NCBI RefSeq assembly: GCF_900099555.1
Contig: NZ_FMWM01000002.1
Span: 1,113,629 to 1,177,628, forward strand
DNA from: Peptoniphilus raoultii
Lineage (GTDB): Bacteria; Bacillota; Clostridia; Tissierellales; Peptoniphilaceae
Direction: 5' to 3'
Length of the DNA: 64,000 nucleotides
Under the pieces are notes generated by a model. It searched no databases, was not told the origin of the DNA, and saw nothing but the letters and a program-made list of their open reading frames with translations. This document shows, in pieces, positions 1-64,000 of the stretch. Numbering within the stretch: position 1 is the stretch's first letter; the number at the start of each line of letters is the position of its first letter. The position numbers were made by a program, and so were the translations under genes.

Positions 1-820
1 AAAAGCCAAAGAAATTAGGCAGATCAACTACCAAAGGCAGGACTTTACTGATAAGGCTTTAAAAAAAGCAGAGGATATAATAAAAGAGGAAGAACTTTTA
101 AAAAAGGAGAAAGTTTTAATTATTTATATTCCCGATGCCAATGAATCTGTTGTGGGAATTGTTGCGAGCAGACTAAAGGAAAAATATTATAGACCAACTC
201 TTGTTTTAACAAATGCAAAAGATGTTCTTAAGGGGTCAGGAAGGTCTATTAATGAATATAATATGTATGAGGAAATAAGTTTCTTTAGGGATATGCTTGA
301 AGCCTTTGGAGGCCATAAAATGGCTTGTGGTCTTTCCATAAAAGAGGAAAATCTACAAGATTTTATTGAAGAAGTAAATAAAAAGGCAAATTTAAGTTTA
401 GATGATTTGACGAGAAAGATTTATATTGATTATCCTTTAAGTTTTGGGGCAGTGAATATGCAGCTTCTTGAAGATTTAAAAAAATTTGAACCCTATGGCA
501 CAGAAAACGAAAGGCCTCTTTTTGGAAGTAAAAATTTATCTATAATAGATCTTGGAATCTTTGGGAAAAATAAAAATGTAATAAAAATGCTTTTGTCTGA
601 TGGAAAAATTTCTCTAATAGGAATTTTATTTGAAAAGGACAATGTATTTTTAAATAAATTAGCCAAAGTTTATGGTAGAGAAAGAGTATTACAGCTTTTA
701 AACAAGCAGAACAAGTCCTTAAAAATAGACATTGTATATTCCCTTGACTTAAATACTTTTAGGGGAAATTCGCAAATTCAGCTAAAAATAAAGTCTTTTA
801 GAGTAAGTGGTGAAAAATGA
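1..820 (+). CDS. recJ: Single-stranded-DNA-specific exonuclease RecJ, C-terminal part (cut by window start)
   Basis: The reading frame is open from base 2, so this is the 3' part of a longer gene, about 272 residues visible. RecJ is a 5'-3' ssDNA exonuclease of recombination and mismatch repair. Visible are the segment before DHHA1 (INYQRQDFTDKAL), the GIVASRLKEKYYRPT motif and the DHHA1 signature GGHKMACG, followed by the C-terminal OB-like part. The N-terminal DHH catalytic motifs lie outside the window. The ATG at 152 is internal and not the true start. The stop overlaps the start of rel by 4 bases (ATGA), so the two are translationally coupled. Confidence 0.9.
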   Translation, partial: KAKEIRQINYQRQDFTDKALKKAEDIIKEEELLKKEKVLIIYIPDANESVVGIVASRLKEKYYRPTLVLTNAKDVLKGSGRSINEYNMYEEISFFRDMLEAFGGHKMACGLSIKEENLQDFIEEVNKKANLSLDDLTRKIYIDYPLSFGAVNMQLLEDLKKFEPYGTENERPLFGSKNLSIIDLGIFGKNKNVIKMLLSDGKISLIGILFEKDNVFLNKLAKVYGRERVLQLLNKQNKSLKIDIVYSLDLNTFRGNSQIQLKIKSFRVSGEK

Positions 821-2949
821 TAGAAGAATTAATTGATAAAGTAAAAAAATATAATACCGGTGCGGATGAAGGCAAAATTATGAAGGCCTATGAGCTTGCC
901 AAAAAAAATCATGCAGGCCAAAAGAGAAATTCGGGTGAAGACTATATAATTCATCCCGTTCATGTTGCCATGATTTTGGCGGATATGAATATGGATACCC
1001 CAACAATAATTGCCGGTCTTTTGCATGACACCATTGAAGACACTAAGGTAACTTATGATGATATTAAGAAGGAATTTGGTGAAGAAATTGCAGACCTTGT
1101 TGATGGGGTTACAAAACTTAAAAAATTAAATTATAAGAATAAGCAAGAAAAACAAGCTGAAAATATTCGTAAAATGGTTCTTGCTATGGCAAAGGACATT
1201 AGGGTTATTATTGTAAAACTTGCTGACAGGCTTCACAATATGAGAACTTTAGAATATATGACAGAAGAAAAGAAAAAGGAAAAGGCCACAGAAACCATTG
1301 AAATTTATGCACCTATTGCATATAGACTTGGTATGTCCCGTGTAAAATGGGAACTTGAAGATCTTTCCTTAAGATATTTAGATCCAGATGACTATTACAA
1401 GCTTGTTGAAATGGTTAATAAGAGGAGAAACGAAAGAGAAGATCTTATAAATAACATTATTAAGACTTTAAAGGAAAATCTTGATAAGGTTGGCATTGAA
1501 TTTGAAATAAATGGAAGACCAAAAAATTTCTATTCTATTTATAAGAAAATGAAAGTTAAGGGGAAGGTTTTTGATGAAATCTATGATCTTTCCGCAGTTA
1601 GAATTTTGACCAATGATATTAAGGACTGTTATGGGGCCCTTGGTGTTGTTCATACACTTTATAAGCCAATACCAGGAAGATTTAAAGACTATATTGCTAT
1701 GCCCAAGCCCAATAATTATCAGTCCCTTCACACAACTGTTATAGATAACAATGGGGAGACCTTTGAAGTTCAAATAAGAACTTATGAAATGCACCAAACT
1801 GCAGAATATGGTATTGCCGCTCACTGGAAATATAAGACTGGCCAAACAAAGACTACTTCTTTTGACGAAAACCTAACTTGGTTAAGGCAGTTAATGGAAT
1901 GGCAAAAGGATTTAAATGATGCCACAGATTTTATGGATACCTTAAAAGTTGATTTCTTTGCAGATGAAGTTTTTGTATTTTCTCCAAAAGGTGATGTTAT
2001 AAATCTTCCGGAAGGATCAACACCAATTGACTTTGCCTATAGGATTCACTCACAAGTTGGCAATACCTGTGTTGGGGCAAAAGTTAATGGTAGAATTGTA
2101 CCCTTAAATTATAAATTGGCTTCAGGAAATATTGTAGATATTATTACAAATGCTAATTCAGGGCCTTCTCTTGACTGGCTAAATATTGTAAAAAGTAACC
2201 AAGCCAAGAAAAAAATCTCTCAATATTTTAAAGTAAAAGATAGGGACAAAAACATTGAAAGAGGAAAGGATGCCATAGAAAAAGAAGTCAAAAGACTAAA
2301 TTATAATCTAAGTGAATTTTTAAAGGATGAATGGCTTGATGAAGTCAGGACAAAACTAAATATTTCAACATTAGATGACCTATATGCAGCAGTTGGTTTC
2401 GGAACTATAACCCTAAATCAAGTTATAGCCAAGCTCCAAGATATATATAATAGATTTAATAAAAAGAAGATTAAAGAAATTACAAGGCATACAAGAAAAG
2501 TTTCCAAATCAGGAATAGATGTTAAGGGAGTTGACGGTGTTAAAGTTAGAATTGCAAAATGCTGTACACCAGTTCCGGGAGATGAAATTGTTGGTTATAT
2601 AACCATAGGCAGAGGGATTTCCGTTCATAGGGCTGATTGTGTAAATGTTATAAATAATAGTGACCCATCAAGAATTGTGGAAGTTTCTTGGCAAAAGAGT
2701 GAAGGAGCATCTTATGAAGCTGCTCTTGAAGTTAGGGCTCTTGACAAACCAAATGTAATTGGAGATGTGGCAAATAGACTTAATGATGCAAAACTTAATG
2801 TCCTTTCTTTAAGTGCCAAGGCAACAAGAGATGGGGACACAATAGTTGACGTTACTATTGAAATTACAAATGCAAATGAACTTGAAAGAGTAATAGAAAA
2901 ACTTAAGAGAGTTAAAAATGTTTTTGATGTTTATAGGATAAAGGCGTGA
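817..2949 (+). CDS. relA: Bifunctional (p)ppGpp synthetase/hydrolase Rel
   Basis: 710 residues, the normal length for long RelA/SpoT homologues. It makes and degrades (p)ppGpp, the stringent-response alarmone. The N-terminal hydrolase domain keeps its HD pair (H70, D71 in LLHDTIEDT) and the KLADRLHNMRT segment at 134-144. The synthetase domain carries RFKD at 288-291, the RXKD form typical of bifunctional Rel rather than EXDD of synthetase-only RelA, then YQSLHTTV. TGS (about 385-445) and C-terminal ACT (about 640-710) regions follow, with CCTPVPGD in the zinc-finger/RIS part. The recJ-rel-dtd-hydrolase order is common in Firmicutes. It overlaps recJ and lies 4 bases before dtd, so it is probably co-transcribed. 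Confidence 0.96.
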   Translation: MIEELIDKVKKYNTGADEGKIMKAYELAKKNHAGQKRNSGEDYIIHPVHVAMILADMNMDTPTIIAGLLHDTIEDTKVTYDDIKKEFGEEIADLVDGVTKLKKLNYKNKQEKQAENIRKMVLAMAKDIRVIIVKLADRLHNMRTLEYMTEEKKKEKATETIEIYAPIAYRLGMSRVKWELEDLSLRYLDPDDYYKLVEMVNKRRNEREDLINNIIKTLKENLDKVGIEFEINGRPKNFYSIYKKMKVKGKVFDEIYDLSAVRILTNDIKDCYGALGVVHTLYKPIPGRFKDYIAMPKPNNYQSLHTTVIDNNGETFEVQIRTYEMHQTAEYGIAAHWKYKTGQTKTTSFDENLTWLRQLMEWQKDLNDATDFMDTLKVDFFADEVFVFSPKGDVINLPEGSTPIDFAYRIHSQVGNTCVGAKVNGRIVPLNYKLASGNIVDIITNANSGPSLDWLNIVKSNQAKKKISQYFKVKDRDKNIERGKDAIEKEVKRLNYNLSEFLKDEWLDEVRTKLNISTLDDLYAAVGFGTITLNQVIAKLQDIYNRFNKKKIKEITRHTRKVSKSGIDVKGVDGVKVRIAKCCTPVPGDEIVGYITIGRGISVHRADCVNVINNSDPSRIVEVSWQKSEGASYEAALEVRALDKPNVIGDVANRLNDAKLNVLSLSAKATRDGDTIVDVTIEITNANELERVIEKLKRVKNVFDVYRIKA

Positions 2950-2953
2950 TTTA

Positions 2954-3403
2954 ATGAGAGCAGTTGTACAAAGAGTAAAAAATGCAAGTGTAAAAGTTGA
3001 TGGAGAATTAATTGGCGAGATAGGAAGGGGAATTATGCTCCTGCTTGCTGTTAATGTTGATGATGAGGATAAGGATTTTAATTATATCTTTTCAAAAATT
3101 TTAAATTTAAGGATTTTTGACGATGAGAAGGGTTTGATGAATAAGTCCTTAAAAGATGAGGGACTTGAACTTTTAGTAGTTAGTCAATTCACTCTCTATG
3201 GAGATGGAAGAAAGGGAAACAGACCATCCTATATTAAGGCTGCAAAGGCAGAAAAGGCAACTTATTATTATGAAAAATTTATAGAAGAAGCAAAAAAAGA
3301 AGGAATTAAAACAGACCATGGAAAATTTGGGGCTAATATGGAAGTAAGCCTAATAAATGATGGGCCCGTAACAATATTACTTGACTCTTCCAAGGATTTT
3401 TAA
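2954..3403 (+). CDS. dtd: D-aminoacyl-tRNA deacylase
   Basis: 149 residues, full length for DTD. This cytoplasmic enzyme hydrolyses D-aminoacyl-tRNA (and Gly-tRNA-Ala), a chiral proofreading step of translation. Both family signatures are present: SQFTLYGD at 77-84 and NDGPVT at 135-140, the latter carrying the Gly-cisPro motif that selects D-amino acids. The start ATG lies 4 bases after the rel stop, and the rel-dtd pairing is conserved in Firmicutes. Start support: MRAVVQRV is the canonical family N-terminus. Confidence 0.96.
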   Translation: MRAVVQRVKNASVKVDGELIGEIGRGIMLLLAVNVDDEDKDFNYIFSKILNLRIFDDEKGLMNKSLKDEGLELLVVSQFTLYGDGRKGNRPSYIKAAKAEKATYYYEKFIEEAKKEGIKTDHGKFGANMEVSLINDGPVTILLDSSKDF

Positions 3404-3415
3404 TAAGGAGAATAA

Positions 3416-4042
3416 ATGGATGTTAAAATTATGAGGCTCGTTGTTGGGCCTCTTCAAGAAAATTGCTATTTAGTTTACAATGAGAATAAGGAATGTGTAG
3501 TAATTGATCCAGGCTATAGCGGCAAAGACCTTTTAAAGGTTATTGAAGATAATCACCTTAATGTATTGTATATTTTATTAACACATGGTCACATTGATCA
3601 CATTGGCGCTGTTGCCTATTTAAAAGATAAACTTAAGATAGAAGTCTATATGCATGAAAATGACAGATATATGCTGGAAGATACTGACAAGAAAAGGGCA
3701 AGCCTATATGGCATGGATGTTGAAAGTACAAAAGTTGATAAACTTGTAAGGGAAGGGGACAAAATTAAATTTTCTGATTACTATTTTACTGTAATTGAAA
3801 CCCCTGGTCACACAGGTGGAGGAGTTTGCTATCTTATAGATGACATTTTATTTTCAGGAGACACTTTATTTAAGGGTTCAATTGGAAGATATGATTTCCC
3901 TGAAAGTGACGGTCTAGCTTTAATGAATTCTCTAAAAAAATTGAAAAAGCTAGATCCAAAAATCTATGTTCTTCCAGGGCATGGAGATGAAACGACAATT
4001 GAAGAAGAACTTCAATATAATCCATATTTAAGAAGAATATGA
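3416..4042 (+). CDS. Metallo-beta-lactamase-fold hydrolase (glyoxalase II-like, YcbL type)
   Basis: 208 residues, short for glyoxalase II and typical of the YcbL-like group. The zinc-binding THGHIDH motif lies at 56-62, followed by GHTGGGVCYL, the bridging aspartate in FSGDTLF and PGHG near the C-terminus. The fold is a binuclear metal hydrolase of thioester-type substrates. The actual substrate cannot be read from sequence; it is often annotated as hydroxyacylglutathione hydrolase although anaerobic Firmicutes usually lack glutathione. An AAGGAG ribosome site precedes the ATG. The last 4 bases overlap the next gene, so it sits inside the rel-dtd-hemZ operon. Confidence 0.85.
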   Translation: MDVKIMRLVVGPLQENCYLVYNENKECVVIDPGYSGKDLLKVIEDNHLNVLYILLTHGHIDHIGAVAYLKDKLKIEVYMHENDRYMLEDTDKKRASLYGMDVESTKVDKLVREGDKIKFSDYYFTVIETPGHTGGGVCYLIDDILFSGDTLFKGSIGRYDFPESDGLALMNSLKKLKKLDPKIYVLPGHGDETTIEEELQYNPYLRRI

Positions 4043-5418
4043 TAAACGTAAATGCAAATGATAAAAAGATTGAAAAAAGTCTAAAGGACTTTGTAAAATT
4101 TAAATTTCCTCATAATATTTCAGAGGAAATTTTTTTGTCAATTGAGGTTTTTGACAATAAGGGAAGTATTTTAATAAAATGGGGGTCTTTTGAAAAGAAT
4201 ATTTCATTTAGCTTTAAGGATTTTTCAGAATGCAACCATTTTTTAAAAAGGGAGATTTTAAAAAATTTACCTAATGAATTTATAGATAAATCTTTTGGGA
4301 CTTTAATTGGAGTAAGGCCATCAAAGTTGTATGCTAAAATAAGGGACAAGAATTCAAGGGAAATTAGCAAAAAAATTTTAAAAAGAGATTATTTAATGCC
4401 AGAAAATGATATAGATTTTTTGGAGGAGATTTATGTAAATCAAAAGAATCTTTTAGATGCATCTTCCTATAAAAATTATAATATATATATCCATATCCCC
4501 TTTTGCCCGTCAAGATGCACTTACTGCTCATTTCCCAGTTTAACTATTGATTTTGAAAAAGTTCCCGGATTTATTAGGGCCTTAGAAAAAGAATTAAGAG
4601 AAATTTCAAAATATTACAAGAAGCCTCCCCACACAGTTTATATTGGAGGCGGAACTCCGTCAGCAATAGGATCTGAAAATCTCGCTTATATAATAGACCT
4701 AGTTTTAGAAAATTATGGAAGGCCTGAGGAATTTACTGTTGAATGTGGAAGGGCAGATACCTTTTCTTTAGAACTTTTAAAGACCTTAAATGATAGGGGA
4801 ATTAGCCGAATTTCCTTAAATCCTCAAACTTTTAATGAAGAGATTTTGAAAGATTTAAATCGCTATGGAGGAGCTGACTTTTTAAAATATTATAATATGG
4901 CTAAGTCCTTAGATTTCAGGGTCATAAATATGGATTTAATAATTGGACTTCCGGGAGAGAATAAGAAAAGTATAATTTCATCTATAAATAGGGTCGTGGA
5001 TCTTGATCCTGAAAACATAACCCTTCATTCCCTGGCCTTAAAAAAGGGGTCAAGGCTTTTTGAAAGTGCATACATTAACGACAAAGATTATAGCGAAATT
5101 TTATCCTATGCCAAAAATCTCTTGGCAGAAAATTCCTATAAAGTCTATTATATGTATAGACAAAAGAGGATGACTTTAAATGGTGAAAATATTGGCTATG
5201 GAAAGGACAAGACCTTTTGCCTTTACAACATTTTAATTATGGAGGAGATGGAGGATATTTTAGCTTTTGGGATGGCAGCTTCCACAAAAATTTTAAATAA
5301 GAATTTTAAATTTAAAAAGTGTTTTAACTACAAAAATTTAGCAGACTATGAAAATAGGATTAATGATATAATTTTAGAAAAGTCAAAATTAATAGAAAAA
5401 AAGGAAGAATTATTTTGA
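4039..5418 (+). CDS. hemZ: HemZ-like radical SAM protein (coproporphyrinogen III dehydrogenase family)
   Basis: 459 residues. The radical SAM cluster motif C156-x3-C160-x2-C163 lies in HIPFCPSRCTYC, with the GGGTPS SAM-binding motif after it. There is an N-terminal extension of about 145 residues, as in HemZ and unlike HemW/HemN. The family is annotated as oxygen-independent coproporphyrinogen III oxidase, but no other haem gene is in the window, and in an anaerobic coccus the real role (haem handling, other radical chemistry) is open. The start overlaps the upstream hydrolase by 4 bases (ATGA) and the end overlaps the Mur ligase TTG start. Confidence 0.8.
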   Translation: MINVNANDKKIEKSLKDFVKFKFPHNISEEIFLSIEVFDNKGSILIKWGSFEKNISFSFKDFSECNHFLKREILKNLPNEFIDKSFGTLIGVRPSKLYAKIRDKNSREISKKILKRDYLMPENDIDFLEEIYVNQKNLLDASSYKNYNIYIHIPFCPSRCTYCSFPSLTIDFEKVPGFIRALEKELREISKYYKKPPHTVYIGGGTPSAIGSENLAYIIDLVLENYGRPEEFTVECGRADTFSLELLKTLNDRGISRISLNPQTFNEEILKDLNRYGGADFLKYYNMAKSLDFRVINMDLIIGLPGENKKSIISSINRVVDLDPENITLHSLALKKGSRLFESAYINDKDYSEILSYAKNLLAENSYKVYYMYRQKRMTLNGENIGYGKDKTFCLYNILIMEEMEDILAFGMAASTKILNKNFKFKKCFNYKNLADYENRINDIILEKSKLIEKKEELF

Positions 5419-6944
5419 AATTAAAAGATATTTTAAAGGATATTGAAATTTTAGACACTAGAGGCCAAGTTAATATGGATGAAGAAATTACAAATATTTC
5501 CTATAATTCAAATAATATAAAAGAAGACGGCCTTTTTATAGCCTTGAAAGGCCATATAACTGACGGCCATAAATATTTAAAGGCTTCAAAAAATCATGGG
5601 GCCATAGCTGCAATTGTTGAAGATTTTAAGGAAGTTTATATGCCACAAATAAAGGTTAAAAACGCAAGAAAACTTATGGCCAAAATTGCTAACAATTTTT
5701 ATGACAATCCCTCAAAGAATTTAAAGGTGATAGGAATTACTGGTACAAATGGCAAGACAACAACAGCTTTTATGGTAAATGAAATTTTAAAAGCCGCTAA
5801 TAAAAAAACTGGAATTATCGGAACGGTATATACAAAATTTAATGATTTTATTGTGCCTTCACTTTTAACCACACCTGAATCTTGCGATCTTCAAAAATAT
5901 TTTAGAATGATGAAGGATGAGAGAGTGGAAATTTGCACAATGGAAGCATCTTCATCAGCCCAAGAGGCATATAGAACTCAAAATATTGACTTTGATATAG
6001 TAACTTTTAATAATTTAAGTAGGGAACATATTGATCAGCACGGATCTTTTGAAAATTATTTTAAGGCCAAGTCCAAATTAATTTTAGAGGCAAAAAAAGA
6101 TGCCTATGCAATTTTAAATATGGATAATGAAAAGATTGCCAGCTTAAAAGACAAGACAGAGGCAAAAGTTTTAGGCTTTTCTATGGGAAACCTTGATAGT
6201 GATTTTGGCATTTCTAATATTGATTTGTCAACAGGTTTTGGAAAATTCACCTTAAATATAAATAGAGATATTGAAGAATTAGGCTTAAAGAAATCATCTT
6301 TTGACATTAATCTTGGAACTATTGGCTATTCTTCAATTATGAATGCAGAAGTTGCAATTATTATTGCCTTAATTTTAAAAATACCCCAAGAAATAATTCA
6401 AAAGACCCTTATTGATTTTAAGGGAGTTGAAAGAAGATTTGAACTTATTTATAATGAAAAATTTAAAATTTTAGACGACCACTTTGCCAATGAAAAAAAT
6501 ATAGATTCTACTATGGAAACAATTAGCAAAATGAAATATACAAATTTCCATATTTTATATGCAGTCAGGGGCAATAGAGGAGTGGAACTAAATAGAGAAA
6601 ATGCTGAAAGACTTTCTCACTGGATAAAAATTTTAAAGCCAAAAACTTTTTATACAAGCCTAAGCAGGGACACAGTTAGTGAAAAGGATAGGGTAAGGGA
6701 AGAAGAACTTGAAGTCTATAAAAAAGTTTTAGCCAAAAATAATATTGAAAGTAAATATTTTGAAAATCTTCAAGATGGGATTTGTGAAATTTTAAAAAAT
6801 CTTTGTCCAGATGATGTCCTTCTTTTGGCAGGCTGTCAAGGAATGGACAAGGGAGCAAAATTTGTTAAAGACTTTATGCTAGAAAATAATTTAGTTAAAG
6901 ATAAGAAAAGATTTATAAATAGAATTGATAATAGAATATGTTAA
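5415..6944 (+). CDS. Divergent Mur ligase, MurE-like
   Basis: 509 residues with Mur ligase architecture. Present are a MurE-type N-terminal domain, the P-loop GTNGKTTT at 110-117, TTPESCDLQ at 152-160, a central ATPase domain and a C-terminal domain. The family adds an amino acid to a UDP-MurNAc peptide using ATP. Several MurE hallmarks are replaced: the usual MEVSSHAL is MEASSSAQ (176-183), the usual VDYAHTP reads LDDHFAN (353-359), and no DNPR-type specificity motif is evident where YTSLSRDT stands. It therefore may not be the cell's MurE. It starts with TTG overlapping the hemZ stop and ends the operon before a terminator. The C-terminal tail is basic. Confidence 0.7.
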   Translation: MKLKDILKDIEILDTRGQVNMDEEITNISYNSNNIKEDGLFIALKGHITDGHKYLKASKNHGAIAAIVEDFKEVYMPQIKVKNARKLMAKIANNFYDNPSKNLKVIGITGTNGKTTTAFMVNEILKAANKKTGIIGTVYTKFNDFIVPSLLTTPESCDLQKYFRMMKDERVEICTMEASSSAQEAYRTQNIDFDIVTFNNLSREHIDQHGSFENYFKAKSKLILEAKKDAYAILNMDNEKIASLKDKTEAKVLGFSMGNLDSDFGISNIDLSTGFGKFTLNINRDIEELGLKKSSFDINLGTIGYSSIMNAEVAIIIALILKIPQEIIQKTLIDFKGVERRFELIYNEKFKILDDHFANEKNIDSTMETISKMKYTNFHILYAVRGNRGVELNRENAERLSHWIKILKPKTFYTSLSRDTVSEKDRVREEELEVYKKVLAKNNIESKYFENLQDGICEILKNLCPDDVLLLAGCQGMDKGAKFVKDFMLENNLVKDKKRFINRIDNRIC

Positions 6945-6948
6945 CTTT

Positions 6949-6980
6949 AAATCTTCCTAAAGAGATTTAGGGGGATTTTT
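6949..6980 (+). terminator. Intrinsic terminator after Mur ligase
   Basis: An 11-bp stem (6949-6959 pairing with 6968-6978, two G-T pairs) with an 8-base loop runs into a T tract. It lies 4 bases after the stop and closes the recJ-to-Mur-ligase operon. Confidence 0.8.
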
Positions 6981-7054
6981 CTTATCTATAAATATGGTAA
7001 AAAATTTAATAAAATTATATATAATCTCAAAGGACAAATGAAGGGTGCTTTATA

Positions 7055-7083
7055 TTGAAAAAAATTTCAAGATATAATATAAT
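7055..7083 (+). promoter_or_regulatory. Sigma-A-type promoter for aspS operon
   Basis: TTGAAA at 7055-7060, a 17-base spacer and a perfect TATAAT at 7078-7083. Predicted transcription start is near 7090, giving a leader of about 100 bases before the aspS ATG. Confidence 0.75.
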
Positions 7084-7102
7084 AAATGTAGATTAATACA
7101 GA

Positions 7103-7181
7103 ATTTAAGTGTCAAATGTAATAGAATTACTTGGAGACATTAAATATAATTGCTCCTAATTTTAAGGAGCTTTTCTTATTT
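7103..7181 (+). promoter_or_regulatory. Structured 5' leader of aspS with terminator-like hairpin (candidate attenuator)
   Basis: Between the predicted start and the ribosome site lie two structures. The first is a bulged stem: 7103-7107 with 7141-7145, 7110-7113 with 7136-7139, and inner 7118-7122 with 7126-7130. The second is a perfect 6-bp hairpin GCTCCT/AGGAGC (7152-7157 with 7165-7170) followed by TTTTCTTATTT, which has the form of an intrinsic terminator. It ends directly before the GGAGG at 7182. No T-box motif (TGGNACCGCG-like) is visible, so the class is unknown. That it acts as an attenuator is inference. Confidence 0.45.
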
Positions 7182-7191
7182 GGAGGTAGAA

Positions 7192-8967
7192 ATGGCAGAG
7201 AAAATGGGAAACTTAAAGAGGACAAATTACTGTGGAGATATTACAGAAGAGTTTATTGACAGTGAAGTTGTCCTTATGGGTTGGGTTCAAAGGCAAAGAA
7301 GTCTTGGATCAATAATTTTTGTAGACTTAAGAGATAGGGAAGGGATTTGTCAAATTGTATTTGATGAAAAATGTCCAAAGGAAATTAAAGAAAAGGCCGA
7401 AAAACTTCACAACGAATATGTAATAGCCATTAAGGGAAGAGTTAGAAAAAGATCATCCATTAATGAAAAAATAAAGACAGGAAAAGTTGAAGTTTTGGCA
7501 AGTGAACTGAAAATTTTGGCAGAGTCTGAAGTTCCACCAATATATGTTAAAGATGATGACAATGTTGCTGAAAATATGAGATTGAAATATAGGACCTTAG
7601 ACTTAAGAAAGCCATCAATGCAAAGAAATTTAAAAATTCGTTCCCAAATTTATAAGATTACAAGAGATTTCTTTAACGAAAATGGTTTTATTGAAGTTGA
7701 AACACCAATGCTTACAAAACCCACTCCTGAAGGAGCGAGGGATTATTTAGTTCCTAGCCGTGTAAATGCTGGCAAATTTTATGCTCTTCCTCAATCACCT
7801 CAGCTTTTAAAACAGTTACTTATGGTTTCTGGCCTTGACAGGTATATTCAAATTACCAAATGTTTCCGTGACGAAGATTTAAGGGCTAATAGGCAGCCAG
7901 AATTTACTCAAATTGACCTTGAAATGTCCTTTGTTGACGAAGAAGATGTAATGACAATTAACGAAAGGTTTTTGCAAAGACTTTTCAAAGAACTTCTAAA
8001 TATTGATATTGAACTTCCTTTAAGAAGGATGAAATATAGTGAAGCCATGGAAAGGTTTGGAGTTGATAAACCTGACCTCAGATTTGGCATGGAACTTAAA
8101 AATATTTCAGACCTTGTTAAAGACTCTGGCTTTAAAATTTTTGAAGATGCAGTAAAAATTGGTAGCGTAAGAGGAATAAATGCAGTGGGAGGAGCAGAAG
8201 CTCTTTCAAAGAAAAAGATTAAAAGACTTGAATCCTTTGTAAAAGATTTTAAGGCTAAGGGTCTATCCTATATAAAAATTGGCGATGAAATTGAATCAAC
8301 AATTAGCAAATTCTTAAGTCCTGAAAAACTTGACGAAATTATTAAGGTTTTTGATGGTAAAAAGGGAGATTTGATTTTACTTGTTGCAGACAAGGATAAT
8401 ATTGTTTTTGATGCCCTTGGAAATTTAAGAAATGAACTTGCAAGGGAACTTGATTTAATTGATAACAATTCATATGAACTTTTATGGATAACGGAATTTC
8501 CACTTTTTGAATATAGTGAAGATGAAGGAAGATATGTTGCAAAACACCACCCCTTTACAGCTCCAAATGACGAAGATCTTGATATAGTTCTTACTAATCC
8601 AGAAAAGGCAAGGGCAAAGGCCTATGACATAGTTATAAATGGAGATGAAATGGGTGGAGGTTCAATAAGAATTAATGATTCACAAATACAAAATACTATG
8701 TTTAAGGCTCTTGGCTTTTCGGAAGAAGAAGCTAAGGAAAAATTTGGTTTTCTTCTTGAAGCCTTTAAGTATGGTGCACCTCCCCATGGAGGCCTTGCCT
8801 TTGGACTAGATAGATTGACAATGCTCTTTACAGGAGCAGAAAGTATTAGAGATGTTATAGCATTTCCTAAAACACAATCTGCAACCTGTCTTTTAACGGG
8901 AGCTCCTACAGAATTAACTGATAAACAATTATCTGAAGTCCATGTAAAAGTTATAGAAAGTAAATAG
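7192..8967 (+). CDS. aspS: Aspartyl-tRNA synthetase
   Basis: 591 residues from the ATG at 7192, bacterial-type AspRS length. It charges tRNA-Asp in the cytoplasm. Visible are the N-terminal OB anticodon-binding domain (VVLMGWVQRQRSLGSIIFVD), class II motif 2 (FRDEDLRANRQPEFTQID), the bacterial GAD insertion in the middle, and motif 3 (GLAFGLDRLTMLF). Start choice: GGAGG at 7182-7186 is 5 bases before this ATG. An in-frame TTG at 7150 lies inside the leader hairpin region, lacks a ribosome site and is rejected. The promoter and possible attenuator lie upstream. Discrimination between AspRS and AspRS/AsnRS non-discriminating forms cannot be settled here. Confidence 0.96.
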   Translation: MAEKMGNLKRTNYCGDITEEFIDSEVVLMGWVQRQRSLGSIIFVDLRDREGICQIVFDEKCPKEIKEKAEKLHNEYVIAIKGRVRKRSSINEKIKTGKVEVLASELKILAESEVPPIYVKDDDNVAENMRLKYRTLDLRKPSMQRNLKIRSQIYKITRDFFNENGFIEVETPMLTKPTPEGARDYLVPSRVNAGKFYALPQSPQLLKQLLMVSGLDRYIQITKCFRDEDLRANRQPEFTQIDLEMSFVDEEDVMTINERFLQRLFKELLNIDIELPLRRMKYSEAMERFGVDKPDLRFGMELKNISDLVKDSGFKIFEDAVKIGSVRGINAVGGAEALSKKKIKRLESFVKDFKAKGLSYIKIGDEIESTISKFLSPEKLDEIIKVFDGKKGDLILLVADKDNIVFDALGNLRNELARELDLIDNNSYELLWITEFPLFEYSEDEGRYVAKHHPFTAPNDEDLDIVLTNPEKARAKAYDIVINGDEMGGGSIRINDSQIQNTMFKALGFSEEEAKEKFGFLLEAFKYGAPPHGGLAFGLDRLTMLFTGAESIRDVIAFPKTQSATCLLTGAPTELTDKQLSEVHVKVIESK

Positions 8968-8976
8968 GTGAAACAA

Positions 8977-9399
8977 ATGGAAAAACTTGGAATAGTTAAA
9001 GAAGTTATTGGCAATAAATTATATGTAGAATTTACTAGAGATAGTGCTTGCGGAGAATCCTGTGCCACTTGTACTGCAAAATGTGCAGAGTCAAAGACAG
9101 AAGTTTTGGAAATTGATAATTTAATTAATGCCAAAAAGGGTGAAGTAGTTGAAATTATTTCTAAACCTCAAAACATTCTAAGTTATTTCTTCTTAGTTTA
9201 TGGACTACCTCTCCTTTTAATGTTATTAGCAATTAGCCTTTCCTATTATTTTTTAAGTAAGACGAATCTTAAAAACTTTGAAGTCCTTTCATTCTTTATA
9301 GGCTTTGGATCATTAATTCCATCTTATTTAATAATTAGATTTATAGATAGAAAAAATGCAAAGGCTAAGGACTCCTATATAACATTAAAAAGACTTTAA
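8977..9399 (+). CDS. RseC/MucC-like SoxR-reducing/sigma-E regulator family membrane protein
   Basis: About 140 residues. The N-terminal soluble part carries the cysteine cluster ACGESCATCTAKCAE, typical of RseC/RnfE-associated proteins that likely bind an Fe-S cluster. It is followed by two transmembrane helices (roughly residues 65-90 and 98-120). RseC family members link to SoxR reduction or Rnf electron transport in other bacteria; the partner here is unknown. Start choice: the AGGTGA at 8966-8971 sits 5 bases before the ATG at 8977, so the GTG at 8968 inside this site is rejected. It follows aspS by 9 bases, in the same transcript. Confidence 0.75.
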   Translation: MEKLGIVKEVIGNKLYVEFTRDSACGESCATCTAKCAESKTEVLEIDNLINAKKGEVVEIISKPQNILSYFFLVYGLPLLLMLLAISLSYYFLSKTNLKNFEVLSFFIGFGSLIPSYLIIRFIDRKNAKAKDSYITLKRL

Positions 9400-9411
9400 T
9401 TGTAGGTAAAT

Positions 9412-10206
9412 ATGAATAATAATAAATTACTTGGACCGATTTTAATAATTTTTGTCTTTCTTTTGGCTGGCAATTTTTATATATCTTTTATGAAAAAAAA
9501 TGAAGCCATAAAAGAAAGGGAACTGAAAAGCCTAATGGCCGCTCAAGACCAAAAAAAAGAAGAATTAGACAATTTAAGCAAGGAAATAGCAAGAGTTGAC
9601 GAAAATTATCTCAGTCTTTCAGAAGAATTTAAAAATAGATTTGGCTATGATTATAATAATTCTAAGGAAGATGAAATAAATACCTTTATTAGTGCAAATA
9701 AATCTTCATCGAAAGATTTAGAAGACCAAATAAGGACAATTGTTGTCAATTATGGAAATTATTATAAGGGCGAAATTTATGATAATGAAGAGCTGGATGT
9801 AGTCTTAAGTAGATTTACATCCTTAGTTGAAGGTTCATCTGGTGGAGATATGACAGATCCCTATAAAGATTTGGGAATAAAAAAACTTATGAAGTCCTAT
9901 GACGGAAGCATTTCCTATATTATGGGTAGAAATAGGGATAGGGACCAGGACAGCCTAAATAATTTAATGTTTCTCTACTTAATTTATTCATCAAAATTAA
10001 AATATTTTGCCGATGATGAATCTGTGCCTGTTTATGAAGTATATGCAGCTATTGTAAATTTAAAAAATTTACTTGCAAAGGCTGAAAATATGGGATATGA
10101 CCTTGGAAATTTAAAGGCTGAAAATTTAGAATATTTAAGGGCCAATATTAAAGATTTAATGATTTCCTACTATAAGGAAAAAGGCTTAGTTAAGGCGTTG
10201 GGATAA
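9412..10206 (+). CDS. Unknown membrane-anchored coiled-coil protein
   Basis: 264 residues, not recognised. There is one N-terminal hydrophobic helix (about 7-27, LGPILIIFVFLLAGNFYISF), then a charged coiled-coil region (about 30-70, rich in E/K/L) and an acidic mixed C-terminal domain. The topology is a type II, single-pass protein with an extracytoplasmic or outward-facing domain. It lies 12 bases after the RseC-like gene and 2 bases before a second protein of the same plan (10209-11294), so the two probably act together. The layout resembles PilN/PilO-like or divisome bitopic proteins only in topology. Function unassigned. Confidence 0.65.
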   Translation: MNNNKLLGPILIIFVFLLAGNFYISFMKKNEAIKERELKSLMAAQDQKKEELDNLSKEIARVDENYLSLSEEFKNRFGYDYNNSKEDEINTFISANKSSSKDLEDQIRTIVVNYGNYYKGEIYDNEELDVVLSRFTSLVEGSSGGDMTDPYKDLGIKKLMKSYDGSISYIMGRNRDRDQDSLNNLMFLYLIYSSKLKYFADDESVPVYEVYAAIVNLKNLLAKAENMGYDLGNLKAENLEYLRANIKDLMISYYKEKGLVKALG

Positions 10207-10208
10207 GT

Positions 10209-11294
10209 ATGAAAAATAAGACAAATATAATTATAGGCATTTTAATTTTACTTTCAGGGCTTTTGGCCTTTAGGCTTTACAATTCTCTTGTAAAAAATCC
10301 TGCCTCAACCTTTGCCCTAAATAAGGAAATAAAAAATATAGAGGCCGAGAATATATCTCTTGACAATAAAATAACTGAAAACAAAGATATCCTATCTCAA
10401 AAGAAAATCGAGGAGGAGTCCCTAACCAAGGAATTAAATAATTTTGATCTTATTGGACAAAAGGAAAAGCTTGATGAATTAACAAAAAATATTAAGGACT
10501 TGGAATTTGAAAATATTTATGGGGACTTAAGATTAAATAGGAGTTTTATTACAAATACTAAGGATAGTAAAATGCCAGAAGAGAACAAGGAGGGTTCTTT
10601 AGAGGAAAATCCTTTAAAGGAAAATCAACTTGAAAATACTCTTGTTAATAAAGAAGAAACCAATTCTTTTAAAGCCCTTGATTCTATTTATTTTAAGGAT
10701 TCCTTAACTAATGATGAAATTAAAAATAATATAAATTTTTTGCCCCTAGTACTTGAATATGCCTTTAATAATGATTTGAATTTAAAAATTGCAAGGCATA
10801 ATGCAGATGTCATTGAATATTATGGAGTAATTGACTATTTAGAAAATGGCGACAACTTTTTAATTAAATCAAAAGTTTTAAAGTATAATACAGATTTAAA
10901 CAAGACAAAAGAATCAGCCTATAATATTCTATCAGAAGAAGATAAATTCTTACTTCTATTTAAAGACTTGGGGATAATAAATTATGAGGAAAATCTATCA
11001 TCATACACAGAAGATCTTGCCAAGAAGGAGCTAAGTTTAATGAGTGAAGGCGGATCTGAAAACAAGGATTTAAATGACATAAATCAATACGGCATCTATG
11101 CCTATGAAACTTTAAATAAGGGAGTAAATTTTATTAACTTTTTAAAAATTCGTAAGGATAAAGACAATAGATACTTAGAAAATCTTGAAGGAAGAATTTT
11201 TATAAAGGAAAGTAAAAGGGAAGACAAAAAAATATTGGAATATTATGACGGTTCAGGTGAAATATTTTATACAAGCGAATTTACTAGTGAATAG
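10209..11294 (+). CDS. Unknown membrane-anchored coiled-coil protein, partner of the preceding one
   Basis: 361 residues, not recognised. The N-terminal transmembrane segment (about 5-23, IIIGILILLSGLLAFRLYN) is followed by a coiled coil (about 40-95), an E/N/K-rich low-complexity linker (about 115-150) and a C-terminal globular part. It shares overall architecture with the gene just upstream, separated by 2 bases, but no close sequence similarity is evident by eye. It is the last gene of the aspS transcript. Its stop codon TAG is part of the terminator stem. Confidence 0.65.
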   Translation: MKNKTNIIIGILILLSGLLAFRLYNSLVKNPASTFALNKEIKNIEAENISLDNKITENKDILSQKKIEEESLTKELNNFDLIGQKEKLDELTKNIKDLEFENIYGDLRLNRSFITNTKDSKMPEENKEGSLEENPLKENQLENTLVNKEETNSFKALDSIYFKDSLTNDEIKNNINFLPLVLEYAFNNDLNLKIARHNADVIEYYGVIDYLENGDNFLIKSKVLKYNTDLNKTKESAYNILSEEDKFLLLFKDLGIINYEENLSSYTEDLAKKELSLMSEGGSENKDLNDINQYGIYAYETLNKGVNFINFLKIRKDKDNRYLENLEGRIFIKESKREDKKILEYYDGSGEIFYTSEFTSE

Positions 11295-11318
11295 ATGCTT
11301 CGGCATCTATTTTTTTTC
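11291..11318 (+). terminator. Intrinsic terminator with UUCG tetraloop
   Basis: A perfect 8-bp stem (11291-11298 with 11303-11310) capped by TTCG is followed by eight T. The stem begins inside the last codons, and the stop codon of the upstream gene forms part of it. Ends the aspS operon. Confidence 0.9.
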
Positions 11319-11335
11319 CTAAAGATTGGACCCAA

Positions 11336-11364
11336 TTGTATAAAAAAATAAAGTATGCTAAAAT
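11336..11364 (+). promoter_or_regulatory. Promoter for TraB-family gene
   Basis: TTGTAT at 11336-11341, a 17-base spacer ending in TGC (extended -10 feature) and TAAAAT at 11359-11364. It directly abuts the ATG at 11365, which would precede the transcript start; this supports the downstream ATG at 11383 as the true start. Confidence 0.5.
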
Positions 11365-11382
11365 ATGAAAAGCGAGGCGAAA

Positions 11383-12534
11383 ATGAAAGATAATACCATT
11401 AAAATAAATTATAATGACAAGGAAATCACCATAATTCCTACGGCACATGTTTCCACAGAAAGTATAAAACTTGTAAAGGAAACGATTGATGAAATTAAAC
11501 CTGATTCTATATGCATAGAACTTGACGAAGCCAGATATAAAAATATTACAAATCCCCAAAAATGGAAAGATACAAATATAATTGATGTCATTAAGGAAAA
11601 GAAAGTTACACTTTTAATAGCAAATTTAATTTTAAGTGCCTATCAAGCAAACATTGCTAAAAAATTAAATACTAAGCCAGGCGGAGAAATGATGCAAGGC
11701 ATAAAATCTGCAGAAGAATTAGGAGCAAATTTGGTACTAGCTGATAGAAATATTCAAACGACTTTTTTGAGAATTTGGAGAGGAATGACTTTCATTGAAA
11801 AATGCAAGTTAATATTTTCCTTTGCATTTGCAAAAGATGAGGATGTTTCAGAAGAGGACCTTGAAAAATTAATTGAAAGATCAAATCTTGAAAATGTGGT
11901 AGCAGATATGACGGGGGAATATCCCCAAATAGCTCAGGCTCTTTTACATGAAAGAGATCAGTATTTATCCTATAAGATAAAAAATGCTCCTGGAGAAAAA
12001 ATTGTTGCGATTTTAGGGGCTGCCCATTCAATTGGTGTTGAAAAAGAAATTTTTAAGGATCAAGATATAGACCAGCTTGACAAAATCCCTGAAAAGTCTT
12101 CTTTTTCAAAAGTTGTTCCATGGATAATCCCCATAATTATTGTGGGCCTTGTAATTTTTGGCTTTACAAAAAATTTAGACACTGGATTTTCTCAAATTAA
12201 ATCTTGGTTTTTATATAATTCCATTTTGGCGGGGATTTTCACTGCTGTAACCCTAGCCCACCCTCTTAGTATTTTAACGGCCTTTGTTGCGGCACCTTTT
12301 ACATCTCTTAATCCATTTTTAGCTTGTGGTTGGTTTGCAGGCCTTGTGGAGGCAAGTATAAGAAAGCCAACAGTTGATGATGTAAATAGGATTCCTGAAG
12401 ATATTTTTTCTATAAAGGGAATTTTATCAAATAAATTTTTGAAAGTATTATTAATAATTGTCTTTGCAAATTTAGGTTCATCGATTGGAACTATTTTGGC
12501 AGGGACGGATATAATAAAAAGTATAGTAAGATAA
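11383..12534 (+). CDS. TraB/PrgY-family membrane protein
   Basis: About 383 residues from the ATG at 11383, which has GAGGCG just upstream; the ATG at 11365 lies at the predicted -10 edge. The N-terminal TraB domain carries IPTAHVSTES and a second conserved histidine region (LGAAHSIG), as in TraB/PrgY/GumN proteins with a Tiki-like metalloprotease fold. The C-terminal third has three to four hydrophobic helices (about 245-270, 285-320, 355-383). PrgY acts on peptide pheromones in enterococci, but the function of chromosomal homologues is not known. Monocistronic, ending in a shared bidirectional terminator. Confidence 0.8.
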   Translation: MKDNTIKINYNDKEITIIPTAHVSTESIKLVKETIDEIKPDSICIELDEARYKNITNPQKWKDTNIIDVIKEKKVTLLIANLILSAYQANIAKKLNTKPGGEMMQGIKSAEELGANLVLADRNIQTTFLRIWRGMTFIEKCKLIFSFAFAKDEDVSEEDLEKLIERSNLENVVADMTGEYPQIAQALLHERDQYLSYKIKNAPGEKIVAILGAAHSIGVEKEIFKDQDIDQLDKIPEKSSFSKVVPWIIPIIIVGLVIFGFTKNLDTGFSQIKSWFLYNSILAGIFTAVTLAHPLSILTAFVAAPFTSLNPFLACGWFAGLVEASIRKPTVDDVNRIPEDIFSIKGILSNKFLKVLLIIVFANLGSSIGTILAGTDIIKSIVR

Positions 12535-12550
12535 GCCTACTATACTTTTT
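12516..12550. terminator. Bidirectional terminator between convergent genes
   Basis: A 13-bp perfect inverted repeat (12516-12528 and 12538-12550) with A and T runs at its ends and a 9-base loop. It spans the stop codon of the TraB-family gene and abuts the 3' end of the minus-strand exporter gene, so it serves both directions. Confidence 0.9.
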
Positions 12551-13000
12551 TTATTTTATAGGATTTTTTGGTTCAAAAACTGATTTTGTAATTTTTGCAA
12601 GGGCCTGTGAAAAAACAATACCCATTGAAAGTCCTGCTGCTGTAAATAAGGTTGATGTTAAATTTCTAACCATTAATTCATAATTATTTTCTATAAAATA
12701 ATACATAATATAATACATGCCGGCTCCAGGCACAATTGGAATTAAGCAGGGAAGGGAAAAAACTGTTACAGGCTTTTTATAATAGTAGGCACAAAATTCT
12801 GATGTTATGCCAATTAAAAAGGAAACACTAAAGCCGCTTCCCATGTAATTATTATATTTCAAAAGGGAATATTCATAAATTAGCCACATAAAACCGCTGA
12901 TTATACAGGTTGTAAAAATTGATTTTTTTGGAACTTTATAATATAGGGTAAAGCCCAAAGTGGCAAAGGCTGCAAATAAAAACTGCTGAATAAATCTCAT
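12551..13000 (-). CDS. Threonine/serine exporter family protein, small subunit (ThrE C-terminal half, DUF3815 type)
   Basis: 149 residues, almost entirely hydrophobic with about four to five transmembrane helices. PCLIPIVPGAGMYY is characteristic of the YjjB/ThrE C-terminal domain. In Corynebacterium ThrE both halves are one protein; here they are two genes overlapping by 4 bases, the usual split arrangement in Firmicutes (YjjP plus YjjB). The predicted role is export of threonine, serine or small organic acids such as succinate; the substrate cannot be told from sequence. Confidence 0.8.
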   Translation of the reverse strand: MRFIQQFLFAAFATLGFTLYYKVPKKSIFTTCIISGFMWLIYEYSLLKYNNYMGSGFSVSFLIGITSEFCAYYYKKPVTVFSLPCLIPIVPGAGMYYIMYYFIENNYELMVRNLTSTLFTAAGLSMGIVFSQALAKITKSVFEPKNPIK

Positions 13001-13776
13001 AACATCATCCTCATAAATTTTAGTCCAAAACCAGCGCCAATGGCAATGGCAAGAGCAATAAAAACAGCCTTAATTAAGGTTATGGCACCAGTAATAAATT
13101 CGCCGCTCATAATATCCCTTAGGGCATTTGTAATTGCAACTCCAGGCACAATAAGCATTATTACACCAATTATTATCTTATCAAAATCATTTCCCAAACC
13201 AAGTTTTACTGCACTTATAGCAAGAACTGCACTAACTAAAGATGCAATTGCATTATTAATAAAAAAAGACATATTAAACCTATAAAGATAATCTACAAAA
13301 TAGGAAATAATCATTCCAATTATAAAGGAAGGGAAAAAATCTTTAAGACCTCCCCCAAATAAGACTGTGAAAAAAGATGCAGCAATTCCACCTGCAATAA
13401 TTTTTTGATACTGCCTATCTCCCTTATTTTCAATTGACTTAAGTTCTTCATAAGCTTTGTCAAGATCATAGATATTTTTTGAAAAATTTCTGGAAAAATT
13501 ATTAATTAAATCGATTTTACCAAGATTTATATCTGAAACCTTAATTTTTTTGAAATTATTTATAAATTCGTCCTTATATTTTAATTTCAAAAAAATTGCA
13601 GTTGGCAGGGCGTAACAATCAACTGAATCAATTTCTTGGCAGGACAAACAAATTCTTTCAACTGTATCTTCGGCTCTATACGATTCAGCGCCATTTGAAA
13701 TTAAAAGGGACCCTGCATAAAGGGCAAGATTCATTAATTTTTTTGCATCATCAATATCTGAAATTTTTAATTCCAT
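12997..13776 (-). CDS. Threonine/serine exporter family protein, large subunit (ThrE N-terminal half, DUF1212/YjjP type)
   Basis: 259 residues. The N-terminal cytoplasmic domain has the family pattern LYAGSLLISNGAESYRAEDT, and the C-terminal half holds about five transmembrane helices, with VPGVAITNALRDIMSGEFITG in the conserved membrane region. It forms the exporter with the overlapping downstream gene. GGAGGTAAT precedes the ATG. The promoter is divergent from that of der. Confidence 0.85.
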   Translation of the reverse strand: MELKISDIDDAKKLMNLALYAGSLLISNGAESYRAEDTVERICLSCQEIDSVDCYALPTAIFLKLKYKDEFINNFKKIKVSDINLGKIDLINNFSRNFSKNIYDLDKAYEELKSIENKGDRQYQKIIAGGIAASFFTVLFGGGLKDFFPSFIIGMIISYFVDYLYRFNMSFFINNAIASLVSAVLAISAVKLGLGNDFDKIIIGVIMLIVPGVAITNALRDIMSGEFITGAITLIKAVFIALAIAIGAGFGLKFMRMML

Positions 13777-13793
13777 CTATTACCTCCATATTT

Positions 13794-13822
13794 ATTATAC
13801 TATTCATATTATAAAGACACAA
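13794..13822 (-). promoter_or_regulatory. Promoter for the ThrE-type exporter pair (minus strand)
   Basis: Read on the minus strand: TTGTGT (plus 13822-13817), 17-base spacer, perfect TATAAT (plus 13799-13794). It lies back to back with the der promoter. Confidence 0.6.
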
Positions 13823-13837
13823 AGGCAAATTTATTTT

Positions 13838-13866
13838 TTGAAAGTAGCTCTAGACTTTGATATAAT
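13838..13866 (+). promoter_or_regulatory. Promoter for the der operon
   Basis: TTGAAA at 13838-13843, a 17-base spacer, perfect TATAAT at 13861-13866. The TTG of the -35 box could be mistaken for a start codon in frame with der, but it has no ribosome site. Confidence 0.75.
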
Positions 13867-13885
13867 TAAAAAAAGAGGTGAGCAA

Positions 13886-15205
13886 ATGGAAATACCTGTA
13901 GTTTCTATAATTGGAAGACCAAATGTTGGTAAATCAACACTTTTTAATAAAATAGTAGGCAAAAAAATCTCCATCACTGAAGATACTCCTGGTGTTACAA
14001 GGGATAGAATTTATCAAAGGGCCTCATGGCTAAATTATAATTTTTTACTTGTGGATACTGGCGGACTTGATCTTAGAGATGAAGATATTTTTATGTCAAA
14101 TATCAAGGCTCAAGTCGATTTGGCTTTAGACACAAGTAATGTAATTATTTTTCTTGTTGACGGACTTGATGGAGTAAGTTCTACAGACAGAGAAATAGCA
14201 AATTATTTAAGAAAGGCTAAGAAAAAAGTTGTGCTTGCCGTTAATAAATTTGATTCAAAAAAATCAAGGGAAAATTTATACGATTTTTATGAGCTAGGTC
14301 TTGGAGATCCTTTCACAATCAGTGCAGAGCAGGGAATGGGAGTTGGCGATTTATTAGATGAAGTTATAAAAGATTTGCCTCTTTATGAAGAAGATGAAGA
14401 TGATGACCAAATAAAAGTGGCCTTGATAGGAAAACCAAATGTTGGAAAATCATCACTTTTTAATTTTTTAACAGGCGAAGAAAGATCAATTGTTACTGAT
14501 ATTCCAGGAACAACACGAGATGCTATAGATTCAAAAATAATCTATAAGGATACAGACTATTTATTTATAGATACAGCTGGCCTACGTAAAAGAAAAAAGA
14601 TAAAGGAAAATATTGAAAGGTATTCTGTGATTAGAACCTTAACGGCCATTGAAAGGGCAAATGTCTGCGTACTTTTAATTGATGCAACAGAAGGGGTAAG
14701 TGAACAGGATTCAAAAATTGCTGGCTATGCCCATGACAATAATAAGGCCATAATTATCTGTGTAAATAAATGGGATGCAATAGAAAAAGACACCTACACA
14801 ATGAATAATTTTGAAGCTGAGGTTAGGAAGGAGCTGCCCTTTTTATCCTATGCTCCAATTATTTTCATCTCAGTTTTAAAAAATATTAGAATAGAAAATC
14901 TTTTAGAATTGATTGACCTAGTAAATAATAATTATAACCATAGAATCCAAACAGGAGTATTAAATGATATTTTAAATAGAGCAAGTCTTATGAATCAGCC
15001 CCCATCTGACAAGGGAAAGAGAGGAAAACTATATTTAGGTTATCAAGTTGCCGTAAGGCCACCAAGGTTTTTATTATTTGTAAATGATAAGGAGCTTTTT
15101 CATTTTTCCTATGTTAGATATTTGGAAAATCAAATTAGAGGGTCCTTTGCCTTTACTGGCAGCCCAATTATCTTAGATTTAAAAAATCGTGGAGTAGAAA
15201 AATGA
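13886..15205 (+). CDS. der: Ribosome-assembly GTPase Der (EngA)
   Basis: 439 residues from the ATG at 13886, normal for Der. It is an essential GTPase for 50S subunit maturation. Tandem G domains are visible: G1 motifs [10 protein letters not shown] and [11 protein letters not shown]4 motifs NKFD and NKWD, then a C-terminal KH-like domain (about 350-439). Start choice: GAGGTG lies 6 bases before this ATG. Its 3' end overlaps plsY by 4 bases, and der-plsY-gpsA is a conserved Firmicute operon. Confidence 0.96.
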
Positions 15206-15792
15206 AATATCTTTTGATAGCTGTAATTTCTTATTTAATAGGAAATATTTCAGGTTCTTTTATAATAGGAAATTTATTTCTAAATAAGGATATTAGAAAA
15301 TTCGGTTCAGGAAATGCTGGAACCACAAATGCCTTTAGGGTCTTAGGTCAAAAGGCAGGCCTTGTAACTTTTGTTATTGATTTTTTTAAGGGAATTATTT
15401 TAGTTTTAATAATTAGAAAATTTTTTGGATATGAGTATGTACCTTTTGGTATTTTATTTGGAGTTTTGGGCCATGATTATCCCTTTTACATGTCCTTTAA
15501 GGGAGGCAAGGGAATGGCGATGACTCTTGGAAGCCTAGCTATTTTTTCCTTTAAATTTACAATAATCCCCTATATAATTTGGCTTATAATAGCCCTGACC
15601 TTTAGGTATATTTCTCTAGCCTCAATTATGTTTTTTATATCTTCAATAATTTCCTATGGGGCATTTGGAGATTTTTCGTTGGAAAACAAAATTCTTATTG
15701 CTATAGTCTGCCTTTTGGGTATAATTAGACATAAGTCAAATATAAAAAGGCTTTTAAATGGAAATGAAAATAGGATTGGAGGCAAAAAATGA
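15202..15792 (+). CDS. plsY: Glycerol-3-phosphate acyltransferase PlsY
   Basis: 196 residues, integral membrane, with five predicted helices. It transfers the acyl group from acyl-phosphate to glycerol 3-phosphate, the first step of phospholipid synthesis. The three family motifs are seen: GSGNAGTTNAFRVLG, the GGKGMAM glycine-rich loop, and the C-terminal RHKSNIKRLLNGNEN. It overlaps both der and gpsA by 4 bases. The next gene makes its substrate. Confidence 0.95.
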   Translation: MKYLLIAVISYLIGNISGSFIIGNLFLNKDIRKFGSGNAGTTNAFRVLGQKAGLVTFVIDFFKGIILVLIIRKFFGYEYVPFGILFGVLGHDYPFYMSFKGGKGMAMTLGSLAIFSFKFTIIPYIIWLIIALTFRYISLASIMFFISSIISYGAFGDFSLENKILIAIVCLLGIIRHKSNIKRLLNGNENRIGGKK

Positions 15793-16796
15793 AAATTGCA
15801 GTAGCTGGAGGCGGTTCTTGGGGAACTGCCATGGCAAGACTTTTGTCAAATATAAATCATGAAATAAATTTTTATATTAGAAATGAAATGACAAGGCTTG
15901 ATATTAAAAATAATAGGGAAAACAGCAAATATTTGCCAGGATCAAAATTTTCAAAAGAAATTAATCTTTATGAAAATGTAGAAGATGCTATAAAAGACAT
16001 TGAAATTTTAGTTTTAGCTGTTCCGACTTCAGCCGTTAGGCCATTACTTAATTCTATTAAGGGCAAACTATCAAAGAATGTAATTATTGTAAATCTTTCA
16101 AAGGGGATTGAAGTTGAAAGCTTAGATAGGATTTCAGAAGTTAGTGAAGAAATTCTTCCCGACAATCCTTTCGTTGCCCTTTCTGGTCCATCTCATGCAG
16201 AGGAAGTGGGAAATGATATACCAACAACAGTTGTAGTTTCATCTAAGGACATTAAATATGCAAATATTATCCAAAATGAATTTTCCACAGATAAATTTAG
16301 GATTTACACCAATGCCGATTTAATTGGAGTTGAAATAGGTGGTGCCCTTAAAAATATAATTGCCCTTGCTGCTGGAATTAGCGATGGCTTAAAATTTGGA
16401 GATAATACAAAAGCTGCTCTTATGACAAGGGGTATGTATGAAATGAGTAAGATGGGCCTTGCTCTTGGTGCAAATCCACACACTTTTAACGGACTTTCAG
16501 GCATGGGAGATTTGATTGTAACTTGCACAAGTATGCATTCTAGAAATAGGAGAGCAGGTATTTTAATTGGCGAAGGCAAAAGTGTAGAAGAGGCTTCAAA
16601 GGAAGTTGGGCAAATTGTTGAAGGAATTAAAACTACAAAATCTGCCCATATGCTTGCCCAAAAATTAAATATAGAAATGCCTATTACTGAAAAACTTTAT
16701 GAAGTTTTATATGAGGGGAAGGATCCACAAGAGGCAGTAAAAATTTTAATGACTAGAGAAAAAAAGGAAGAAATTGAACAAAATTTTTTCCAATAA
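15789..16796 (+). CDS. gpsA: NAD(P)H-dependent glycerol-3-phosphate dehydrogenase
   Basis: 335 residues. It reduces dihydroxyacetone phosphate to sn-glycerol 3-phosphate for PlsY. The N-terminal Rossmann motif GGGSWGTAMA, the catalytic-lysine region GGALKNIIALAAGISDG and the conserved GLSGMGDLIVTC are present. It overlaps plsY by 4 bases. No clear terminator follows; an AT-rich 65-base gap with an extended -10 (TGTTATAAT at 16817-16825) precedes the next gene. Confidence 0.96.
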   Translation: MKIAVAGGGSWGTAMARLLSNINHEINFYIRNEMTRLDIKNNRENSKYLPGSKFSKEINLYENVEDAIKDIEILVLAVPTSAVRPLLNSIKGKLSKNVIIVNLSKGIEVESLDRISEVSEEILPDNPFVALSGPSHAEEVGNDIPTTVVVSSKDIKYANIIQNEFSTDKFRIYTNADLIGVEIGGALKNIIALAAGISDGLKFGDNTKAALMTRGMYEMSKMGLALGANPHTFNGLSGMGDLIVTCTSMHSRNRRAGILIGEGKSVEEASKEVGQIVEGIKTTKSAHMLAQKLNIEMPITEKLYEVLYEGKDPQEAVKILMTREKKEEIEQNFFQ

Positions 16797-16861
16797 TATA
16801 AAAAACAGCCTATTTATGTTATAATTATTTAATAATTGAGAATTAATTCTAGGTGGTAAAT

Positions 16862-18106
16862 TTGAAAAGTAAAAAGCTAAATAGTAAAAAATATGTTTTT
16901 AGGAGAATCCTTGCATTAATTATTATAGCTTGTATAGTAACTTTTTTTGTTAAATTTATCAAGGGGAAAAATTTTAATTCTTATAAGACTATATTTCCTA
17001 CTCTAACAACCTATGAAAATGATATAGATACAACCTTTTATAATATTTTAAATGAAAAGGTCTATAGGGCTTCAAGTAGTGGAATTGCTGTTTTTAATGC
17101 CAGCGAAGGTCAAAAAGTACAAGTTGGTTACGAAATTTGCTCCATAAATTTAATGGAGGATATTTCAAATCTGAGGGATGAACTTTTAAAAGTTGAAGCA
17201 GCTATAAGCTATCTTAATTCCCAAGGAAAGGAAACAGAAAAACTTTCTTTTAATAAGGATATTCAAAGGTATATTATAAATAGAAATTTTGAAGGGGCAA
17301 ATGAGGCAATAAATTCCATGGATCTTGATTCTAAGGGATCTTTTTCCATAAATGATTTAAAGGAATATTTGTCGATGCCAATTGATGACCTTCAAAATAA
17401 AAAACTCTCCTTAGAATCTGAAATAGGAAAATATAACATCACTTATAATGCTCAGTTTACAGGAATTGTTTCCTATGAAATTGACGGCTTGGAAGATTAC
17501 TTTTCAGATCCTAATTTGGCAAATTATACCTATAAATATGTGGAGGAAGCAAAAAGGCCGAAGAAAAATAATATTAATTTAAATGTAAAAGCAGACGAAG
17601 CAATTTTTAAGTTAATAGATAATTTTTCCTATAAATTAGTGGCTTTAGTTCCCAAGGAAGCACAAATAAAAAATTACCAAACAGGCGATAGAATTTCTAT
17701 TGAAATAAATAATTTAGATATTTTGACTGGAGAGATCTTAAAAATAAATAGATTTGAAGGCAAAGCAGCAATAGTTATTGGTCTTAACGACTCCATTCAA
17801 GATATTTATAATAAGAGAATTCATGAAGGCAAGATAATAGTTGAAAAGACAAGAGGATACATAGTTCCAAAATCCTGCTTAATTGAAAGAAATAGTTTAT
17901 TGGGACTTTACATTCAAGAAATAAAGGGGCTTGTTAAATTTGTACCTGTAGATATAATAAAAGAGGAAGATGAAAAAGTCTTTATTTCTAGGGGCACTAG
18001 ACAGTCCTTAATTGAAATAAACAATAAGTCCTACAAAACTCTTACCATAAATGATGCAATAGTATTAAATCCTAGGACAGTTGATGAATCGCGTATTTTG
18101 AATTAG
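16862..18106 (+). CDS. HlyD-like membrane-fusion family protein of the division-gene cluster
   Basis: About 414 residues starting at TTG 16862, which has AGGTGG 5 bases upstream; the GTG at 16853 is inside that site. There is one N-terminal transmembrane helix (about 15-36), then a biotinyl/lipoyl-like half (YRASSSGIAVFNASEGQKVQVG), a helical hairpin and a beta-rich second half, the layout of HlyD-type adaptor proteins. No transporter ATPase or permease is adjacent. Proteins of this kind are often found just upstream of yggS-sepF in Clostridia, suggesting an envelope or division role. Function unproven. Confidence 0.7.
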   Translation: MKSKKLNSKKYVFRRILALIIIACIVTFFVKFIKGKNFNSYKTIFPTLTTYENDIDTTFYNILNEKVYRASSSGIAVFNASEGQKVQVGYEICSINLMEDISNLRDELLKVEAAISYLNSQGKETEKLSFNKDIQRYIINRNFEGANEAINSMDLDSKGSFSINDLKEYLSMPIDDLQNKKLSLESEIGKYNITYNAQFTGIVSYEIDGLEDYFSDPNLANYTYKYVEEAKRPKKNNINLNVKADEAIFKLIDNFSYKLVALVPKEAQIKNYQTGDRISIEINNLDILTGEILKINRFEGKAAIVIGLNDSIQDIYNKRIHEGKIIVEKTRGYIVPKSCLIERNSLLGLYIQEIKGLVKFVPVDIIKEEDEKVFISRGTRQSLIEINNKSYKTLTINDAIVLNPRTVDESRILN

Positions 18107-18114
18107 GAGGCCAT

Positions 18115-18801
18115 ATGGAACTTAAGGATAATTTAAATAAGGTCTTAGAGGAAATTGAACAGGCCAGACGCCATTCAGTGACAGGACAAGAAGTAAGGTT
18201 AATTGCTGTTACAAAAACCCATGAAGCTGAGATAATAAAAGAGATAACCAATCTCGGCATTAAAGACGTTGGCGAAAATAAGGTCCAAGAATTAAAAGAT
18301 AAGATAGGGAAACTTGGAAATATTGTAAATTATCATATGATTGGAAATTTACAGACAAATAAAGTAAAATATATCTATAATAAAGTTGAAATGATTCAGT
18401 CGCTTGACAGGATTAAACTTGCTGAAGAAATTGAAAAGAGAGCCGAAGCTGATAATATTTGTGTAAACTGTCTTGTGCAAATAAATATTGGTGATGAAGA
18501 CACTAAATCAGGAATTGAGTATTGTAAAACTCTTTCCTTTATTTATGATTTATTAGATTTTAAGCATATTTCTATAAGGGGACTTATGGCAATAGCACCA
18601 AATACAAGTGATGAAAAATATTTAAGAAGTCTTTTTAGGAAGATGTTTAAAATGAAGGAAAAAATTTCCAATGAAAATTTTGAAGGGCTTTCCATGGACT
18701 ACCTATCAATGGGTATGAGTTCTGATTTTAAACTAGCCATAGAAGAAGGATCAAACATGGTTAGGATAGGAAGCAAAATTTTTGGGAAAAGAATCTATTA
18801 A
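18115..18801 (+). CDS. Pyridoxal phosphate homeostasis protein (YggS/PLPBP)
   Basis: 228 residues. It is a PLP-binding alanine-racemase-fold protein without known catalysis that buffers PLP and amino acid metabolism. The PLP lysine K34 is in LIAVTKTH; GENKVQEL, HMIGNLQTNK and the phosphate-binding SMGMSSDF and VRIGSKIFG segments are all conserved. AGGAGG precedes the ATG by 5 bases. It sits immediately upstream of sepF, as in most Firmicutes. Confidence 0.94.
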   Translation: MELKDNLNKVLEEIEQARRHSVTGQEVRLIAVTKTHEAEIIKEITNLGIKDVGENKVQELKDKIGKLGNIVNYHMIGNLQTNKVKYIYNKVEMIQSLDRIKLAEEIEKRAEADNICVNCLVQINIGDEDTKSGIEYCKTLSFIYDLLDFKHISIRGLMAIAPNTSDEKYLRSLFRKMFKMKEKISNENFEGLSMDYLSMGMSSDFKLAIEEGSNMVRIGSKIFGKRIY

Positions 18802-18814
18802 TTAGGAGGATATT

Positions 18815-19270
18815 ATGGCAGAAAAAACATTTGATAAATTAAAGAGAATTTTTGGTTTTGCAGATGACGAAGCCTATGAGTATGATGACTATGAAGATGA
18901 ATATGTTGAAGAAAGTATTCCTGAAAGGGAAGTAGAAACAAGTTCTTCTACGTTTACAAACAAAAAATCTACTAAGGCTAAGGCAGATATACTTTCAGGA
19001 CTTGTTATTACTGTACAAGAACCCTTATCTTATGATGAATCACCATTAATCGTTGACGATTTAAGACAACACAAGGCTGTGGTTTTAAATTTTGAACAAT
19101 TAGACACAGAAGTAAAAAGACAAATTTTTGATTTTGTTAGCGGTGCTCTTTATGCCCTTGACGGAAAAATTCAAAAGGTAAATAAGGATATTTTCATTTT
19201 AGCACCAAGCAATGTGGCTATTGATGGTTTAAAGGAAACTCTAAAAAATAATGGTATGTTTCCTTGGTAA
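18815..19270 (+). CDS. sepF: Cell division protein SepF
   Basis: 151 residues. SepF binds FtsZ and the membrane and aligns the Z ring. Seen are an N-terminal amphipathic anchor region (TFDKLKRIFGFADDE), an acidic linker (about 22-45) and the C-terminal SepF domain with FEQLDTEVKRQIFDFVSGALYALDG (positions about 95-118), the FtsZ-binding face. GGAGG lies upstream. The order yggS-sepF-ylmH is conserved, but no yggT gene lies between sepF and ylmH here. Confidence 0.95.
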   Translation: MAEKTFDKLKRIFGFADDEAYEYDDYEDEYVEESIPEREVETSSSTFTNKKSTKAKADILSGLVITVQEPLSYDESPLIVDDLRQHKAVVLNFEQLDTEVKRQIFDFVSGALYALDGKIQKVNKDIFILAPSNVAIDGLKETLKNNGMFPW

Positions 19271-20040
19271 AATTAAATAGAGAGAATCTTTTAAGACACA
19301 TAAATGATCCTAATGATTTAATAGAGTTAAGAAAAATTATTGATAAGGCTGAAATTGTCATTAATGACTATGTAAATCTTACAAGTGATTTTTTAAATCC
19401 CCACGAAATAAAAAAGGCAACAGAAATTTTAAACTCTTTAAATTTGTCATACTCAGTTTACGGTGGCTATGACCAAAGTGAGCTGAGTGTGATTTCTATG
19501 GGCCCTGAATATTTAGAGGAGCCCACAAATTTTGATATTAGAGCTTTTAAATTTAATAGCATGTCGGGGATAAAACATAAAAATGTTTTAGGAAGCATTT
19601 TAGGGCTTGGAATAGATAGACGAAAAATAGGTGATATTCTAATTGGAAAAGACTTCACTTATTTTTTTGCCAAAAATGAGATAAGCGATTTTATTTTTTA
19701 TAATCTTGAAAAAATTTCAAATTATAATGTTAGCCTAATTGAAACTGAAGATGGTGAGGATTTTCCAAAAAAAGAATATAACGAAAGAGAAATTATTATT
19801 TCATCAAGAAGACTCGATGCCTTCTTATCTCAGGCTTTAAAAATACCAAGATCAAAAGCAGCAAGCCTTATAATTCAAAATCAAGTTAAGGTAAATTTCA
19901 CCTATATAGATAAGAGATCATATATGTTAAATGAAAATGACTTAGTTTCAGTAAGAAGATATGGACGGATAATTTTTTCTAATATAGAAAAAACTACAAA
20001 AAAAGATAAACTACTTGTGAAAATAAAAATACCGAAATAG
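19264..20040 (+). CDS. ylmH: YlmH-family S4-domain RNA-binding protein
   Basis: 258 residues from a TTG overlapping the end of sepF by 7 bases. There is no strong ribosome site, so translation is probably coupled to sepF. The C-terminal S4 domain (about 180-240, SRRLDAFLSQALKIPRSKAA) binds rRNA or the stalled 50S; the N-terminal part is the YlmH domain with GLGIDRRKIGDI. In B. subtilis YlmH takes part in rescue of obstructed 50S subunits, which fits with rqcH elsewhere in this window. DivIVA and ileS, which usually follow, are absent. Confidence 0.88.
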   Translation: MVKLNRENLLRHINDPNDLIELRKIIDKAEIVINDYVNLTSDFLNPHEIKKATEILNSLNLSYSVYGGYDQSELSVISMGPEYLEEPTNFDIRAFKFNSMSGIKHKNVLGSILGLGIDRRKIGDILIGKDFTYFFAKNEISDFIFYNLEKISNYNVSLIETEDGEDFPKKEYNEREIIISSRRLDAFLSQALKIPRSKAASLIIQNQVKVNFTYIDKRSYMLNENDLVSVRRYGRIIFSNIEKTTKKDKLLVKIKIPK

Positions 20041-20051
20041 GAGAGACAAAA

Positions 20052-20510
20052 ATGTTTGTAGTATTACTATCAGCTATTTTAATTATAATTGACCAGTTCT
20101 CTAAATACTTAGTTGTAAAATTTTTAAAAGGAGCTAGTGATTTAGAAATCATAAAAAACTTTATGTGGTTTTCATATACTGAAAACACAGGTGCAGCCTT
20201 TGGAATCTTAAAAGATGCAAGAATATTATTTATAATAATCACCATTGTGACTCTAAGTCTTATATTTTTCTATTTATTTAAATATTATTCAAAGATGAAC
20301 CTTACTGTAAAAATTTGTGCAAGTCTTGTTATAGCAGGAATTATTGGAAATTTTATAGATAGACTTCGTTTAAAATATGTTGTTGACTTTATTTCCACAA
20401 ATTTCTTTGGCTATTCCTTTGCCGTTTTTAATTTAGCAGATGCTTTTATAGTATGTGGCTGCTTTATATTATTTATTTACAGTATTTATTATGAAAGACA
20501 TGCAAGATGA
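20052..20510 (+). CDS. lspA: Lipoprotein signal peptidase II
   Basis: 152 residues with four transmembrane helices. An aspartyl protease that removes signal peptides from prolipoproteins. Catalytic aspartates are D112 (in YVVDFIS) and D130 (in FNLADAF), and the NTGAAFG motif is present. GGAG precedes the ATG. The lspA-rluD overlap of 4 bases is a very common pairing. Confidence 0.96.
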   Translation: MFVVLLSAILIIIDQFSKYLVVKFLKGASDLEIIKNFMWFSYTENTGAAFGILKDARILFIIITIVTLSLIFFYLFKYYSKMNLTVKICASLVIAGIIGNFIDRLRLKYVVDFISTNFFGYSFAVFNLADAFIVCGCFILFIYSIYYERHAR

Positions 20511-21391
20511 AAGAAGAATTTTTAATAGCAAGGAAAGATGAAAATAAAAGACTTGATAAATTTTTAGAAGATAATATTGATTTAAGCAGATCTCAAATAA
20601 AAAAACTAATAGATTCTGAGGTAATTATCTTAAACGAAAAAAAAGTTAAGGCTGGCTATTCTTTAAAAGCTGGAGATAAAATAAAAATTTCTTATCCTGA
20701 AGAGCCAAAACCTTTTAAAGAAGAAATAGATTTTAAAGTGATTTATGAAGATGAATACCTTGCAATAATTTCAAAACCTCAGGATTTAGTTGTCCATATG
20801 GGAGCAGGAAATTTTGATCACACTCTTGTCAATGGTCTTTTAAATAGATTTGAAAACCTTTCAGATGTAGACCCTATAAGGCCAGGAATTGTCCATAGGA
20901 TTGATAAGGATACGTCAGGTCTTATGATTATTGCAAAAACAAATGAGTCTTACTATAAATTGGTGGAGGCTTTTAAAAATTCGGAAATCAAAAAATATTA
21001 TCTTGCTATTTGTCATGGAAAGAATATTGACAAGGGAGAAATTGACCAGCCAATAGGTAGAAATCCAAAGGATAGAAAAAAAATGGCAGTTATCTATGAG
21101 AATTCAAAAAAAGCTGTCACAAGATATAAAAAAATATTAGATTTCGGTGACTATGCCCTTTTAAAAATAAGACTTTTAACGGGGAGGACTCATCAAATAA
21201 GAGTTCATTTGGCCTATATAGGTCACCCTGTTGTAGGAGATCTTATTTACGGCCGAAAGAATTCCTTAAAAATTACAAGACAAATGCTCCATGCCTATAA
21301 ATTAATTTTTAATCATCCAATTACAGGAGAAAAAATAGAAATAACAGATGACTTTCCTGAAAGATTTAAAAATTTAATTAATAAATTTTAA
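20507..21391 (+). CDS. rluD: RluD-family 23S rRNA pseudouridine synthase
   Basis: 294 residues. An N-terminal S4 domain (about 13-70) is followed by the pseudouridine synthase domain with its catalytic aspartate in HRIDKDTSGLM and the RTHQIRVHLAY motif. It modifies large-subunit rRNA helix 69 or related sites; the exact position cannot be read from sequence (RluD versus YlyB/RluC-like). It overlaps lspA by 4 bases and is followed by a terminator. Confidence 0.9.
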   Translation: MKEEFLIARKDENKRLDKFLEDNIDLSRSQIKKLIDSEVIILNEKKVKAGYSLKAGDKIKISYPEEPKPFKEEIDFKVIYEDEYLAIISKPQDLVVHMGAGNFDHTLVNGLLNRFENLSDVDPIRPGIVHRIDKDTSGLMIIAKTNESYYKLVEAFKNSEIKKYYLAICHGKNIDKGEIDQPIGRNPKDRKKMAVIYENSKKAVTRYKKILDFGDYALLKIRLLTGRTHQIRVHLAYIGHPVVGDLIYGRKNSLKITRQMLHAYKLIFNHPITGEKIEITDDFPERFKNLINKF

Positions 21392-21401
21392 AACTATTAT
21401 T

Positions 21402-21438
21402 AACTAAGTTTTATGTTGTAGACAAGCCTAGTTTTTTT
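21402..21438 (+). terminator. Terminator after rluD
   Basis: A 5-bp stem AACTA/TAGTT (21402-21406 with 21429-21433) continues after one mismatch with four more pairs and runs into a T tract. It closes the der-to-rluD block. Confidence 0.65.
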
Positions 21439-21547
21439 ATATGTTTGTATTTTTTTGCTTTTTTGATTATTTTTTGTAATCCCCTAGTAATTTATGGTAA
21501 GAGTTTCCAATTTCTTAAGTTACCTTAGTAAATACTTAAAAAATTCA

Positions 21548-21577
21548 TTGACAGCAATGTGTAAAAGAATCTATAAT
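21548..21577 (+). promoter_or_regulatory. Consensus sigma-A promoter for small membrane peptide gene
   Basis: Perfect TTGACA at 21548-21553 and perfect TATAAT at 21572-21577 with an 18-base spacer, the best match to consensus noticed in the window. The predicted start is near 21584, about 75 bases before the small ORF. Confidence 0.8.
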
Positions 21578-21659
21578 AAAGCTATAGACAACTTTTTTTG
21601 AGTAATTAATTATTTTTGTTAAGCATTTTTTACACATTAGATTATGAAGAGGTGATTAG

Positions 21660-21809
21660 ATGTTTCTAAAAATATTTAAAAGTTTATTTTACTTGTGTGT
21701 AGGGATTTTATTAGTTTATATTCTTAAAGACCTTGTAAAGGCTTTATTAATTGGGTTAGTCATAATTGTTCTAGTGGAAGTAGTAGAACAAAAATTAATA
21801 GGTAAGTAA
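21660..21809 (+). CDS. Small hydrophobic membrane peptide, 49 residues, unknown
   Basis: ATG at 21660 to TAA at 21807-21809 encodes 49 residues beginning MFLKIFKSLFYLCVG. GAGGTG at 21649-21654 is 5 bases before the start. The peptide is strongly hydrophobic, with two short helices (about 8-22 and 29-42) separated by KDLVK, and ends with a charged EQKLIGK. It has its own consensus promoter and a downstream terminator at 21908, so it is a separate small transcription unit between rluD and rpsB. No family recognised. It could be a small membrane regulator or a toxin-like peptide; neither is shown. Confidence 0.6.
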   Translation: MFLKIFKSLFYLCVGILLVYILKDLVKALLIGLVIIVLVEVVEQKLIGK

Positions 21810-21907
21810 TATAGTGGTAATAGTAATTAATGAGATTAAAAAATAAAAATACGTTATTTAAGAATTAATAAAATGTTAATTATATATTATAAAGCATAAC
21901 ATCTAAT
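21810..21907. other. AT-rich spacer, no feature seen
   Basis: About 100 bases between the small peptide gene and its terminator. No ORF, repeat or promoter could be supported. It may be a 3' untranslated region of the small transcript. Confidence 0.4.
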
Positions 21908-21931
21908 AAGAGTTTTATAAAGCTCTTTTTT
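21908..21931 (+). terminator. Terminator upstream of rpsB
   Basis: AAGAG/CTCTT arms (21908-21912 and 21923-21927), extended inward by T-G and T-A pairs, followed by a run of six T. It separates the small peptide transcript from rpsB. Confidence 0.6.
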
Positions 21932-22025
21932 AGGTGTTTTTTTGCAGTTTTTAAAATTAAATTATTTTAAAGTGATTACTATAAGTTATTTAATATAGTT
22001 AATGCTTATTTATATTAAATTTTAA

Positions 22026-22054
22026 TTGCTAAAACGCTGGTCTTATGTTATACT
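22026..22054 (+). promoter_or_regulatory. Promoter for rpsB operon
   Basis: TTGCTA at 22026-22031, a 17-base spacer and TATACT at 22049-22054. The predicted start near 22061 leaves a 90-base leader before rpsB. Confidence 0.65.
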
Positions 22055-22084
22055 TTTATGCGGAATAAAACACACATTTTTTGA

Positions 22085-22116
22085 TAACAAAAGCGTTGCA
22101 ATTTGTTCTTTTGTTA
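22085..22116 (+). promoter_or_regulatory. rpsB leader hairpin (candidate S2 autoregulatory element)
   Basis: A perfect 9-bp inverted repeat, TAACAAAAG at 22085-22093 and CTTTTGTTA at 22108-22116, with a 14-base loop and no T tract, lies in the rpsB 5' leader 34 bases before the start codon. Ribosomal protein S2 leaders are known regulatory RNAs in several phyla. Whether this one belongs to a described class was not testable here. Confidence 0.4.
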
Positions 22117-22150
22117 GAAGATAAAAATGGAGGAATAAACGGAGGTAGAA

Positions 22151-22975
22151 ATGTCAGTTATATCAATGAAAAATTTATTGGAAGCCGGAGTTCACTTTGG
22201 TCACCAAACAAGAAGATGGAATCCAAAAATGGCAAAATTCATCTTCACTGAAAGAAATGGAATCTATATTATAGATTTACAAAAGACAGTTAAGAAAATT
22301 GAAGAAGCCTATGATTTTGTAAGACAAATTGCAGAAGAAGATGGAAAGATTTTATTTGTAGGTACAAAAAAACAAGCTCAAGATGCCATTGAAAAAGAAG
22401 CAAAAAAATGCGAAATGCCTTATATTAACCAAAGATGGTTAGGCGGTCTTTTAACTAACTATAAAACAATTAGAAAAAGAATCGACAGACTTTTCAAATT
22501 AATGGAAATGGAAGAAGACGGAACTTTTGACGTTCTTCCCAAAAAAGAAGTTATTAAGCTTATTCACGAAAGAGAAAGACTTGAAAAGTTCTTAGGCGGA
22601 ATTAAAGATATGGATAAGATGCCTGATGCTCTTTATATTGTAGATCCCAAAAAGGAAAGAATTGCAGTTAAAGAAGCTCATGTTTTAGGAATACCTGTAA
22701 TAGGCATTGTTGATACAAATTGTGACCCTGATGAACTTGATTTCCCAATTCCAGGAAATGATGATGCAATTAGAGCTGTAAAGTTAATTACAGAAACAAT
22801 TTCAAATGCTGTTCTTGAAGGAAAACAAGGCACTCAAAATGTAATGGAAGAAGATTCTGCAAGTGATTCTAAAGAAGAAGCAGCAGAAAATGTTGAAATT
22901 TCTGAAGAAGTAGAAATTAATATGCAAGATGCTTTAGATAATGAGCAAAATACTGAAGGAAACGAAGAAGAATAA
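22151..22975 (+). CDS. rpsB: 30S ribosomal protein S2
   Basis: 274 residues. The core is typical S2 ([46 protein letters not shown]). It carries an acidic C-terminal tail of about 40 residues (230-274, rich in E and D) beyond the usual end. GGAGG lies 5 bases before the ATG. It heads the rpsB-tsf-pyrH-frr block conserved in bacteria, with its own promoter and leader hairpin, and is followed by an intercistronic terminator. Confidence 0.97.
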
Positions 22976-22983
22976 TTTTATTT

Positions 22984-23020
22984 GGGAGTTCTAAAGCTGG
23001 TCTTTAAACTCCCTTTTTTT
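22984..23020 (+). terminator. Intercistronic terminator between rpsB and tsf
   Basis: A 12-bp stem with one bulge (22984-22990 with 23007-23013, then TAAAG/CTTTA inside) and seven T. There is no obvious promoter between it and tsf, so it probably gives partial read-through and lowers tsf output relative to rpsB. Confidence 0.8.
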
Positions 23021-23043
23021 AGATTTTAAAGGAGTGGATAAAA

Positions 23044-23694
23044 ATGAATATTAGTGCATCACAAATTAAGGAACTTAGAGAAAAAACAGGTGCTGGAATG
23101 ATGGATTGTAAAAAAGCTTTAGCTGAAAGCGATGGTAATCTTGAAAAGGCAATTGACTTTTTAAGAGAAAAAGGCCTAGCTTCAGTTGCTAAAAAATCTT
23201 CAAGAATAACTTCTGAAGGTCTTGTAGATTCTTATATTCATGGCGGAAGAATTGGTGTTTTGATTGAAGTTAATTCTGAAACCGACTTCGTTGCTAAAAA
23301 TGAAGAATTTAAATCCTTTGTAAGAGATATAGCTATGCAAGTTGCTGCTATGTCTCCAAAATATGTTACTAGGGAAGAAGTTCCTGAAAGCGAAGTTGAA
23401 CACGAAAAAGAAATTTTAACTGAACAAGCACGTCAAGAAGGAAAGCCTGACAAGATTATTGAAAAAATGGTTGAAGGTAGACTTGAAAAATTCTATGAAG
23501 AAATTGTTTTAGTTGATCAAAAATTCATTAAAGACGGGGATAAAAAAGTTTCTGATATTTTAAACGATTTAATTTCAAAAATTGGAGAAAATATTAAGAT
23601 TAGAAGATTCGTAAGATTTGAAGTTGGCGAAGGTCTTGAAAAGAAATGTGAAGATTTTGCCGAAGAAGTTGCAAAACAAATGGGTACAAACTAG
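23044..23694 (+). CDS. tsf: Elongation factor Ts
   Basis: 216 residues, shorter than the 283-300 residues usual in E. coli and Bacillus, closer to the compact type. The N-terminal UBA-like domain ([20 protein letters not shown]) and the core [10 protein letters not shown] motif that contacts EF-Tu are present. It is the guanine nucleotide exchange factor for EF-Tu. The reduced length lies in the core/dimerisation domain. GGAGTGG precedes the ATG; the following pyrH lies within 10 bases. Confidence 0.95.
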
Positions 23695-23703
23695 GTGATT
23701 ATA

Positions 23704-24408
23704 TTGCCTAAATATAAAAGAATTGTTTTAAAATTATCTGGAGAGGCAATGGCTGGTGATAAAAGTCAAGGTATTGACATGAAAGTCATAGACAAAATTG
23801 CAGCTCAGGTTAAAAAAATTCATGACTTGGGAGTTGAAACAGGAATAGTTGTTGGTGGTGGAAATTTCTGGAGAGGCAGAGATGCAAAGACTATTGACAG
23901 GGCTACCTCTGATTATATGGGAATGTTAGGAACTGTTATGAATGCACTCGCCCTTCAAGACTCACTTGAAAAAATGGATGTTGTTACAAGAGTCCAAACA
24001 GCTATTGAAATGAAAGAAGTTGCTGAACCCTATATTAGAAGGCGCGCTATAAGACATCTTGAAAAGGGAAGAGTTGTCATATTTTCAGCAGGAGTTGGAA
24101 ATCCGTTTTTCTCAACAGACACAGCAGCAGCTTTAAGAGCCGCAGAAATTGATGCAGATTTAATACTCTTAGCAAAAAAAGGTGTTGATGGCATCTATGA
24201 TTCAGATCCAAATATTAATAAGTCGGCAAAAAAATACGAAAGCCTAAGCTATCAAGAAATATTAAATAAGGGCTTAAAAATTATGGACGCAACTGCCACT
24301 TCTCTTTGCATGGACAATAATATACCATTAATTGTTATTGGAATTGATGAAGAAGATACAATGTATAAGGCCTGCCTTGGAGAAGTTACGGGGACAGTTG
24401 TAAAATAG
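23704..24408 (+). CDS. pyrH: Uridylate kinase
   Basis: 234 residues from TTG 23704, which has AGGTGAT 4 bases upstream; the GTG at 23695 is part of that site. It phosphorylates UMP to UDP in the cytoplasm. The N-terminal [14 protein letters not shown] phosphate loop, [10 protein letters not shown] and [14 protein letters not shown] motifs of the amino acid kinase fold are intact. The order rpsB-tsf-pyrH-frr is canonical. Confidence 0.96.
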
Positions 24409-24417
24409 GAGGATATT

Positions 24418-24975
24418 ATGATAAAGGATTTAAAAAAATCTTGTGAAGAAAAGATGAAAAAAACTATAAAATCTTTAAAGGAAGATTTTCAATCCATTAG
24501 GGCAGGCAGAGCAAATTCAGCCCTCTTAGATAAAATCACAGTAGATTATTACGGACAACAAACTCCTTTAAACCAAGTTGCTGGTATTTCGGTTCCAGAA
24601 GCAAGAATGCTTATGATCTCACCTTGGGATGCAAAACTTGTTCCTGAAATTGAAAAGGCAATTATGAAATCAGATTTAGGCATAACACCATCAAATGACG
24701 GAAAGGTTATTAGACTTGTCTTCCCTCAATTAACTGAAGAAAGAAGAAAAGATTTAGCAAAAATCGTAAATAAAAATTCAGAATCTGCAAAAATTGCCAT
24801 TAGAAATATTAGAAGAGATGCCATGGATGAAATTAAAAAGGCTGAAAAGGGCAATGAAATAACTGAGGATGACAAAAAAACTTACGAAGATGACATACAA
24901 AAGCTAACTGATCAATATATAGATGAAATTGATAAGGAAACAGGATTAAAAGAAAAAGAATTAATGGAAATTTAA
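24418..24975 (+). CDS. frr: Ribosome recycling factor
   Basis: 185 residues, exactly family length. It splits post-termination ribosomes with EF-G. Conserved [13 protein letters not shown] near the hinge, [16 protein letters not shown], and the C-terminal three-helix region with [13 protein letters not shown] are present. GGAGG precedes the ATG. It ends in a strong terminator. Confidence 0.97.
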
Positions 24976-24981
24976 GAGATT

Positions 24982-25011
24982 CGGGCTGTTAATTTATCAG
25001 CCCGTTTTTTT
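24982..25011 (+). terminator. Terminator after frr
   Basis: Perfect 7-bp stem CGGGCTG/CAGCCCG (24982-24988 with 24998-25004), a 9-base loop and seven T. It separates translation genes from the lipid block, although no clear promoter precedes uppS. Confidence 0.9.
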
Positions 25012-25040
25012 AAAATATTTTATTCTTACAAGAGGTTTTT

Positions 25041-25766
25041 ATGACTTATAGAGATGAAATTGATTTAAATAATCTTCCTAAACATATTGCCATTATTATG
25101 GATGGTAATGGCAGATGGGCAAAAAAAAGAATGCTTCCAAGAACTTATGGACACTCAAAGGGTTCTGATAGGGTAATTGAAATTGTTGAAGCTTCTTATA
25201 ATTTGGGTATAAAATCTTTAAGCTTTTATGCTTTTTCAACAGAAAATTGGAAGAGACCCCAAAATGAAATAAACAAATTAATGGAATTAATTGTATATTA
25301 TGTAAGAACACAGCTGGAAAAAATTAAAAATAATAATATTAAAATAAATGTTTTGGGGGATATTATTCCTCTTCCAGAGCTTGTTCAAGATGAAATTAAT
25401 TCAGCTTTAGATGAAACTTCTTGCAATAATAAAATGAATTTAAATATTGCCTTAAATTATGGTGGTCAAGATGAAATTTTAAGGGCTTGCAAAAACATTG
25501 GAAAAGATTTGTTAGATGGCTCTATAAATTTAAATGATATTAATAAAAATCTTTTTGAAAACTATTTATATACAAGGGGTCAAGGACCAATTGATCTCTT
25601 AATAAGACCAAGCGGCGAGCTTAGGGTTTCAAATTTTATGCTTTGGCAAATGTCCTATGCAGAATTTTATTTTTCTGATATTTTATGGCCTGATTTTTCT
25701 AAGGAAGAATTGTATAAGGCAATAGTTAGTTTTCAAAAAAGAGATAGAAGGTTTGGTGGTTTATAA
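25041..25766 (+). CDS. uppS: Undecaprenyl diphosphate synthase (isoprenyl transferase)
   Basis: 241 residues. A cis-prenyltransferase making the C55 lipid carrier for peptidoglycan. Motif I IMDGNGRWAKKR with the catalytic aspartate, SFYAFSTENWKRP, and the C-terminal RPSGELRVSNF and LWPDF motifs are all present. Heads the uppS-cdsA-rseP-ispG run. Spacing to cdsA is zero. Confidence 0.96.
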   Translation: MTYRDEIDLNNLPKHIAIIMDGNGRWAKKRMLPRTYGHSKGSDRVIEIVEASYNLGIKSLSFYAFSTENWKRPQNEINKLMELIVYYVRTQLEKIKNNNIKINVLGDIIPLPELVQDEINSALDETSCNNKMNLNIALNYGGQDEILRACKNIGKDLLDGSINLNDINKNLFENYLYTRGQGPIDLLIRPSGELRVSNFMLWQMSYAEFYFSDILWPDFSKEELYKAIVSFQKRDRRFGGL

Positions 25767-26552
25767 GTGACGGATTTAAGTAAACGTTTAATTACTGGGA
25801 CATTAGGAATCATTGCAATTGTTATTCTTTTAATGGTCGGCATGAGTGCTATTAGAATTGCAATTTTTCTATGCACACTTGAAATACTTTTAGAGCTTCA
25901 TAACGCATTTTTAAAAATCAAAATAAAAATAAATTTGCCTATCCTATTTATAGGAGCGTTGATTACTTTTTTATGCTCTTATTTTCACTATAATTTAATA
26001 TTTGCTTTAGCTCTATTTTTTCTATTAAATGGATTTGGGTCAATAATTTTAAAAAAATATAGGAATTCAGATATGATATATACTATATTTGCTTATTTTT
26101 ATGGTGTATTTTTATTAAGTCTTTTGGCATCAATTAATGAGATCTATATTTTTGTTTCAGCCCTAATTATATCTTTTTCAACTGATACTTTTGCCTATTT
26201 AACAGGAAATTTATTTGGAAGGCATAAATTAATTGAGAGAATAAGTCCCCATAAGTCTGTTGAAGGAGCAATCGGAGGAACAATTCTAGCCACAATTTTT
26301 ACATTTTTGTATTTTTATTTTATAAAGAGAGCTTATGTTAATATTGACCTTAATTTTTATATTGTAATTCTTATAGTTTTTGCATCAATATCAGGTCAGT
26401 TTGGGGATTTATTTGCCTCGAAAATAAAAAGAACTGTAAATATTAAGGACTTTGGAAAAATCCTTCCAGGTCATGGAGGATTTTTAGATAGATTTGATTC
26501 CCTTATTTTTGTAAGTCCTTTTGTTTATTTTTTATATTATTTAATTGTTTAA
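25767..26552 (+). CDS. cdsA: Phosphatidate cytidylyltransferase
   Basis: 261 residues, GTG start directly after the uppS stop. An integral membrane enzyme making CDP-diacylglycerol from phosphatidic acid and CTP. It has seven to eight hydrophobic helices and the CdsA signature near the C-terminus (KIKRTVNIKDFG then PGHGGFLDRFDS). dxr, usually next in this operon, is missing. Confidence 0.94.
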   Translation: MTDLSKRLITGTLGIIAIVILLMVGMSAIRIAIFLCTLEILLELHNAFLKIKIKINLPILFIGALITFLCSYFHYNLIFALALFFLLNGFGSIILKKYRNSDMIYTIFAYFYGVFLLSLLASINEIYIFVSALIISFSTDTFAYLTGNLFGRHKLIERISPHKSVEGAIGGTILATIFTFLYFYFIKRAYVNIDLNFYIVILIVFASISGQFGDLFASKIKRTVNIKDFGKILPGHGGFLDRFDSLIFVSPFVYFLYYLIV

Positions 26553-26564
26553 GGAGAGTATAGG

Positions 26565-27587
26565 ATGCCTTTTAATTTACTAACGACTATAATTGGATCA
26601 GTAATTGTTTTTTCTCTAGTGATTTTTCTCCATGAGCTTGGTCATTTTACTGTCGCAAAACTATGTGGAGTAAAGGTAAATGAGTTTTCTATTGGAATGG
26701 GTCCAAAACTTTTTCAAAGGCAAAGGGGAGAAACTAAATATTCTTTAAGAGCCCTGCCTGTTGGTGGTTATGTTGCCATGGAGGGTGAAGAGGAAAATTC
26801 TGAAGATCTGAGAAGTTTTAATAATGTTTCAGTTTTAAAGAGAATAGCCATAGTTTTAGCTGGTGTATTTATGAATTTTGTCCTGGCTATTATTTGTTTT
26901 TCCATTTTATTTTTCTATATAGGTTTTGGAACAAATATAATTGATAGAGTTATGGAAAATTCACCTGCTATGGAAGCAGGTCTTAAAAAAAATGATAGAA
27001 TTTTAAAAGTTAATAATATTGAAACTAAGGATTTATTAAGTATTTCTAGGGAAATTGAAAAATCTGGAGATGAACCTTTAAGCCTTGAAATTTTAAGAGA
27101 TGGCAAGTCTAGTCAAAAGACTTTAAAGGCTGAGTATTCAAAGGAAGAAAATAGATTTTTGCTTGGCTTTACTGCCATTAGACAAAGAAATTTATTTAAT
27201 GCAATTGGAGAAGGATTTAACGCCACAAAAGGAGTTGTAAAGGCAATATTTTCTATTTTCGATATAATAAAAGAAGGGAAATTTTCTGGAGAAATGATTT
27301 CAGGGCCAATTGGGGTAATTTCTATAATAGGTCAGGAAACTTCCAAGGGCATAATTTATTTAATACAGATTATTGGAATAATTTCAGCAAATCTTGCAGT
27401 TATGAATTTACTGCCAATTCCTGGCCTTGATGGAGGAAAATTTGCCCTCCTAATAATTGAGGGCATAAGAGGAAAAGCTATAAGTCAAAAAGTAGAAGCA
27501 AATTTAACTATGATAGGATATGCGTTTCTTTTATCCCTTATGATTTATGTAACAATTTTTAATGATTTAGGAAGATTATTCAAATGA
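26565..27587 (+). CDS. rseP: Site-2 intramembrane metalloprotease RseP
   Basis: 340 residues. The zinc-binding HELGHF motif lies in the first transmembrane helix, a PDZ domain is in the middle (about 120-190), and the third metal ligand is in NLLPIPGLDGG near the C-terminus. It cleaves transmembrane anti-sigma factors and signal peptide remnants. GGAG is upstream. It overlaps ispG by 4 bases. Confidence 0.95.
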   Translation: MPFNLLTTIIGSVIVFSLVIFLHELGHFTVAKLCGVKVNEFSIGMGPKLFQRQRGETKYSLRALPVGGYVAMEGEEENSEDLRSFNNVSVLKRIAIVLAGVFMNFVLAIICFSILFFYIGFGTNIIDRVMENSPAMEAGLKKNDRILKVNNIETKDLLSISREIEKSGDEPLSLEILRDGKSSQKTLKAEYSKEENRFLLGFTAIRQRNLFNAIGEGFNATKGVVKAIFSIFDIIKEGKFSGEMISGPIGVISIIGQETSKGIIYLIQIIGIISANLAVMNLLPIPGLDGGKFALLIIEGIRGKAISQKVEANLTMIGYAFLLSLMIYVTIFNDLGRLFK

Positions 27588-28666
27588 CAATTAATAGAAG
27601 AAAAACAAGACAAATTAGAGTTGGAAATGTTTTAATTGGTGGTGATGCACCAATTAGTATTCAGTCCATGACTAATACTATTACCAAGGATTTTGAAGCA
27701 ACAGTAAGTCAAATATTAAAACTTGAATATGAAGGCTGTGAAATTATTAGATTTGCAGTTAATGATTTTGATGATGCAAAGGCAATTGGTGAGATTAAAA
27801 AGAGGATTCATATCCCAACAATTTCTGATATTCAATTTGACTATAAACTTGCTCTTGCAGCTTGTGAAAATGGAATAGACGGCATGAGAATAAATCCTGG
27901 AAATATAGGTGCCAAATGGAAGGTTAAAGAAGTTTGTGAAGCCTGTAAATTTAGGGGGATTTCTATAAGAGTAGGCGTTAATTCGGGATCAGTAAAAAAA
28001 GAATTTATAGACAAGTATGGCGGAGTAAATGAAAATTCAATTGTAGAGTCAGCCCTAGAAGAAATTGAAATTTTAGAATCTTTAAATTTTTTTGACATTA
28101 AAGTTTCCTTAAAGGCATCAAATGTAAATCTTTCCATTGATTCCTACAAAAAATTTTCAGAAATTTCAGATTATCCACTTCATTTAGGAATAACAGAAGC
28201 AGGACCTCCACCAATGGGAATTGTTAAATCTGCTGTGGGCATTGGATCTTTACTTTCTCAAGGCATTGGAGATACGATTAGAGTTTCTCTAACTGCTGAC
28301 CCCATTGAAGAGGTAAAGGCTGGAAAAAAAATTTTAAAATCTCTTGGCCTAAAAACTGATGGGCTTGATTTAATTTCTTGCCCAACTTGTGCAAGGACAA
28401 AAGTTGATTTAATAAAACTTGTAGATATTGCACAAAAAAAACTTGACCAGCTAGATTTAAATATAAAAGTTGCTCTTATGGGATGTGCTGTAAATGGACC
28501 TGGAGAGGCTAGAGAAGCAGATATTGGAATTGCCTGTGGCAATAAAAATGGCTTGATTTTTAAAAAAGGTGAGGTCATAAAAAAAGTTCCTGAAGAAATA
28601 CTTTTAGACGAATTACTTTTAGAAATTGAAAATATGAAAAAATATAATAAATTAAATAAAAATTAA
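27584..28666 (+). CDS. ispG: 4-hydroxy-3-methylbut-2-enyl diphosphate synthase IspG
   Basis: 360 residues. The penultimate enzyme of the MEP isoprenoid pathway, with a [4Fe-4S] cluster. Cluster ligands are seen in SCPTCARTKVDL and MGCAVNGPGEA; the N-terminal TIM barrel starts with IQSMTNTITKDFEATV. It supplies precursors for UppS, encoded upstream. Overlap with rseP of 4 bases indicates coupling. A terminator-like hairpin separates it from polC. Confidence 0.95.
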   Translation: MTINRRKTRQIRVGNVLIGGDAPISIQSMTNTITKDFEATVSQILKLEYEGCEIIRFAVNDFDDAKAIGEIKKRIHIPTISDIQFDYKLALAACENGIDGMRINPGNIGAKWKVKEVCEACKFRGISIRVGVNSGSVKKEFIDKYGGVNENSIVESALEEIEILESLNFFDIKVSLKASNVNLSIDSYKKFSEISDYPLHLGITEAGPPPMGIVKSAVGIGSLLSQGIGDTIRVSLTADPIEEVKAGKKILKSLGLKTDGLDLISCPTCARTKVDLIKLVDIAQKKLDQLDLNIKVALMGCAVNGPGEAREADIGIACGNKNGLIFKKGEVIKKVPEEILLDELLLEIENMKKYNKLNKN

Positions 28667-28669
28667 TGG

Positions 28670-28705
28670 AGCTATTTTGATATAATTATCTTAATAGCTT
28701 TTTTT
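28670..28705 (+). terminator. Terminator between ispG and polC
   Basis: Perfect 7-bp stem AGCTATT/AATAGCT (28670-28676 with 28693-28699) and seven T. The 16-base loop region contains TATAAT at 28681-28686, but no -35 box stands at the right distance. Confidence 0.65.
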
Positions 28706-28724
28706 ATTATAAAGGGTGATTTTT

Positions 28725-31700
28725 TTGAATTTAAAAAATGTTTTAGATAAATTAAAGATTTCTTGCCAAGAAAATATAGTAGCAGAGATTAAATCAATTG
28801 ATTATATTGAAAAAACTGGAGAAGTTTTTGTAAAAATTGATATGAAAAAAGAAATTCCAGATGAAATAAAAGATAGTTTCAAACAAAAATTGGCTGCCTA
28901 TTTGGGTGATATCGACCTAAATATATCCTATAACTTAAAAGAAAACCCCTTTTCAACTGAAGATGAATTAATTAAATCTGAGATTGTAAAGTATAATCCA
29001 TCAGTTAAGGCTTGGGTCGATAAACTACAAATAAATTTGGATAAAGAAGAAAATAAAATAGAAATAATTGCTCCTACAAGGGAAATTCATAATTCATTTT
29101 CTAACAATGGCCTTCATAATATTTTAGAGGAAAAATTAAAGGTCTTTGGAAGATATGGCATTTTCTTTATATGCAAAGAAGAGGAAGTTAAAAAAGATGA
29201 ATTAATTGAAAATATTGAAAAAGAGGAAGACCACCTGTGTTCAAATACAAATACTTGTAAAGTGACTAGTCCTAATATAGGTCCAGCTAAAAATGATTCA
29301 GATAAGGAGTATATTTATAAGTCAGGAAGATTTACCTATAAGGATCCTGTAAAAATTGCAGACATTAATTTAAATGATCAAAATGTAAGCCTTATTTGCG
29401 ATATTTTTAAGTTGGAAGTAAAGGAACTAAAAAATTCCATACTTGCCACAATCTATATAACGGACTACACAAATTCATTACTAGCTAAAGCCTTTTTGAA
29501 GGATAAAGAAGTGGAAGATTTTAAAAACGCTTTTAAGGAAGGGACAAGTGTTATGGTTGGCGGTCAGCTAATTTATGATAATTATGCCAAATCTCAAGCC
29601 TTAATGATTCGTTTTATGCAAAAAACTATTAAAGAAGAAAAAAAGGATGAGGCTAAGGAAAAAAGAATTGAACTTAGACTGCACACAAAAATGAGCCAAA
29701 TGAATGGTGTCACCAGTTTTTCGGATTTTGCAAAAAGGGCAGCCATTTGGGGCCACGAGGCAATTGCCATTACTGATCTTGCAGATGTTCAAGGATTTCC
29801 AGAAGCCATGGAGGCCGCAAGTAAATATAATTTAAAAGTTATTTACGGACTTGATGCAAATTTTGTAGATGATGAAGAAAATATTGTTTATGACTATGAA
29901 AATCCCGAAGGCCATAATGATTTTGTAGTCTTTGATATTGAAACCACAGGTCTTTCTACTTTAAGGGATAAGATAACAGAAATTGGTGCAGTAAAGGTTT
30001 CGAAGGGGATTATTGTAGATAGGTATTCTCAGCTTATAAATCCTGAAATTCCCATTCCTGAAGTGGTTTCTAGACTAACAGGTATTACAAATTCCTTTGT
30101 CGAAAACGAACCAACAATTGAAGAGGCAATAGGGGACTTTTATAAATTTATTAAAGGATCTGTTTTAGTTGCTCATAATGCCAAATTTGATACGGCTTTT
30201 ATTAGGAGAATATTTAAGGAAAATAATTTAGTCTTTGACTTTCCGATTTTGGACACGTTGACCCTAGCAAGGGCAAGTGTTTTTGATGTGAAAAAATTTA
30301 ATTTATCCGCCCTTTGTAAAAGATTTGGCATAAGACTTGTAGGAGCCCATAGGGCTGTAAATGACGCAGAAGCAACGGCAAACTTATTTTTAACTTTAGT
30401 AGATAGGGTTAGTGATAAGAAAAATATTAATTTTGATAAACTTAATGAATTAAAAAAAGATATAGATCCTGGGATTTTATTTGAAACTCATTTAAGTATT
30501 TTATGTAAAGATTTAGTTGGTTTAAAAAATCTTTATAAGCTTGTAAGCAAAAGTCATTTAAATTACTATTCTAGGTGTGCAAAAGTTCCAAGGTCTTTAA
30601 TTGAGGAATTTAGGGAAGGGCTTTTAATAGGCTCAGGTGATGGCAGTGGAGAAATCTTTGATGCTTTCTTTAGAAATTTAGATTTTAATGAAGTTGAAGA
30701 GATTGCAAAATTTTATGATTATTTGGAAATACAGCCTATAAATAATTACATTCCTGATTTTTTAAACAATAGGTTAAGCCCTGATGATGTGAAAGAAATT
30801 AATTTAAAAATATATGAACTTGGCAAAAAAATGGGTCTTCCAGTGGTTGCAACAGGTGATGTTTTTTATTTAGATGAAAAAGATGATTTAATTAGAAGAA
30901 TTATTTTAAATGGAAAGACTGGAAAGCCAAGTAGTCTTGTGAAAATTAAGCAAAAATTATTTTTTAGGACAACAGATGAAATGCTAGAAGAATTTTCCTA
31001 TATGGGACCTGAAATTGCAAGAGAAGTTGTTATTGAAAATCCAAAGTATATAAATTCTTTAATTGATGAAATACAGCCAATCCCCGAAGGTAAATATCCA
31101 CCTGAAATTGAAGGTTCGGATGATGATTTAAGAACTATAACCTACAAAAGGGCAATAGAAATTTATGGAGATCCCCTTCCAGAAATCGTTGAAAAAAGAC
31201 TTAAGAGGGAACTGGATTCAATAATCTCAAATGGCTATGCCGTTTTATATATCATAGCCCAAAAACTTGTAAAGAAATCAAATGATGATGGTTATTTAGT
31301 AGGATCAAGGGGATCTGTAGGCTCATCTTTTGTTGCCACAATGGCAGGGATAACAGAAGTAAATCCCCTGCCAGTCCATTATATTTGCAAAAACTGCAAG
31401 CATAGTGAATTTATAAACGATCCAAAAATTGGTTCAGGAGTCGATTTACCAGACAAGAACTGCCCAAATTGTGACCAAAAAATGGATAAAGATGGTCATA
31501 ATATTCCCTTTGAAGTTTTTCTTGGTTTTAATGGAGATAAAGAACCTGATATTGACTTAAATTTTGCTGGAGAGTATCAACCAAATGCCCATAAATATAC
31601 AGAAGAATTATTTGGAAAAGGTTATGTTTTTAGGGCAGGCACTATAGGCACAGTTGCCTTTAAAACTGCCTATGGTTTTGTAAAGAAATTTTTTGAAGAG

Positions 31701-32972
31701 AGAGGCTTAGAAATTTCTCAGGCTGAAGTGGAAAGATTAACAATGGAAGCAATGGGAGTTAAGAGGACAAGCGGTCAGCATCCAGGCGGAGTTATGATTT
31801 GCCCAAAAACTAAAGATATTTTTAACTTTACGCCAATTCAGTATCCGGCAGATGATAAAAATTCTGGAGTTATAACAACCCACTTTGACTATAACTTTAT
31901 ACACGGAAAGATTTTAAAACTTGATATACTTGGTCATGATGGTCCTACAATTTTAAAAATGCTAGAAGATTTTACTGGAGTGGATTCTTCAAAAGTTCCT
32001 CTTGATGATAAGGAAACAATATCACTTTTTTCAACTTCTGATAATTTAAAGCTTGATAAAAATATAATGACAAGTCCAACTGGAACCTTAGGTATTCCAG
32101 AATTCGGAACAGACTTTGTAAGACAAATGTTAATTGCCACAAAGCCAAATTCTTTTGCAGAGCTAGTAAGAATTTCTGGTCTTTCACATGGTACTGATGT
32201 GTGGACAGGAAATGCTCAGGAGCTTGTTGCAAATGGAAGAGCGACCCTTTCTGAAGTAATTTGTACAAGAGAGGATATAATGCTATATTTAATTGATGCA
32301 GGGGCGGAAAATAAAATGGCCTTTGACACAATGGAAAAAGTTAGAAAGGGCAAAGGCTTAACCGATGAGCAAATAGAAATAATGAATAAACTTAATTTGC
32401 CTCCATGGTATATTGATTCCTGTCAAAAGATTAAGTATATGTTTCCAAAGGCTCACGCCGTTGCTTATGTTATGCTCTCATTTAGAATAGCCTATTATAA
32501 ATTAAATTATCCCTTGGCCTTTTATGCAACATATTTTACAATTAAGCTTGAAAACTTTAATGGTAAGGAAATAATTAAGGGGCACCAAGAAATTTTACAA
32601 TTAATGGAGGATTTAAAGACAAGGGAAAGCTTAACAGTAAAGGAAAAAAATGAAATGACTGTTTATGAAGTTGCTCTTGAAATGTATGCAAGGGGATTTG
32701 AATTTTTGCCCTGTGATTTATATAAGTCAGAAGCAAGCAAATTTACTATAGAAGATGGGAAAATTAGAATGCCCTTGAGAGCCTTAATGGGAGTTGGGGA
32801 ACAAGCAGCAAATTCTATTGTGGAAGAAAGACAAAAGGGAAAATTTTTGTCAAAACAGGATTTAAAAAATAGAGCAAAAGTAGGGCCTTCACTTTTATCT
32901 TTATTTGAAGAAAATAAAGTTATCGGAGAGCTTGATGACACAAATCAAATTTCAATGTTTGGTATGTTTTAA
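28725..32972 (+). CDS. polC: DNA polymerase III PolC-type, alpha subunit with proofreading exonuclease
   Basis: About 1415 residues from TTG 28725 (AAAGGGTGAT immediately upstream; the GTG at 28716 is part of that site). This is the main replicase of low-GC Gram-positives. Order of parts: N-terminal PolC domain and OB fold (to about 310), first PHP segment (LRLHTKMSQMNGV, about 316), inserted DEDDh exonuclease (FDIETTGLS at about 403, later VGAHRAVNDAEAT), remaining PHP, and the palm with PDIDLNFAGE (about 940). Before that palm motif come the four-cysteine zinc motif (CKNC and CPNC) and then fingers and tandem HhH. Preceded by ispG as in many Firmicutes, without the usual proS between. Confidence 0.98.
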   Translation: MNLKNVLDKLKISCQENIVAEIKSIDYIEKTGEVFVKIDMKKEIPDEIKDSFKQKLAAYLGDIDLNISYNLKENPFSTEDELIKSEIVKYNPSVKAWVDKLQINLDKEENKIEIIAPTREIHNSFSNNGLHNILEEKLKVFGRYGIFFICKEEEVKKDELIENIEKEEDHLCSNTNTCKVTSPNIGPAKNDSDKEYIYKSGRFTYKDPVKIADINLNDQNVSLICDIFKLEVKELKNSILATIYITDYTNSLLAKAFLKDKEVEDFKNAFKEGTSVMVGGQLIYDNYAKSQALMIRFMQKTIKEEKKDEAKEKRIELRLHTKMSQMNGVTSFSDFAKRAAIWGHEAIAITDLADVQGFPEAMEAASKYNLKVIYGLDANFVDDEENIVYDYENPEGHNDFVVFDIETTGLSTLRDKITEIGAVKVSKGIIVDRYSQLINPEIPIPEVVSRLTGITNSFVENEPTIEEAIGDFYKFIKGSVLVAHNAKFDTAFIRRIFKENNLVFDFPILDTLTLARASVFDVKKFNLSALCKRFGIRLVGAHRAVNDAEATANLFLTLVDRVSDKKNINFDKLNELKKDIDPGILFETHLSILCKDLVGLKNLYKLVSKSHLNYYSRCAKVPRSLIEEFREGLLIGSGDGSGEIFDAFFRNLDFNEVEEIAKFYDYLEIQPINNYIPDFLNNRLSPDDVKEINLKIYELGKKMGLPVVATGDVFYLDEKDDLIRRIILNGKTGKPSSLVKIKQKLFFRTTDEMLEEFSYMGPEIAREVVIENPKYINSLIDEIQPIPEGKYPPEIEGSDDDLRTITYKRAIEIYGDPLPEIVEKRLKRELDSIISNGYAVLYIIAQKLVKKSNDDGYLVGSRGSVGSSFVATMAGITEVNPLPVHYICKNCKHSEFINDPKIGSGVDLPDKNCPNCDQKMDKDGHNIPFEVFLGFNGDKEPDIDLNFAGEYQPNAHKYTEELFGKGYVFRAGTIGTVAFKTAYGFVKKFFEERGLEISQAEVERLTMEAMGVKRTSGQHPGGVMICPKTKDIFNFTPIQYPADDKNSGVITTHFDYNFIHGKILKLDILGHDGPTILKMLEDFTGVDSSKVPLDDKETISLFSTSDNLKLDKNIMTSPTGTLGIPEFGTDFVRQMLIATKPNSFAELVRISGLSHGTDVWTGNAQELVANGRATLSEVICTREDIMLYLIDAGAENKMAFDTMEKVRKGKGLTDEQIEIMNKLNLPPWYIDSCQKIKYMFPKAHAVAYVMLSFRIAYYKLNYPLAFYATYFTIKLENFNGKEIIKGHQEILQLMEDLKTRESLTVKEKNEMTVYEVALEMYARGFEFLPCDLYKSEASKFTIEDGKIRMPLRALMGVGEQAANSIVEERQKGKFLSKQDLKNRAKVGPSLLSLFEENKVIGELDDTNQISMFGMF

Positions 32973-32973
32973 C

Positions 32974-33002
32974 TTGAAATAAAATATAGCCTATGCTATA
33001 AT
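32974..33002 (+). promoter_or_regulatory. Promoter for rimP-nusA-infB operon
   Basis: TTGAAA at 32974-32979, exactly 17-base spacer ending in TGC (extended -10) and perfect TATAAT at 32997-33002. It begins one base after the polC stop. Predicted start is near 33009. Confidence 0.8.
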
Positions 33003-33028
33003 TTTTATATTAGTAAGAAAGTAGTTAG

Positions 33029-33058
33029 AGAGTGGGCCATCCCACTCTTTGTTTTTTA
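33029..33058 (+). promoter_or_regulatory. Terminator-like hairpin in rimP leader (candidate attenuator)
   Basis: A perfect 8-bp stem AGAGTGGG/CCCACTCT (33029-33036 with 33041-33048) capped by CCAT is followed by TTTGTTTTTT. It lies about 20 bases into the predicted rimP transcript and just before the GGAGG. As it sits downstream of a strong promoter, it would stop most transcripts unless antitermination occurs. rimP-nusA leaders are known sites of attenuation in other bacteria. Confidence 0.6.
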
Positions 33059-33071
33059 ATCGGAGGTAGCT

Positions 33072-33533
33072 GTGGATAAAAAATCTTTAAGAAATAAAGT
33101 AATAGAAATTGCAGAAAAATCTGCAGAAAATTTAGGCTACGAAATTGTGGACGTGGAATTTACAAAGGGTAATAAACACGATCTGCTCTCAATATTCATC
33201 TATAAAAAAGAAGGAATAGATTTAGATGACTGTACAAAAATGAGCCATTCAATAGAAAAAGACATAGATAGTCTTGAAATTTTAAAAAATCCTTATTATC
33301 TTGAAATTTCTTCTCCAGGCTTGGATAGGCCCCTAAAGACAAAGGACGATTATAGGAGAAATTTAGAAAATGAAGTTGACCTTAAACTCTTTGGATCTCT
33401 TAATGATAAAAAGGAGTATTCAGGCATTTTAAAAGCCTATGATGAGGAAAAAATAACTTTAGAAGTTAATAAGGGAAATATTGATATACCAATAAAAAGC
33501 ATATCATCTATGAAGCAAAGTATTAAATTTTAA
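33072..33533 (+). CDS. rimP: Ribosome maturation factor RimP
   Basis: 153 residues, GTG start with GGAGG 5 bases upstream. It assists 30S subunit assembly. Two domains: N-terminal alpha/beta (about 10-85, with YEIVDVEF and LEISSPGLDRPL) and C-terminal SH3-like beta barrel. It is the first gene of the rimP-nusA-ylxR-infB-rbfA operon and immediately precedes nusA, the standard order. Confidence 0.95.
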   Translation: MDKKSLRNKVIEIAEKSAENLGYEIVDVEFTKGNKHDLLSIFIYKKEGIDLDDCTKMSHSIEKDIDSLEILKNPYYLEISSPGLDRPLKTKDDYRRNLENEVDLKLFGSLNDKKEYSGILKAYDEEKITLEVNKGNIDIPIKSISSMKQSIKF

Positions 33534-33544
33534 TGGAGGATGAA

Positions 33545-34852
33545 ATGAACGAAGAGTTTATCAGCGCATTAAATGAAATTGCAAGCGAGAAAGGCATTTC
33601 CAAGGATATAATTTTTGAAGCTTTAGAATCAGCACTTGTATCAAGTTACAAAAAAAATTATGGAAATTCACAAAATGTCATAGTAAAAATGGACAGAGAA
33701 ACTGGAGAAATCAAGTTATTCTTTTACAAAGACATTGTTGAAGAAGTTGAAAATGATAGCTTCCAAATATCTTTAGAGGATGCAAAAAAAATCGACCCTA
33801 ATTTTAACTTAGGAGATATTTATAGTGTGGAAATTCATCCCAAAAATTTTGGCAGAATTGCAGCCCAAACTGCAAAGCAAGTTGTAATTCAAAGGATAAA
33901 AGATGCCGAAAGGGACGTAATTTTTGAAGATTATACAAAAAAGGAAAGAGAAATAATAACAGGACTTGTTCAAAGAACTGCCTACGGAAATGCTTATGTT
34001 GACCTTGGCAAGGTAGAGGGAGTTTTGCCTCCGAATGAACAAATTAGAGGCGAATCATATAAGCATGGTGATAGATATAAAATGTTATTACTTGAAATTA
34101 AAAGATCAACAAAGGGGCCACAAATTATTTTATCAAGATCCCATCCTGATTTAATCAAGAGATTATTTGAACTTGAAGTTCCAGAAATTAATGATGGTCT
34201 TGTTGAAATATATTCAATTTCAAGAGAAGCAGGTTCAAGAACAAAGATAGCTGTATTTTCAAAGGATGAAGAAGTAGACCCACTAGGAGCCTGTGTTGGC
34301 TATAAGGGACAGAGAGTAAATGCTATTGTAGATGAAATATCAAACGAAAAAATTGACATAGTTATTTATGAAAAGGATCCTAAGGTTTTTATAGGAAATT
34401 CCTTAAGTCCTTCAAAGGTTGAAAAAGTATTTATTAAAGATGGAGAAAAATCCGCTCTTGCCATTGTTCCAGACTACCAGCTTTCACTAGCCATAGGTAA
34501 GGAAGGTCAAAATGTTAGACTTGCAGCCAAGCTTACAGGTTGGAAAATTGATATAAAATCGGTGAGTCAGTTTGAAGAATTTTTAGAAGCTGAAAACTTG
34601 ACTGAAGAAGAATTTGAAAGAGATTTTTCAGGTGAAGAAAATGGAGAGTCCAGTAGGGAAAACCCTATATTAGATAGTTCTGAAGATTTAAATGAATTGG
34701 CAGAAGATGGACTCACAGATGAAGATTCTTTTGAGTCTGAAAATGAAAACACTAAAGAAGTCATTGGACTAGATGAAGACAAAGAAGATTTTAGCGACTT
34801 AGAAATAGAAGTTCCTGAGAGCACTAAAGAGATAAATTTAGAGGATGAATAA
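33545..34852 (+). CDS. nusA: Transcription termination/antitermination factor NusA
   Basis: About 435 residues from the ATG at 33545, with GGAGG at 33536-33540; an upstream in-frame ATG at 33533 overlaps this site. It binds RNA polymerase and nascent RNA. Parts: N-terminal RNAP-binding domain, S1 domain (about 130-200, ITGLVQRTAYGNAYVDLG), two KH domains (VGYKGQRVNAIVDE; AIGKEGQNVRLA). An acidic, E/D/S-rich C-terminal tail of about 75 residues goes beyond the usual Firmicute NusA end. NusA often regulates its own operon, relevant to the leader hairpin. Confidence 0.96.
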   Translation: MNEEFISALNEIASEKGISKDIIFEALESALVSSYKKNYGNSQNVIVKMDRETGEIKLFFYKDIVEEVENDSFQISLEDAKKIDPNFNLGDIYSVEIHPKNFGRIAAQTAKQVVIQRIKDAERDVIFEDYTKKEREIITGLVQRTAYGNAYVDLGKVEGVLPPNEQIRGESYKHGDRYKMLLLEIKRSTKGPQIILSRSHPDLIKRLFELEVPEINDGLVEIYSISREAGSRTKIAVFSKDEEVDPLGACVGYKGQRVNAIVDEISNEKIDIVIYEKDPKVFIGNSLSPSKVEKVFIKDGEKSALAIVPDYQLSLAIGKEGQNVRLAAKLTGWKIDIKSVSQFEEFLEAENLTEEEFERDFSGEENGESSRENPILDSSEDLNELAEDGLTDEDSFESENENTKEVIGLDEDKEDFSDLEIEVPESTKEINLEDE

Positions 34853-34880
34853 GGAAAGGATAAAATATTGATGGTGACTT

Positions 34881-35141
34881 ATGGCAAAAACTAGGAAAAT
34901 TCCTATGAGAACTTGCATAGGTTGTAGGGAGCAGAAACCCAAAAAAGAATTAATTAGAGTAGTTAAAAATAAAGAAGAAGAGATATTTATTGATTTAAGC
35001 GGAAAGGCAAATGGTAGAGGTGCATATTTATGTAAAAGTAAAGATTGCCTTGAAAAAGCAATAAAGTCAAAGGCTTTAAACAGGGCATTTTCTACAGAAA
35101 TTGACGAGGAAACATATGAGAAGTTAAAAGAGTCAATTTAA
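34881..35141 (+). CDS. ylxR: YlxR-family RNA-binding protein
   Basis: 86 residues. DUF448/YlxR fold with the conserved RTCIGCREQKPKKELIRVV and the GRGAYLC motif. It is an RNA-binding or nucleoid-associated regulator in some Gram-positives, and has been linked to RNase P. The L7Ae-like gene (ylxQ) usually between ylxR and infB is absent here; infB follows after 29 bases. Confidence 0.92.
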   Translation: MAKTRKIPMRTCIGCREQKPKKELIRVVKNKEEEIFIDLSGKANGRGAYLCKSKDCLEKAIKSKALNRAFSTEIDEETYEKLKESI

Positions 35142-35170
35142 TAAATATCATCTTTTAGGAGGTGTTTTAT

Positions 35171-37381
35171 TTGTCAAATATTAGAGTGCACGCATTGGCA
35201 AAAGAAATTGGGATTACTAGTAAGGAACTCCTAATGAAATTAAAGGAATTAAATATAGATGCAAAAAATCATATGTCAACAATAGAAAAAGAAGATGAGG
35301 ACAGAATTAGAAAACTTTATTCCAAGGCTGATAAGAATATAGATAAGCAAAAAAATAATAGAAGGAAAGAAGTAAAGTCAACAAAAGAAAATAAGGCGAA
35401 AGAGCAAGATAAAAAACATATGAAACATTCCGATAATTTAGAAGATGAAGATAATTTTAAGCATAAGAAAAATATAAATCAAAAGAATAATCATAAGAAT
35501 AAAAAAGACAATACTAAAAATTTTGATCAAGAAGAAACTTACAAGCCAAAGGATTTAACTAAGAAAAAACCAAAGAGAAGACTTAATAAAAAATCTAAGG
35601 TTAAAAAAGATGTGAGTGAAGGACCAGTAAAGATTCAAACTCCAATAAGTGTTAAGGATTTTTCAGAAGAAGTGGGAATCCCTGTGGGCACGGTGATTAT
35701 GAAATTAATAGGTCTTGGAGTTATGGCAAATCAAAATCAATCTATCGATGAAGATACTTGCATCCTTCTTGCAGATGAATTAAAAGTTGAAATAGAAATA
35801 TCAGAAGATGAAGTTGCGGGTCAAACGATTGAAGAAAAATTTGGACTATTAAAAGAAGACAAAGAAAGAGATTTAAAATTAAGGGCTCCTGTTGTAACAG
35901 TTATGGGCCACGTTGATCATGGAAAGACATCTCTTCTTGATGTAATTAGAAAGTCACATATAACTGATAGTGAAGCTGGCGGCATTACTCAGCATATTGG
36001 TGCTTATACTGTGAATCTTTCGGGCAAAAAAATAACATTTTTAGACACACCAGGTCACGAAGCTTTCACTTCCATGAGATTAAGAGGTGCCCAAACTACA
36101 GATATTGCAGTTTTAGTTGTAGCTGCAGATGATGGAGTTATGCCTCAAACTCTAGAAGCTATTTCACATGCAAGGTCAGCTGACGTACCAATAATTGTAG
36201 CAATTACAAAAGTTGATAAGCCTGACGCAAATCTTGATAGGGTTAAACAAGAACTTATGAATGAAAATTTAGTTTCTGAAGAATGGGGCGGCTCTACAAT
36301 TATGGTTCCCGTTTCTTCAAAAACAAAAGATGGAATTGATGATTTGCTTGAAATGATATTACTTGTAGCAGAAATGCAGGAATTGAAGGCAAATCCAAAT
36401 AGACTTGGTGTTGGAACTATTATTGAAGCAAAACTTGATAAGGCTAAGGGACCAATGGCAACAGTTCTTGTAAAAAATGGAACATTTAGAGCAGGGGATT
36501 ATGTTGTTTCAGGCATATCTTCTGGTAGAATCAGAGCAATGGTTGATGACAAGCGTAAGAAGTTAAAAAAAGCTGGTCCTTCAATGCCAGCTGTAATATT
36601 AGGTTTAAATGAAGTTCCAAATGCTGGCGACACAATTTTTGTAGTTAAGGACGATAAGACTGCAAAGACAATTGCCGATAGGAATAGGGAACTTGAAAGA
36701 GATGAAAGATTAAATTCTACAAACAAGGTAAGCCTTGAAAATCTATTTGACAAGATTAAGGAAGAAAAAATGAAAGAACTAAATCTTGTTGTTAAAGCAG
36801 ATGTAAAGGGTTCTGTCGAAGCCTTAATTCAATCACTTTTAAAACTTTCAACAGATGAAGTTAAAATTTCTATAGTTCATCAAGGTGTTGGCGGAATTAA
36901 TGAATCAGATATTACTCTTGCTTCAGCCTCTAATGCAATTGTTATAGGTTTTAATGTAAGACCTAATATAAATGCAATTGAACTTGCAAAAAATGAAGAA
37001 GTGGAAATAAGAACATATAGGGTAATTTACGATATTTTAAATGATATTGAAGCGGCTGTTAAGGGTATGCTTGAACCGACAATTGTTGAAGAAATTCAAG
37101 GAAGATGTGAAATTCGTCAATTATTTAAACTTCCAAATAATAATATGGTTGCCGGAGTTTACGTTATAAGTGGTAAAATTTTAAGAAGTTCTAAGGTGAA
37201 AGTTTTAAGAGATGACGTTGTAATCCATGAGGGAGATATAAGTTCTCTAAAGAGATTTAAAGATGACGTCAGAGAACTAGCAACTAATTTTGAAGGCGGA
37301 CTTGTAATTGATGGCTATAATGACATTAAGGAAGGAGATCTATTGGAATCTTTCATTATGAAGGAAGTTAAGAGAGATTGA
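35171..37381 (+). CDS. infB: Translation initiation factor IF-2
   Basis: About 736 residues from TTG 35171, which has AGGAGGT 7 bases upstream; the GTG at 35162 falls inside that site. It recruits fMet-tRNA to the 30S. N-terminal IF2N segment (VHALAKEIGIT), a long K/N-rich low-complexity linker (about 50-150), second IF2N motif, G domain (GHVDHGKTSLLD, DTPGHEAF, TKVD), then domains II-IV. TTG start and strong ribosome site suggest controlled initiation. Confidence 0.97.
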   Translation: MSNIRVHALAKEIGITSKELLMKLKELNIDAKNHMSTIEKEDEDRIRKLYSKADKNIDKQKNNRRKEVKSTKENKAKEQDKKHMKHSDNLEDEDNFKHKKNINQKNNHKNKKDNTKNFDQEETYKPKDLTKKKPKRRLNKKSKVKKDVSEGPVKIQTPISVKDFSEEVGIPVGTVIMKLIGLGVMANQNQSIDEDTCILLADELKVEIEISEDEVAGQTIEEKFGLLKEDKERDLKLRAPVVTVMGHVDHGKTSLLDVIRKSHITDSEAGGITQHIGAYTVNLSGKKITFLDTPGHEAFTSMRLRGAQTTDIAVLVVAADDGVMPQTLEAISHARSADVPIIVAITKVDKPDANLDRVKQELMNENLVSEEWGGSTIMVPVSSKTKDGIDDLLEMILLVAEMQELKANPNRLGVGTIIEAKLDKAKGPMATVLVKNGTFRAGDYVVSGISSGRIRAMVDDKRKKLKKAGPSMPAVILGLNEVPNAGDTIFVVKDDKTAKTIADRNRELERDERLNSTNKVSLENLFDKIKEEKMKELNLVVKADVKGSVEALIQSLLKLSTDEVKISIVHQGVGGINESDITLASASNAIVIGFNVRPNINAIELAKNEEVEIRTYRVIYDILNDIEAAVKGMLEPTIVEEIQGRCEIRQLFKLPNNNMVAGVYVISGKILRSSKVKVLRDDVVIHEGDISSLKRFKDDVRELATNFEGGLVIDGYNDIKEGDLLESFIMKEVKRD

Positions 37382-37382
37382 T

Positions 37383-37742
37383 ATGGATAATAAAAGAATA
37401 AGTAAAATTTCAGAAGAAGTTAGAAGATGCCTAAGTGACATTGTTCAAAATAGGATTAAAGACCCAAGAATTCCGGATTTAACAAGCATATCACACGTTG
37501 ATGTTACCAGGGATTTATCCTTTGCTAAAGTTTATGTATCCTGTCTTGGTAGCGACAAAGAAAGAGAAAGTGCAGTTGAAGGACTTGAAAGCGCCAAGGG
37601 ATTTATTAAAAAAGAACTGGCTAAGGAAGTTAAATTAAGAATTATGCCAGAACTGATTTTTATAAAAGATGATTCAATAGAAAGGGCTATGGAAATGGAT
37701 AAATTAATTGATGAGGTTAACCATGGAAATAAACTTTCATAG
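37383..37742 (+). CDS. rbfA: Ribosome-binding factor A
   Basis: 119 residues, family length. A KH-like cold-shock factor for 16S 5' end maturation. RISKISEEVRRCLSDIV and SHVDVTRDLSFAKVYVSCLG are the conserved parts. It begins 1 base after infB and its 3' end overlaps nrnA by 20 bases. Confidence 0.95.
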   Translation: MDNKRISKISEEVRRCLSDIVQNRIKDPRIPDLTSISHVDVTRDLSFAKVYVSCLGSDKERESAVEGLESAKGFIKKELAKEVKLRIMPELIFIKDDSIERAMEMDKLIDEVNHGNKLS

Positions 37743-38709
37743 GGAGATTGAAATATTAAAGGAGAAAATTTCATCAGCAAAGACTATTATTTTGGCAAGC
37801 CATATGAACCCAGATGGTGATAATTTGGGTTCAAAACTTGCCATGTATAAACTTTTATTAAATTTGGGGAAAAAAGTTTATGTTGTTGAAAATGATGAAG
37901 TACCAACTGCTGAAGAATTTTTACCTAACGTTGATAAATTAGTAGATTCTGAAAAACTTGAAAATTCTATAGCTGATTTATTCATTTGCCTAGACTGCGG
38001 TGATCTTGAAAGAATTGGAAGGGCTGTAAAAGTTTTTAAAAATGCAGCATTTACCGTTAATATTGATCATCATGCATCAAATACAAATTTTGCAGATTTA
38101 AATATTGTTGATGACAAGGCTCCTGCAGTTTGTGAACTATTATATATCCTTATTAAAGAAATGGGATTTTCTATTGATAGGGATATTGCAACCTGCCTTT
38201 ATACTGGACTTTCAACAGACACAGGTTCCTTTAAATATGATTCTATAAGGCCCCTTACTTTCGAAGTAGCTAAAAAACTTTTGGAGGAAGGAATTGACAA
38301 AAATGAAATAGTTGTCAATTTATACCAAAGAAGAAGTAGGGAAAAAACAGATTTACTTCTAACGGCCCTAAAATCTTTAAAATATTTTAATGGCCATAAA
38401 ATCGCCGTGGTAACTATTAATAACGATGACACAAAAAAAACCAAGGCGAGAAAATCTGATGCTGATGGAATTGTTGAATTTATAAGAGACATTGATGGAG
38501 TGGAGCTTGCAATCTTTATAAAGGAAAAGGAAGATTCTTATAGAATTTCTACAAGGTCAAAATCCTATTTAGACGTTTCAAAACTTGTAAAGACATTTGG
38601 AGGCGGAGGCCATATTAGAGCAGCTGGAGCAACTCTTTATAAGGATTACTATGAAAATATAGACCTAGCAATAAAGGCAGTTGTTGATGCTGCTATAAAA
38701 GAATTCTAA
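37723..38709 (+). CDS. nrnA: DHH/DHHA1 bifunctional oligoribonuclease/PAP phosphatase (NrnA)
   Basis: About 328 residues from ATG 37723, with GAGGT 5 bases upstream; upstream TTG and ATG in frame (37708, 37711) precede this site and are less likely. It degrades nanoRNA and 3'-phosphoadenosine 5'-phosphate. DHH motif in NIDHHASNTNF and the DHHA1 GGGGHIRAAGA motif are present, with HMNPDGDNLGS at the N-terminus. It overlaps rbfA by 20 bases; the rbfA-nrnA-truB-ribF run is typical for Firmicutes. Confidence 0.94.
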   Translation: MEINFHREIEILKEKISSAKTIILASHMNPDGDNLGSKLAMYKLLLNLGKKVYVVENDEVPTAEEFLPNVDKLVDSEKLENSIADLFICLDCGDLERIGRAVKVFKNAAFTVNIDHHASNTNFADLNIVDDKAPAVCELLYILIKEMGFSIDRDIATCLYTGLSTDTGSFKYDSIRPLTFEVAKKLLEEGIDKNEIVVNLYQRRSREKTDLLLTALKSLKYFNGHKIAVVTINNDDTKKTKARKSDADGIVEFIRDIDGVELAIFIKEKEDSYRISTRSKSYLDVSKLVKTFGGGGHIRAAGATLYKDYYENIDLAIKAVVDAAIKEF

Positions 38710-38710
38710 A

Positions 38711-39604
38711 ATGGACGGACTATTAATTTTAAATAAGGAGAAATTTATATCTTCACATGATGCAGTAAATATTGTGAGGAAAAAACTTGAGATGAAAAAA
38801 GTTGGTCATACAGGAACTTTAGATCCTATGGCCAGCGGAGTCCTAATAATTTGCCTTGGTAAGGCTACTAAAATTAGCGATTTTATAATGAAGTCCAAGA
38901 AGATTTATAAGGCAAAAGTTAAGCTTGGAATTTTAACTGACTCCTATGACATTACTGGAGAGATTTTAAGGGAAGAAAGTGTAAATAAAAGCTTAGATGA
39001 AATAAAAAAGGTTATAAAATCTTTTCAAGGGGAAATTTATCAAAAGCCTCCCTTATATAGTGCTCTTAAAGTTAAGGGGAAAAAACTATATGAATATGCC
39101 AGACGGGGAGAAGAGGTCGAAATAAAAAAAAGACTCATTAATATTTATAGGCTTGAAATTTTATCTTTTAATGGAAAAGATGAATTTGAAATTTTAGTTT
39201 CATGCTCAAGTGGAACCTATATTAGGTCACTTGCCTTTGATATTGGAGAAAAACTTGGAAGCTTTGGTGTTTTAACTGAGCTTACAAGATTAGAAAACAA
39301 TGGCTTTAGTATTGAAGATGGCATTGACACGAAAATTTTAAAAGAGATATCAAAAGAGGATGTAGTAAAAAGGATAATTCCCACGGATAATGCTCTTTAT
39401 AATCTGCCTAAATTTACTTATCCTCAAAATTTTTACCAAAAAGTATTAAATGGGCAAAAATTTCAGCTTGATAATAATTTTATTGCACATAATGCATTAG
39501 ATTATTATAGACTTTATTGTAAAGATCAATTTATTGGACTTGGTAAAGTGCAAGATGAATTGGGTAAAAAATTTATGTTAGTTCACAAAAAATTAGTTAG
39601 GTGA
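38711..39604 (+). CDS. truB: tRNA pseudouridine-55 synthase TruB
   Basis: 297 residues. It makes pseudouridine 55 in the T loop of tRNAs. Catalytic D38 lies in GHTGTLDPMASGVL; YQKPPLYSALKVKG and SSGTYIRSLAFDIG motifs are intact, and there is a C-terminal PUA-like part. It starts 1 base after the nrnA stop. Confidence 0.96.
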   Translation: MDGLLILNKEKFISSHDAVNIVRKKLEMKKVGHTGTLDPMASGVLIICLGKATKISDFIMKSKKIYKAKVKLGILTDSYDITGEILREESVNKSLDEIKKVIKSFQGEIYQKPPLYSALKVKGKKLYEYARRGEEVEIKKRLINIYRLEILSFNGKDEFEILVSCSSGTYIRSLAFDIGEKLGSFGVLTELTRLENNGFSIEDGIDTKILKEISKEDVVKRIIPTDNALYNLPKFTYPQNFYQKVLNGQKFQLDNNFIAHNALDYYRLYCKDQFIGLGKVQDELGKKFMLVHKKLVR

Positions 39605-39607
39605 GAT

Positions 39608-40516
39608 ATGAAGGTAGTAGATATTGATTTAAATTATTTGGCCAAGGAAAAATCTATAGTGGCCCTTGGAAATTTTGATGGTGTCCATAAGGGCCATAGA
39701 GTGCTTTTGAAACAAACAGTAAAAAGAGCAAGAGAGAAAAAACTAAGTGCTTGTGTTTTAGCTTTCAAGGAACATTCTTCTAATACCTATATGACAAATA
39801 AGAAAAAAATCATAAGTAGTAATGATAATAAATTTAAAATTTTTTCTGAAATAGGTATTGATATTGTATATTTAATTGCTTTTGATAAAACTTTTATGTC
39901 CCTTAGTCCCTATAATTTTTTAAAAAATTTTCTCTATGACAAATTGAAGGTAAGAGGACTTGTTGTAGGTTATGACTATACCTTTGGCTATAAAAAAGCA
40001 GGAGATGTAGACTATTTAAAAGAGCACTCCTATATTTTTAATTGGCTTGATATTATAGATGAGCAAACTTGTAAGGGACAAACTATTTCTTCATCTTTAA
40101 TAAGACACTTAATTTCAGAAGGGGAAATAAAAGATGCTAATGAACTTTTAGAAGGTGAATTCACAATTGAAGGTAAGGTGATTCATAACAAGGGCCTAGG
40201 GAAAAAAATGGGCTATCCCACAGCAAATCTTGAGATGAATGATAATTATATTGTTCCAAGATTTGGAGTTTATGATACAGATATTGTTGTTGATGGAGTA
40301 AGATATAAGGCTGCAACATCTATTGGCACAAATCCAACAGTTGAAGATGATGGTTTAAAGATTGAAGCTCACATTTTAGATTTTGATAAAGATATTTATG
40401 GAAAAGAAGTCCAACTTATATTTTTAAATTTTATTAGAGAAGAAAAAGTTTTTAATTCAGTAGATGAACTTTTTAAACAAATAGAAAATGACGTTCAAAA
40501 AGTGCGTCAAAGATAG
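39608..40516 (+). CDS. ribF: Bifunctional riboflavin kinase/FAD synthetase
   Basis: 302 residues. It converts riboflavin to FMN then FAD. N-terminal FAD synthetase nucleotidyltransferase motif (GNFDGVHKGHRVLL) and SSSLIRHLI; C-terminal riboflavin kinase (KGLGKKMGYPTANLEM, GTNPTVEDDG). Starts 3 bases after truB, as in the common truB-ribF-rpsO order. Confidence 0.95.
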   Translation: MKVVDIDLNYLAKEKSIVALGNFDGVHKGHRVLLKQTVKRAREKKLSACVLAFKEHSSNTYMTNKKKIISSNDNKFKIFSEIGIDIVYLIAFDKTFMSLSPYNFLKNFLYDKLKVRGLVVGYDYTFGYKKAGDVDYLKEHSYIFNWLDIIDEQTCKGQTISSSLIRHLISEGEIKDANELLEGEFTIEGKVIHNKGLGKKMGYPTANLEMNDNYIVPRFGVYDTDIVVDGVRYKAATSIGTNPTVEDDGLKIEAHILDFDKDIYGKEVQLIFLNFIREEKVFNSVDELFKQIENDVQKVRQR

Positions 40517-40519
40517 TTC

Positions 40520-40548
40520 TTTACAAAACTACAAATATTTGTTATTAT
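40520..40548 (+). promoter_or_regulatory. Promoter for rpsO-pnp
   Basis: TTTACA at 40520-40525, a 17-base spacer and TATTAT at 40543-40548. Predicted start is near 40555, giving a leader of about 90 bases that contains the S15-type structure. Confidence 0.55.
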
Positions 40549-40581
40549 ATATTTTATAATATTATTATTAATATTAACTAG

Positions 40582-40623
40582 CTTATCGTGGTTTGTCGTT
40601 CCTCGGCGATCTACTAGGGTAAG
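40582..40623 (+). promoter_or_regulatory. rpsO leader structure (candidate S15 autoregulatory RNA)
   Basis: The outer stem CTTATC (40582-40587) pairs with GGTAAG (40618-40623). Inside it a long hairpin joins 40588-40598 to 40604-40614 (10 pairs, one mismatch, three G-T pairs) around a TTCCT loop. The region is conspicuously GC-rich for this genome and lies just before the rpsO AGGAGGT. Ribosomal protein S15 represses its own mRNA by several unrelated leader structures in different phyla; which class this matches was not testable here. Confidence 0.55.
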
Positions 40624-40644
40624 GTAAATTATTAGGAGGTAAAA

Positions 40645-40911
40645 ATGCTAGATAAAAATTCAAAAATCGAAATTATTGATGAGTATAAGACTCATGAAGG
40701 GGATACTGGATCTCCAGAAGTACAAATTGCTATTTTAACTAAGAGGATTAACATTTTAAATGAACACCTTAGAGAACACAAAAAAGACCACCATTCGAGA
40801 AGAGGACTTTTAAAAATGGTTGGTAAAAGAAGAAATCTTTTAAGATATTTAAAGAACAAGGATATTGAAAGATATCGTAGTTTAATTGAAAAATTAGGAA
40901 TTAGAGGATAA
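40645..40911 (+). CDS. rpsO: 30S ribosomal protein S15
   Basis: 88 residues, exact family length. Primary 16S binder with [20 protein letters not shown] and the [20 protein letters not shown] helix. AGGAGGT is 4 bases before the ATG. Its own promoter and structured leader, and a terminator before pnp, suggest separate control of rpsO. Confidence 0.98.
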
Positions 40912-40913
40912 AT

Positions 40914-40941
40914 AAGAGCGGGGTATCCGCTCTTTATTTTT
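40914..40941 (+). terminator. Intercistronic terminator between rpsO and pnp
   Basis: An 8-bp stem AAGAGCGG/CCGCTCTT (40914-40921 with 40927-40934), GGTAT loop, then a T-rich tail TATTTTT. Probably partial, giving less pnp than rpsO mRNA; it may also be an RNase processing site. Confidence 0.75.
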
Positions 40942-40953
40942 AAAGGAGGAAAT

Positions 40954-43131
40954 ATGGAGAAAGTTTTTACCATGGATCTTGCTGGTTCTACTTTAAAAGT
41001 AACAATTGGAAAAGTAGCAGAGCAAGCTAATGGAGAATGTCTTGTACAGTATGGCGATACTATTGTACTTGTAACGGCAACATCTTCAAAAACGCCGAGA
41101 GAAGGAATAGATTTTTTTCCTTTAAGCGTAGACTATGAAGAAAAAATGTATGCTGTTGGGAAAATACCCGGAGGTTTTATTAAAAGAGAAGGAAGACCAA
41201 GCGAAAAAGCTACACTTGTAGCAAGATTAATTGATAGACCCCTAAGACCTTTATTTCCTAATGGATATAGAAATGATGTTCAAATAGTTGCAACTGTTTT
41301 TAGTGTTGATCAAGATCACCTTCCAGACATTGTTGCAATGATTGGTTCATCAATAGCTCTTTCAGTTTCTGATATTCCTTTTGACGGACCAACAGGTTCT
41401 GTTCAAGTTGGAATGATTGATGGCTCTTATGTTATCAATCCTAATGAAGAAGAAAGAGAAAAATCTGATATTAATTTAATGCTTGCTGGTACAGAAAGTG
41501 CCATCATGATGGTTGAAGCAGGCTGTAATATTGTTAGTGAAGATCAAATGCTTGGAGCCATTTTAGAAGGCCACGAAGTAATTAAAGATATTTGTAAATT
41601 TATTAATGAAATCACAAGTGAATTAGGAAAAGAAAAGGCAGAGTATACTGTTTTTATGCCTAATGAAGAAATTGTAAATAAGGTTAAAGAATTTGGAACA
41701 AATATTTTAACAGATGCAATTAGACAAGAAGATAAAGTTGTTAGAGAAAGACTAACAGATGAAGCCAAAGATAAGATTAGGGAAGAATTTAAGGACCTTA
41801 TGGAAGAAAATGGCAAGGACGTTGAAGCTGCCATTGAAGATATAGAAGTTACAGAAGTAAGAAGAGGGATTATAGAAGAAGATAGAAGACCTGATGGCAG
41901 ATCCTTAACAGAAATTAGAAAACTTTCTTCAGAAGTTGGACTTTTACCAAGAGCTCACGGAAGTGGATTATTCACTAGAGGTCAAACTCAAGTTTTATCT
42001 ATTACTACTTTAGGTGCTCTTTCAGAAGAACAAACTATTGATGGCTTAGGTGACGATAAACCAAAACATTATATTCACCACTATAATTTCCCAGGATTTT
42101 GTGTTGGTGATGTAAAACCATCTCGTAGTCCAGGAAGACGTGAAATTGGTCATGGAGCCTTAGCCGAGAGAGCTCTTGTTCCAGTTTTACCGTCAATTGA
42201 AGATTTCCCATATACAATTAGAGTTGTTTCAGAAGTTTTATCTTCAAACGGTTCATCTTCTCAAGCATCAATTTGCGGTTCAACCTTATCTTTAATGGAT
42301 GCTGGTGTTCCAATTAAGGCTCCAGTTGCTGGAATTGCCATGGGACTTATAGAAAATAATGGAGTAACAAAAATATTAACTGATATTCAAGGTCTTGAAG
42401 ATCACTTTGGGGATATGGACTTTAAAGTTGCAGGTACTAGAGAAGGTATAACTGCTCTTCAAATGGATATTAAAGTAGAAGGAATTAAAAGAGAAATTTT
42501 AGAGGTTGCCCTTGAAAGAGCAAAAGTTGCAAGATTACAAATTTTAGACCATATTAAGACCACAATCGAAGAACCTCGTGATCATTTGTCAAAATATGCC
42601 CCTATAATTCATATTATTATTATTGACCCTGATAAGATTGGCGATGTTATTGGAGCTGGAGGCAAAACAATAAATAAAATTATTGAACAAACAGGTGTAA
42701 AAATTGATATTGATGATGATGGAAAAGTGTCTGTTCTTTCAGAAGATTCAGAAAAGGCAAAGGAAGCAATTGAAATCATTGAATCTATAGTTAAGGAAGT
42801 TGAAGTTGGAGATGTTTACCTTGGCAAAGTTAAGAAAATTATGAAGTTTGGTGCTTTTGTAGAACTCAAGAAGGGAACAGAAGGCTTACTTCACATTTCA
42901 GAAATTGCCCATGAAAGGACCAGAGAAGTTGAAGATGTTCTTCATGTTGGCGATGATGTTAAGGTTAAGGTCATTGAAATAAATGACGAAACTGGAAAGA
43001 TTTCTCTTTCAAGGAGAGCTCTTTTAGAAAAGCCTAAGGGAAACGAAAGAAATCATTCTTTTCATAGAAGAGATAATAATGGAAATAGAGAAGAAATAGA
43101 AAACGATTCAAAAGAAGAAAAAGATAATTAA
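40954..43131 (+). CDS. pnp: Polynucleotide phosphorylase
   Basis: 725 residues. 3'-5' phosphorolytic exoribonuclease of the degradosome. Tandem RNase PH domains ([31 protein letters not shown]), a KH domain ([14 protein letters not shown], about 565-580) and an S1 domain (about 625-695, [19 protein letters not shown]), then an acidic charged tail of about 25 residues. rpsO-pnp is a near universal pair. Strong AAAGGAGGAA ribosome site. Confidence 0.97.
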
Positions 43132-43134
43132 CTT

Positions 43135-43165
43135 AAATCGCATTATAAAAAAATGCGATTTTTTT
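43135..43165 (+). terminator. Terminator between pnp and dut
   Basis: A perfect 9-bp stem AAATCGCAT/ATGCGATTT (43135-43143 with 43153-43161) and seven T after it. It begins 3 bases after the pnp stop. Confidence 0.85.
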
Positions 43166-43176
43166 AAAGGAGAACC

Positions 43177-43608
43177 ATGAAAATAAAAATAATAAATAAG
43201 GGAAAACATAAATTACCCAAATATCAAACAAGTGGATCAAGCGGTATGGACTTATATGCAAATTTAGATGAAGACATAATTTTAAAATCTCTTGAAAGAA
43301 CTCTTGTGCCAACAGGCTTATTTTTAGAAATTCCTGAAGGCTATGAAGGGCAAGTTAGAGCCAGAAGTGGGCTTGCCTTGAAAAAAGGTTTATCACTTCC
43401 AAATGGTATTGGTACAATCGATGCAGATTATAGGGGAGAACTTAAAGTAATTTTTGTAAATTTAGGAAAAGATGATATAGTCATTAAAGACGGAGATAGA
43501 ATTGCTCAGCTTGTAATTATGAAGATAGAAAAATGTCAATTAATTGAAGTTCAAGATCTTTCAGATACTGAAAGAAATAAGGGTGGATTTGGCCACACAG
43601 GTCTTTAA
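43177..43608 (+). CDS. dut: Deoxyuridine 5'-triphosphate nucleotidohydrolase (dUTPase)
   Basis: 143 residues, trimeric dUTPase family. All five motifs are visible: [37 protein letters not shown] with catalytic aspartate, [19 protein letters not shown] near the C-terminus. It keeps uracil out of DNA and provides dUMP. It follows pnp after a terminator, with no separate promoter seen. Confidence 0.96.
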
Positions 43609-43619
43609 TAAAACAAATA

Positions 43620-43648
43620 TTCTTTTATATTATCATTTATGATATAAT
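43620..43648 (+). promoter_or_regulatory. Possible promoter for ftsK operon
   Basis: A perfect TATAAT at 43643-43648 with a weak -35 (TTCTTT at 43620-43625) at 17-base spacing, in the 57-base gap between dut and ftsK. Confidence 0.4.
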
Positions 43649-43665
43649 ATTAATGAGGTGTTAAA

Positions 43666-46107
43666 GTGGAAAAAAAGAAAAAAGACACTAGACTTAAAAA
43701 GAAAAAGACAATTAAATCAAAAAATGAGCAGATTGATATAGAAACTAAAAATGAAATTTTTGGTCTTTTATTAATGGTTCTGGGAATTATTTTTTTCATT
43801 TCCGTTTTCAGCTCAAAAATGGGAATAGTTGGTAGAATCGTCTATAGACTATTATCTGTCTTATTTGGTAGTGCAAATTATATATTTCCATTGATTTTAG
43901 TTTTCTGGGGAATTTTATATAATTTAAAGGCTACCAAGCACTACACCAGAAGATATATTATATGCACAAGTATAATATTTTTGTGTCTTCTTGTTCTTTT
44001 AGATTCATCAAAGGAACTTGACTTAACTCTAGTAGACAGAATTAATAGGTCAATTGAATATCTTTCTGTTACAAGAAGTGGAGGAATTATAGGAGCGGTT
44101 TTAGGTTTTTTTGTCTATAAATTACTAGGATCTCTAGGAACTTATATCTTCCTTGGAGTAATAATTTTAGTAAACCTATATATAATACTTAGGACAAATA
44201 TTGATCAAATTCTTATGTTCTTTGAAGACTTAGGAGAATTTATTGAAGATAAAAAGTTAAAATTTAGGGAAAAGCAAAGAGAAAGAGAAGATAGAATTAT
44301 AGCAAAAGAAATGGACCCTAATTCTCATTCGTTTAAGGAAAAAAATGCCCATATTTTTGGTAAGCTCAAGGCTAAATTAAAAGGACTAGAAAAAGACCAG
44401 GTTAAAAATGAATTAATGGTAAAAAAAGATGATAAAAATGCAGCTATTATCTTAGAAGACTATCCAGAAGAAATTAGTAGTTTCACTATTAATGAATATG
44501 ATAAGAAGAATATTAGGATAGAGGAAAAACCAAAGCAAGAATTTAAGAAAGAAACAAGAAGAGAAGCTAAGATAGAAAAAGAAAGGTCTAAAGACTTGTC
44601 AGAGGATCTTTCAGAAGAAGATAAAAGAGAATTTGAAAACATTAAGGAAAGTGCAGAAAGTGAAAATTATGTATTTCCTGATATTTCACTTTTAAATCAG
44701 GGTGCAGAAAAAAATGCCATGTCTAATAAGGACATTATTAGGAATGGAAAAATTATTGAGCAGACTCTTGATAATTTTGGTATAGACTGCACAATTACAG
44801 CCATAAATAAGGGACCGGTTATAACGTGCTATGAATTAAAACCAGCCCCAGGCATTAAACTATCAAAAATTGTAGGCTTAAGTGACAATATTTCCATGGC
44901 CTTAGCTTCTAGTGACATTAGAATTGAAGCACCTATACCTGGAAAAACTGTTGTGGGTATTGAGATAGCAAACAAGGTAAAAGATTCTGTAAGTCTTAGA
45001 GAAATGCTTGAATCTAATGAGTTTCAGTCTGCTAAAAATGCCCTTCCTTTGACCCTGGGAAAGGATGTTGAGGGAAATATTATAATTTCTTCAATAGATG
45101 ATATGCCCCACCTTTTAATTGCAGGAGCAACAGGTTCTGGAAAGTCAGTTTGTATAAATGGAATAATAACTACACTTTTATATAAGTCTTCACCAAAAGA
45201 TGTAAGATTTATTTTAATTGATCCAAAAGTTGTGGAGTTAGGTGTCTATAATGGCATACCTCATCTTTTAATTCCTGTTGTAACCAATCCTAAAAAGGCA
45301 GGTTATGCTTTAAGCTGGGCTGTTGGAGAAATGGAAAAGAGATATAAATTATTTTCTGAAATGCAGGTAAGAGATATTAAATCCTATAATAAAAAACTTG
45401 AAAAAGAGGGAAGAGAAGGAGAAAAACTTGCAAGGATTGTTATTATTGTAGACGAACTTGCAGATCTTATGATGGTTGCAGCTAAGGAAGTGGAAGATTA
45501 TATTATAAGACTTGCACAAATGGCTAGGGCTGCAGGTATGTATTTAATCATTGCTACTCAAAGACCAAGTGTAGATGTAATTACAGGAATTATTAAGGCT
45601 AATATCCCTTCAAGGATAGCCTTTGCTGTATCATCACAAGTGGATTCTAGAACAATAATAGATATGGGTGGAGCTGAAAAACTTTTAGGAAAGGGAGATA
45701 TGCTCTTTTATCCATCAAATTATCCTAAGCCCAAAAGAATTCAAGGAGCTTTTGTTTCCGATGAAGAAGTAGAAAGAGTAGTTGATTTTATTAAATTAAA
45801 TAATCAAGTAGAAGAAAATAAAGAAAATCAAAAGGTAATTGAAGATCAAATAAAGGAGCAAGAGAGAAACGAAGATTTAGATCTTGATCCATTATTTAGG
45901 GATGCCATTAATTTTGTAGTAACAGATGAGCAGGCATCAGTATCTTATCTCCAAAGAAAGTTAAAAATTGGATATTCAAGAGCTGCAAGAATTGTTGATC
46001 AAATGGAAGAAATGGAAATAATTGGGCCTCATGAAGGTTCAAAGCCTAGAAAACTTCTGAAGACAAAAGAAGAGATTGATAAGCTTTTAGGTGATGAAGA
46101 TGAATAA
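43666..46107 (+). CDS. ftsK: DNA translocase FtsK/SpoIIIE
   Basis: 813 residues, GTG start with GAGGTG upstream. It pumps chromosome DNA through the closing septum. N-terminal four-helix membrane domain (about 28-180), charged K/E-rich linker (about 190-330), alpha and RecA-like beta motor domains with Walker A GATGSGKSVCINGI and Walker B IVIIVDELADLM, and C-terminal winged-helix gamma domain (about 745-805, YLQRKLKIGYSRAARIVDQM) that reads KOPS/SRS. Partner Xer recombinase is encoded at 58403-59386. Its 3' end overlaps rimO by 8 bases. Confidence 0.96.
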   Translation: MEKKKKDTRLKKKKTIKSKNEQIDIETKNEIFGLLLMVLGIIFFISVFSSKMGIVGRIVYRLLSVLFGSANYIFPLILVFWGILYNLKATKHYTRRYIICTSIIFLCLLVLLDSSKELDLTLVDRINRSIEYLSVTRSGGIIGAVLGFFVYKLLGSLGTYIFLGVIILVNLYIILRTNIDQILMFFEDLGEFIEDKKLKFREKQREREDRIIAKEMDPNSHSFKEKNAHIFGKLKAKLKGLEKDQVKNELMVKKDDKNAAIILEDYPEEISSFTINEYDKKNIRIEEKPKQEFKKETRREAKIEKERSKDLSEDLSEEDKREFENIKESAESENYVFPDISLLNQGAEKNAMSNKDIIRNGKIIEQTLDNFGIDCTITAINKGPVITCYELKPAPGIKLSKIVGLSDNISMALASSDIRIEAPIPGKTVVGIEIANKVKDSVSLREMLESNEFQSAKNALPLTLGKDVEGNIIISSIDDMPHLLIAGATGSGKSVCINGIITTLLYKSSPKDVRFILIDPKVVELGVYNGIPHLLIPVVTNPKKAGYALSWAVGEMEKRYKLFSEMQVRDIKSYNKKLEKEGREGEKLARIVIIVDELADLMMVAAKEVEDYIIRLAQMARAAGMYLIIATQRPSVDVITGIIKANIPSRIAFAVSSQVDSRTIIDMGGAEKLLGKGDMLFYPSNYPKPKRIQGAFVSDEEVERVVDFIKLNNQVEENKENQKVIEDQIKEQERNEDLDLDPLFRDAINFVVTDEQASVSYLQRKLKIGYSRAARIVDQMEEMEIIGPHEGSKPRKLLKTKEEIDKLLGDEDE

Positions 46108-47413
46108 TGTTCACATTGTAACACTTGGCTGTTCAAAAAACGAAGTTGACAGTTCTCAAATGATGTCAATCCTTGATAAGGATAAATATCAAATGACAAA
46201 TAGCCCTAATAAGGCTGATATTATAATTGTAAATACTTGTGCCTTTATTAATGATGCTAAGGCAGAATCTATAGATACTATTTTAGAAGCCACAAGATTT
46301 AAGAAAAAGGGAAATTGTAAAAAAATTTTTTTAGCTGGTTGTTTAGCTCAAAGATATCCAGAAGAGCTTTTGAAAGAAATTCCTGAGGTTGACGGAATTA
46401 TTGGAACTGGAAATATTTCAGAAATTAATGATATTTTAAATAGTTCTGAAAGGGGAGAAAAAGTTGTAGAAGTTAATAACTTAAACGCCCCATATATTGA
46501 AGGAATTAGAAAAAATGATGTCAAGGTTTCTGAATACCTTAAAATTTCTGAAGGGTGTAATAATAACTGTTCCTATTGCATTATTCCAAAATTAAGAGGA
46601 AGAAATAGATCAAGAAGGATTGAAGATATTTATGCAGAAGCTGAGTATTTAGTAAGTAAAGGGACGAGGGAATTAATCCTAATTGCCCAAAATACAACAG
46701 ATTATGGAATCGACCTTTATGGAAGATATTCTCTTGCAAAACTTATAAAAGAACTTACAAAAATTGAAGATTTAAAATGGATTAGAGTTTTATATCTCTA
46801 TCCCGATCATTTTACTGATGAGCTTATAAATGAATTTAAAAATAATGAAAAGCTTTTAAAATATGTAGATATTCCCCTTCAACAGGTTAGCGACCATGTA
46901 TTAAAACTCATGAATAGGCATACTGATAAAAACCATATAAAAAATCTTTTGAAAAAATTAAGGACTATTGAGGGAATTAGTATTAGAACAACTTTTATAG
47001 TCGGTTTTCCAAAGGAAAGTGAAGAGGACTTTGAAGAACTTTTAGATTTTATTAAGGAAAATAAATTTGATAAGCTAGGTGTTTTTACCTATTCGAAAGA
47101 AGAATCAACAAGAGCTGGCCTTATGGATGGTCAAATTAAAGAAGAAATTAAAGTTCGTAGAAGAGATAGGATAATGGAACAGCAGTCTTTTATATCCGAA
47201 AATCTTTTAAGGGAAAAAATCGGAAATATTTATGAAGTTTTAATTGAAGAAGAAATTTCAGACAATGAATATACAGGCAGATCTTATTTAGATAGCACTG
47301 ATATTGATGGAATTATTTATATTTCTTCAAATAAAAAACTTAGACTTGGCGAATTTATAAAAGTTAAAATTACAGATGCCTTAGAATATGACTTAATAGG
47401 AGATGTTATATGA
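46100..47413 (+). CDS. rimO: Ribosomal protein S12 methylthiotransferase RimO
   Basis: 438 residues from ATG 46100 with AGGTGA upstream (GTG 46091 is part of that site). Radical SAM enzyme that adds a methylthio group to S12. N-terminal MTTase domain (TLGCSKNEVDS), radical SAM CNNNCSYC and the RimO-specific IPKLRGRNRSRR, C-terminal TRAM domain (about 370-438). The CSKNEVDS form and S12-type insertion favour RimO over MiaB. Confidence 0.94.
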   Translation: MNNVHIVTLGCSKNEVDSSQMMSILDKDKYQMTNSPNKADIIIVNTCAFINDAKAESIDTILEATRFKKKGNCKKIFLAGCLAQRYPEELLKEIPEVDGIIGTGNISEINDILNSSERGEKVVEVNNLNAPYIEGIRKNDVKVSEYLKISEGCNNNCSYCIIPKLRGRNRSRRIEDIYAEAEYLVSKGTRELILIAQNTTDYGIDLYGRYSLAKLIKELTKIEDLKWIRVLYLYPDHFTDELINEFKNNEKLLKYVDIPLQQVSDHVLKLMNRHTDKNHIKNLLKKLRTIEGISIRTTFIVGFPKESEEDFEELLDFIKENKFDKLGVFTYSKEESTRAGLMDGQIKEEIKVRRRDRIMEQQSFISENLLREKIGNIYEVLIEEEISDNEYTGRSYLDSTDIDGIIYISSNKKLRLGEFIKVKITDALEYDLIGDVI

Positions 47414-47943
47414 ATTTACCAAATAAATTAACAATTTTGAGAATTTTTATGGTTCCAATATTTATAATCTTTATGTACCTTGACTTTGAAGCTTCAAGGC
47501 TAGTAGCGACTGCTATTTTTTGTATTGCATCCTTTACTGATTTTTTAGATGGATATATTGCAAGAAAAAATCATTTAGTAACAAATTTTGGTAAGTTTGC
47601 TGATCCCTTAGCAGATAAAATCCTGGTTTGTGCAGCCCTTATCATGCTTGCATCTTATGGGACAATACCTGCCTATTGTGTAATAATTATTGAAGCGAGA
47701 GAATTTGCAGTTTCAGGTTTAAGAATACTTGCTGCTTCATCAAATATTACAATTGCAGCTAGCTCTCTCGGCAAGTTTAAAACTGTAAGCCAGTTGATTT
47801 CTATGATTCTTCTTTTGACGGGCATTGAAAGTTTAAATAATATTGGGCTTATTATCTTTTATTTTGCAGTAATTATGACCATAATTTCAGGTATAGATTA
47901 TTTTACTAAGAATAAAAAAGTTTTAGATTTAGAAAATTTATAG
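47410..47943 (+). CDS. pgsA: CDP-diacylglycerol-glycerol-3-phosphate 3-phosphatidyltransferase
   Basis: 177 residues, four to five transmembrane helices. It makes phosphatidylglycerol phosphate using the product of CdsA and the G3P made by GpsA. The CDP-alcohol phosphotransferase motif D-x2-DG-x2-AR-x8-G-x3-D is complete (DFLDGYIAR to GKFAD). Overlaps rimO by 4 bases; the rimO-pgsA-cinA-recA order is classical for Firmicutes. Confidence 0.96.
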   Translation: MNLPNKLTILRIFMVPIFIIFMYLDFEASRLVATAIFCIASFTDFLDGYIARKNHLVTNFGKFADPLADKILVCAALIMLASYGTIPAYCVIIIEAREFAVSGLRILAASSNITIAASSLGKFKTVSQLISMILLLTGIESLNNIGLIIFYFAVIMTIISGIDYFTKNKKVLDLENL

Positions 47944-47951
47944 GAGTTTTT

Positions 47952-49178
47952 ATGAAGGCTGAAATAATAACAGTTGGAACTGAAATTTTAATTGGTTCAA
48001 TTATTAATACCAATTCAAAATTTCTTTCAGAAAGATTAGTGGAACTTGGCTGTGATGTTAATAGACAGGTTTCAGTAAATGACTCTATGGATGATATTAT
48101 AAGAGAGCTTAAAATCGCATCTGAATCAAGTGATCTTATATTTTTATGTGGGGGCCTTGGCCCCACAAATGATGATATTACAAGACAGGCGCTTGCTAAA
48201 TTTTTAAATAGAGATATTCACTATGATGAAAAAAGTAAAAAACAGCTGGAAGAATATTTTAAAAAGTCTGGCAAAAATATGACTGAAAATAATTTAAGGC
48301 AAGTTATGCTTATAGATGGGGCTAAAAAATTTGATAATTTATGGGGCCTCGCCCTTGGTGAAGTTGACGAGTACGAAGGAAAAAAATATTTTTTATTTCC
48401 TGGACCTCCTAGGGAGTTCGAACCCATGGTTAACAGATATTTAGCTGAAAATATTTCTGAAGACCAAGTGATTTTAATTAAATCCTTAAATGTAATTGGT
48501 CTTGGAGAATCTCTTACGGAAGATAGGTTAAGAAAATTAAATTTAGAAAACGAATATTTATCAATAAACACCTTTGCACATTTTAGCCAAACTGAAATAA
48601 AAATCATTGCAGAGGGAATGGGCTATGAGTTTTTAAATATGCTTTTGGAAGACACTATAGCAAAACTATACAGGGAGTTTGACGGACATATCTATTCTGA
48701 AAGTAATGAAACTGTTGAAGAAGTCTTAGTTAAAAAATTAAGGGAAGAGAATTTAAAAATTTCCTTTGCTGAGTCAATCACTGGAGGCCTATTAGCTGGT
48801 GAAATTATAAATTCTAAAGGAGCATCAAATGTCATTTCCACATCTCTTGTAACTTATTCAAATGAAAGTAAAAATAAGGAGCTGGGAGTTCCAAAAGAAA
48901 TTTTAGATGAATATGGAGCTGTTAGTAAAGAGACAGCAATAGCTATGGCTAAAGGATTAAGGGAAAGAACAGGCGCTGATATTTGTATTTCTACAACTGG
49001 AGAAGCAGGCCCAGATGCCAAGGAAACAGATATTGGTAGTGTTTATAGTTGCATTTATTTTGCAGACGGGAATTTTGATTTAAAACATTATTATTTTACA
49101 GGAAATAGAAATAAAATTAGAAGAAGAACTGTTGATCAAGTATTGTCAAATTTATTATATTTAATATTGAAAGAATAG
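47952..49178 (+). CDS. cinA: CinA family competence/damage-inducible protein
   Basis: 408 residues. The N-terminal molybdopterin-binding-like (COG1058) domain (VGTEILIGSIINTNSKFLSE, GGLGPTNDDITRQALA) is joined to a C-terminal CinA amidohydrolase domain (ESITGGLLAGEIINSKGAS) that deamidates NMN in other bacteria. Both domains are intact. GGAG precedes the start. It is 9 bases upstream of recA, presumably co-transcribed. Confidence 0.95.
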   Translation: MKAEIITVGTEILIGSIINTNSKFLSERLVELGCDVNRQVSVNDSMDDIIRELKIASESSDLIFLCGGLGPTNDDITRQALAKFLNRDIHYDEKSKKQLEEYFKKSGKNMTENNLRQVMLIDGAKKFDNLWGLALGEVDEYEGKKYFLFPGPPREFEPMVNRYLAENISEDQVILIKSLNVIGLGESLTEDRLRKLNLENEYLSINTFAHFSQTEIKIIAEGMGYEFLNMLLEDTIAKLYREFDGHIYSESNETVEEVLVKKLREENLKISFAESITGGLLAGEIINSKGASNVISTSLVTYSNESKNKELGVPKEILDEYGAVSKETAIAMAKGLRERTGADICISTTGEAGPDAKETDIGSVYSCIYFADGNFDLKHYYFTGNRNKIRRRTVDQVLSNLLYLILKE

Positions 49179-49187
49179 GAGTAGAAA

Positions 49188-50240
49188 ATGAAAGATAACC
49201 TAGAAAAAAAAGAAGCCCTAGATAAGGTCATGGCTTCAATTGTTAAGCAGTTTGGTGAAGGCTCCGTAATGAAGCTTGGTGAAGGAACTAAACTTGATAT
49301 TGATTCAATTCCAACTGGTTCTCTTGCCCTTGACCTAGCTCTTGGTATTGGTGGAATTCCCAAGGGTAGAATAATTGAAATTTACGGACCTGAATCTTCA
49401 GGAAAGACAACGATAGCTCTTCATATGATTGCTGAATCACAAAAACTTGGCGGAACGGCAGCTTTTATTGATGCGGAACATGCTCTTGACCCCTCTTATG
49501 CAAAAAAACTTGGTGTAGATGTTGAAAATTTAATAATTTCTCAACCAGACACTGGTGAACAAGCCTTAGAAATTACAGAGGCCCTTGTTCGATCTAATGC
49601 AGTTGATATTGTTGTAATAGATTCAGTGGCAGCCCTAGTTCCAAAAACAGAAATTGAAGGGGAAATGGGCCAAGCAACAATTGGCCTTCAAGCAAGACTT
49701 ATGTCACAAGCTCTAAGAAAATTAACAGGTGCAATTAATAAGTCAAAGGCAGCAGTTATTTTTATTAATCAACTTAGGGAAAAGGTTGGAGTTGTTTATG
49801 GTAATCCTGAAACAACAACTGGTGGCAGGGCTTTAAAATTTTATTCTACCGTTAGACTTGATGTAAGAAGAGTTGAAATTATAAAACAAAGGGATCAAGC
49901 AGTTGGAAATAGAGTTAGGATAAGAGTTGTTAAAAATAAAGTGGCACCTCCATTTAAGGAAGCTGAAGTTGATATTATGTATGGTGCTGGCATTTCTAAA
50001 ATTGGAAATATTTTGGACGTTGCTGCTGCTTTAGAAGTTGTTAAAAAAGCAGGATCTTGGTATTCTTATAATGACGAAAAACTAGGTCAAGGTAGAGAAA
50101 AATCAAAAGAATTTTTAATAGACAATCCCGTACTTTTAAAGGAAATTGAAGATAAGGTTAGAGATTTATTAAAATCTAGTGACGAAGAAGAAAGTAAGGA
50201 AGAATTATTAAAAGAAGAAGATAAGAATTCTGATTTTTAA
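49188..50240 (+). CDS. recA: Recombinase RecA
   Basis: 350 residues. DNA strand exchange and LexA coprotease. Walker [10 protein letters not shown], Walker [16 protein letters not shown]2 loop [17 protein letters not shown] and an acidic C-terminal tail are present. No LexA-box-like site (GAAC-N4-GTTC) was found directly upstream of recA or cinA, so SOS induction may occur through a more distant promoter. recX, often next to recA, is absent; a split SbcCD-like module follows. Confidence 0.98.
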
Positions 50241-50269
50241 GATTGAACTAAGTAATAGAGAGTGATTTT

Positions 50270-51247
50270 TTGAAATTTTTATATTTTACTGATACCCATA
50301 TTAGGGGAACTAATCCAAGGAACAGGCTTGATAATTTTTATGAAACCTTAAAAAATAAAATAAGGGAAGTTGTTCAAATTTCTAAAGATGAAGGGGTAGA
50401 TTATATCCTTCATGGAGGGGACTTATTTGATAGACCTGATATTTCTCTTTCAGTAGTGGGAGAATTTGCAAATATTTTAAAGGAATTTAATAAATCTATT
50501 TTTGTAATCTCTGGAAATCACGATATTTTTGGCCACAACCCCTCCACTTTAAATAGAACTGTTTTTGGACTTCTCTGTAATCTTGGAATATTAAATTTGG
50601 TAAATTATAAAAGAATAATCTTAAAAAAAGATATAAAAGTACAGCTTACTGGTTCTCCCTATGTTTATTCTATGGATTCTAGAGAAAATATTGAATCCTA
50701 TATGGTTAGGGAAAGGGATCCGGAGGCAAAGTACGCTATTCATATGACCCATGGCTTTTTAGTGGACAAGCCTTTTATAAAAGAAGTTCCGCACACATTA
50801 ATTTCTGAAATTAGGGATACTCTTGCAGATATTACTTTAGGGGCACATTTTCACTATGGTTTTAAAACTGTAAATTTAGATGGTAAATATTTTATAAATC
50901 CTGGTGCCTTAGTTAGAATTTCCAACTCTTTAAAGGAAGTTGAAAGAAGACCTAAGGTTATTATAATGGACTTAAGTGACCATATAGAAATCAAGGAAAT
51001 TTATTTAAAGTCAGCCCCTGTGGGAAATGAAGTTTTAGATAGAAGTGAAATTGAGAAGCATCAATTTAAGGGTATTAAAATTAATGAATTTAAGGAACTT
51101 ATTGATTCATCAGTAAATTTAAATAATATGGATATTTATTCATTACTTAATATAATTGCCAGCAATGAAGAAATTTCAAGCGATGTTATTGATGAAGCCT
51201 TAAAAAGAATTGAACATGTGCAAATAGATGGAGCGGATTTTGTATGA
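50270..51247 (+). CDS. SbcD/Mre11-like metallophosphoesterase (DNA nuclease)
   Basis: 325 residues from a TTG with GAGAGTGAT upstream. Calcineurin-type phosphoesterase motifs in Mre11/SbcD order: D8-x-H10 (FTDTHIRG), GGDLFD at 49-54, GNHD at 82-85, HMTHGF, and GAHFHYG. It is shorter than SbcD in that the capping domain is reduced. Its stop overlaps the next gene (ATGA), tying it to the ATPase pieces. It probably forms the nuclease subunit of an SbcCD/gp46-47-like complex. No promoter was seen, so it likely reads on from recA 29 bases upstream. Confidence 0.8.
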   Translation: MKFLYFTDTHIRGTNPRNRLDNFYETLKNKIREVVQISKDEGVDYILHGGDLFDRPDISLSVVGEFANILKEFNKSIFVISGNHDIFGHNPSTLNRTVFGLLCNLGILNLVNYKRIILKKDIKVQLTGSPYVYSMDSRENIESYMVRERDPEAKYAIHMTHGFLVDKPFIKEVPHTLISEIRDTLADITLGAHFHYGFKTVNLDGKYFINPGALVRISNSLKEVERRPKVIIMDLSDHIEIKEIYLKSAPVGNEVLDRSEIEKHQFKGIKINEFKELIDSSVNLNNMDIYSLLNIIASNEEISSDVIDEALKRIEHVQIDGADFV

Positions 51248-52692
51248 TTTATATAAAGAGAATTCATTTAGAAAATTTTCAATCCCATAAGCTGACAGAT
51301 ATGACATTTGACAAGGGTTTAAATGTTATCATTGGAAATTCCGACTCTGGAAAAACTGCAATTTTAAGAGCCATTAAATGGGCCCTTTATAATGAACCCC
51401 AAGGTGATTATTTTATTAGACAAGGCGAAGCAAAAGTTGTTGTTGAAATAGAATTTTCCAATGGAGTTGTGGTTAGAAGATTAAAATCTTCTTCTAAAAA
51501 TTTATACTATTTAAAGACAGGAGATGGAGAAGAATACCAATTTGAAGGATTTAGAAATGAGGTTCCTAGAGAAGTTTTAGAGGCAACAGGCATGTATAAG
51601 GTTGATTTTTCATCATCTAATCTTGGAATCTTAAATATTTCAGAGCAACTTGAAGGGCCGTTTTTATTAAATGAAAGCTCATCAGTTAGAGCAAATGCCA
51701 TTGGTAGGCTTGTTAGTGTCAATTATATTGACGATGCATTAAGACAAACTGTGCGTGATGACAAGAGCACTCTTTCAAAAATAAACGACCTTGAAAAAAC
51801 TAAAAAGAATTTAGAAGAAAAGATAAAGAAATTTGACTATCTTGAAGATTTAGAAAAAAAACTTAAGGCTTTAGATCAATTAAGAATAGAAATTAAGAAC
51901 AAAAGTCAGGAGTTTGATTTATTAAAATCTTATGACCAAAATTTAAATAAAATTAATTATGAGATAGATAAGGAAAGGAAAAGTCTAAGGTGTCTCCCTG
52001 ATATTGAAGTTCTATCTAATATTTATGGAAAACTACTAGCAAATATTTCCTACTATTCCTTATATGAAAATTTATTTACAAAAATAAATAAGACTGGGGA
52101 AGATATTTTAAAAACCGAAGCTTATTTAAAACATTTTATAAATAATGAATCTTTAAAGGAAATATATCTTAATCTAAAAGATGATATACTAAAACTTAGG
52201 ATAAATAAAGGTCTTTTTGAAAAACTTGAGGCAAATGAAAAAGAAATCTATGAATGTAAGTTCATTTTAAAAGATTTTGATAATATATATCCTCAAGAAA
52301 AAAATTTAAAGGACTTAGAGGAGAAAATTATTATATTAAAGACCTATAGTGATTTAAATGTAAGATTTTTACATATAGAAAAATCCATAAAAATCGGTGA
52401 AAATTATATAAAGTCCTTTGATAGTCTTAATGATTTAAATACAAATGTGACTACAATTGGACAAAAGGCAGAAAAATTAAAAGTTCTAAGAACTTTATAT
52501 AATTCTTATGAGGGCTTAAATTCAAATATTGAACTTTTAAATAAGGAAATTTCAGGCATTAATAAGGATATATCTAGTTTAACAGAGGATTATGAAAGAA
52601 TAATTATGAAGGCAGGAATTTGCCCATTTTGCTATAGCAAAATAAATGTAGAGTCTTTGAAGCATATAAAAAGTCATTTAGAGGGGGATTAA
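51244..52692 (+). CDS. SbcC/Rad50-like ATPase, N-terminal half ending in a zinc motif (split gene product)
   Basis: 482 residues. N-terminal SMC/Rad50 lobe: IHLENFQSHKL and Walker A GNSDSGKT at 31-38, with a Q-loop-like ISEQ and FLLNESSSVRANAIGRLV after it. Then comes a long coiled-coil region (about 170-450) with breaks. It ends with a cysteine pair C460-x2-C463 followed by H474 and H478, a complete CCHH-type zinc ligand set at the position where Rad50 would have its zinc hook. Signature motif, Walker B and D-loop are absent and are found two genes downstream. So the Rad50 polypeptide is cut at the hook. Confidence 0.8.
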   Translation: MIYIKRIHLENFQSHKLTDMTFDKGLNVIIGNSDSGKTAILRAIKWALYNEPQGDYFIRQGEAKVVVEIEFSNGVVVRRLKSSSKNLYYLKTGDGEEYQFEGFRNEVPREVLEATGMYKVDFSSSNLGILNISEQLEGPFLLNESSSVRANAIGRLVSVNYIDDALRQTVRDDKSTLSKINDLEKTKKNLEEKIKKFDYLEDLEKKLKALDQLRIEIKNKSQEFDLLKSYDQNLNKINYEIDKERKSLRCLPDIEVLSNIYGKLLANISYYSLYENLFTKINKTGEDILKTEAYLKHFINNESLKEIYLNLKDDILKLRINKGLFEKLEANEKEIYECKFILKDFDNIYPQEKNLKDLEEKIIILKTYSDLNVRFLHIEKSIKIGENYIKSFDSLNDLNTNVTTIGQKAEKLKVLRTLYNSYEGLNSNIELLNKEISGINKDISSLTEDYERIIMKAGICPFCYSKINVESLKHIKSHLEGD

Positions 52693-52693
52693 A

Positions 52694-52927
52694 ATGAATT
52701 ATGAAGATAATTTAAATAATTTAAAAAAACAGCTTGACAGGGCAAAGGACCTTAAATATAAAGCAGATGCAAGATTAGAAAGTTTAAAATCTCAAAAGGA
52801 AGAACTTTTAAAGGAAATCAAAAGCCAAGGAATAAACCCTGAAGATTTAGGGACACAAATTGAAAAATTAGAAGGGGAAATAAAGGATTTATTTGAAAAG
52901 GCAAATAATATGCTACCAAAGGTTTAA
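52694..52927 (+). CDS. Small coiled-coil protein of the split SbcC module
   Basis: 77 residues, starting 1 base after the N-half stop, with a GGGGG-rich ribosome site inside its end. Almost wholly heptad-like charged helix (residues 3-70, e.g. LKKQLDRAKDLKYKADARL). No catalytic motif. By position it could supply the return strand of the coiled coil, or bridge the two ATPase halves. Not a recognised family. Confidence 0.6.
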   Translation: MNYEDNLNNLKKQLDRAKDLKYKADARLESLKSQKEELLKEIKSQGINPEDLGTQIEKLEGEIKDLFEKANNMLPKV

Positions 52928-52929
52928 AG

Positions 52930-53613
52930 ATGGATATTGATTATTTAAATGGTCAAATTGAAAATATAAGAACAAAAGTTAATATAGAAAAGGGAAAGCT
53001 AGAAATTATTGAAGAGTCTTTAAAAAATACTGAAGCCGAACTGGCAGAAAAGAGAAAGTATGAAGATCTTTTAACTAAGGTCGTTATTTTATTTCAAAAG
53101 ACTGCAAGATATGCTAGAGATCAATCCAAAAGACAGATTGAAGATATAGTTTCTAAATGTCTTCAATTTATTTTTGAAACTGACATTGAATTTTTAATAG
53201 AATTAAGTGAGAAAAGATCAGTTCCCAATGCAGAATTTCTAGTTAAAAGTAGCTATGACGAGGGGTATAGTGTAGTTACAAAACCAGAAATTTCAAGGGG
53301 TGGGGGAGTTGTTGATATTATTTCAATTGCTCTAAGAATAGCCTTTATTCAAATTCACAAGCCTGAAATAGAAGGGCCTCTGATTTTAGATGAACCTGGT
53401 AAGCATGTTAGTGATGATTATATTTTTAATTTAGGAGAATTTTTAAATAAATCCTCCTCACTTTTCAATAGACAAATAATAATGGTAACTCATAATAAAC
53501 ACCTTGCCCAAATTTGTGACAAGTCCTATTCCGTTGAAATAAAAAATGGTATTTCACAAGTTTCTCTATCTTCTAATGATACAAGGGCAGGGGAAAATAA
53601 AAGAATAATTTAA
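52930..53613 (+). CDS. SbcC/Rad50-like ATPase, C-terminal half (split gene product)
   Basis: 227 residues. N-terminal coiled coil (about 1-50), then the C-terminal ABC lobe. It has a degenerate signature motif SRGGGVVDIISIALRIAF (R123-G126 glycines in place of LSGGE), Walker B LILDEP at 151-156, D-loop KHVSDD and the H-loop histidine H188 in VTHNKHL. No Walker A, which is on the separate N-half protein. It begins 2 bases after the small coiled-coil gene. Together the two halves would reconstitute one Rad50 head. Confidence 0.8.
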   Translation: MDIDYLNGQIENIRTKVNIEKGKLEIIEESLKNTEAELAEKRKYEDLLTKVVILFQKTARYARDQSKRQIEDIVSKCLQFIFETDIEFLIELSEKRSVPNAEFLVKSSYDEGYSVVTKPEISRGGGVVDIISIALRIAFIQIHKPEIEGPLILDEPGKHVSDDYIFNLGEFLNKSSSLFNRQIIMVTHNKHLAQICDKSYSVEIKNGISQVSLSSNDTRAGENKRII

Positions 53614-53669
53614 GTCTATAATATTTTACTTTTTACTATTAATAACGTATTAGATGAATAAAATTATGC

Positions 53670-53698
53670 TTGACTTTAGTATGTAAAATTGTTAGTAT
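53670..53698 (+). promoter_or_regulatory. Promoter with 9-bp direct repeat upstream of yerC
   Basis: TTGACT at 53670-53675, 17-base spacer, TAGTAT at 53693-53698. A direct repeat TTAGTATGT (53676-53684 and 53692-53700, 16 bases apart) covers spacer and -10, a position where a repressor could act. Confidence 0.45.
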
Positions 53699-53755
53699 GT
53701 TAGTAGTTATTAATGAGCGCTATTAGAATTATTCTTAGTGATTTAGGAGGAAGAT

Positions 53756-54070
53756 ATGAAATATAACTCAAAGATAAAAAGTAAACAAACAGATGGTTTT
53801 TTTGAAGCTATTTTAGCCCTTGAAAACATGGAAGAATGTTACAGATTTTTTGAAGATATTTGTACAGTAAAAGAAATTCAAGCCATTTCTCAAAGACTGG
53901 AAGTTGTTAAACTTTTGGTTAAGGGGAAAACATATCATGAAATTGAGGGCGAAACAGGTGCGTCAACTGCCACAATTTCAAGAATTAATAGATCATTAAA
54001 TTATGGAGCTGATGGCTATAAAATTCTTCTTGAAAGACTTGGTTATTTATCAGAAAAGAAGGAAAAATAA
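53756..54070 (+). CDS. yerC: YerC/TrpR-related DNA-binding protein
   Basis: 104 residues of the YerC/YecD family. TrpR-like helix-turn-helix at about 57-80 (TYHEIEGETGASTATISRIN). Conserved segment VKEIQAISQRLEVVKLL precedes it. TrpR homologues bind operators as dimers; YerC has no tryptophan gene near it and its regulon is not known. AGGAGG lies 5-6 bases before the ATG. It is monocistronic, ended by a terminator shared with rqcH. Confidence 0.85.
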   Translation: MKYNSKIKSKQTDGFFEAILALENMEECYRFFEDICTVKEIQAISQRLEVVKLLVKGKTYHEIEGETGASTATISRINRSLNYGADGYKILLERLGYLSEKKEK

Positions 54071-54087
54071 ATTTTATAATTGAAAGA

Positions 54088-54114
54088 CCTAAGAATTTTT
54101 CTTAGGCCTTTTTT
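54088..54114. terminator. Terminator between yerC and rqcH (convergent)
   Basis: A perfect 8-bp stem CCTAAGAA/TTCTTAGG (54088-54095 with 54099-54106) with a 3-base loop and six T on the plus strand. The minus-strand tail is only weakly T-rich, so it serves yerC best. Confidence 0.8.
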
Positions 54115-55864
54115 ATACTTCTTGCAAATTTTGAAGAAAGCTATTATCCCTTTTAATATTAATGGATTTAAAATTTTCATAAACTACAAGTCCAAGTTTT
54201 TTAAGGGGGTGCCTTTTCACATTGACTTTTTTTGTATAGTCAATAGTTATGTTATCAGATGTTGAAAGATCGGAATATTTTCCAGCAAGAGCAGCTGCTG
54301 CATTTATGACTTCATCTGTAAATTCTCTGCCGTCATAGCGAAGAATTACGTGAGATCCAGCACCTTCTTTAACATGGAACCAAAGATCATCCCTATTTGC
54401 AAGCTTTAGGGTGAGGTAATCATTTTGCTTATTATTTTTTCCAACATAAATATTAAATCCATCATATAAAAATCTAAGGAAATTATTTTGACTTTTTAAC
54501 TTATATGAATTTTTGCTTGTTTTTCTTGTCCTAATTATACTTGCCTTTTCAAGTTCTTCCTTAAAATCTTCTGCATCTTGAAGAGTTTCTATAAGAGAAA
54601 TATTTAAAAGAAGGGAATTTAAATAGGTAATTTCCACCTTTGTTTCTTCAATCTGCTCTGTTACTAGTTTTGCAGCATTTTTTAATTTAGAATATTTTTT
54701 ATAATATCTATTGGCATTTTGACTTGGAGAAAGTTTTATGTCGAGGGGAATTGAAATCTCATTCATATTATCATAATAATTTTGAAGAATAGTCTTATCT
54801 TCGCCCTTTTTAATAAGATGAAGATTAGAAGAAATAATATCAGCATAAACCTTATATTTATCCCTATCAAGAGCCTCGTTTAATTCGTCTGTTAAATTTA
54901 CAAGCTTTCTTTTATTTTTTTTAAGATTATTCCTAATTAATTTTTCATAGCCTGCAGTTTTTGAATTGAGTTTCATATTTAAAGCTCTGCTAGCATAAAA
55001 ATCATCTAAAATTTTTGAAATACTTTCTTCATATTTTTTATTTACCTTAGAATATATTTTAAGGTCTAGGGCATAAAAATCCTTAAATTTCTCATCCTTA
55101 TAGATCTTTATAGGGTAGTAATTTTCATTTTTAATATCCCCAAAAATCTCATAAAATGAATTTTCAAGTCTATTTTTTTCCTCTTCAGTTAAAGTATTTA
55201 AGGTTCTATCATTATCAAGGTCTGACCTAAAGGCAATTTCCATAGTCATTTGTGGACTAATTCCAGTATAGCTTGCCATTAAAAAAGATTTTAGGGTCTT
55301 ATTTTGTGTAAAGGATTCTAATCTATCTAAAAGATTAGATTCATCCCTAGGGTCTAAATTTTTAGATATATCTGTTAAATTATAAGAAACACCTGGCAAA
55401 ATTTCCCTAACTGATGACATATTAAAATTTACTCTCTTTATTGCATCTAGTATTTTATTGGCATTGTTAGTTAAAATAATATTTGAATATTTTCCCATAA
55501 TTTCAATAATTAAGGACTTATCTTCAATTAATCCAAGCTCATCTCTTCCAGTAAATTTTATTTTTACAATTCTATCCATTTTATATTGGCAAATTTCATT
55601 AATTACGCTGCCCTCAAGATGTTTTCTTAGCAGCATACAAAAGGAAGGTGGGGTAATAGGATTTTCAATTTCTCTTTCTGTTAGATGAATCCTCGCTTCA
55701 CCAGCATTTGCAGAAATTAATAATTTATATTTATTAGTTCCTAGCCTTAAATTTACAATAATTTCTTCATCATTAGGCTGATATATTTTATTTACTCTAG
55801 CATTTTTTAATTTATTATTTAGTTCAAATACAATATTTGACACTACACATCCGTCTAAAGACAT
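54113..55864 (-). CDS. rqcH: Ribosome quality control factor RqcH (NFACT/Rqc2, FbpA-like)
   Basis: 583 residues, full length. It binds the 50S-peptidyl-tRNA complex after stalling and adds C-terminal alanine tails. N-terminal NFACT-N domain (MSLDGCVVSNIVFELNN and RLGTNKYKLLISANAGEARI), coiled coil in the middle (about 290-400), NFACT-R domain at the C-terminus (NDYLTLKLANRDDLWFHVK, GAGSHVIL). GGTGAT is upstream of ATG. An upstream TATAAT on the minus strand (plus 55885-55880) has no clear -35. Confidence 0.95.
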   Translation of the reverse strand: MSLDGCVVSNIVFELNNKLKNARVNKIYQPNDEEIIVNLRLGTNKYKLLISANAGEARIHLTEREIENPITPPSFCMLLRKHLEGSVINEICQYKMDRIVKIKFTGRDELGLIEDKSLIIEIMGKYSNIILTNNANKILDAIKRVNFNMSSVREILPGVSYNLTDISKNLDPRDESNLLDRLESFTQNKTLKSFLMASYTGISPQMTMEIAFRSDLDNDRTLNTLTEEEKNRLENSFYEIFGDIKNENYYPIKIYKDEKFKDFYALDLKIYSKVNKKYEESISKILDDFYASRALNMKLNSKTAGYEKLIRNNLKKNKRKLVNLTDELNEALDRDKYKVYADIISSNLHLIKKGEDKTILQNYYDNMNEISIPLDIKLSPSQNANRYYKKYSKLKNAAKLVTEQIEETKVEITYLNSLLLNISLIETLQDAEDFKEELEKASIIRTRKTSKNSYKLKSQNNFLRFLYDGFNIYVGKNNKQNDYLTLKLANRDDLWFHVKEGAGSHVILRYDGREFTDEVINAAAALAGKYSDLSTSDNITIDYTKKVNVKRHPLKKLGLVVYENFKSINIKRDNSFLQNLQEV

Positions 55865-55998
55865 TTAATCACCATAAATATTATATCATAGGAATAAAAC
55901 TTGTGTTATTATACAAAAATTCTAATTTTTATAATTTACACTTTAAAAATATATGTAAGAGTTCTTTGTGGAAATAAAGCGATGCAATCATTATTTAA

Positions 55999-56027
55999 TT
56001 GTTTTAAAATTAAAAAAATAGTATAAT
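55999..56027 (+). promoter_or_regulatory. Promoter for glyA
   Basis: TTGTTT at 55999-56004, 17-base spacer, perfect TATAAT at 56022-56027. Leader of about 40 bases follows. No riboswitch-like structure was recognised upstream. Confidence 0.65.
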
Positions 56028-56071
56028 TATATAAATATTAGCAATGTAAATGGTTGAAGAAAGGATGAATT

Positions 56072-57310
56072 ATGGAAATTAAAGAAAATTTAAAAAGAGT
56101 AGATAGGGAAATTTATAATGCTATTGAAAAAGAAACACAAAGACAAAGAGAACATGTTGAATTAATTGCATCAGAAAATTTTGTGTCAAGAGCCGTTTTA
56201 GAAGCTATTGGTTCAACACCAACTAATAAATATTCTGAGGGTTATCCAAATAAGCGTTATTATGCTGGATGCGAACATATAGATACTATTGAACAGCTTG
56301 GTATAGATAGACTTAAAAAGCTTTTTAACGCTGATCATGCAAATGTTCAACCTCATTCAGGAGCAAATGCCAATATTGGCGTTTATGCTGGAGTTCTAAA
56401 GCCGGGGGATAAGGTTTTGGGCATGAGCCTTTCAGAAGGTGGACACTTAACTCACGGAAGTCCAGTAAATTTTTCTGGTAAATTTTATAACTTTTCTTCT
56501 TATGGAGTTGATCCTGAAAGTGAAAGAATTGACTTTGACGAAGTAAGAAAGGTTGCTAAAGAGGTTCAGCCTAAATTAATTGTTGCTGGAGCCTCTGCAT
56601 ATCCAAGAGAAATTGATTTTTCTAAATTCAGAGAAATTGCTGATGAAGTTGGAGCGTATTTAATGGTAGATATGGCTCATATTGCTGGCATCGTTGCCGC
56701 AGGCTATCATATGAATCCATGTGAATATGCTGACTTTGTAACAACAACAACTCACAAAACACTAAGAGGTCCAAGAGGGGGTGCAATTCTTTGCAAGGAA
56801 GAATTTAAAAAGATTATCGATAAATCAATTTTCCCTGGCTTCCAAGGAGGTCCTCTTGAAAATATAATCGCAGCTAAGGCTGTTTGCTTTAAAGAAGCCC
56901 TTGAACCATCATTTAAGGATTATATTTTACAAGTTCTTAAAAATGCTAAAAAAATGGGTGAAGTTTTTGAAAGAGAAGGAATTAGACTTGTTTCAGGCGG
57001 AACAGATAATCACTTACTATTACTTGATGTAAGGAATTTGAATTTAACAGGAAAAGAAGCCGAAAAAATGCTCTCTGCCGTTAATATTACTACTAATAAA
57101 AATACAATTCCTAATGATCCTAATTCACCAAATGTTACTAGCGGTATTAGAATTGGAACTCCAGCCCTTACTACAAGAGGAATGAAGGAAGATGATGTTG
57201 CCAGAGTAGCAGAGCTTATGGTAGAAACTTTGAAACAAAAGAAAGATGTAGAAACAATTAAGGGAGAAGTTTTAGAATTATTAAAGGTCTTTCCTTTATA
57301 TGAAGATTAA
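56072..57310 (+). CDS. glyA: Serine hydroxymethyltransferase
   Basis: 412 residues. PLP enzyme interconverting serine and glycine with tetrahydrofolate, feeding one-carbon metabolism. Conserved [42 protein letters not shown] and the PLP-lysine segment [14 protein letters not shown] are intact. Ribosome site GAAAGGATG upstream of ATG. Monocistronic with own promoter and terminator. Confidence 0.98.
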
Positions 57311-57327
57311 TTAATCAGCTTAGAATT

Positions 57328-57351
57328 ATCCGGTCATAGACCGGATTTTTT
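57328..57351 (+). terminator. Terminator after glyA
   Basis: A perfect 8-bp stem ATCCGGTC/GACCGGAT (57328-57335 with 57339-57346), ATA loop, then six T. Confidence 0.9.
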
Positions 57352-57727
57352 CAATATGCACAAGAACATATATTTAGAACATAATTTCTATATTCGTGAT
57401 ATAATTTATAGGTTATTTAAATTAAGAACTTATAATAAATATGGAAATAAGTTAAAGTTAAGATAAATTTAAAATATTAGATTTGTAAAAATTCTTAAAT
57501 ATTATAAAATTAAAGTAAAATGTAATAAAGTTAAACATGATATATATGACAGAACTTAAAAGTTCTATTTAAGTATATGTAAAAGATTTTTATAAATATT
57601 AAAGAAATAATTTAACGGGAAATAGTAAATCATATTGATAAATTTGGAAAAAGTATTATGAAGCTCTTTAGATCCTATAAATTAATTATTGCTGGCAGAT
57701 TTAAAAAATAAAAAAATAATATAAAAT
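57352..57727. other. AT-rich gene-free stretch, nothing supported
   Basis: About 375 bases with very high AT content and many stops in all frames. A short inverted repeat AGAACT/AGTTCT (near 57551-57566), a TATAAT near 57408 with no good -35 and a 17-codon ORF near 57658 were noticed but none could be supported as a feature. It may be decayed sequence or a spacer. Confidence 0.4.
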
Positions 57728-57761
57728 TAGTCACAAAATTATTGTTTTGTGACTATTTTTT
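57728..57761. terminator. Bidirectional terminator, 3' end of the secreted protein gene
   Basis: A perfect 11-bp inverted repeat TAGTCACAAAA/TTTTGTGACTA (57728-57738 and 57745-57755) with a TTATTG loop. On the plus strand six T follow; on the minus strand an AT-rich T-biased tail follows. It is placed 25 bases beyond the stop of the minus-strand gene. Confidence 0.8.
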
Positions 57762-57779
57762 GTCCTTTTCCCTTGAATA

Positions 57780-58403
57780 TTATTCAAATATTAGACCTTT
57801 TCTCATTTTTTCTTGGTCTATTTTTCTGTCTTCAAGTTTATTTTCTTCTAATTTCTTTTCTTCAGACTTATTTTCTTCTTTTAAATTTTTTGAATTTTCA
57901 TTTGAATCCTTAGCATCTTTTATGGATCCTGTAATATATACTACATTATCTTTCCAGTCCACTGTAAGACCCATAGCTTCACTTATAAATCTAACTGGAA
58001 CATAAGTCCTGCCATCGTATAAAATAGCTTGAGCATCAGTTTTAACAATTTTTGATGAATCATTTTCAAGTAAATTAGCTTCATTTGAACCTATATTCAT
58101 CTTAATTAATTTGCTGCCAACGCCACCAATTAAAATGCCTCTTCCACCTTCTTTTTCTTGATAGAAATTAATATAGGCACCAAGCTCTTCAGAAATAAAT
58201 CTTATAGGCACCATTACCCTGTTATTTGACTTGTCAAAATAGGCACTACCCATTTCATTAGGAATAGTTTTTACAACGTTATTCATATAAATAGATATTT
58301 TGGAATCGGAAGCAGTTTCAGGCAATTTACCGGCTGCAAAAATATTTAGGCTTAGTCCAATAGTTGTCACTGAAAGGACTAAAATTTTTTTTAAGATTTT
58401 CAT
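57780..58403 (-). CDS. Secreted copper amine oxidase N-terminal-like domain protein
   Basis: 207 residues. N-terminal signal peptide (KK then LVLSVTTIGLSLNIFAAG, likely cut after about residue 24). Two copper-amine-oxidase-N (beta-rich stalk) repeats follow: VMVPIRFISEELGAYINF and YVPVRFISEAMGLTVDW, the pattern of surface proteins in clostridia. The C-terminal 45 residues are a charged K/E-rich low-complexity tail without a sortase motif. Despite the family name no amine oxidase chemistry is implied. Its start overlaps the Xer stop by 1 base, suggesting a common transcript. Confidence 0.85.
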   Translation of the reverse strand: MKILKKILVLSVTTIGLSLNIFAAGKLPETASDSKISIYMNNVVKTIPNEMGSAYFDKSNNRVMVPIRFISEELGAYINFYQEKEGGRGILIGGVGSKLIKMNIGSNEANLLENDSSKIVKTDAQAILYDGRTYVPVRFISEAMGLTVDWKDNVVYITGSIKDAKDSNENSKNLKEENKSEEKKLEENKLEDRKIDQEKMRKGLIFE

Positions 58404-59386
58404 TATTTTTCTCCTTTTTTTGTATCCTCTTCTATTATATTTGAAAGAGGATTATTTTCAACAGTTGATTTTAAAAGTTCGTTATTTACATGAGTATAAA
58501 TTTGAGTCGTTGATACAGATTCGTGACCTAGTATTTCTTGAAGAGATCTAATATCAGCATTTCCATATTGGTACATTAAAGTTGCTGCAGTATGTCTTAA
58601 TTTGTGGACACTATATTTTTCCGTATCAAGGCCAGCATTTTGCATATGTTTTTCAATCATATGTTGTATAGATCTATTGCTCATCCTTTTTTGCCTCATA
58701 GATAAAAATAATGCATCTGTTTTTACCTGGGGTCTTAATTTTAAATAAAGCTCTAGGGCATTTATGCAGGCCTTATTTAAATATATGGTCCTTTCCTTAC
58801 TTCCCTTTCCTATTACTCTTACTGTGTCCTCTTCTAAGTCTTTAATATCAATGGAAGAAAGCTCTGAGAGCCTCATACCGCAGTTTAAGAATAAGGTGCA
58901 AATGGCATAATCTCGCTTTTTAAATAGGTCTTTTTCCTTAGAATTTTCTATGGTTTTTAAAAGGTTTAAAGCTTCATCTAGGCTTAAATATACTGGCAAG
59001 GTCTTTTCAATTTTTGGAAGATCAATATTTTCACTAGGATTATATTTTAAAAGATCAATTTTATTGGTCAAATAATTAAAAAAGGCCCTAACTGCGGCAA
59101 TTTTCCTGAATTTTGATTTGTTAGATAACTTTCTAACCTTATCTAAATAAGAGTTGTAGGCATAAATATCCTGCTTAGTAACTCTAGCTAAAAGCTCTTC
59201 ATCTGCATAATCTATATCAACATCAGTAAAATCAGCATTTTCATCATATAAATAAGTTTTTCTAAGTATTATAAATCTTAAAAAAATTCTTAAATCATAA
59301 TAATATTCCTTGCAGGTATTTTTTGAGTGTCCCTTAGAAGCTTCCAAATAATTTAGAAAATCGTCTAAAAGATTTGATTTAATCAT
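58403..59386 (-). CDS. Tyrosine recombinase XerC/XerD family
   Basis: 327 residues. All catalytic residues are visible: R172 (CGMRLSEL), K197 (GKGSKER), H261 and R264 (HKLRH), H288 (LGHES) and nucleophile Y297 (TTQIYTH). N-terminal SAM-like core-binding domain (about 5-115). The length and motifs fit chromosome-dimer resolution Xer rather than an integrase, but XerC versus XerD cannot be separated safely, and no other copy is in the window. The N-terminal part has an acidic insertion (about 45-65). Co-transcribed with the downstream secreted protein. No mobile element borders were seen. Confidence 0.85.
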   Translation of the reverse strand: MIKSNLLDDFLNYLEASKGHSKNTCKEYYYDLRIFLRFIILRKTYLYDENADFTDVDIDYADEELLARVTKQDIYAYNSYLDKVRKLSNKSKFRKIAAVRAFFNYLTNKIDLLKYNPSENIDLPKIEKTLPVYLSLDEALNLLKTIENSKEKDLFKKRDYAICTLFLNCGMRLSELSSIDIKDLEEDTVRVIGKGSKERTIYLNKACINALELYLKLRPQVKTDALFLSMRQKRMSNRSIQHMIEKHMQNAGLDTEKYSVHKLRHTAATLMYQYGNADIRSLQEILGHESVSTTQIYTHVNNELLKSTVENNPLSNIIEEDTKKGEK

Positions 59387-59403
59387 AAGTTCTCCTTAAA
59401 CTT

Positions 59404-59432
59404 TAAAAAAAACCCGACATAAAGTCAGGTTT
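59404..59432 (-). terminator. Terminator after rny (minus strand)
   Basis: On the minus strand a 9-bp stem AAACCTGAC/GTCGGGTTT (plus 59432-59424 with 59418-59410, one G-T pair) is followed by a T run (plus 59410-59404). The stem includes part of the rny stop codon. Confidence 0.85.
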
Positions 59433-60966
59433 ACTTAGCATATTCAACTGCTCTCGTTTCTCTAATTACATTAACTTTAATTTGTCCAGGAAATTCAAGT
59501 TCAGATTCGATTTTCTTAACAATGTTTCTGGCAGTAAGAGTGATTTCAGCTTCAGATATAGCTTCGGGTTTTACAATAATTCGAACTTCTCTACCTGCTT
59601 GAACAGCATAGGACTTTTCAATTCCTTCAAATGAATTTGCAATTTCTTCAAGCTTTTCAAGTCTTTGGATATAAGCTTCAACGGTTTCACGTCTAGCTCC
59701 CGGTCTAGCTGCTGAAATAGCATCTGCAGCTTGAACTAAAATAGATTCAACACAAGTAGGTTCCACATCACCATGGTGAGATTCAATAGCATTAACAACT
59801 TTTTCAGGTTCTTTATATTTTTTAGCTATTTCCACTCCAAGTTCAACATGTGTACCCTCGATATTATGGTCTATAGATTTTCCAATATCGTGTAATAATC
59901 CGCCTCTTTTAGCAAGTTTTATATCTGCTCCAATTTCGCTGGCTAAAATTCCTGCAATTTGAGATACTTCAACAGAATGTTTTAAAACATTTTGGCCATA
60001 ACTGGTCCTGTACTTAAGTCTTCCTAAATATTTGATAATTTCAGGATGAAGACCATGCACTCCAGCATCATATGCTGCTTGTTCTCCAGATTCTTTAATA
60101 ATTGTATCAACTTCATCTTGAGCCTTATTTACCATTTCTTCTATACGAGAAGGATGGATTCTTCCATCATTTACAAGTTTTTCCAAAGCTACCCTTGCAA
60201 CTTCACGTCTTATAGGATCAAAACATGATAAAACTACAGCCTCAGGAGTATCATCAATTATTAAGTCAACACCTGTTATAGATTCAATAGCTCTAATATT
60301 TCTTCCTTCCCTGCCGATAATTCTGCCCTTCATTTCATCATTAGGCAGTGTAACAACAGAAACAGTCGTTTCAGCGACTTGATCAGCAGCACATCTTTGT
60401 ATAGCTGCAGCTATTGCATCTCTGGCATACTTATTAGATTCGTCCTTAATTCGTTGTTCATTTTCTTTAATAATTAAGGCTGATTCTTGAACAATATCCC
60501 TTTCCAGTTCATTTAATAAAATGGCCTTGCCTTCCTCTGCAGTAAGTCCTGCAATTTTTTGTAATTCTTCATCTCTTTTAAGGATTAATTGGTCTGCATG
60601 TTCGATTTTTTCTCTTAAAGCCTCTAATTTTTGTGAAAGTTTTTCATCCTTCTTATCAACAAGTGCTGATTTTTTTTCTACTTGCTCTTCACGAGATAAA
60701 ACCCTAGATTCCAATTTTTTAACTTCATCTTTTTGAATTTTAATTTCCTTTTCTTGAGATGCTCTTAAGCGTTGAATTTCATCTTTAGCTTCAACCAATA
60801 GTTCTTTCTTTTTAGATTGAGCTTCATGTTCAGCTTCAACAACAATTTTTTTGGAAAGATCTTCAGCATTTTTAATTTTACCTTCAGATATATATTTTCT
60901 AACAGCATAACCGATTCCAGTGCCAATTATAGCAATAATTATCATTAATAAAATTTGCAATTCCAA
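59431..60966 (-). CDS. rny: Ribonuclease Y
   Basis: 511 residues. Membrane-anchored endoribonuclease that starts mRNA decay in Firmicutes. One N-terminal transmembrane helix (about 2-20), long coiled coil (about 25-190), KH domain (about 205-265, [17 protein letters not shown]), HD phosphohydrolase domain with HDIGKSIDH and a C-terminal tail. TTG start with GGGAGGTG 7 bases upstream. In many relatives rny follows recA; here it is 9 kb away in opposite orientation. Confidence 0.96.
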
Positions 60967-61044
60967 GTTCTAACACCTCCCATATTTAGTTTTCAAGTTT
61001 CATAAATCAAATTAATTACATTGTAAAATTATCTTTACATCTTA

Positions 61045-61073
61045 ATTTTATATCTTTTAGGTAAATAAGTCAA
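61045..61073 (-). promoter_or_regulatory. Promoter for rny (minus strand)
   Basis: Minus strand TTGACT (plus 61073-61068), 17-base spacer, TAAAAT (plus 61050-61045). It gives a leader of about 75 bases. Confidence 0.6.
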
Positions 61074-61169
61074 TGAATTAAAGAGCCTTAAATTGAAAGT
61101 TAAATACAAGAAGGGGCTTAAAATGCAGAAATAAAGAAAATTATAATTAATTTTTGTCTGTATATTATA

Positions 61170-61448
61170 TTAATATAGAGGAATAGATAATTTATAGCCA
61201 GGGTATATTTTTGAATTTTTTAGTTTATTTATTCTCATAATTTCACTAATAAGATAATTTTTATTTTTATAATCATATTTACCAGCTATGGACCAAAGAC
61301 TTTCCCCTTCAACAACCGTATGAACTCTCAAGGGAACCTCCCTATAATCCTTAGGAAGTTCTTTGAAAACAATTCCTGATGAGAAGATACTTACAAATAG
61401 CATACTTAAAAATATTCTTGTCAAATTTAGTTTAAATTTTTTCTTCAT
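61170..61448 (-). CDS. YneA-like SOS cell division suppressor (membrane-anchored LysM protein)
   Basis: 92 residues from the ATG at 61448 on the minus strand, which has GAGGTG upstream; a longer frame starting at 61523 lacks one. N-terminal hydrophobic helix (about 8-28, NLTRIFLSMLFVSIFSSGIV), then a C-terminal LysM domain (about 44-92, TVVEGESLWSIAGKYDY... to GYKLSIPLY). Transmembrane helix plus LysM, divergent from lexA with LexA-box-like sites between, is the arrangement of B. subtilis yneA, an SOS-induced inhibitor of septation. Assignment rests on context and architecture. Confidence 0.75.
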   Translation of the reverse strand: MKKKFKLNLTRIFLSMLFVSIFSSGIVFKELPKDYREVPLRVHTVVEGESLWSIAGKYDYKNKNYLISEIMRINKLKNSKIYPGYKLSIPLY

Positions 61449-61464
61449 AATACACCTCATAAAT

Positions 61465-61478
61465 AGAACGTATGTTAC
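61465..61478. promoter_or_regulatory. LexA-box-like site 1
   Basis: AGAACGTATGTTAC contains GAAC-N4-GTT with the RNRY centre, matching the Gram-positive SOS box CGAACRNRYGTTYG except at the ends. It is 16 bases upstream of the yneA-like start. Confidence 0.65.
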
Positions 61479-61542
61479 GAACAAATAATCAGAACGCTTT
61501 ATATAAACATTAGATTGAAACATAAAGGGTAAAAATATGTTC

Positions 61543-61556
61543 TAAACATATGTTAA
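61543..61556. promoter_or_regulatory. LexA-box-like site 2
   Basis: TAAACATATGTTAA, with a perfect AACATATGTT palindrome and RNRY centre; the outer G is replaced. It lies midway between the divergent yneA-like and lexA genes. Confidence 0.5.
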
Positions 61557-61595
61557 TATAATGTTGAAAATTTGTCAATAAATTTTTTAAAATTT

Positions 61596-61609
61596 TGAAC
61601 GATAGTTTG
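61596..61609. promoter_or_regulatory. LexA-box-like site 3, overlapping the lexA -35
   Basis: TGAACGATAGTTTG: GAAC-N4-GTTT. It overlaps the lexA -35 box at 61607, the position for autorepression. Confidence 0.6.
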
Positions 61610-61635
61610 AAAAATATGTTTTCATGTGTTATTAT
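61607..61635 (+). promoter_or_regulatory. Promoter for lexA
   Basis: TTGAAA at 61607-61612, 17-base spacer, TATTAT at 61630-61635. It overlaps LexA-box-like site 3. Confidence 0.6.
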
Positions 61636-61664
61636 GTAATTAATAAAATATATGGGGGTTTATA

Positions 61665-62282
61665 ATGTACGAAGATTTAAATCAAAGACAACTTGAAATT
61701 TTGTTTTTTATAAAAAAAGAAATTGAAAGAAAGGGCTACCCTCCTACTGTTAGGGAAATCTGCGCAGGAGTTGGTATTAAAAGTACTTCTACCGTTCATT
61801 ATGCCCTTGAACGTTTAGAAAACAAAAATTATATAAAAAAAGATCCTTCAAAAACTAGGGCTATAGAAATAATTGATCAGGATGAAGGATTTTTTTCTTC
61901 TAAGAAAAAAACTATTGATGTGCCAATTCTTGGACGTGTAACTGCCGGAATACCAATTCTTGCCGTTGAAAATTTAGAAGATACTGTTCCCCTATCCTGT
62001 GATTTTGTAAGGGATAGAAATGTTTTTGTCCTAAAAGTTGAGGGAGAAAGCATGATTAATGCTGGGATTTTAGATGGAGATTATGTTGTTATTGAAAAGA
62101 CTTCTTATGCTGAAAATGGTGATAAAGTTTTAGCCTTAATTGAAGATGAAGCAACTATAAAAACTTTTTACAAAGAAAAGGATGGCTTCAGACTTCAACC
62201 TGAAAATGACTTTATGAAGCCAATATATGTTCAAGATCTTTCAATTTTAGGTAAAATTATTGGTCTTTATAGAAAATATTAA
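61665..62282 (+). CDS. lexA: SOS repressor LexA
   Basis: 205 residues. N-terminal winged helix (about 1-65, YPPTVREICAGVGIKSTSTV), Ala94-Gly95 self-cleavage site in RVTAGIPIL, catalytic S129 (EGESMINAG) and K166 (EATIKTF) as in functional LexA peptidases. A full SOS repressor, matched with recA at 49188 and the box-like sites upstream. GGGGG ribosome site 7-8 bases from ATG. Confidence 0.97.
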   Translation: MYEDLNQRQLEILFFIKKEIERKGYPPTVREICAGVGIKSTSTVHYALERLENKNYIKKDPSKTRAIEIIDQDEGFFSSKKKTIDVPILGRVTAGIPILAVENLEDTVPLSCDFVRDRNVFVLKVEGESMINAGILDGDYVVIEKTSYAENGDKVLALIEDEATIKTFYKEKDGFRLQPENDFMKPIYVQDLSILGKIIGLYRKY

Positions 62283-62285
62283 AAA

Positions 62286-62316
62286 ATAGCCTTATAGGGT
62301 TTTCCTATGAGGCTAT
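62286..62316. terminator. Bidirectional terminator between lexA and the YnbB-like gene
   Basis: A 13-bp stem (62286-62298 with 62304-62316, one G-T pair) with a GTTTT loop. An A run precedes it, giving a T tail on the minus strand; the plus side is T-rich. Serves both convergent genes. Confidence 0.85.
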
Positions 62317-62323
62317 ATTATTT

Positions 62324-63613
62324 TTATTTAATTTTTATTAATTCCTTATTGTTTAAGGAGTTAAGAATATTTAAAAGAGCGATCTTTCCATGATAGTAGG
62401 TCAGTCCTCCTTGAAAGTAAACATAATAAGGATCTCTCATAGGGCCGTCTGCCGAAAGTTCAATTGATGATCCTTCAATAAATCCTCCTGCTGCCATAAT
62501 TACTTTATCTTTATAACCTGGCATATCCCATGGCATTGGTGTAAATTGTGAATCAACTGGGGATGAAAACTGAATAAATTTGCAGAATTCTTCTAAAATT
62601 TCTGGACTTTCAAGTCTGATAGCTGTAATTATATCAGATCTTTTGTAATCAGATTTTGGTATTACATAAAATTCTAATTCTTCAAAGGCCTTGGAAAATA
62701 ATAGGGCAGTTTTTAAGGCATCCTCTGTTATTTTTGGGCTGATAAAAAATCCTTGTAAAACCTGTCTTGTCATACCAAAAGTTAAGCCGCAGTCTTTTCC
62801 GATACCAGGTGCTGTTAAAAATGAAGCACAGTTTTCAATTAAATTCTTTTTACCAACAATGTATCCTCCTGAATATGCCAGGCCGCCGCCAGGGTTTTTA
62901 ATAAGAGAGCCTGCCATTAAGTCAACATCAAGTTCACTCGGCTCCTTAATATCTGTAAATTCACCGTAGCAGTTATCTACAAAAATTATAAGGTCTTTTT
63001 TAAGCTTTCTTATTGTTCTGCATGCTTTATCTATTTCGTCAATGGAAAAAGCAGCTCTATTTGAATAACCAGTTGACCTTTGAATCATAACAATTTTTGT
63101 ATTTTCTCTTAAATAATCTTTAAAGGAATCTAAATCAATATGACCATCTATTAAAGGCACTTCCGAATATTCTATACCTCGATTTAAAAGGGTTTTTTTG
63201 TTATTTGAAGTTAGACCAATAACTTTTTGAAGTGTATCATAGGGCCTTCCTGAAAGGGAAAGTAAATGATCTCCGCTTTCAAGATTTGAAGAAATTGCAA
63301 GGCTAATTGCATGAGTACCATTTACTATATTGGGCCTAACTAGGGCGTCTTCTGTTTTAAAGACATCAGCATAAATTTTTTCTGCTTTATCTCTTCCAGC
63401 ATCGCCATAGCCATAGCCCGTTGTCCAAGAAAAGTCTGTGGACTGAAGTTTGCTATCCTGCATAGCTTTAAGAATTTTCACTTGATTATACATGGCTATT
63501 TTTGAAAAATCTTCATAGCGATTTTTTATTTTTTCTTCACATTTGTCAACAAAATTTATTACCTTAGAATTTATTTGGTAATTTTCTTTAAGTATATTTT
63601 CATAAATATCCAA
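62324..63613 (-). CDS. YnbB-like PLP-dependent enzyme (methionine gamma-lyase / aluminium-resistance family)
   Basis: 429 residues, TTG start with GGAG upstream. PLP fold type I of the YnbB/aluminium-resistance-protein family annotated as cystathionine beta-lyase-like or methionine gamma-lyase. Key segments: WTTGYGYGDAGRD, RPNIVNGTHAI, FVDNCYGEF, and the PLP lysine in MAGSLIKNPGGGLAYSGG. Substrate not established. It overlaps the end of miaA by 14 bases, and the miaA-ynbB-lexA neighbourhood occurs across Firmicutes. Confidence 0.88.
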   Translation of the reverse strand: MDIYENILKENYQINSKVINFVDKCEEKIKNRYEDFSKIAMYNQVKILKAMQDSKLQSTDFSWTTGYGYGDAGRDKAEKIYADVFKTEDALVRPNIVNGTHAISLAISSNLESGDHLLSLSGRPYDTLQKVIGLTSNNKKTLLNRGIEYSEVPLIDGHIDLDSFKDYLRENTKIVMIQRSTGYSNRAAFSIDEIDKACRTIRKLKKDLIIFVDNCYGEFTDIKEPSELDVDLMAGSLIKNPGGGLAYSGGYIVGKKNLIENCASFLTAPGIGKDCGLTFGMTRQVLQGFFISPKITEDALKTALLFSKAFEELEFYVIPKSDYKRSDIITAIRLESPEILEEFCKFIQFSSPVDSQFTPMPWDMPGYKDKVIMAAGGFIEGSSIELSADGPMRDPYYVYFQGGLTYYHGKIALLNILNSLNNKELIKIK

Positions 63614-64000
63614 GTCTTTCTCCTATATAATTAATTATTTGGTTTTTAATACTAGGTTCTTCCCTATTAAACCATTTAATTCTTTCATCTCTTTTAAACC
63701 AGGTTATTTGCCTTTTGGCATAGTGCCTGGAATTTTTTTTAATATCGTAAATCATATGGTCATAAGATAATTGACCATTAAGATAAGAAATAACTTCCTT
63801 ATAACCAATGGCTTTAAGGGACTGAGAGTTTTCCCTAAGTCCATGATCTAGAAGTTCTTTTATTTCATCAATAAGGCCCTTATCTATCATTTGATCTACC
63901 CTTTTATTTATTCTTTCATATAGCCTTGACCTATCCATGTAAAGACCTATAAAAATAAGGTCATAGTTATTATTATAGGCCCTAAAATTATTAGACTTTT
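63600..64000 (-). CDS. miaA: tRNA dimethylallyltransferase MiaA, C-terminal part (cut by window end)
   Basis: About 133 residues visible; the frame stays open to the window end, so the ATG at 63938 is internal. The visible segment reads YDLIFIGLYMDRSRLYERIN, then IGYKEVISYLNG and RHYAKRQITWFKRD, the C-terminal half of MiaA, which prenylates A37 of tRNAs. The P-loop is outside the window. It overlaps the downstream YnbB-like gene. Confidence 0.93.
   Translation of the reverse strand, partial: KSNNFRAYNNNYDLIFIGLYMDRSRLYERINKRVDQMIDKGLIDEIKELLDHGLRENSQSLKAIGYKEVISYLNGQLSYDHMIYDIKKNSRHYAKRQITWFKRDERIKWFNREEPSIKNQIINYIGERLGYL

Follow-up and report, generated by a model that had tools for sequence, protein, structure and literature searches.

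Proteins of the Rad50/SMC type are understood as single chains in which an arm links the two lobes of the ATPase head. A locus beside recA in Peptoniphilus raoultii raises the question of whether such a head can also be built in nature from separately encoded chains. We studied it in a window of 64,000 nucleotides (contig NZ_FMWM01000002.1, positions 1,113,629 to 1,177,628; the window is the whole stretch of DNA analyzed, and all coordinates below are counted from its first base). Based on sequence, structure model and gene neighborhood comparisons, this operon very likely encodes a DNA-end-processing complex of the Mre11-Rad50/SbcCD type with a naturally split Rad50, whose lobes join in trans.

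A Four-Gene Operon Downstream of recA

The first-pass annotation of this DNA had described four tightly packed genes after recA, and all four open reading frames were found at the positions claimed for them. The same was true of the Walker A, CxxC/HxxxH, signature, Walker B and H-loop motifs, each of which a check of the sequence placed as claimed. The genes, here called mre, N, mid and C, lie in tandem on the forward strand with spacings of -4 (mre/N), +1 (N/mid) and +2 nt (mid/C). N and C are in the same genomic reading frame and mid is in a different one. The features of the locus are as follows:

49188..50240, + strand: recA, 350 aa, the upstream neighbor; the order from recA to the quartet is kept in relatives
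50270..51247, + strand: mre, Mre11/SbcD-type metallophosphoesterase, 325 aa, TTG start
51244..52692, + strand: N half of Rad50, 482 aa, with lobe I (Walker A, Q-loop), a segmented helical arm and a terminal CxxC
51334..51357, + strand: Walker A, GNSDSGKT; G31, G36 and K37 are invariant in the alignment
52621..52632, + strand: zinc-hook-type knuckle C460-P-F-C463; both cysteines are invariant columns, 19 residues ahead of the C-terminus
52694..52927, + strand: mid, the third component, 77 aa, a helix-turn-helix coil
52930..53613, + strand: C half of Rad50, 227 aa, a helix of ~80 residues followed by lobe II (signature, Walker B, D-loop, H-loop)
53296..53337, + strand: variant signature RGGGVVDIISIALR, in which Gly replaces the canonical Ser
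53380..53397, + strand: Walker B, LILDEP, with the D-loop GKHVSDD after it, both from the alignment
53491..53493, + strand: H-loop histidine H188, invariant in the alignment

The product of mre was identified as a calcineurin-type phosphoesterase nearest to Mre11/SbcD (Pfam PF00149, E 6.4e-13; PHROG 100), and its relatives among solved structures include the Mre11 entries 3qg5 and 1ii7. Alignment indicated that it retains the metal-binding and catalytic residues D8, H10, D51, N83, H84, H161, H193 and H195. Its score against the NCBIfam model TIGR00619 (sbcd) was 29.6 bits, under the cut-off of 77.65.

The Two Halves Probably Complete One ATPase Head

Profile searches assigned the N half to Pfam AAA_23 (E 2.5e-21) and PHROG 16465 (E 5e-67), and the C half, which has no Walker A, to PHROG 15167 (E 2e-62). 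Against the NCBIfam model TIGR00618 (sbcc) the score was 23.7 bits versus a cut-off of 478.5, a weak test as none of the 291 genomes of the class sample had an SbcC that reached this cut-off. The best solved relative of both profiles was the Rad50 of Pyrococcus furiosus, with structural matches also to Methanocaldococcus jannaschii Rad50, and the two halves matched it over complementary ranges. The N model superposed on residues 1-149 of 1f2u chain A (Z 13.2) and the C model on residues 738-882 of chain B (Z 13.9); in 3qku_A the matched ranges were 1-135 for N and 186-882 for C. The AF2 model of the C half had a pLDDT of 91.2 and 1f2t_B as its best Foldseek match, and that of the N half (pLDDT 79.7, pTM 0.32) was good in lobe I and uncertain beyond it. 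The P. furiosus Rad50cd crystals 1f2t and 1f2u were reportedly obtained from laboratory constructs, with the N and C fragments encoded separately, so that assembly of the head in trans is physically possible.

A natural form in which the two lobes are joined was found in the Bacillota family f121, where all eight sampled genomes matched a one-chain relative. In six of these the match was a fusion of mre, lobe I and lobe II, and the three fusions read from end to end (L147, L148 and L149) measure 686-702 aa; in the other two (L159 and L160) mre was separate and lobes I and II together made a chain of 379-382 aa. The arm, the CxxC hook and mid were all absent from these five f121 loci. Thus, among the members sampled, those with an arm have the chain cut at the hook, and those with joined lobes have no arm. 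Together with the Rad50 matches, the joined lobes of f121 indicate that the two halves very probably build a single head, and that arm, hook and mid behave as one module. The earlier claim that the Walker A and Walker B halves sit on separate chains, cut at the hook, was therefore borne out, and neither of the two outcomes that the annotation had set as refuting it was obtained. Unrelated genomes have the same split, in some with N and C at unlinked loci, and the natural one-chain form indicates that both lobes are parts of one head.

The signature of the C half had been described as degenerate, which was confirmed: the replacement of Ser by Gly is family-wide, occurring in all aligned members, and G124, G126, D129 and S132 are invariant across the 51 aligned C rows. 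As Gly stands for Ser throughout, ATP-driven head engagement may differ in these proteins, and the invariant D129 and S132 may offset the change.

The Arm, Its Tip and the Third Component

The coils had been described as unequal in length, and they are: the ascending arm of the N half has ~300 aa, about twice the length of the returning helices, which are mid and ~80 aa of C. In the AF2 model the N arm is drawn as six helices of ~37-65 residues each. Its length is also variable, with the CxxC at residues 337-515 in viral relatives and an N frame of 594 codons in Herbivorax, whereas the lengths of mid and C are near constant. Based on these differences, a canonical antiparallel coil along the full arm is unlikely, and mid and C can pair with part of the arm only. 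Mid itself matched PHROG 18563 (E 1e-7) and was detected by profile in chromosomal relatives and in 42 of 49 viral contigs; the divergent viral contigs inspected (L111, L136-L139 and L050) have small coil ORFs of 80-106 aa at its place.

The tip of the arm allows two interpretations. The terminal CxxC is present in 36 of the 37 aligned N rows, and 48 of the 49 viral contigs have an N half that ends shortly past it. In P. raoultii it is followed by H474 and H478 in an HxxxH motif, and the suggestion had been made that these residues could fill a zinc site with C460 and C463 within one chain. On that reading the tip would bind DNA or another partner. The four residues are indeed present, the AF2 model draws a small knuckle and a helix at the tip, and rows that have no HxxxH have other His or Cys residues downstream of the CxxC. 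However, HxxxH occurs in just 16 of the 37 rows, P. raoultii among them, so that the cysteines are almost universal and the histidines are not. In addition, the N-half profile matches the zinc hook of P. furiosus (1l8d) at the CxxC segment. Based on this match and on the near universality of the CxxC, a putative zinc hook between two N chains is favored, and we regard a zinc finger within one chain as unlikely, though it is the strongest of the competing readings.

Conservation and Distribution

The search for gene neighbors proposed for the quartet showed it to be syntenic in many Bacillota genomes, and the split N and C were also found in phages. The quartet follows recA in Peptoniphilus, Anaerosphaera, Tissierella, Caloramator and Lagierella. 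Both of the phylum-level loci with wide flanks and a recA match (L150 and L152) have recA and rny on either side of it, and one of the two reads recA-recX-mre-N-mid-C-rny. The position had been described as that normally held by recX; this is correct locally, but the P. raoultii genome has a recX elsewhere, away from the quartet, and the locus just mentioned has both.

Within the class sample of 291 genomes, strong matches to N and to C picked out one and the same set of 21 (Fisher 2e-32, a value that ignores phylogeny), and four further weak C matches (E ~1e-11) were mostly in frames of RecN size. Among the 398 genomes of the phylum sample, N was found in 63, C in 65 and both in 62, from ~26 families; in G368, G406 and G586 both halves are present twice. 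Genomes of the Acetivibrio type carry mre-N-mid upstream of a rimO-like gene and C alone between folD and rny, and N and C are unlinked in all five such class genomes. Canonical SbcC (E<1e-20) was identified in 122 of the 270 class genomes without the split system versus one of the 21 that have it, a comparison in which phylogeny is ignored and which suggests that the split system may stand in place of canonical SbcC. Close Peptoniphilus pairs gave dN/dS values of 0.00-0.11 (mre, mid and C) and 0.17-0.23 (N), which places all four genes under purifying selection.

A scan of viral contigs with a single C-half protein as query gave no matches; with an alignment of the C half as query, 49 contigs were found, every one of which carries N and C as separate ORFs. 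In three of these (L093, L095 and L111) mre is fused to N and C is still separate, which indirectly supports a physical complex of nuclease and ATPase. A phage origin of the system was also considered; chromosomal and viral C-half rows were separated in a tree that lacks the phylum-wide chromosomal copies, and transfer may have gone in either direction.

Alternative Explanations

One objection to a split Rad50 is that P. raoultii has an ordinary one-chain SbcC broken by decay, a frameshift or an assembly error, the last two of which had been raised for positions 52692-52930. N and C do share a genomic reading frame, and single relatives (L009, L031 and L038) have broken N frames. This reading is nevertheless refuted, as the split is found again and again: the same cut is present in tens of genomes as well as in the 49 viral contigs, N and C are unlinked in five class genomes, mid is conserved although in another frame, and dN/dS is low. 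We therefore give it practically no credence; as many other bacteria and phages share the cut, we take it for a long-established, functional arrangement, not for gene damage. A programmed frameshift was likewise ruled out by the occurrence of N and C at unlinked loci. That separation in some genomes could also be taken to mean that N and C each work as a protein of their own, with no common head, for instance as regulators of another SMC protein. We consider this very improbable, as each of them is missing half of an ATP site, their copy numbers are matched, their Rad50 matches are complementary and the one-chain forms of f121 occur naturally.

A different question is whether the same complex acts mainly against foreign DNA, as do SMC-type defense systems such as Lamassu or Wadjet, and not in repair. 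The N half resembles LmuB across 452 residues (5e-16, PADLOC), C-half relatives occur on plasmids, and plasmids and prophages carry either the system or just its C half. The LmuB match was limited to the N half; the C half had no LmuB match, and mre and mid matched nothing in PADLOC. We rejected assignment to a known defense system. No effector gene was seen, the chromosomal site is that of recA/recX/rny and not a defense island, and in phages the system sits among recombination genes. Defense as the main role is accordingly improbable, though less so than either of the readings that deny a common head or an intact gene.

Proposed Assembly and Role

That two conserved chains make one head, and that this head has a nuclease partner, is well supported; for the stoichiometry, the zinc-bridged tip, the placement of mid and the cellular role we infer the following. 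Lobe I of the N chain and lobe II of the C chain would form one ABC head in trans, and two such heads would sandwich ATP beside a dimer of the Mre11-type nuclease at the roots of the coils, in a 2:2:2:2 assembly. The N chain would carry the arm outward, where its terminal CxxC probably shares a zinc with its counterpart on another N chain. The C chain would supply the head-proximal stretch of the returning helix, and mid probably forms the outer stretch of that helix or else clamps the arm.

The likely task of the complex is the opening, tethering or trimming of DNA ends for RecA-dependent repair. The chromosomal neighbors are recA and rny, with RecX and AddB in relatives, and those in phages are a Holliday-junction resolvase and helicases of the RecD2 and UvsW types; these genes point to a role in recombination and DNA-end processing.

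We further speculate, with somewhat less than even confidence, that N, mid and C form an obligatory three-chain Rad50-type motor that is open at the hook end. The arm tip would then be an assembled, openable joint, and arm, hook and mid an optional module, lost together in f121 to leave an armless, single-chain Mre11-Rad50. If this speculation is correct, the family is a natural experiment that separates the head chemistry of Mre11-Rad50 from the function of the arm. With both a widespread Rad50 that is cut at the hook and has a coil protein as third subunit, and an armless one-chain relative, direct tests become possible of the purpose of arm and hook, of the need for a covalent linkage between the lobes and of the passage of DNA through hook opening. 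In many Bacillota and phages, genes that are unlinked or lack annotation also gain a likely function.

Comparison with Known Systems

The system resembles Mre11-Rad50/SbcCD in having a nuclease with all metal ligands, lobes I and II of the Rad50 type, a coil and a CxxC. It differs in that Rad50 is in two chains, cut just past the CxxC, with an extra coil subunit (mid), arms of unequal length and a Gly in the signature instead of the Ser of LSGG-type motifs. The lobes are not joined on one chain by a long coil, and the one-chain state is found in the armless form only. The head of separate N and C polypeptides is similar to that of P. furiosus Rad50cd in 1f2t/1f2u, except that here the split is natural. 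The same genome also has a YhaO/YhaN-like pair, which is comparable in combining an SbcD-like nuclease with an SMC-like ATPase, but this ATPase is a single chain of 754 aa at an unrelated locus. No published split Rad50/SbcC was found in the open-access literature.

The split systems that we found in Bacillus-type phages proved to be a closer parallel than T4 gp46/47, a phage module of the kind named in the first-pass annotation as the nearest concept. SbcDC fusions, in which mre is fused to a Rad50-like part, were reported by Yoshida et al. (2011, PMC3175470), who did not observe one NTPase segment in those of Anaerostipes and Bacillus phage 0305phi8-36, the genome of which is 218 kb (PMC2147016). 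The viral contig L095 (218,948 bases) has an mre-N fusion like these and adds a separate C-half ORF; such a separate C half offers a candidate for the NTPase segment missing from the phage SbcDC fusions. N, mid and C are three families in PHROGs, unlinked to each other in that database. All three are present in Bacillus phage vB_BboS-125 as gp32, gp34 and gp35 (PHROGs 16465, 18563 and 15167), separately annotated as exonuclease, hypothetical protein and ATPase. This phage also has an unannotated mre and thus the same split components as P. raoultii, but its mre is downstream and an AP2-domain gene lies between N and mid.

In family f121, a Bacillota family with both ATPase lobes joined in one chain, two armless forms were observed. 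In three loci (L147, L148 and L149) a single ORF of about 700 aa comprised the nuclease and both lobes, i.e., an armless Mre11-Rad50, and in L148 this gene was adjoined by addB. In L159 and L160 an ORF of about 380 aa encoded the joined head, which is RecF-sized, with mre separate and adjacent. The coil, hook and mid were absent from all five loci. An armless relative was matched in 8 of the 8 f121 genomes sampled.

The Herbivorax N half (L066, 1501-3234) had additional arm repeats of about 40 residues each and, as these were near-identical, the arm of N seems to lengthen via unit duplication. A frameshift or stop broke the N half in single genomes (L009, L031 and L038), for which sequencing error and decay are both candidates. 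The 6.5-kb Peptoniphilus harei contig NZ_UATM01000018 (L025) contained an inverted second copy of the C-yerC-rqcH region, probably an assembly artefact.

The mre gene of Bacillus phage vB_BboS-125, which is not annotated, occupied the gap between gp36 and gp37 (L049 6424-7401; about 22423-23400 of NC_048735). The phage N and mid genes were separated by that of an AP2-domain protein (L049 4584-5156), probably a homing-type insertion.

RecX was identified in the P. raoultii genome at G000:C1:1320339-1320464, distant from recA. This genome also had a YhaO/YhaN-like pair (G000:C1:1026883-1028701; L004 462-3750), consisting of an SbcD-like nuclease (344 aa) and a one-chain SMC-like ATPase (754 aa) with a hydrophobic, membrane-like stretch.
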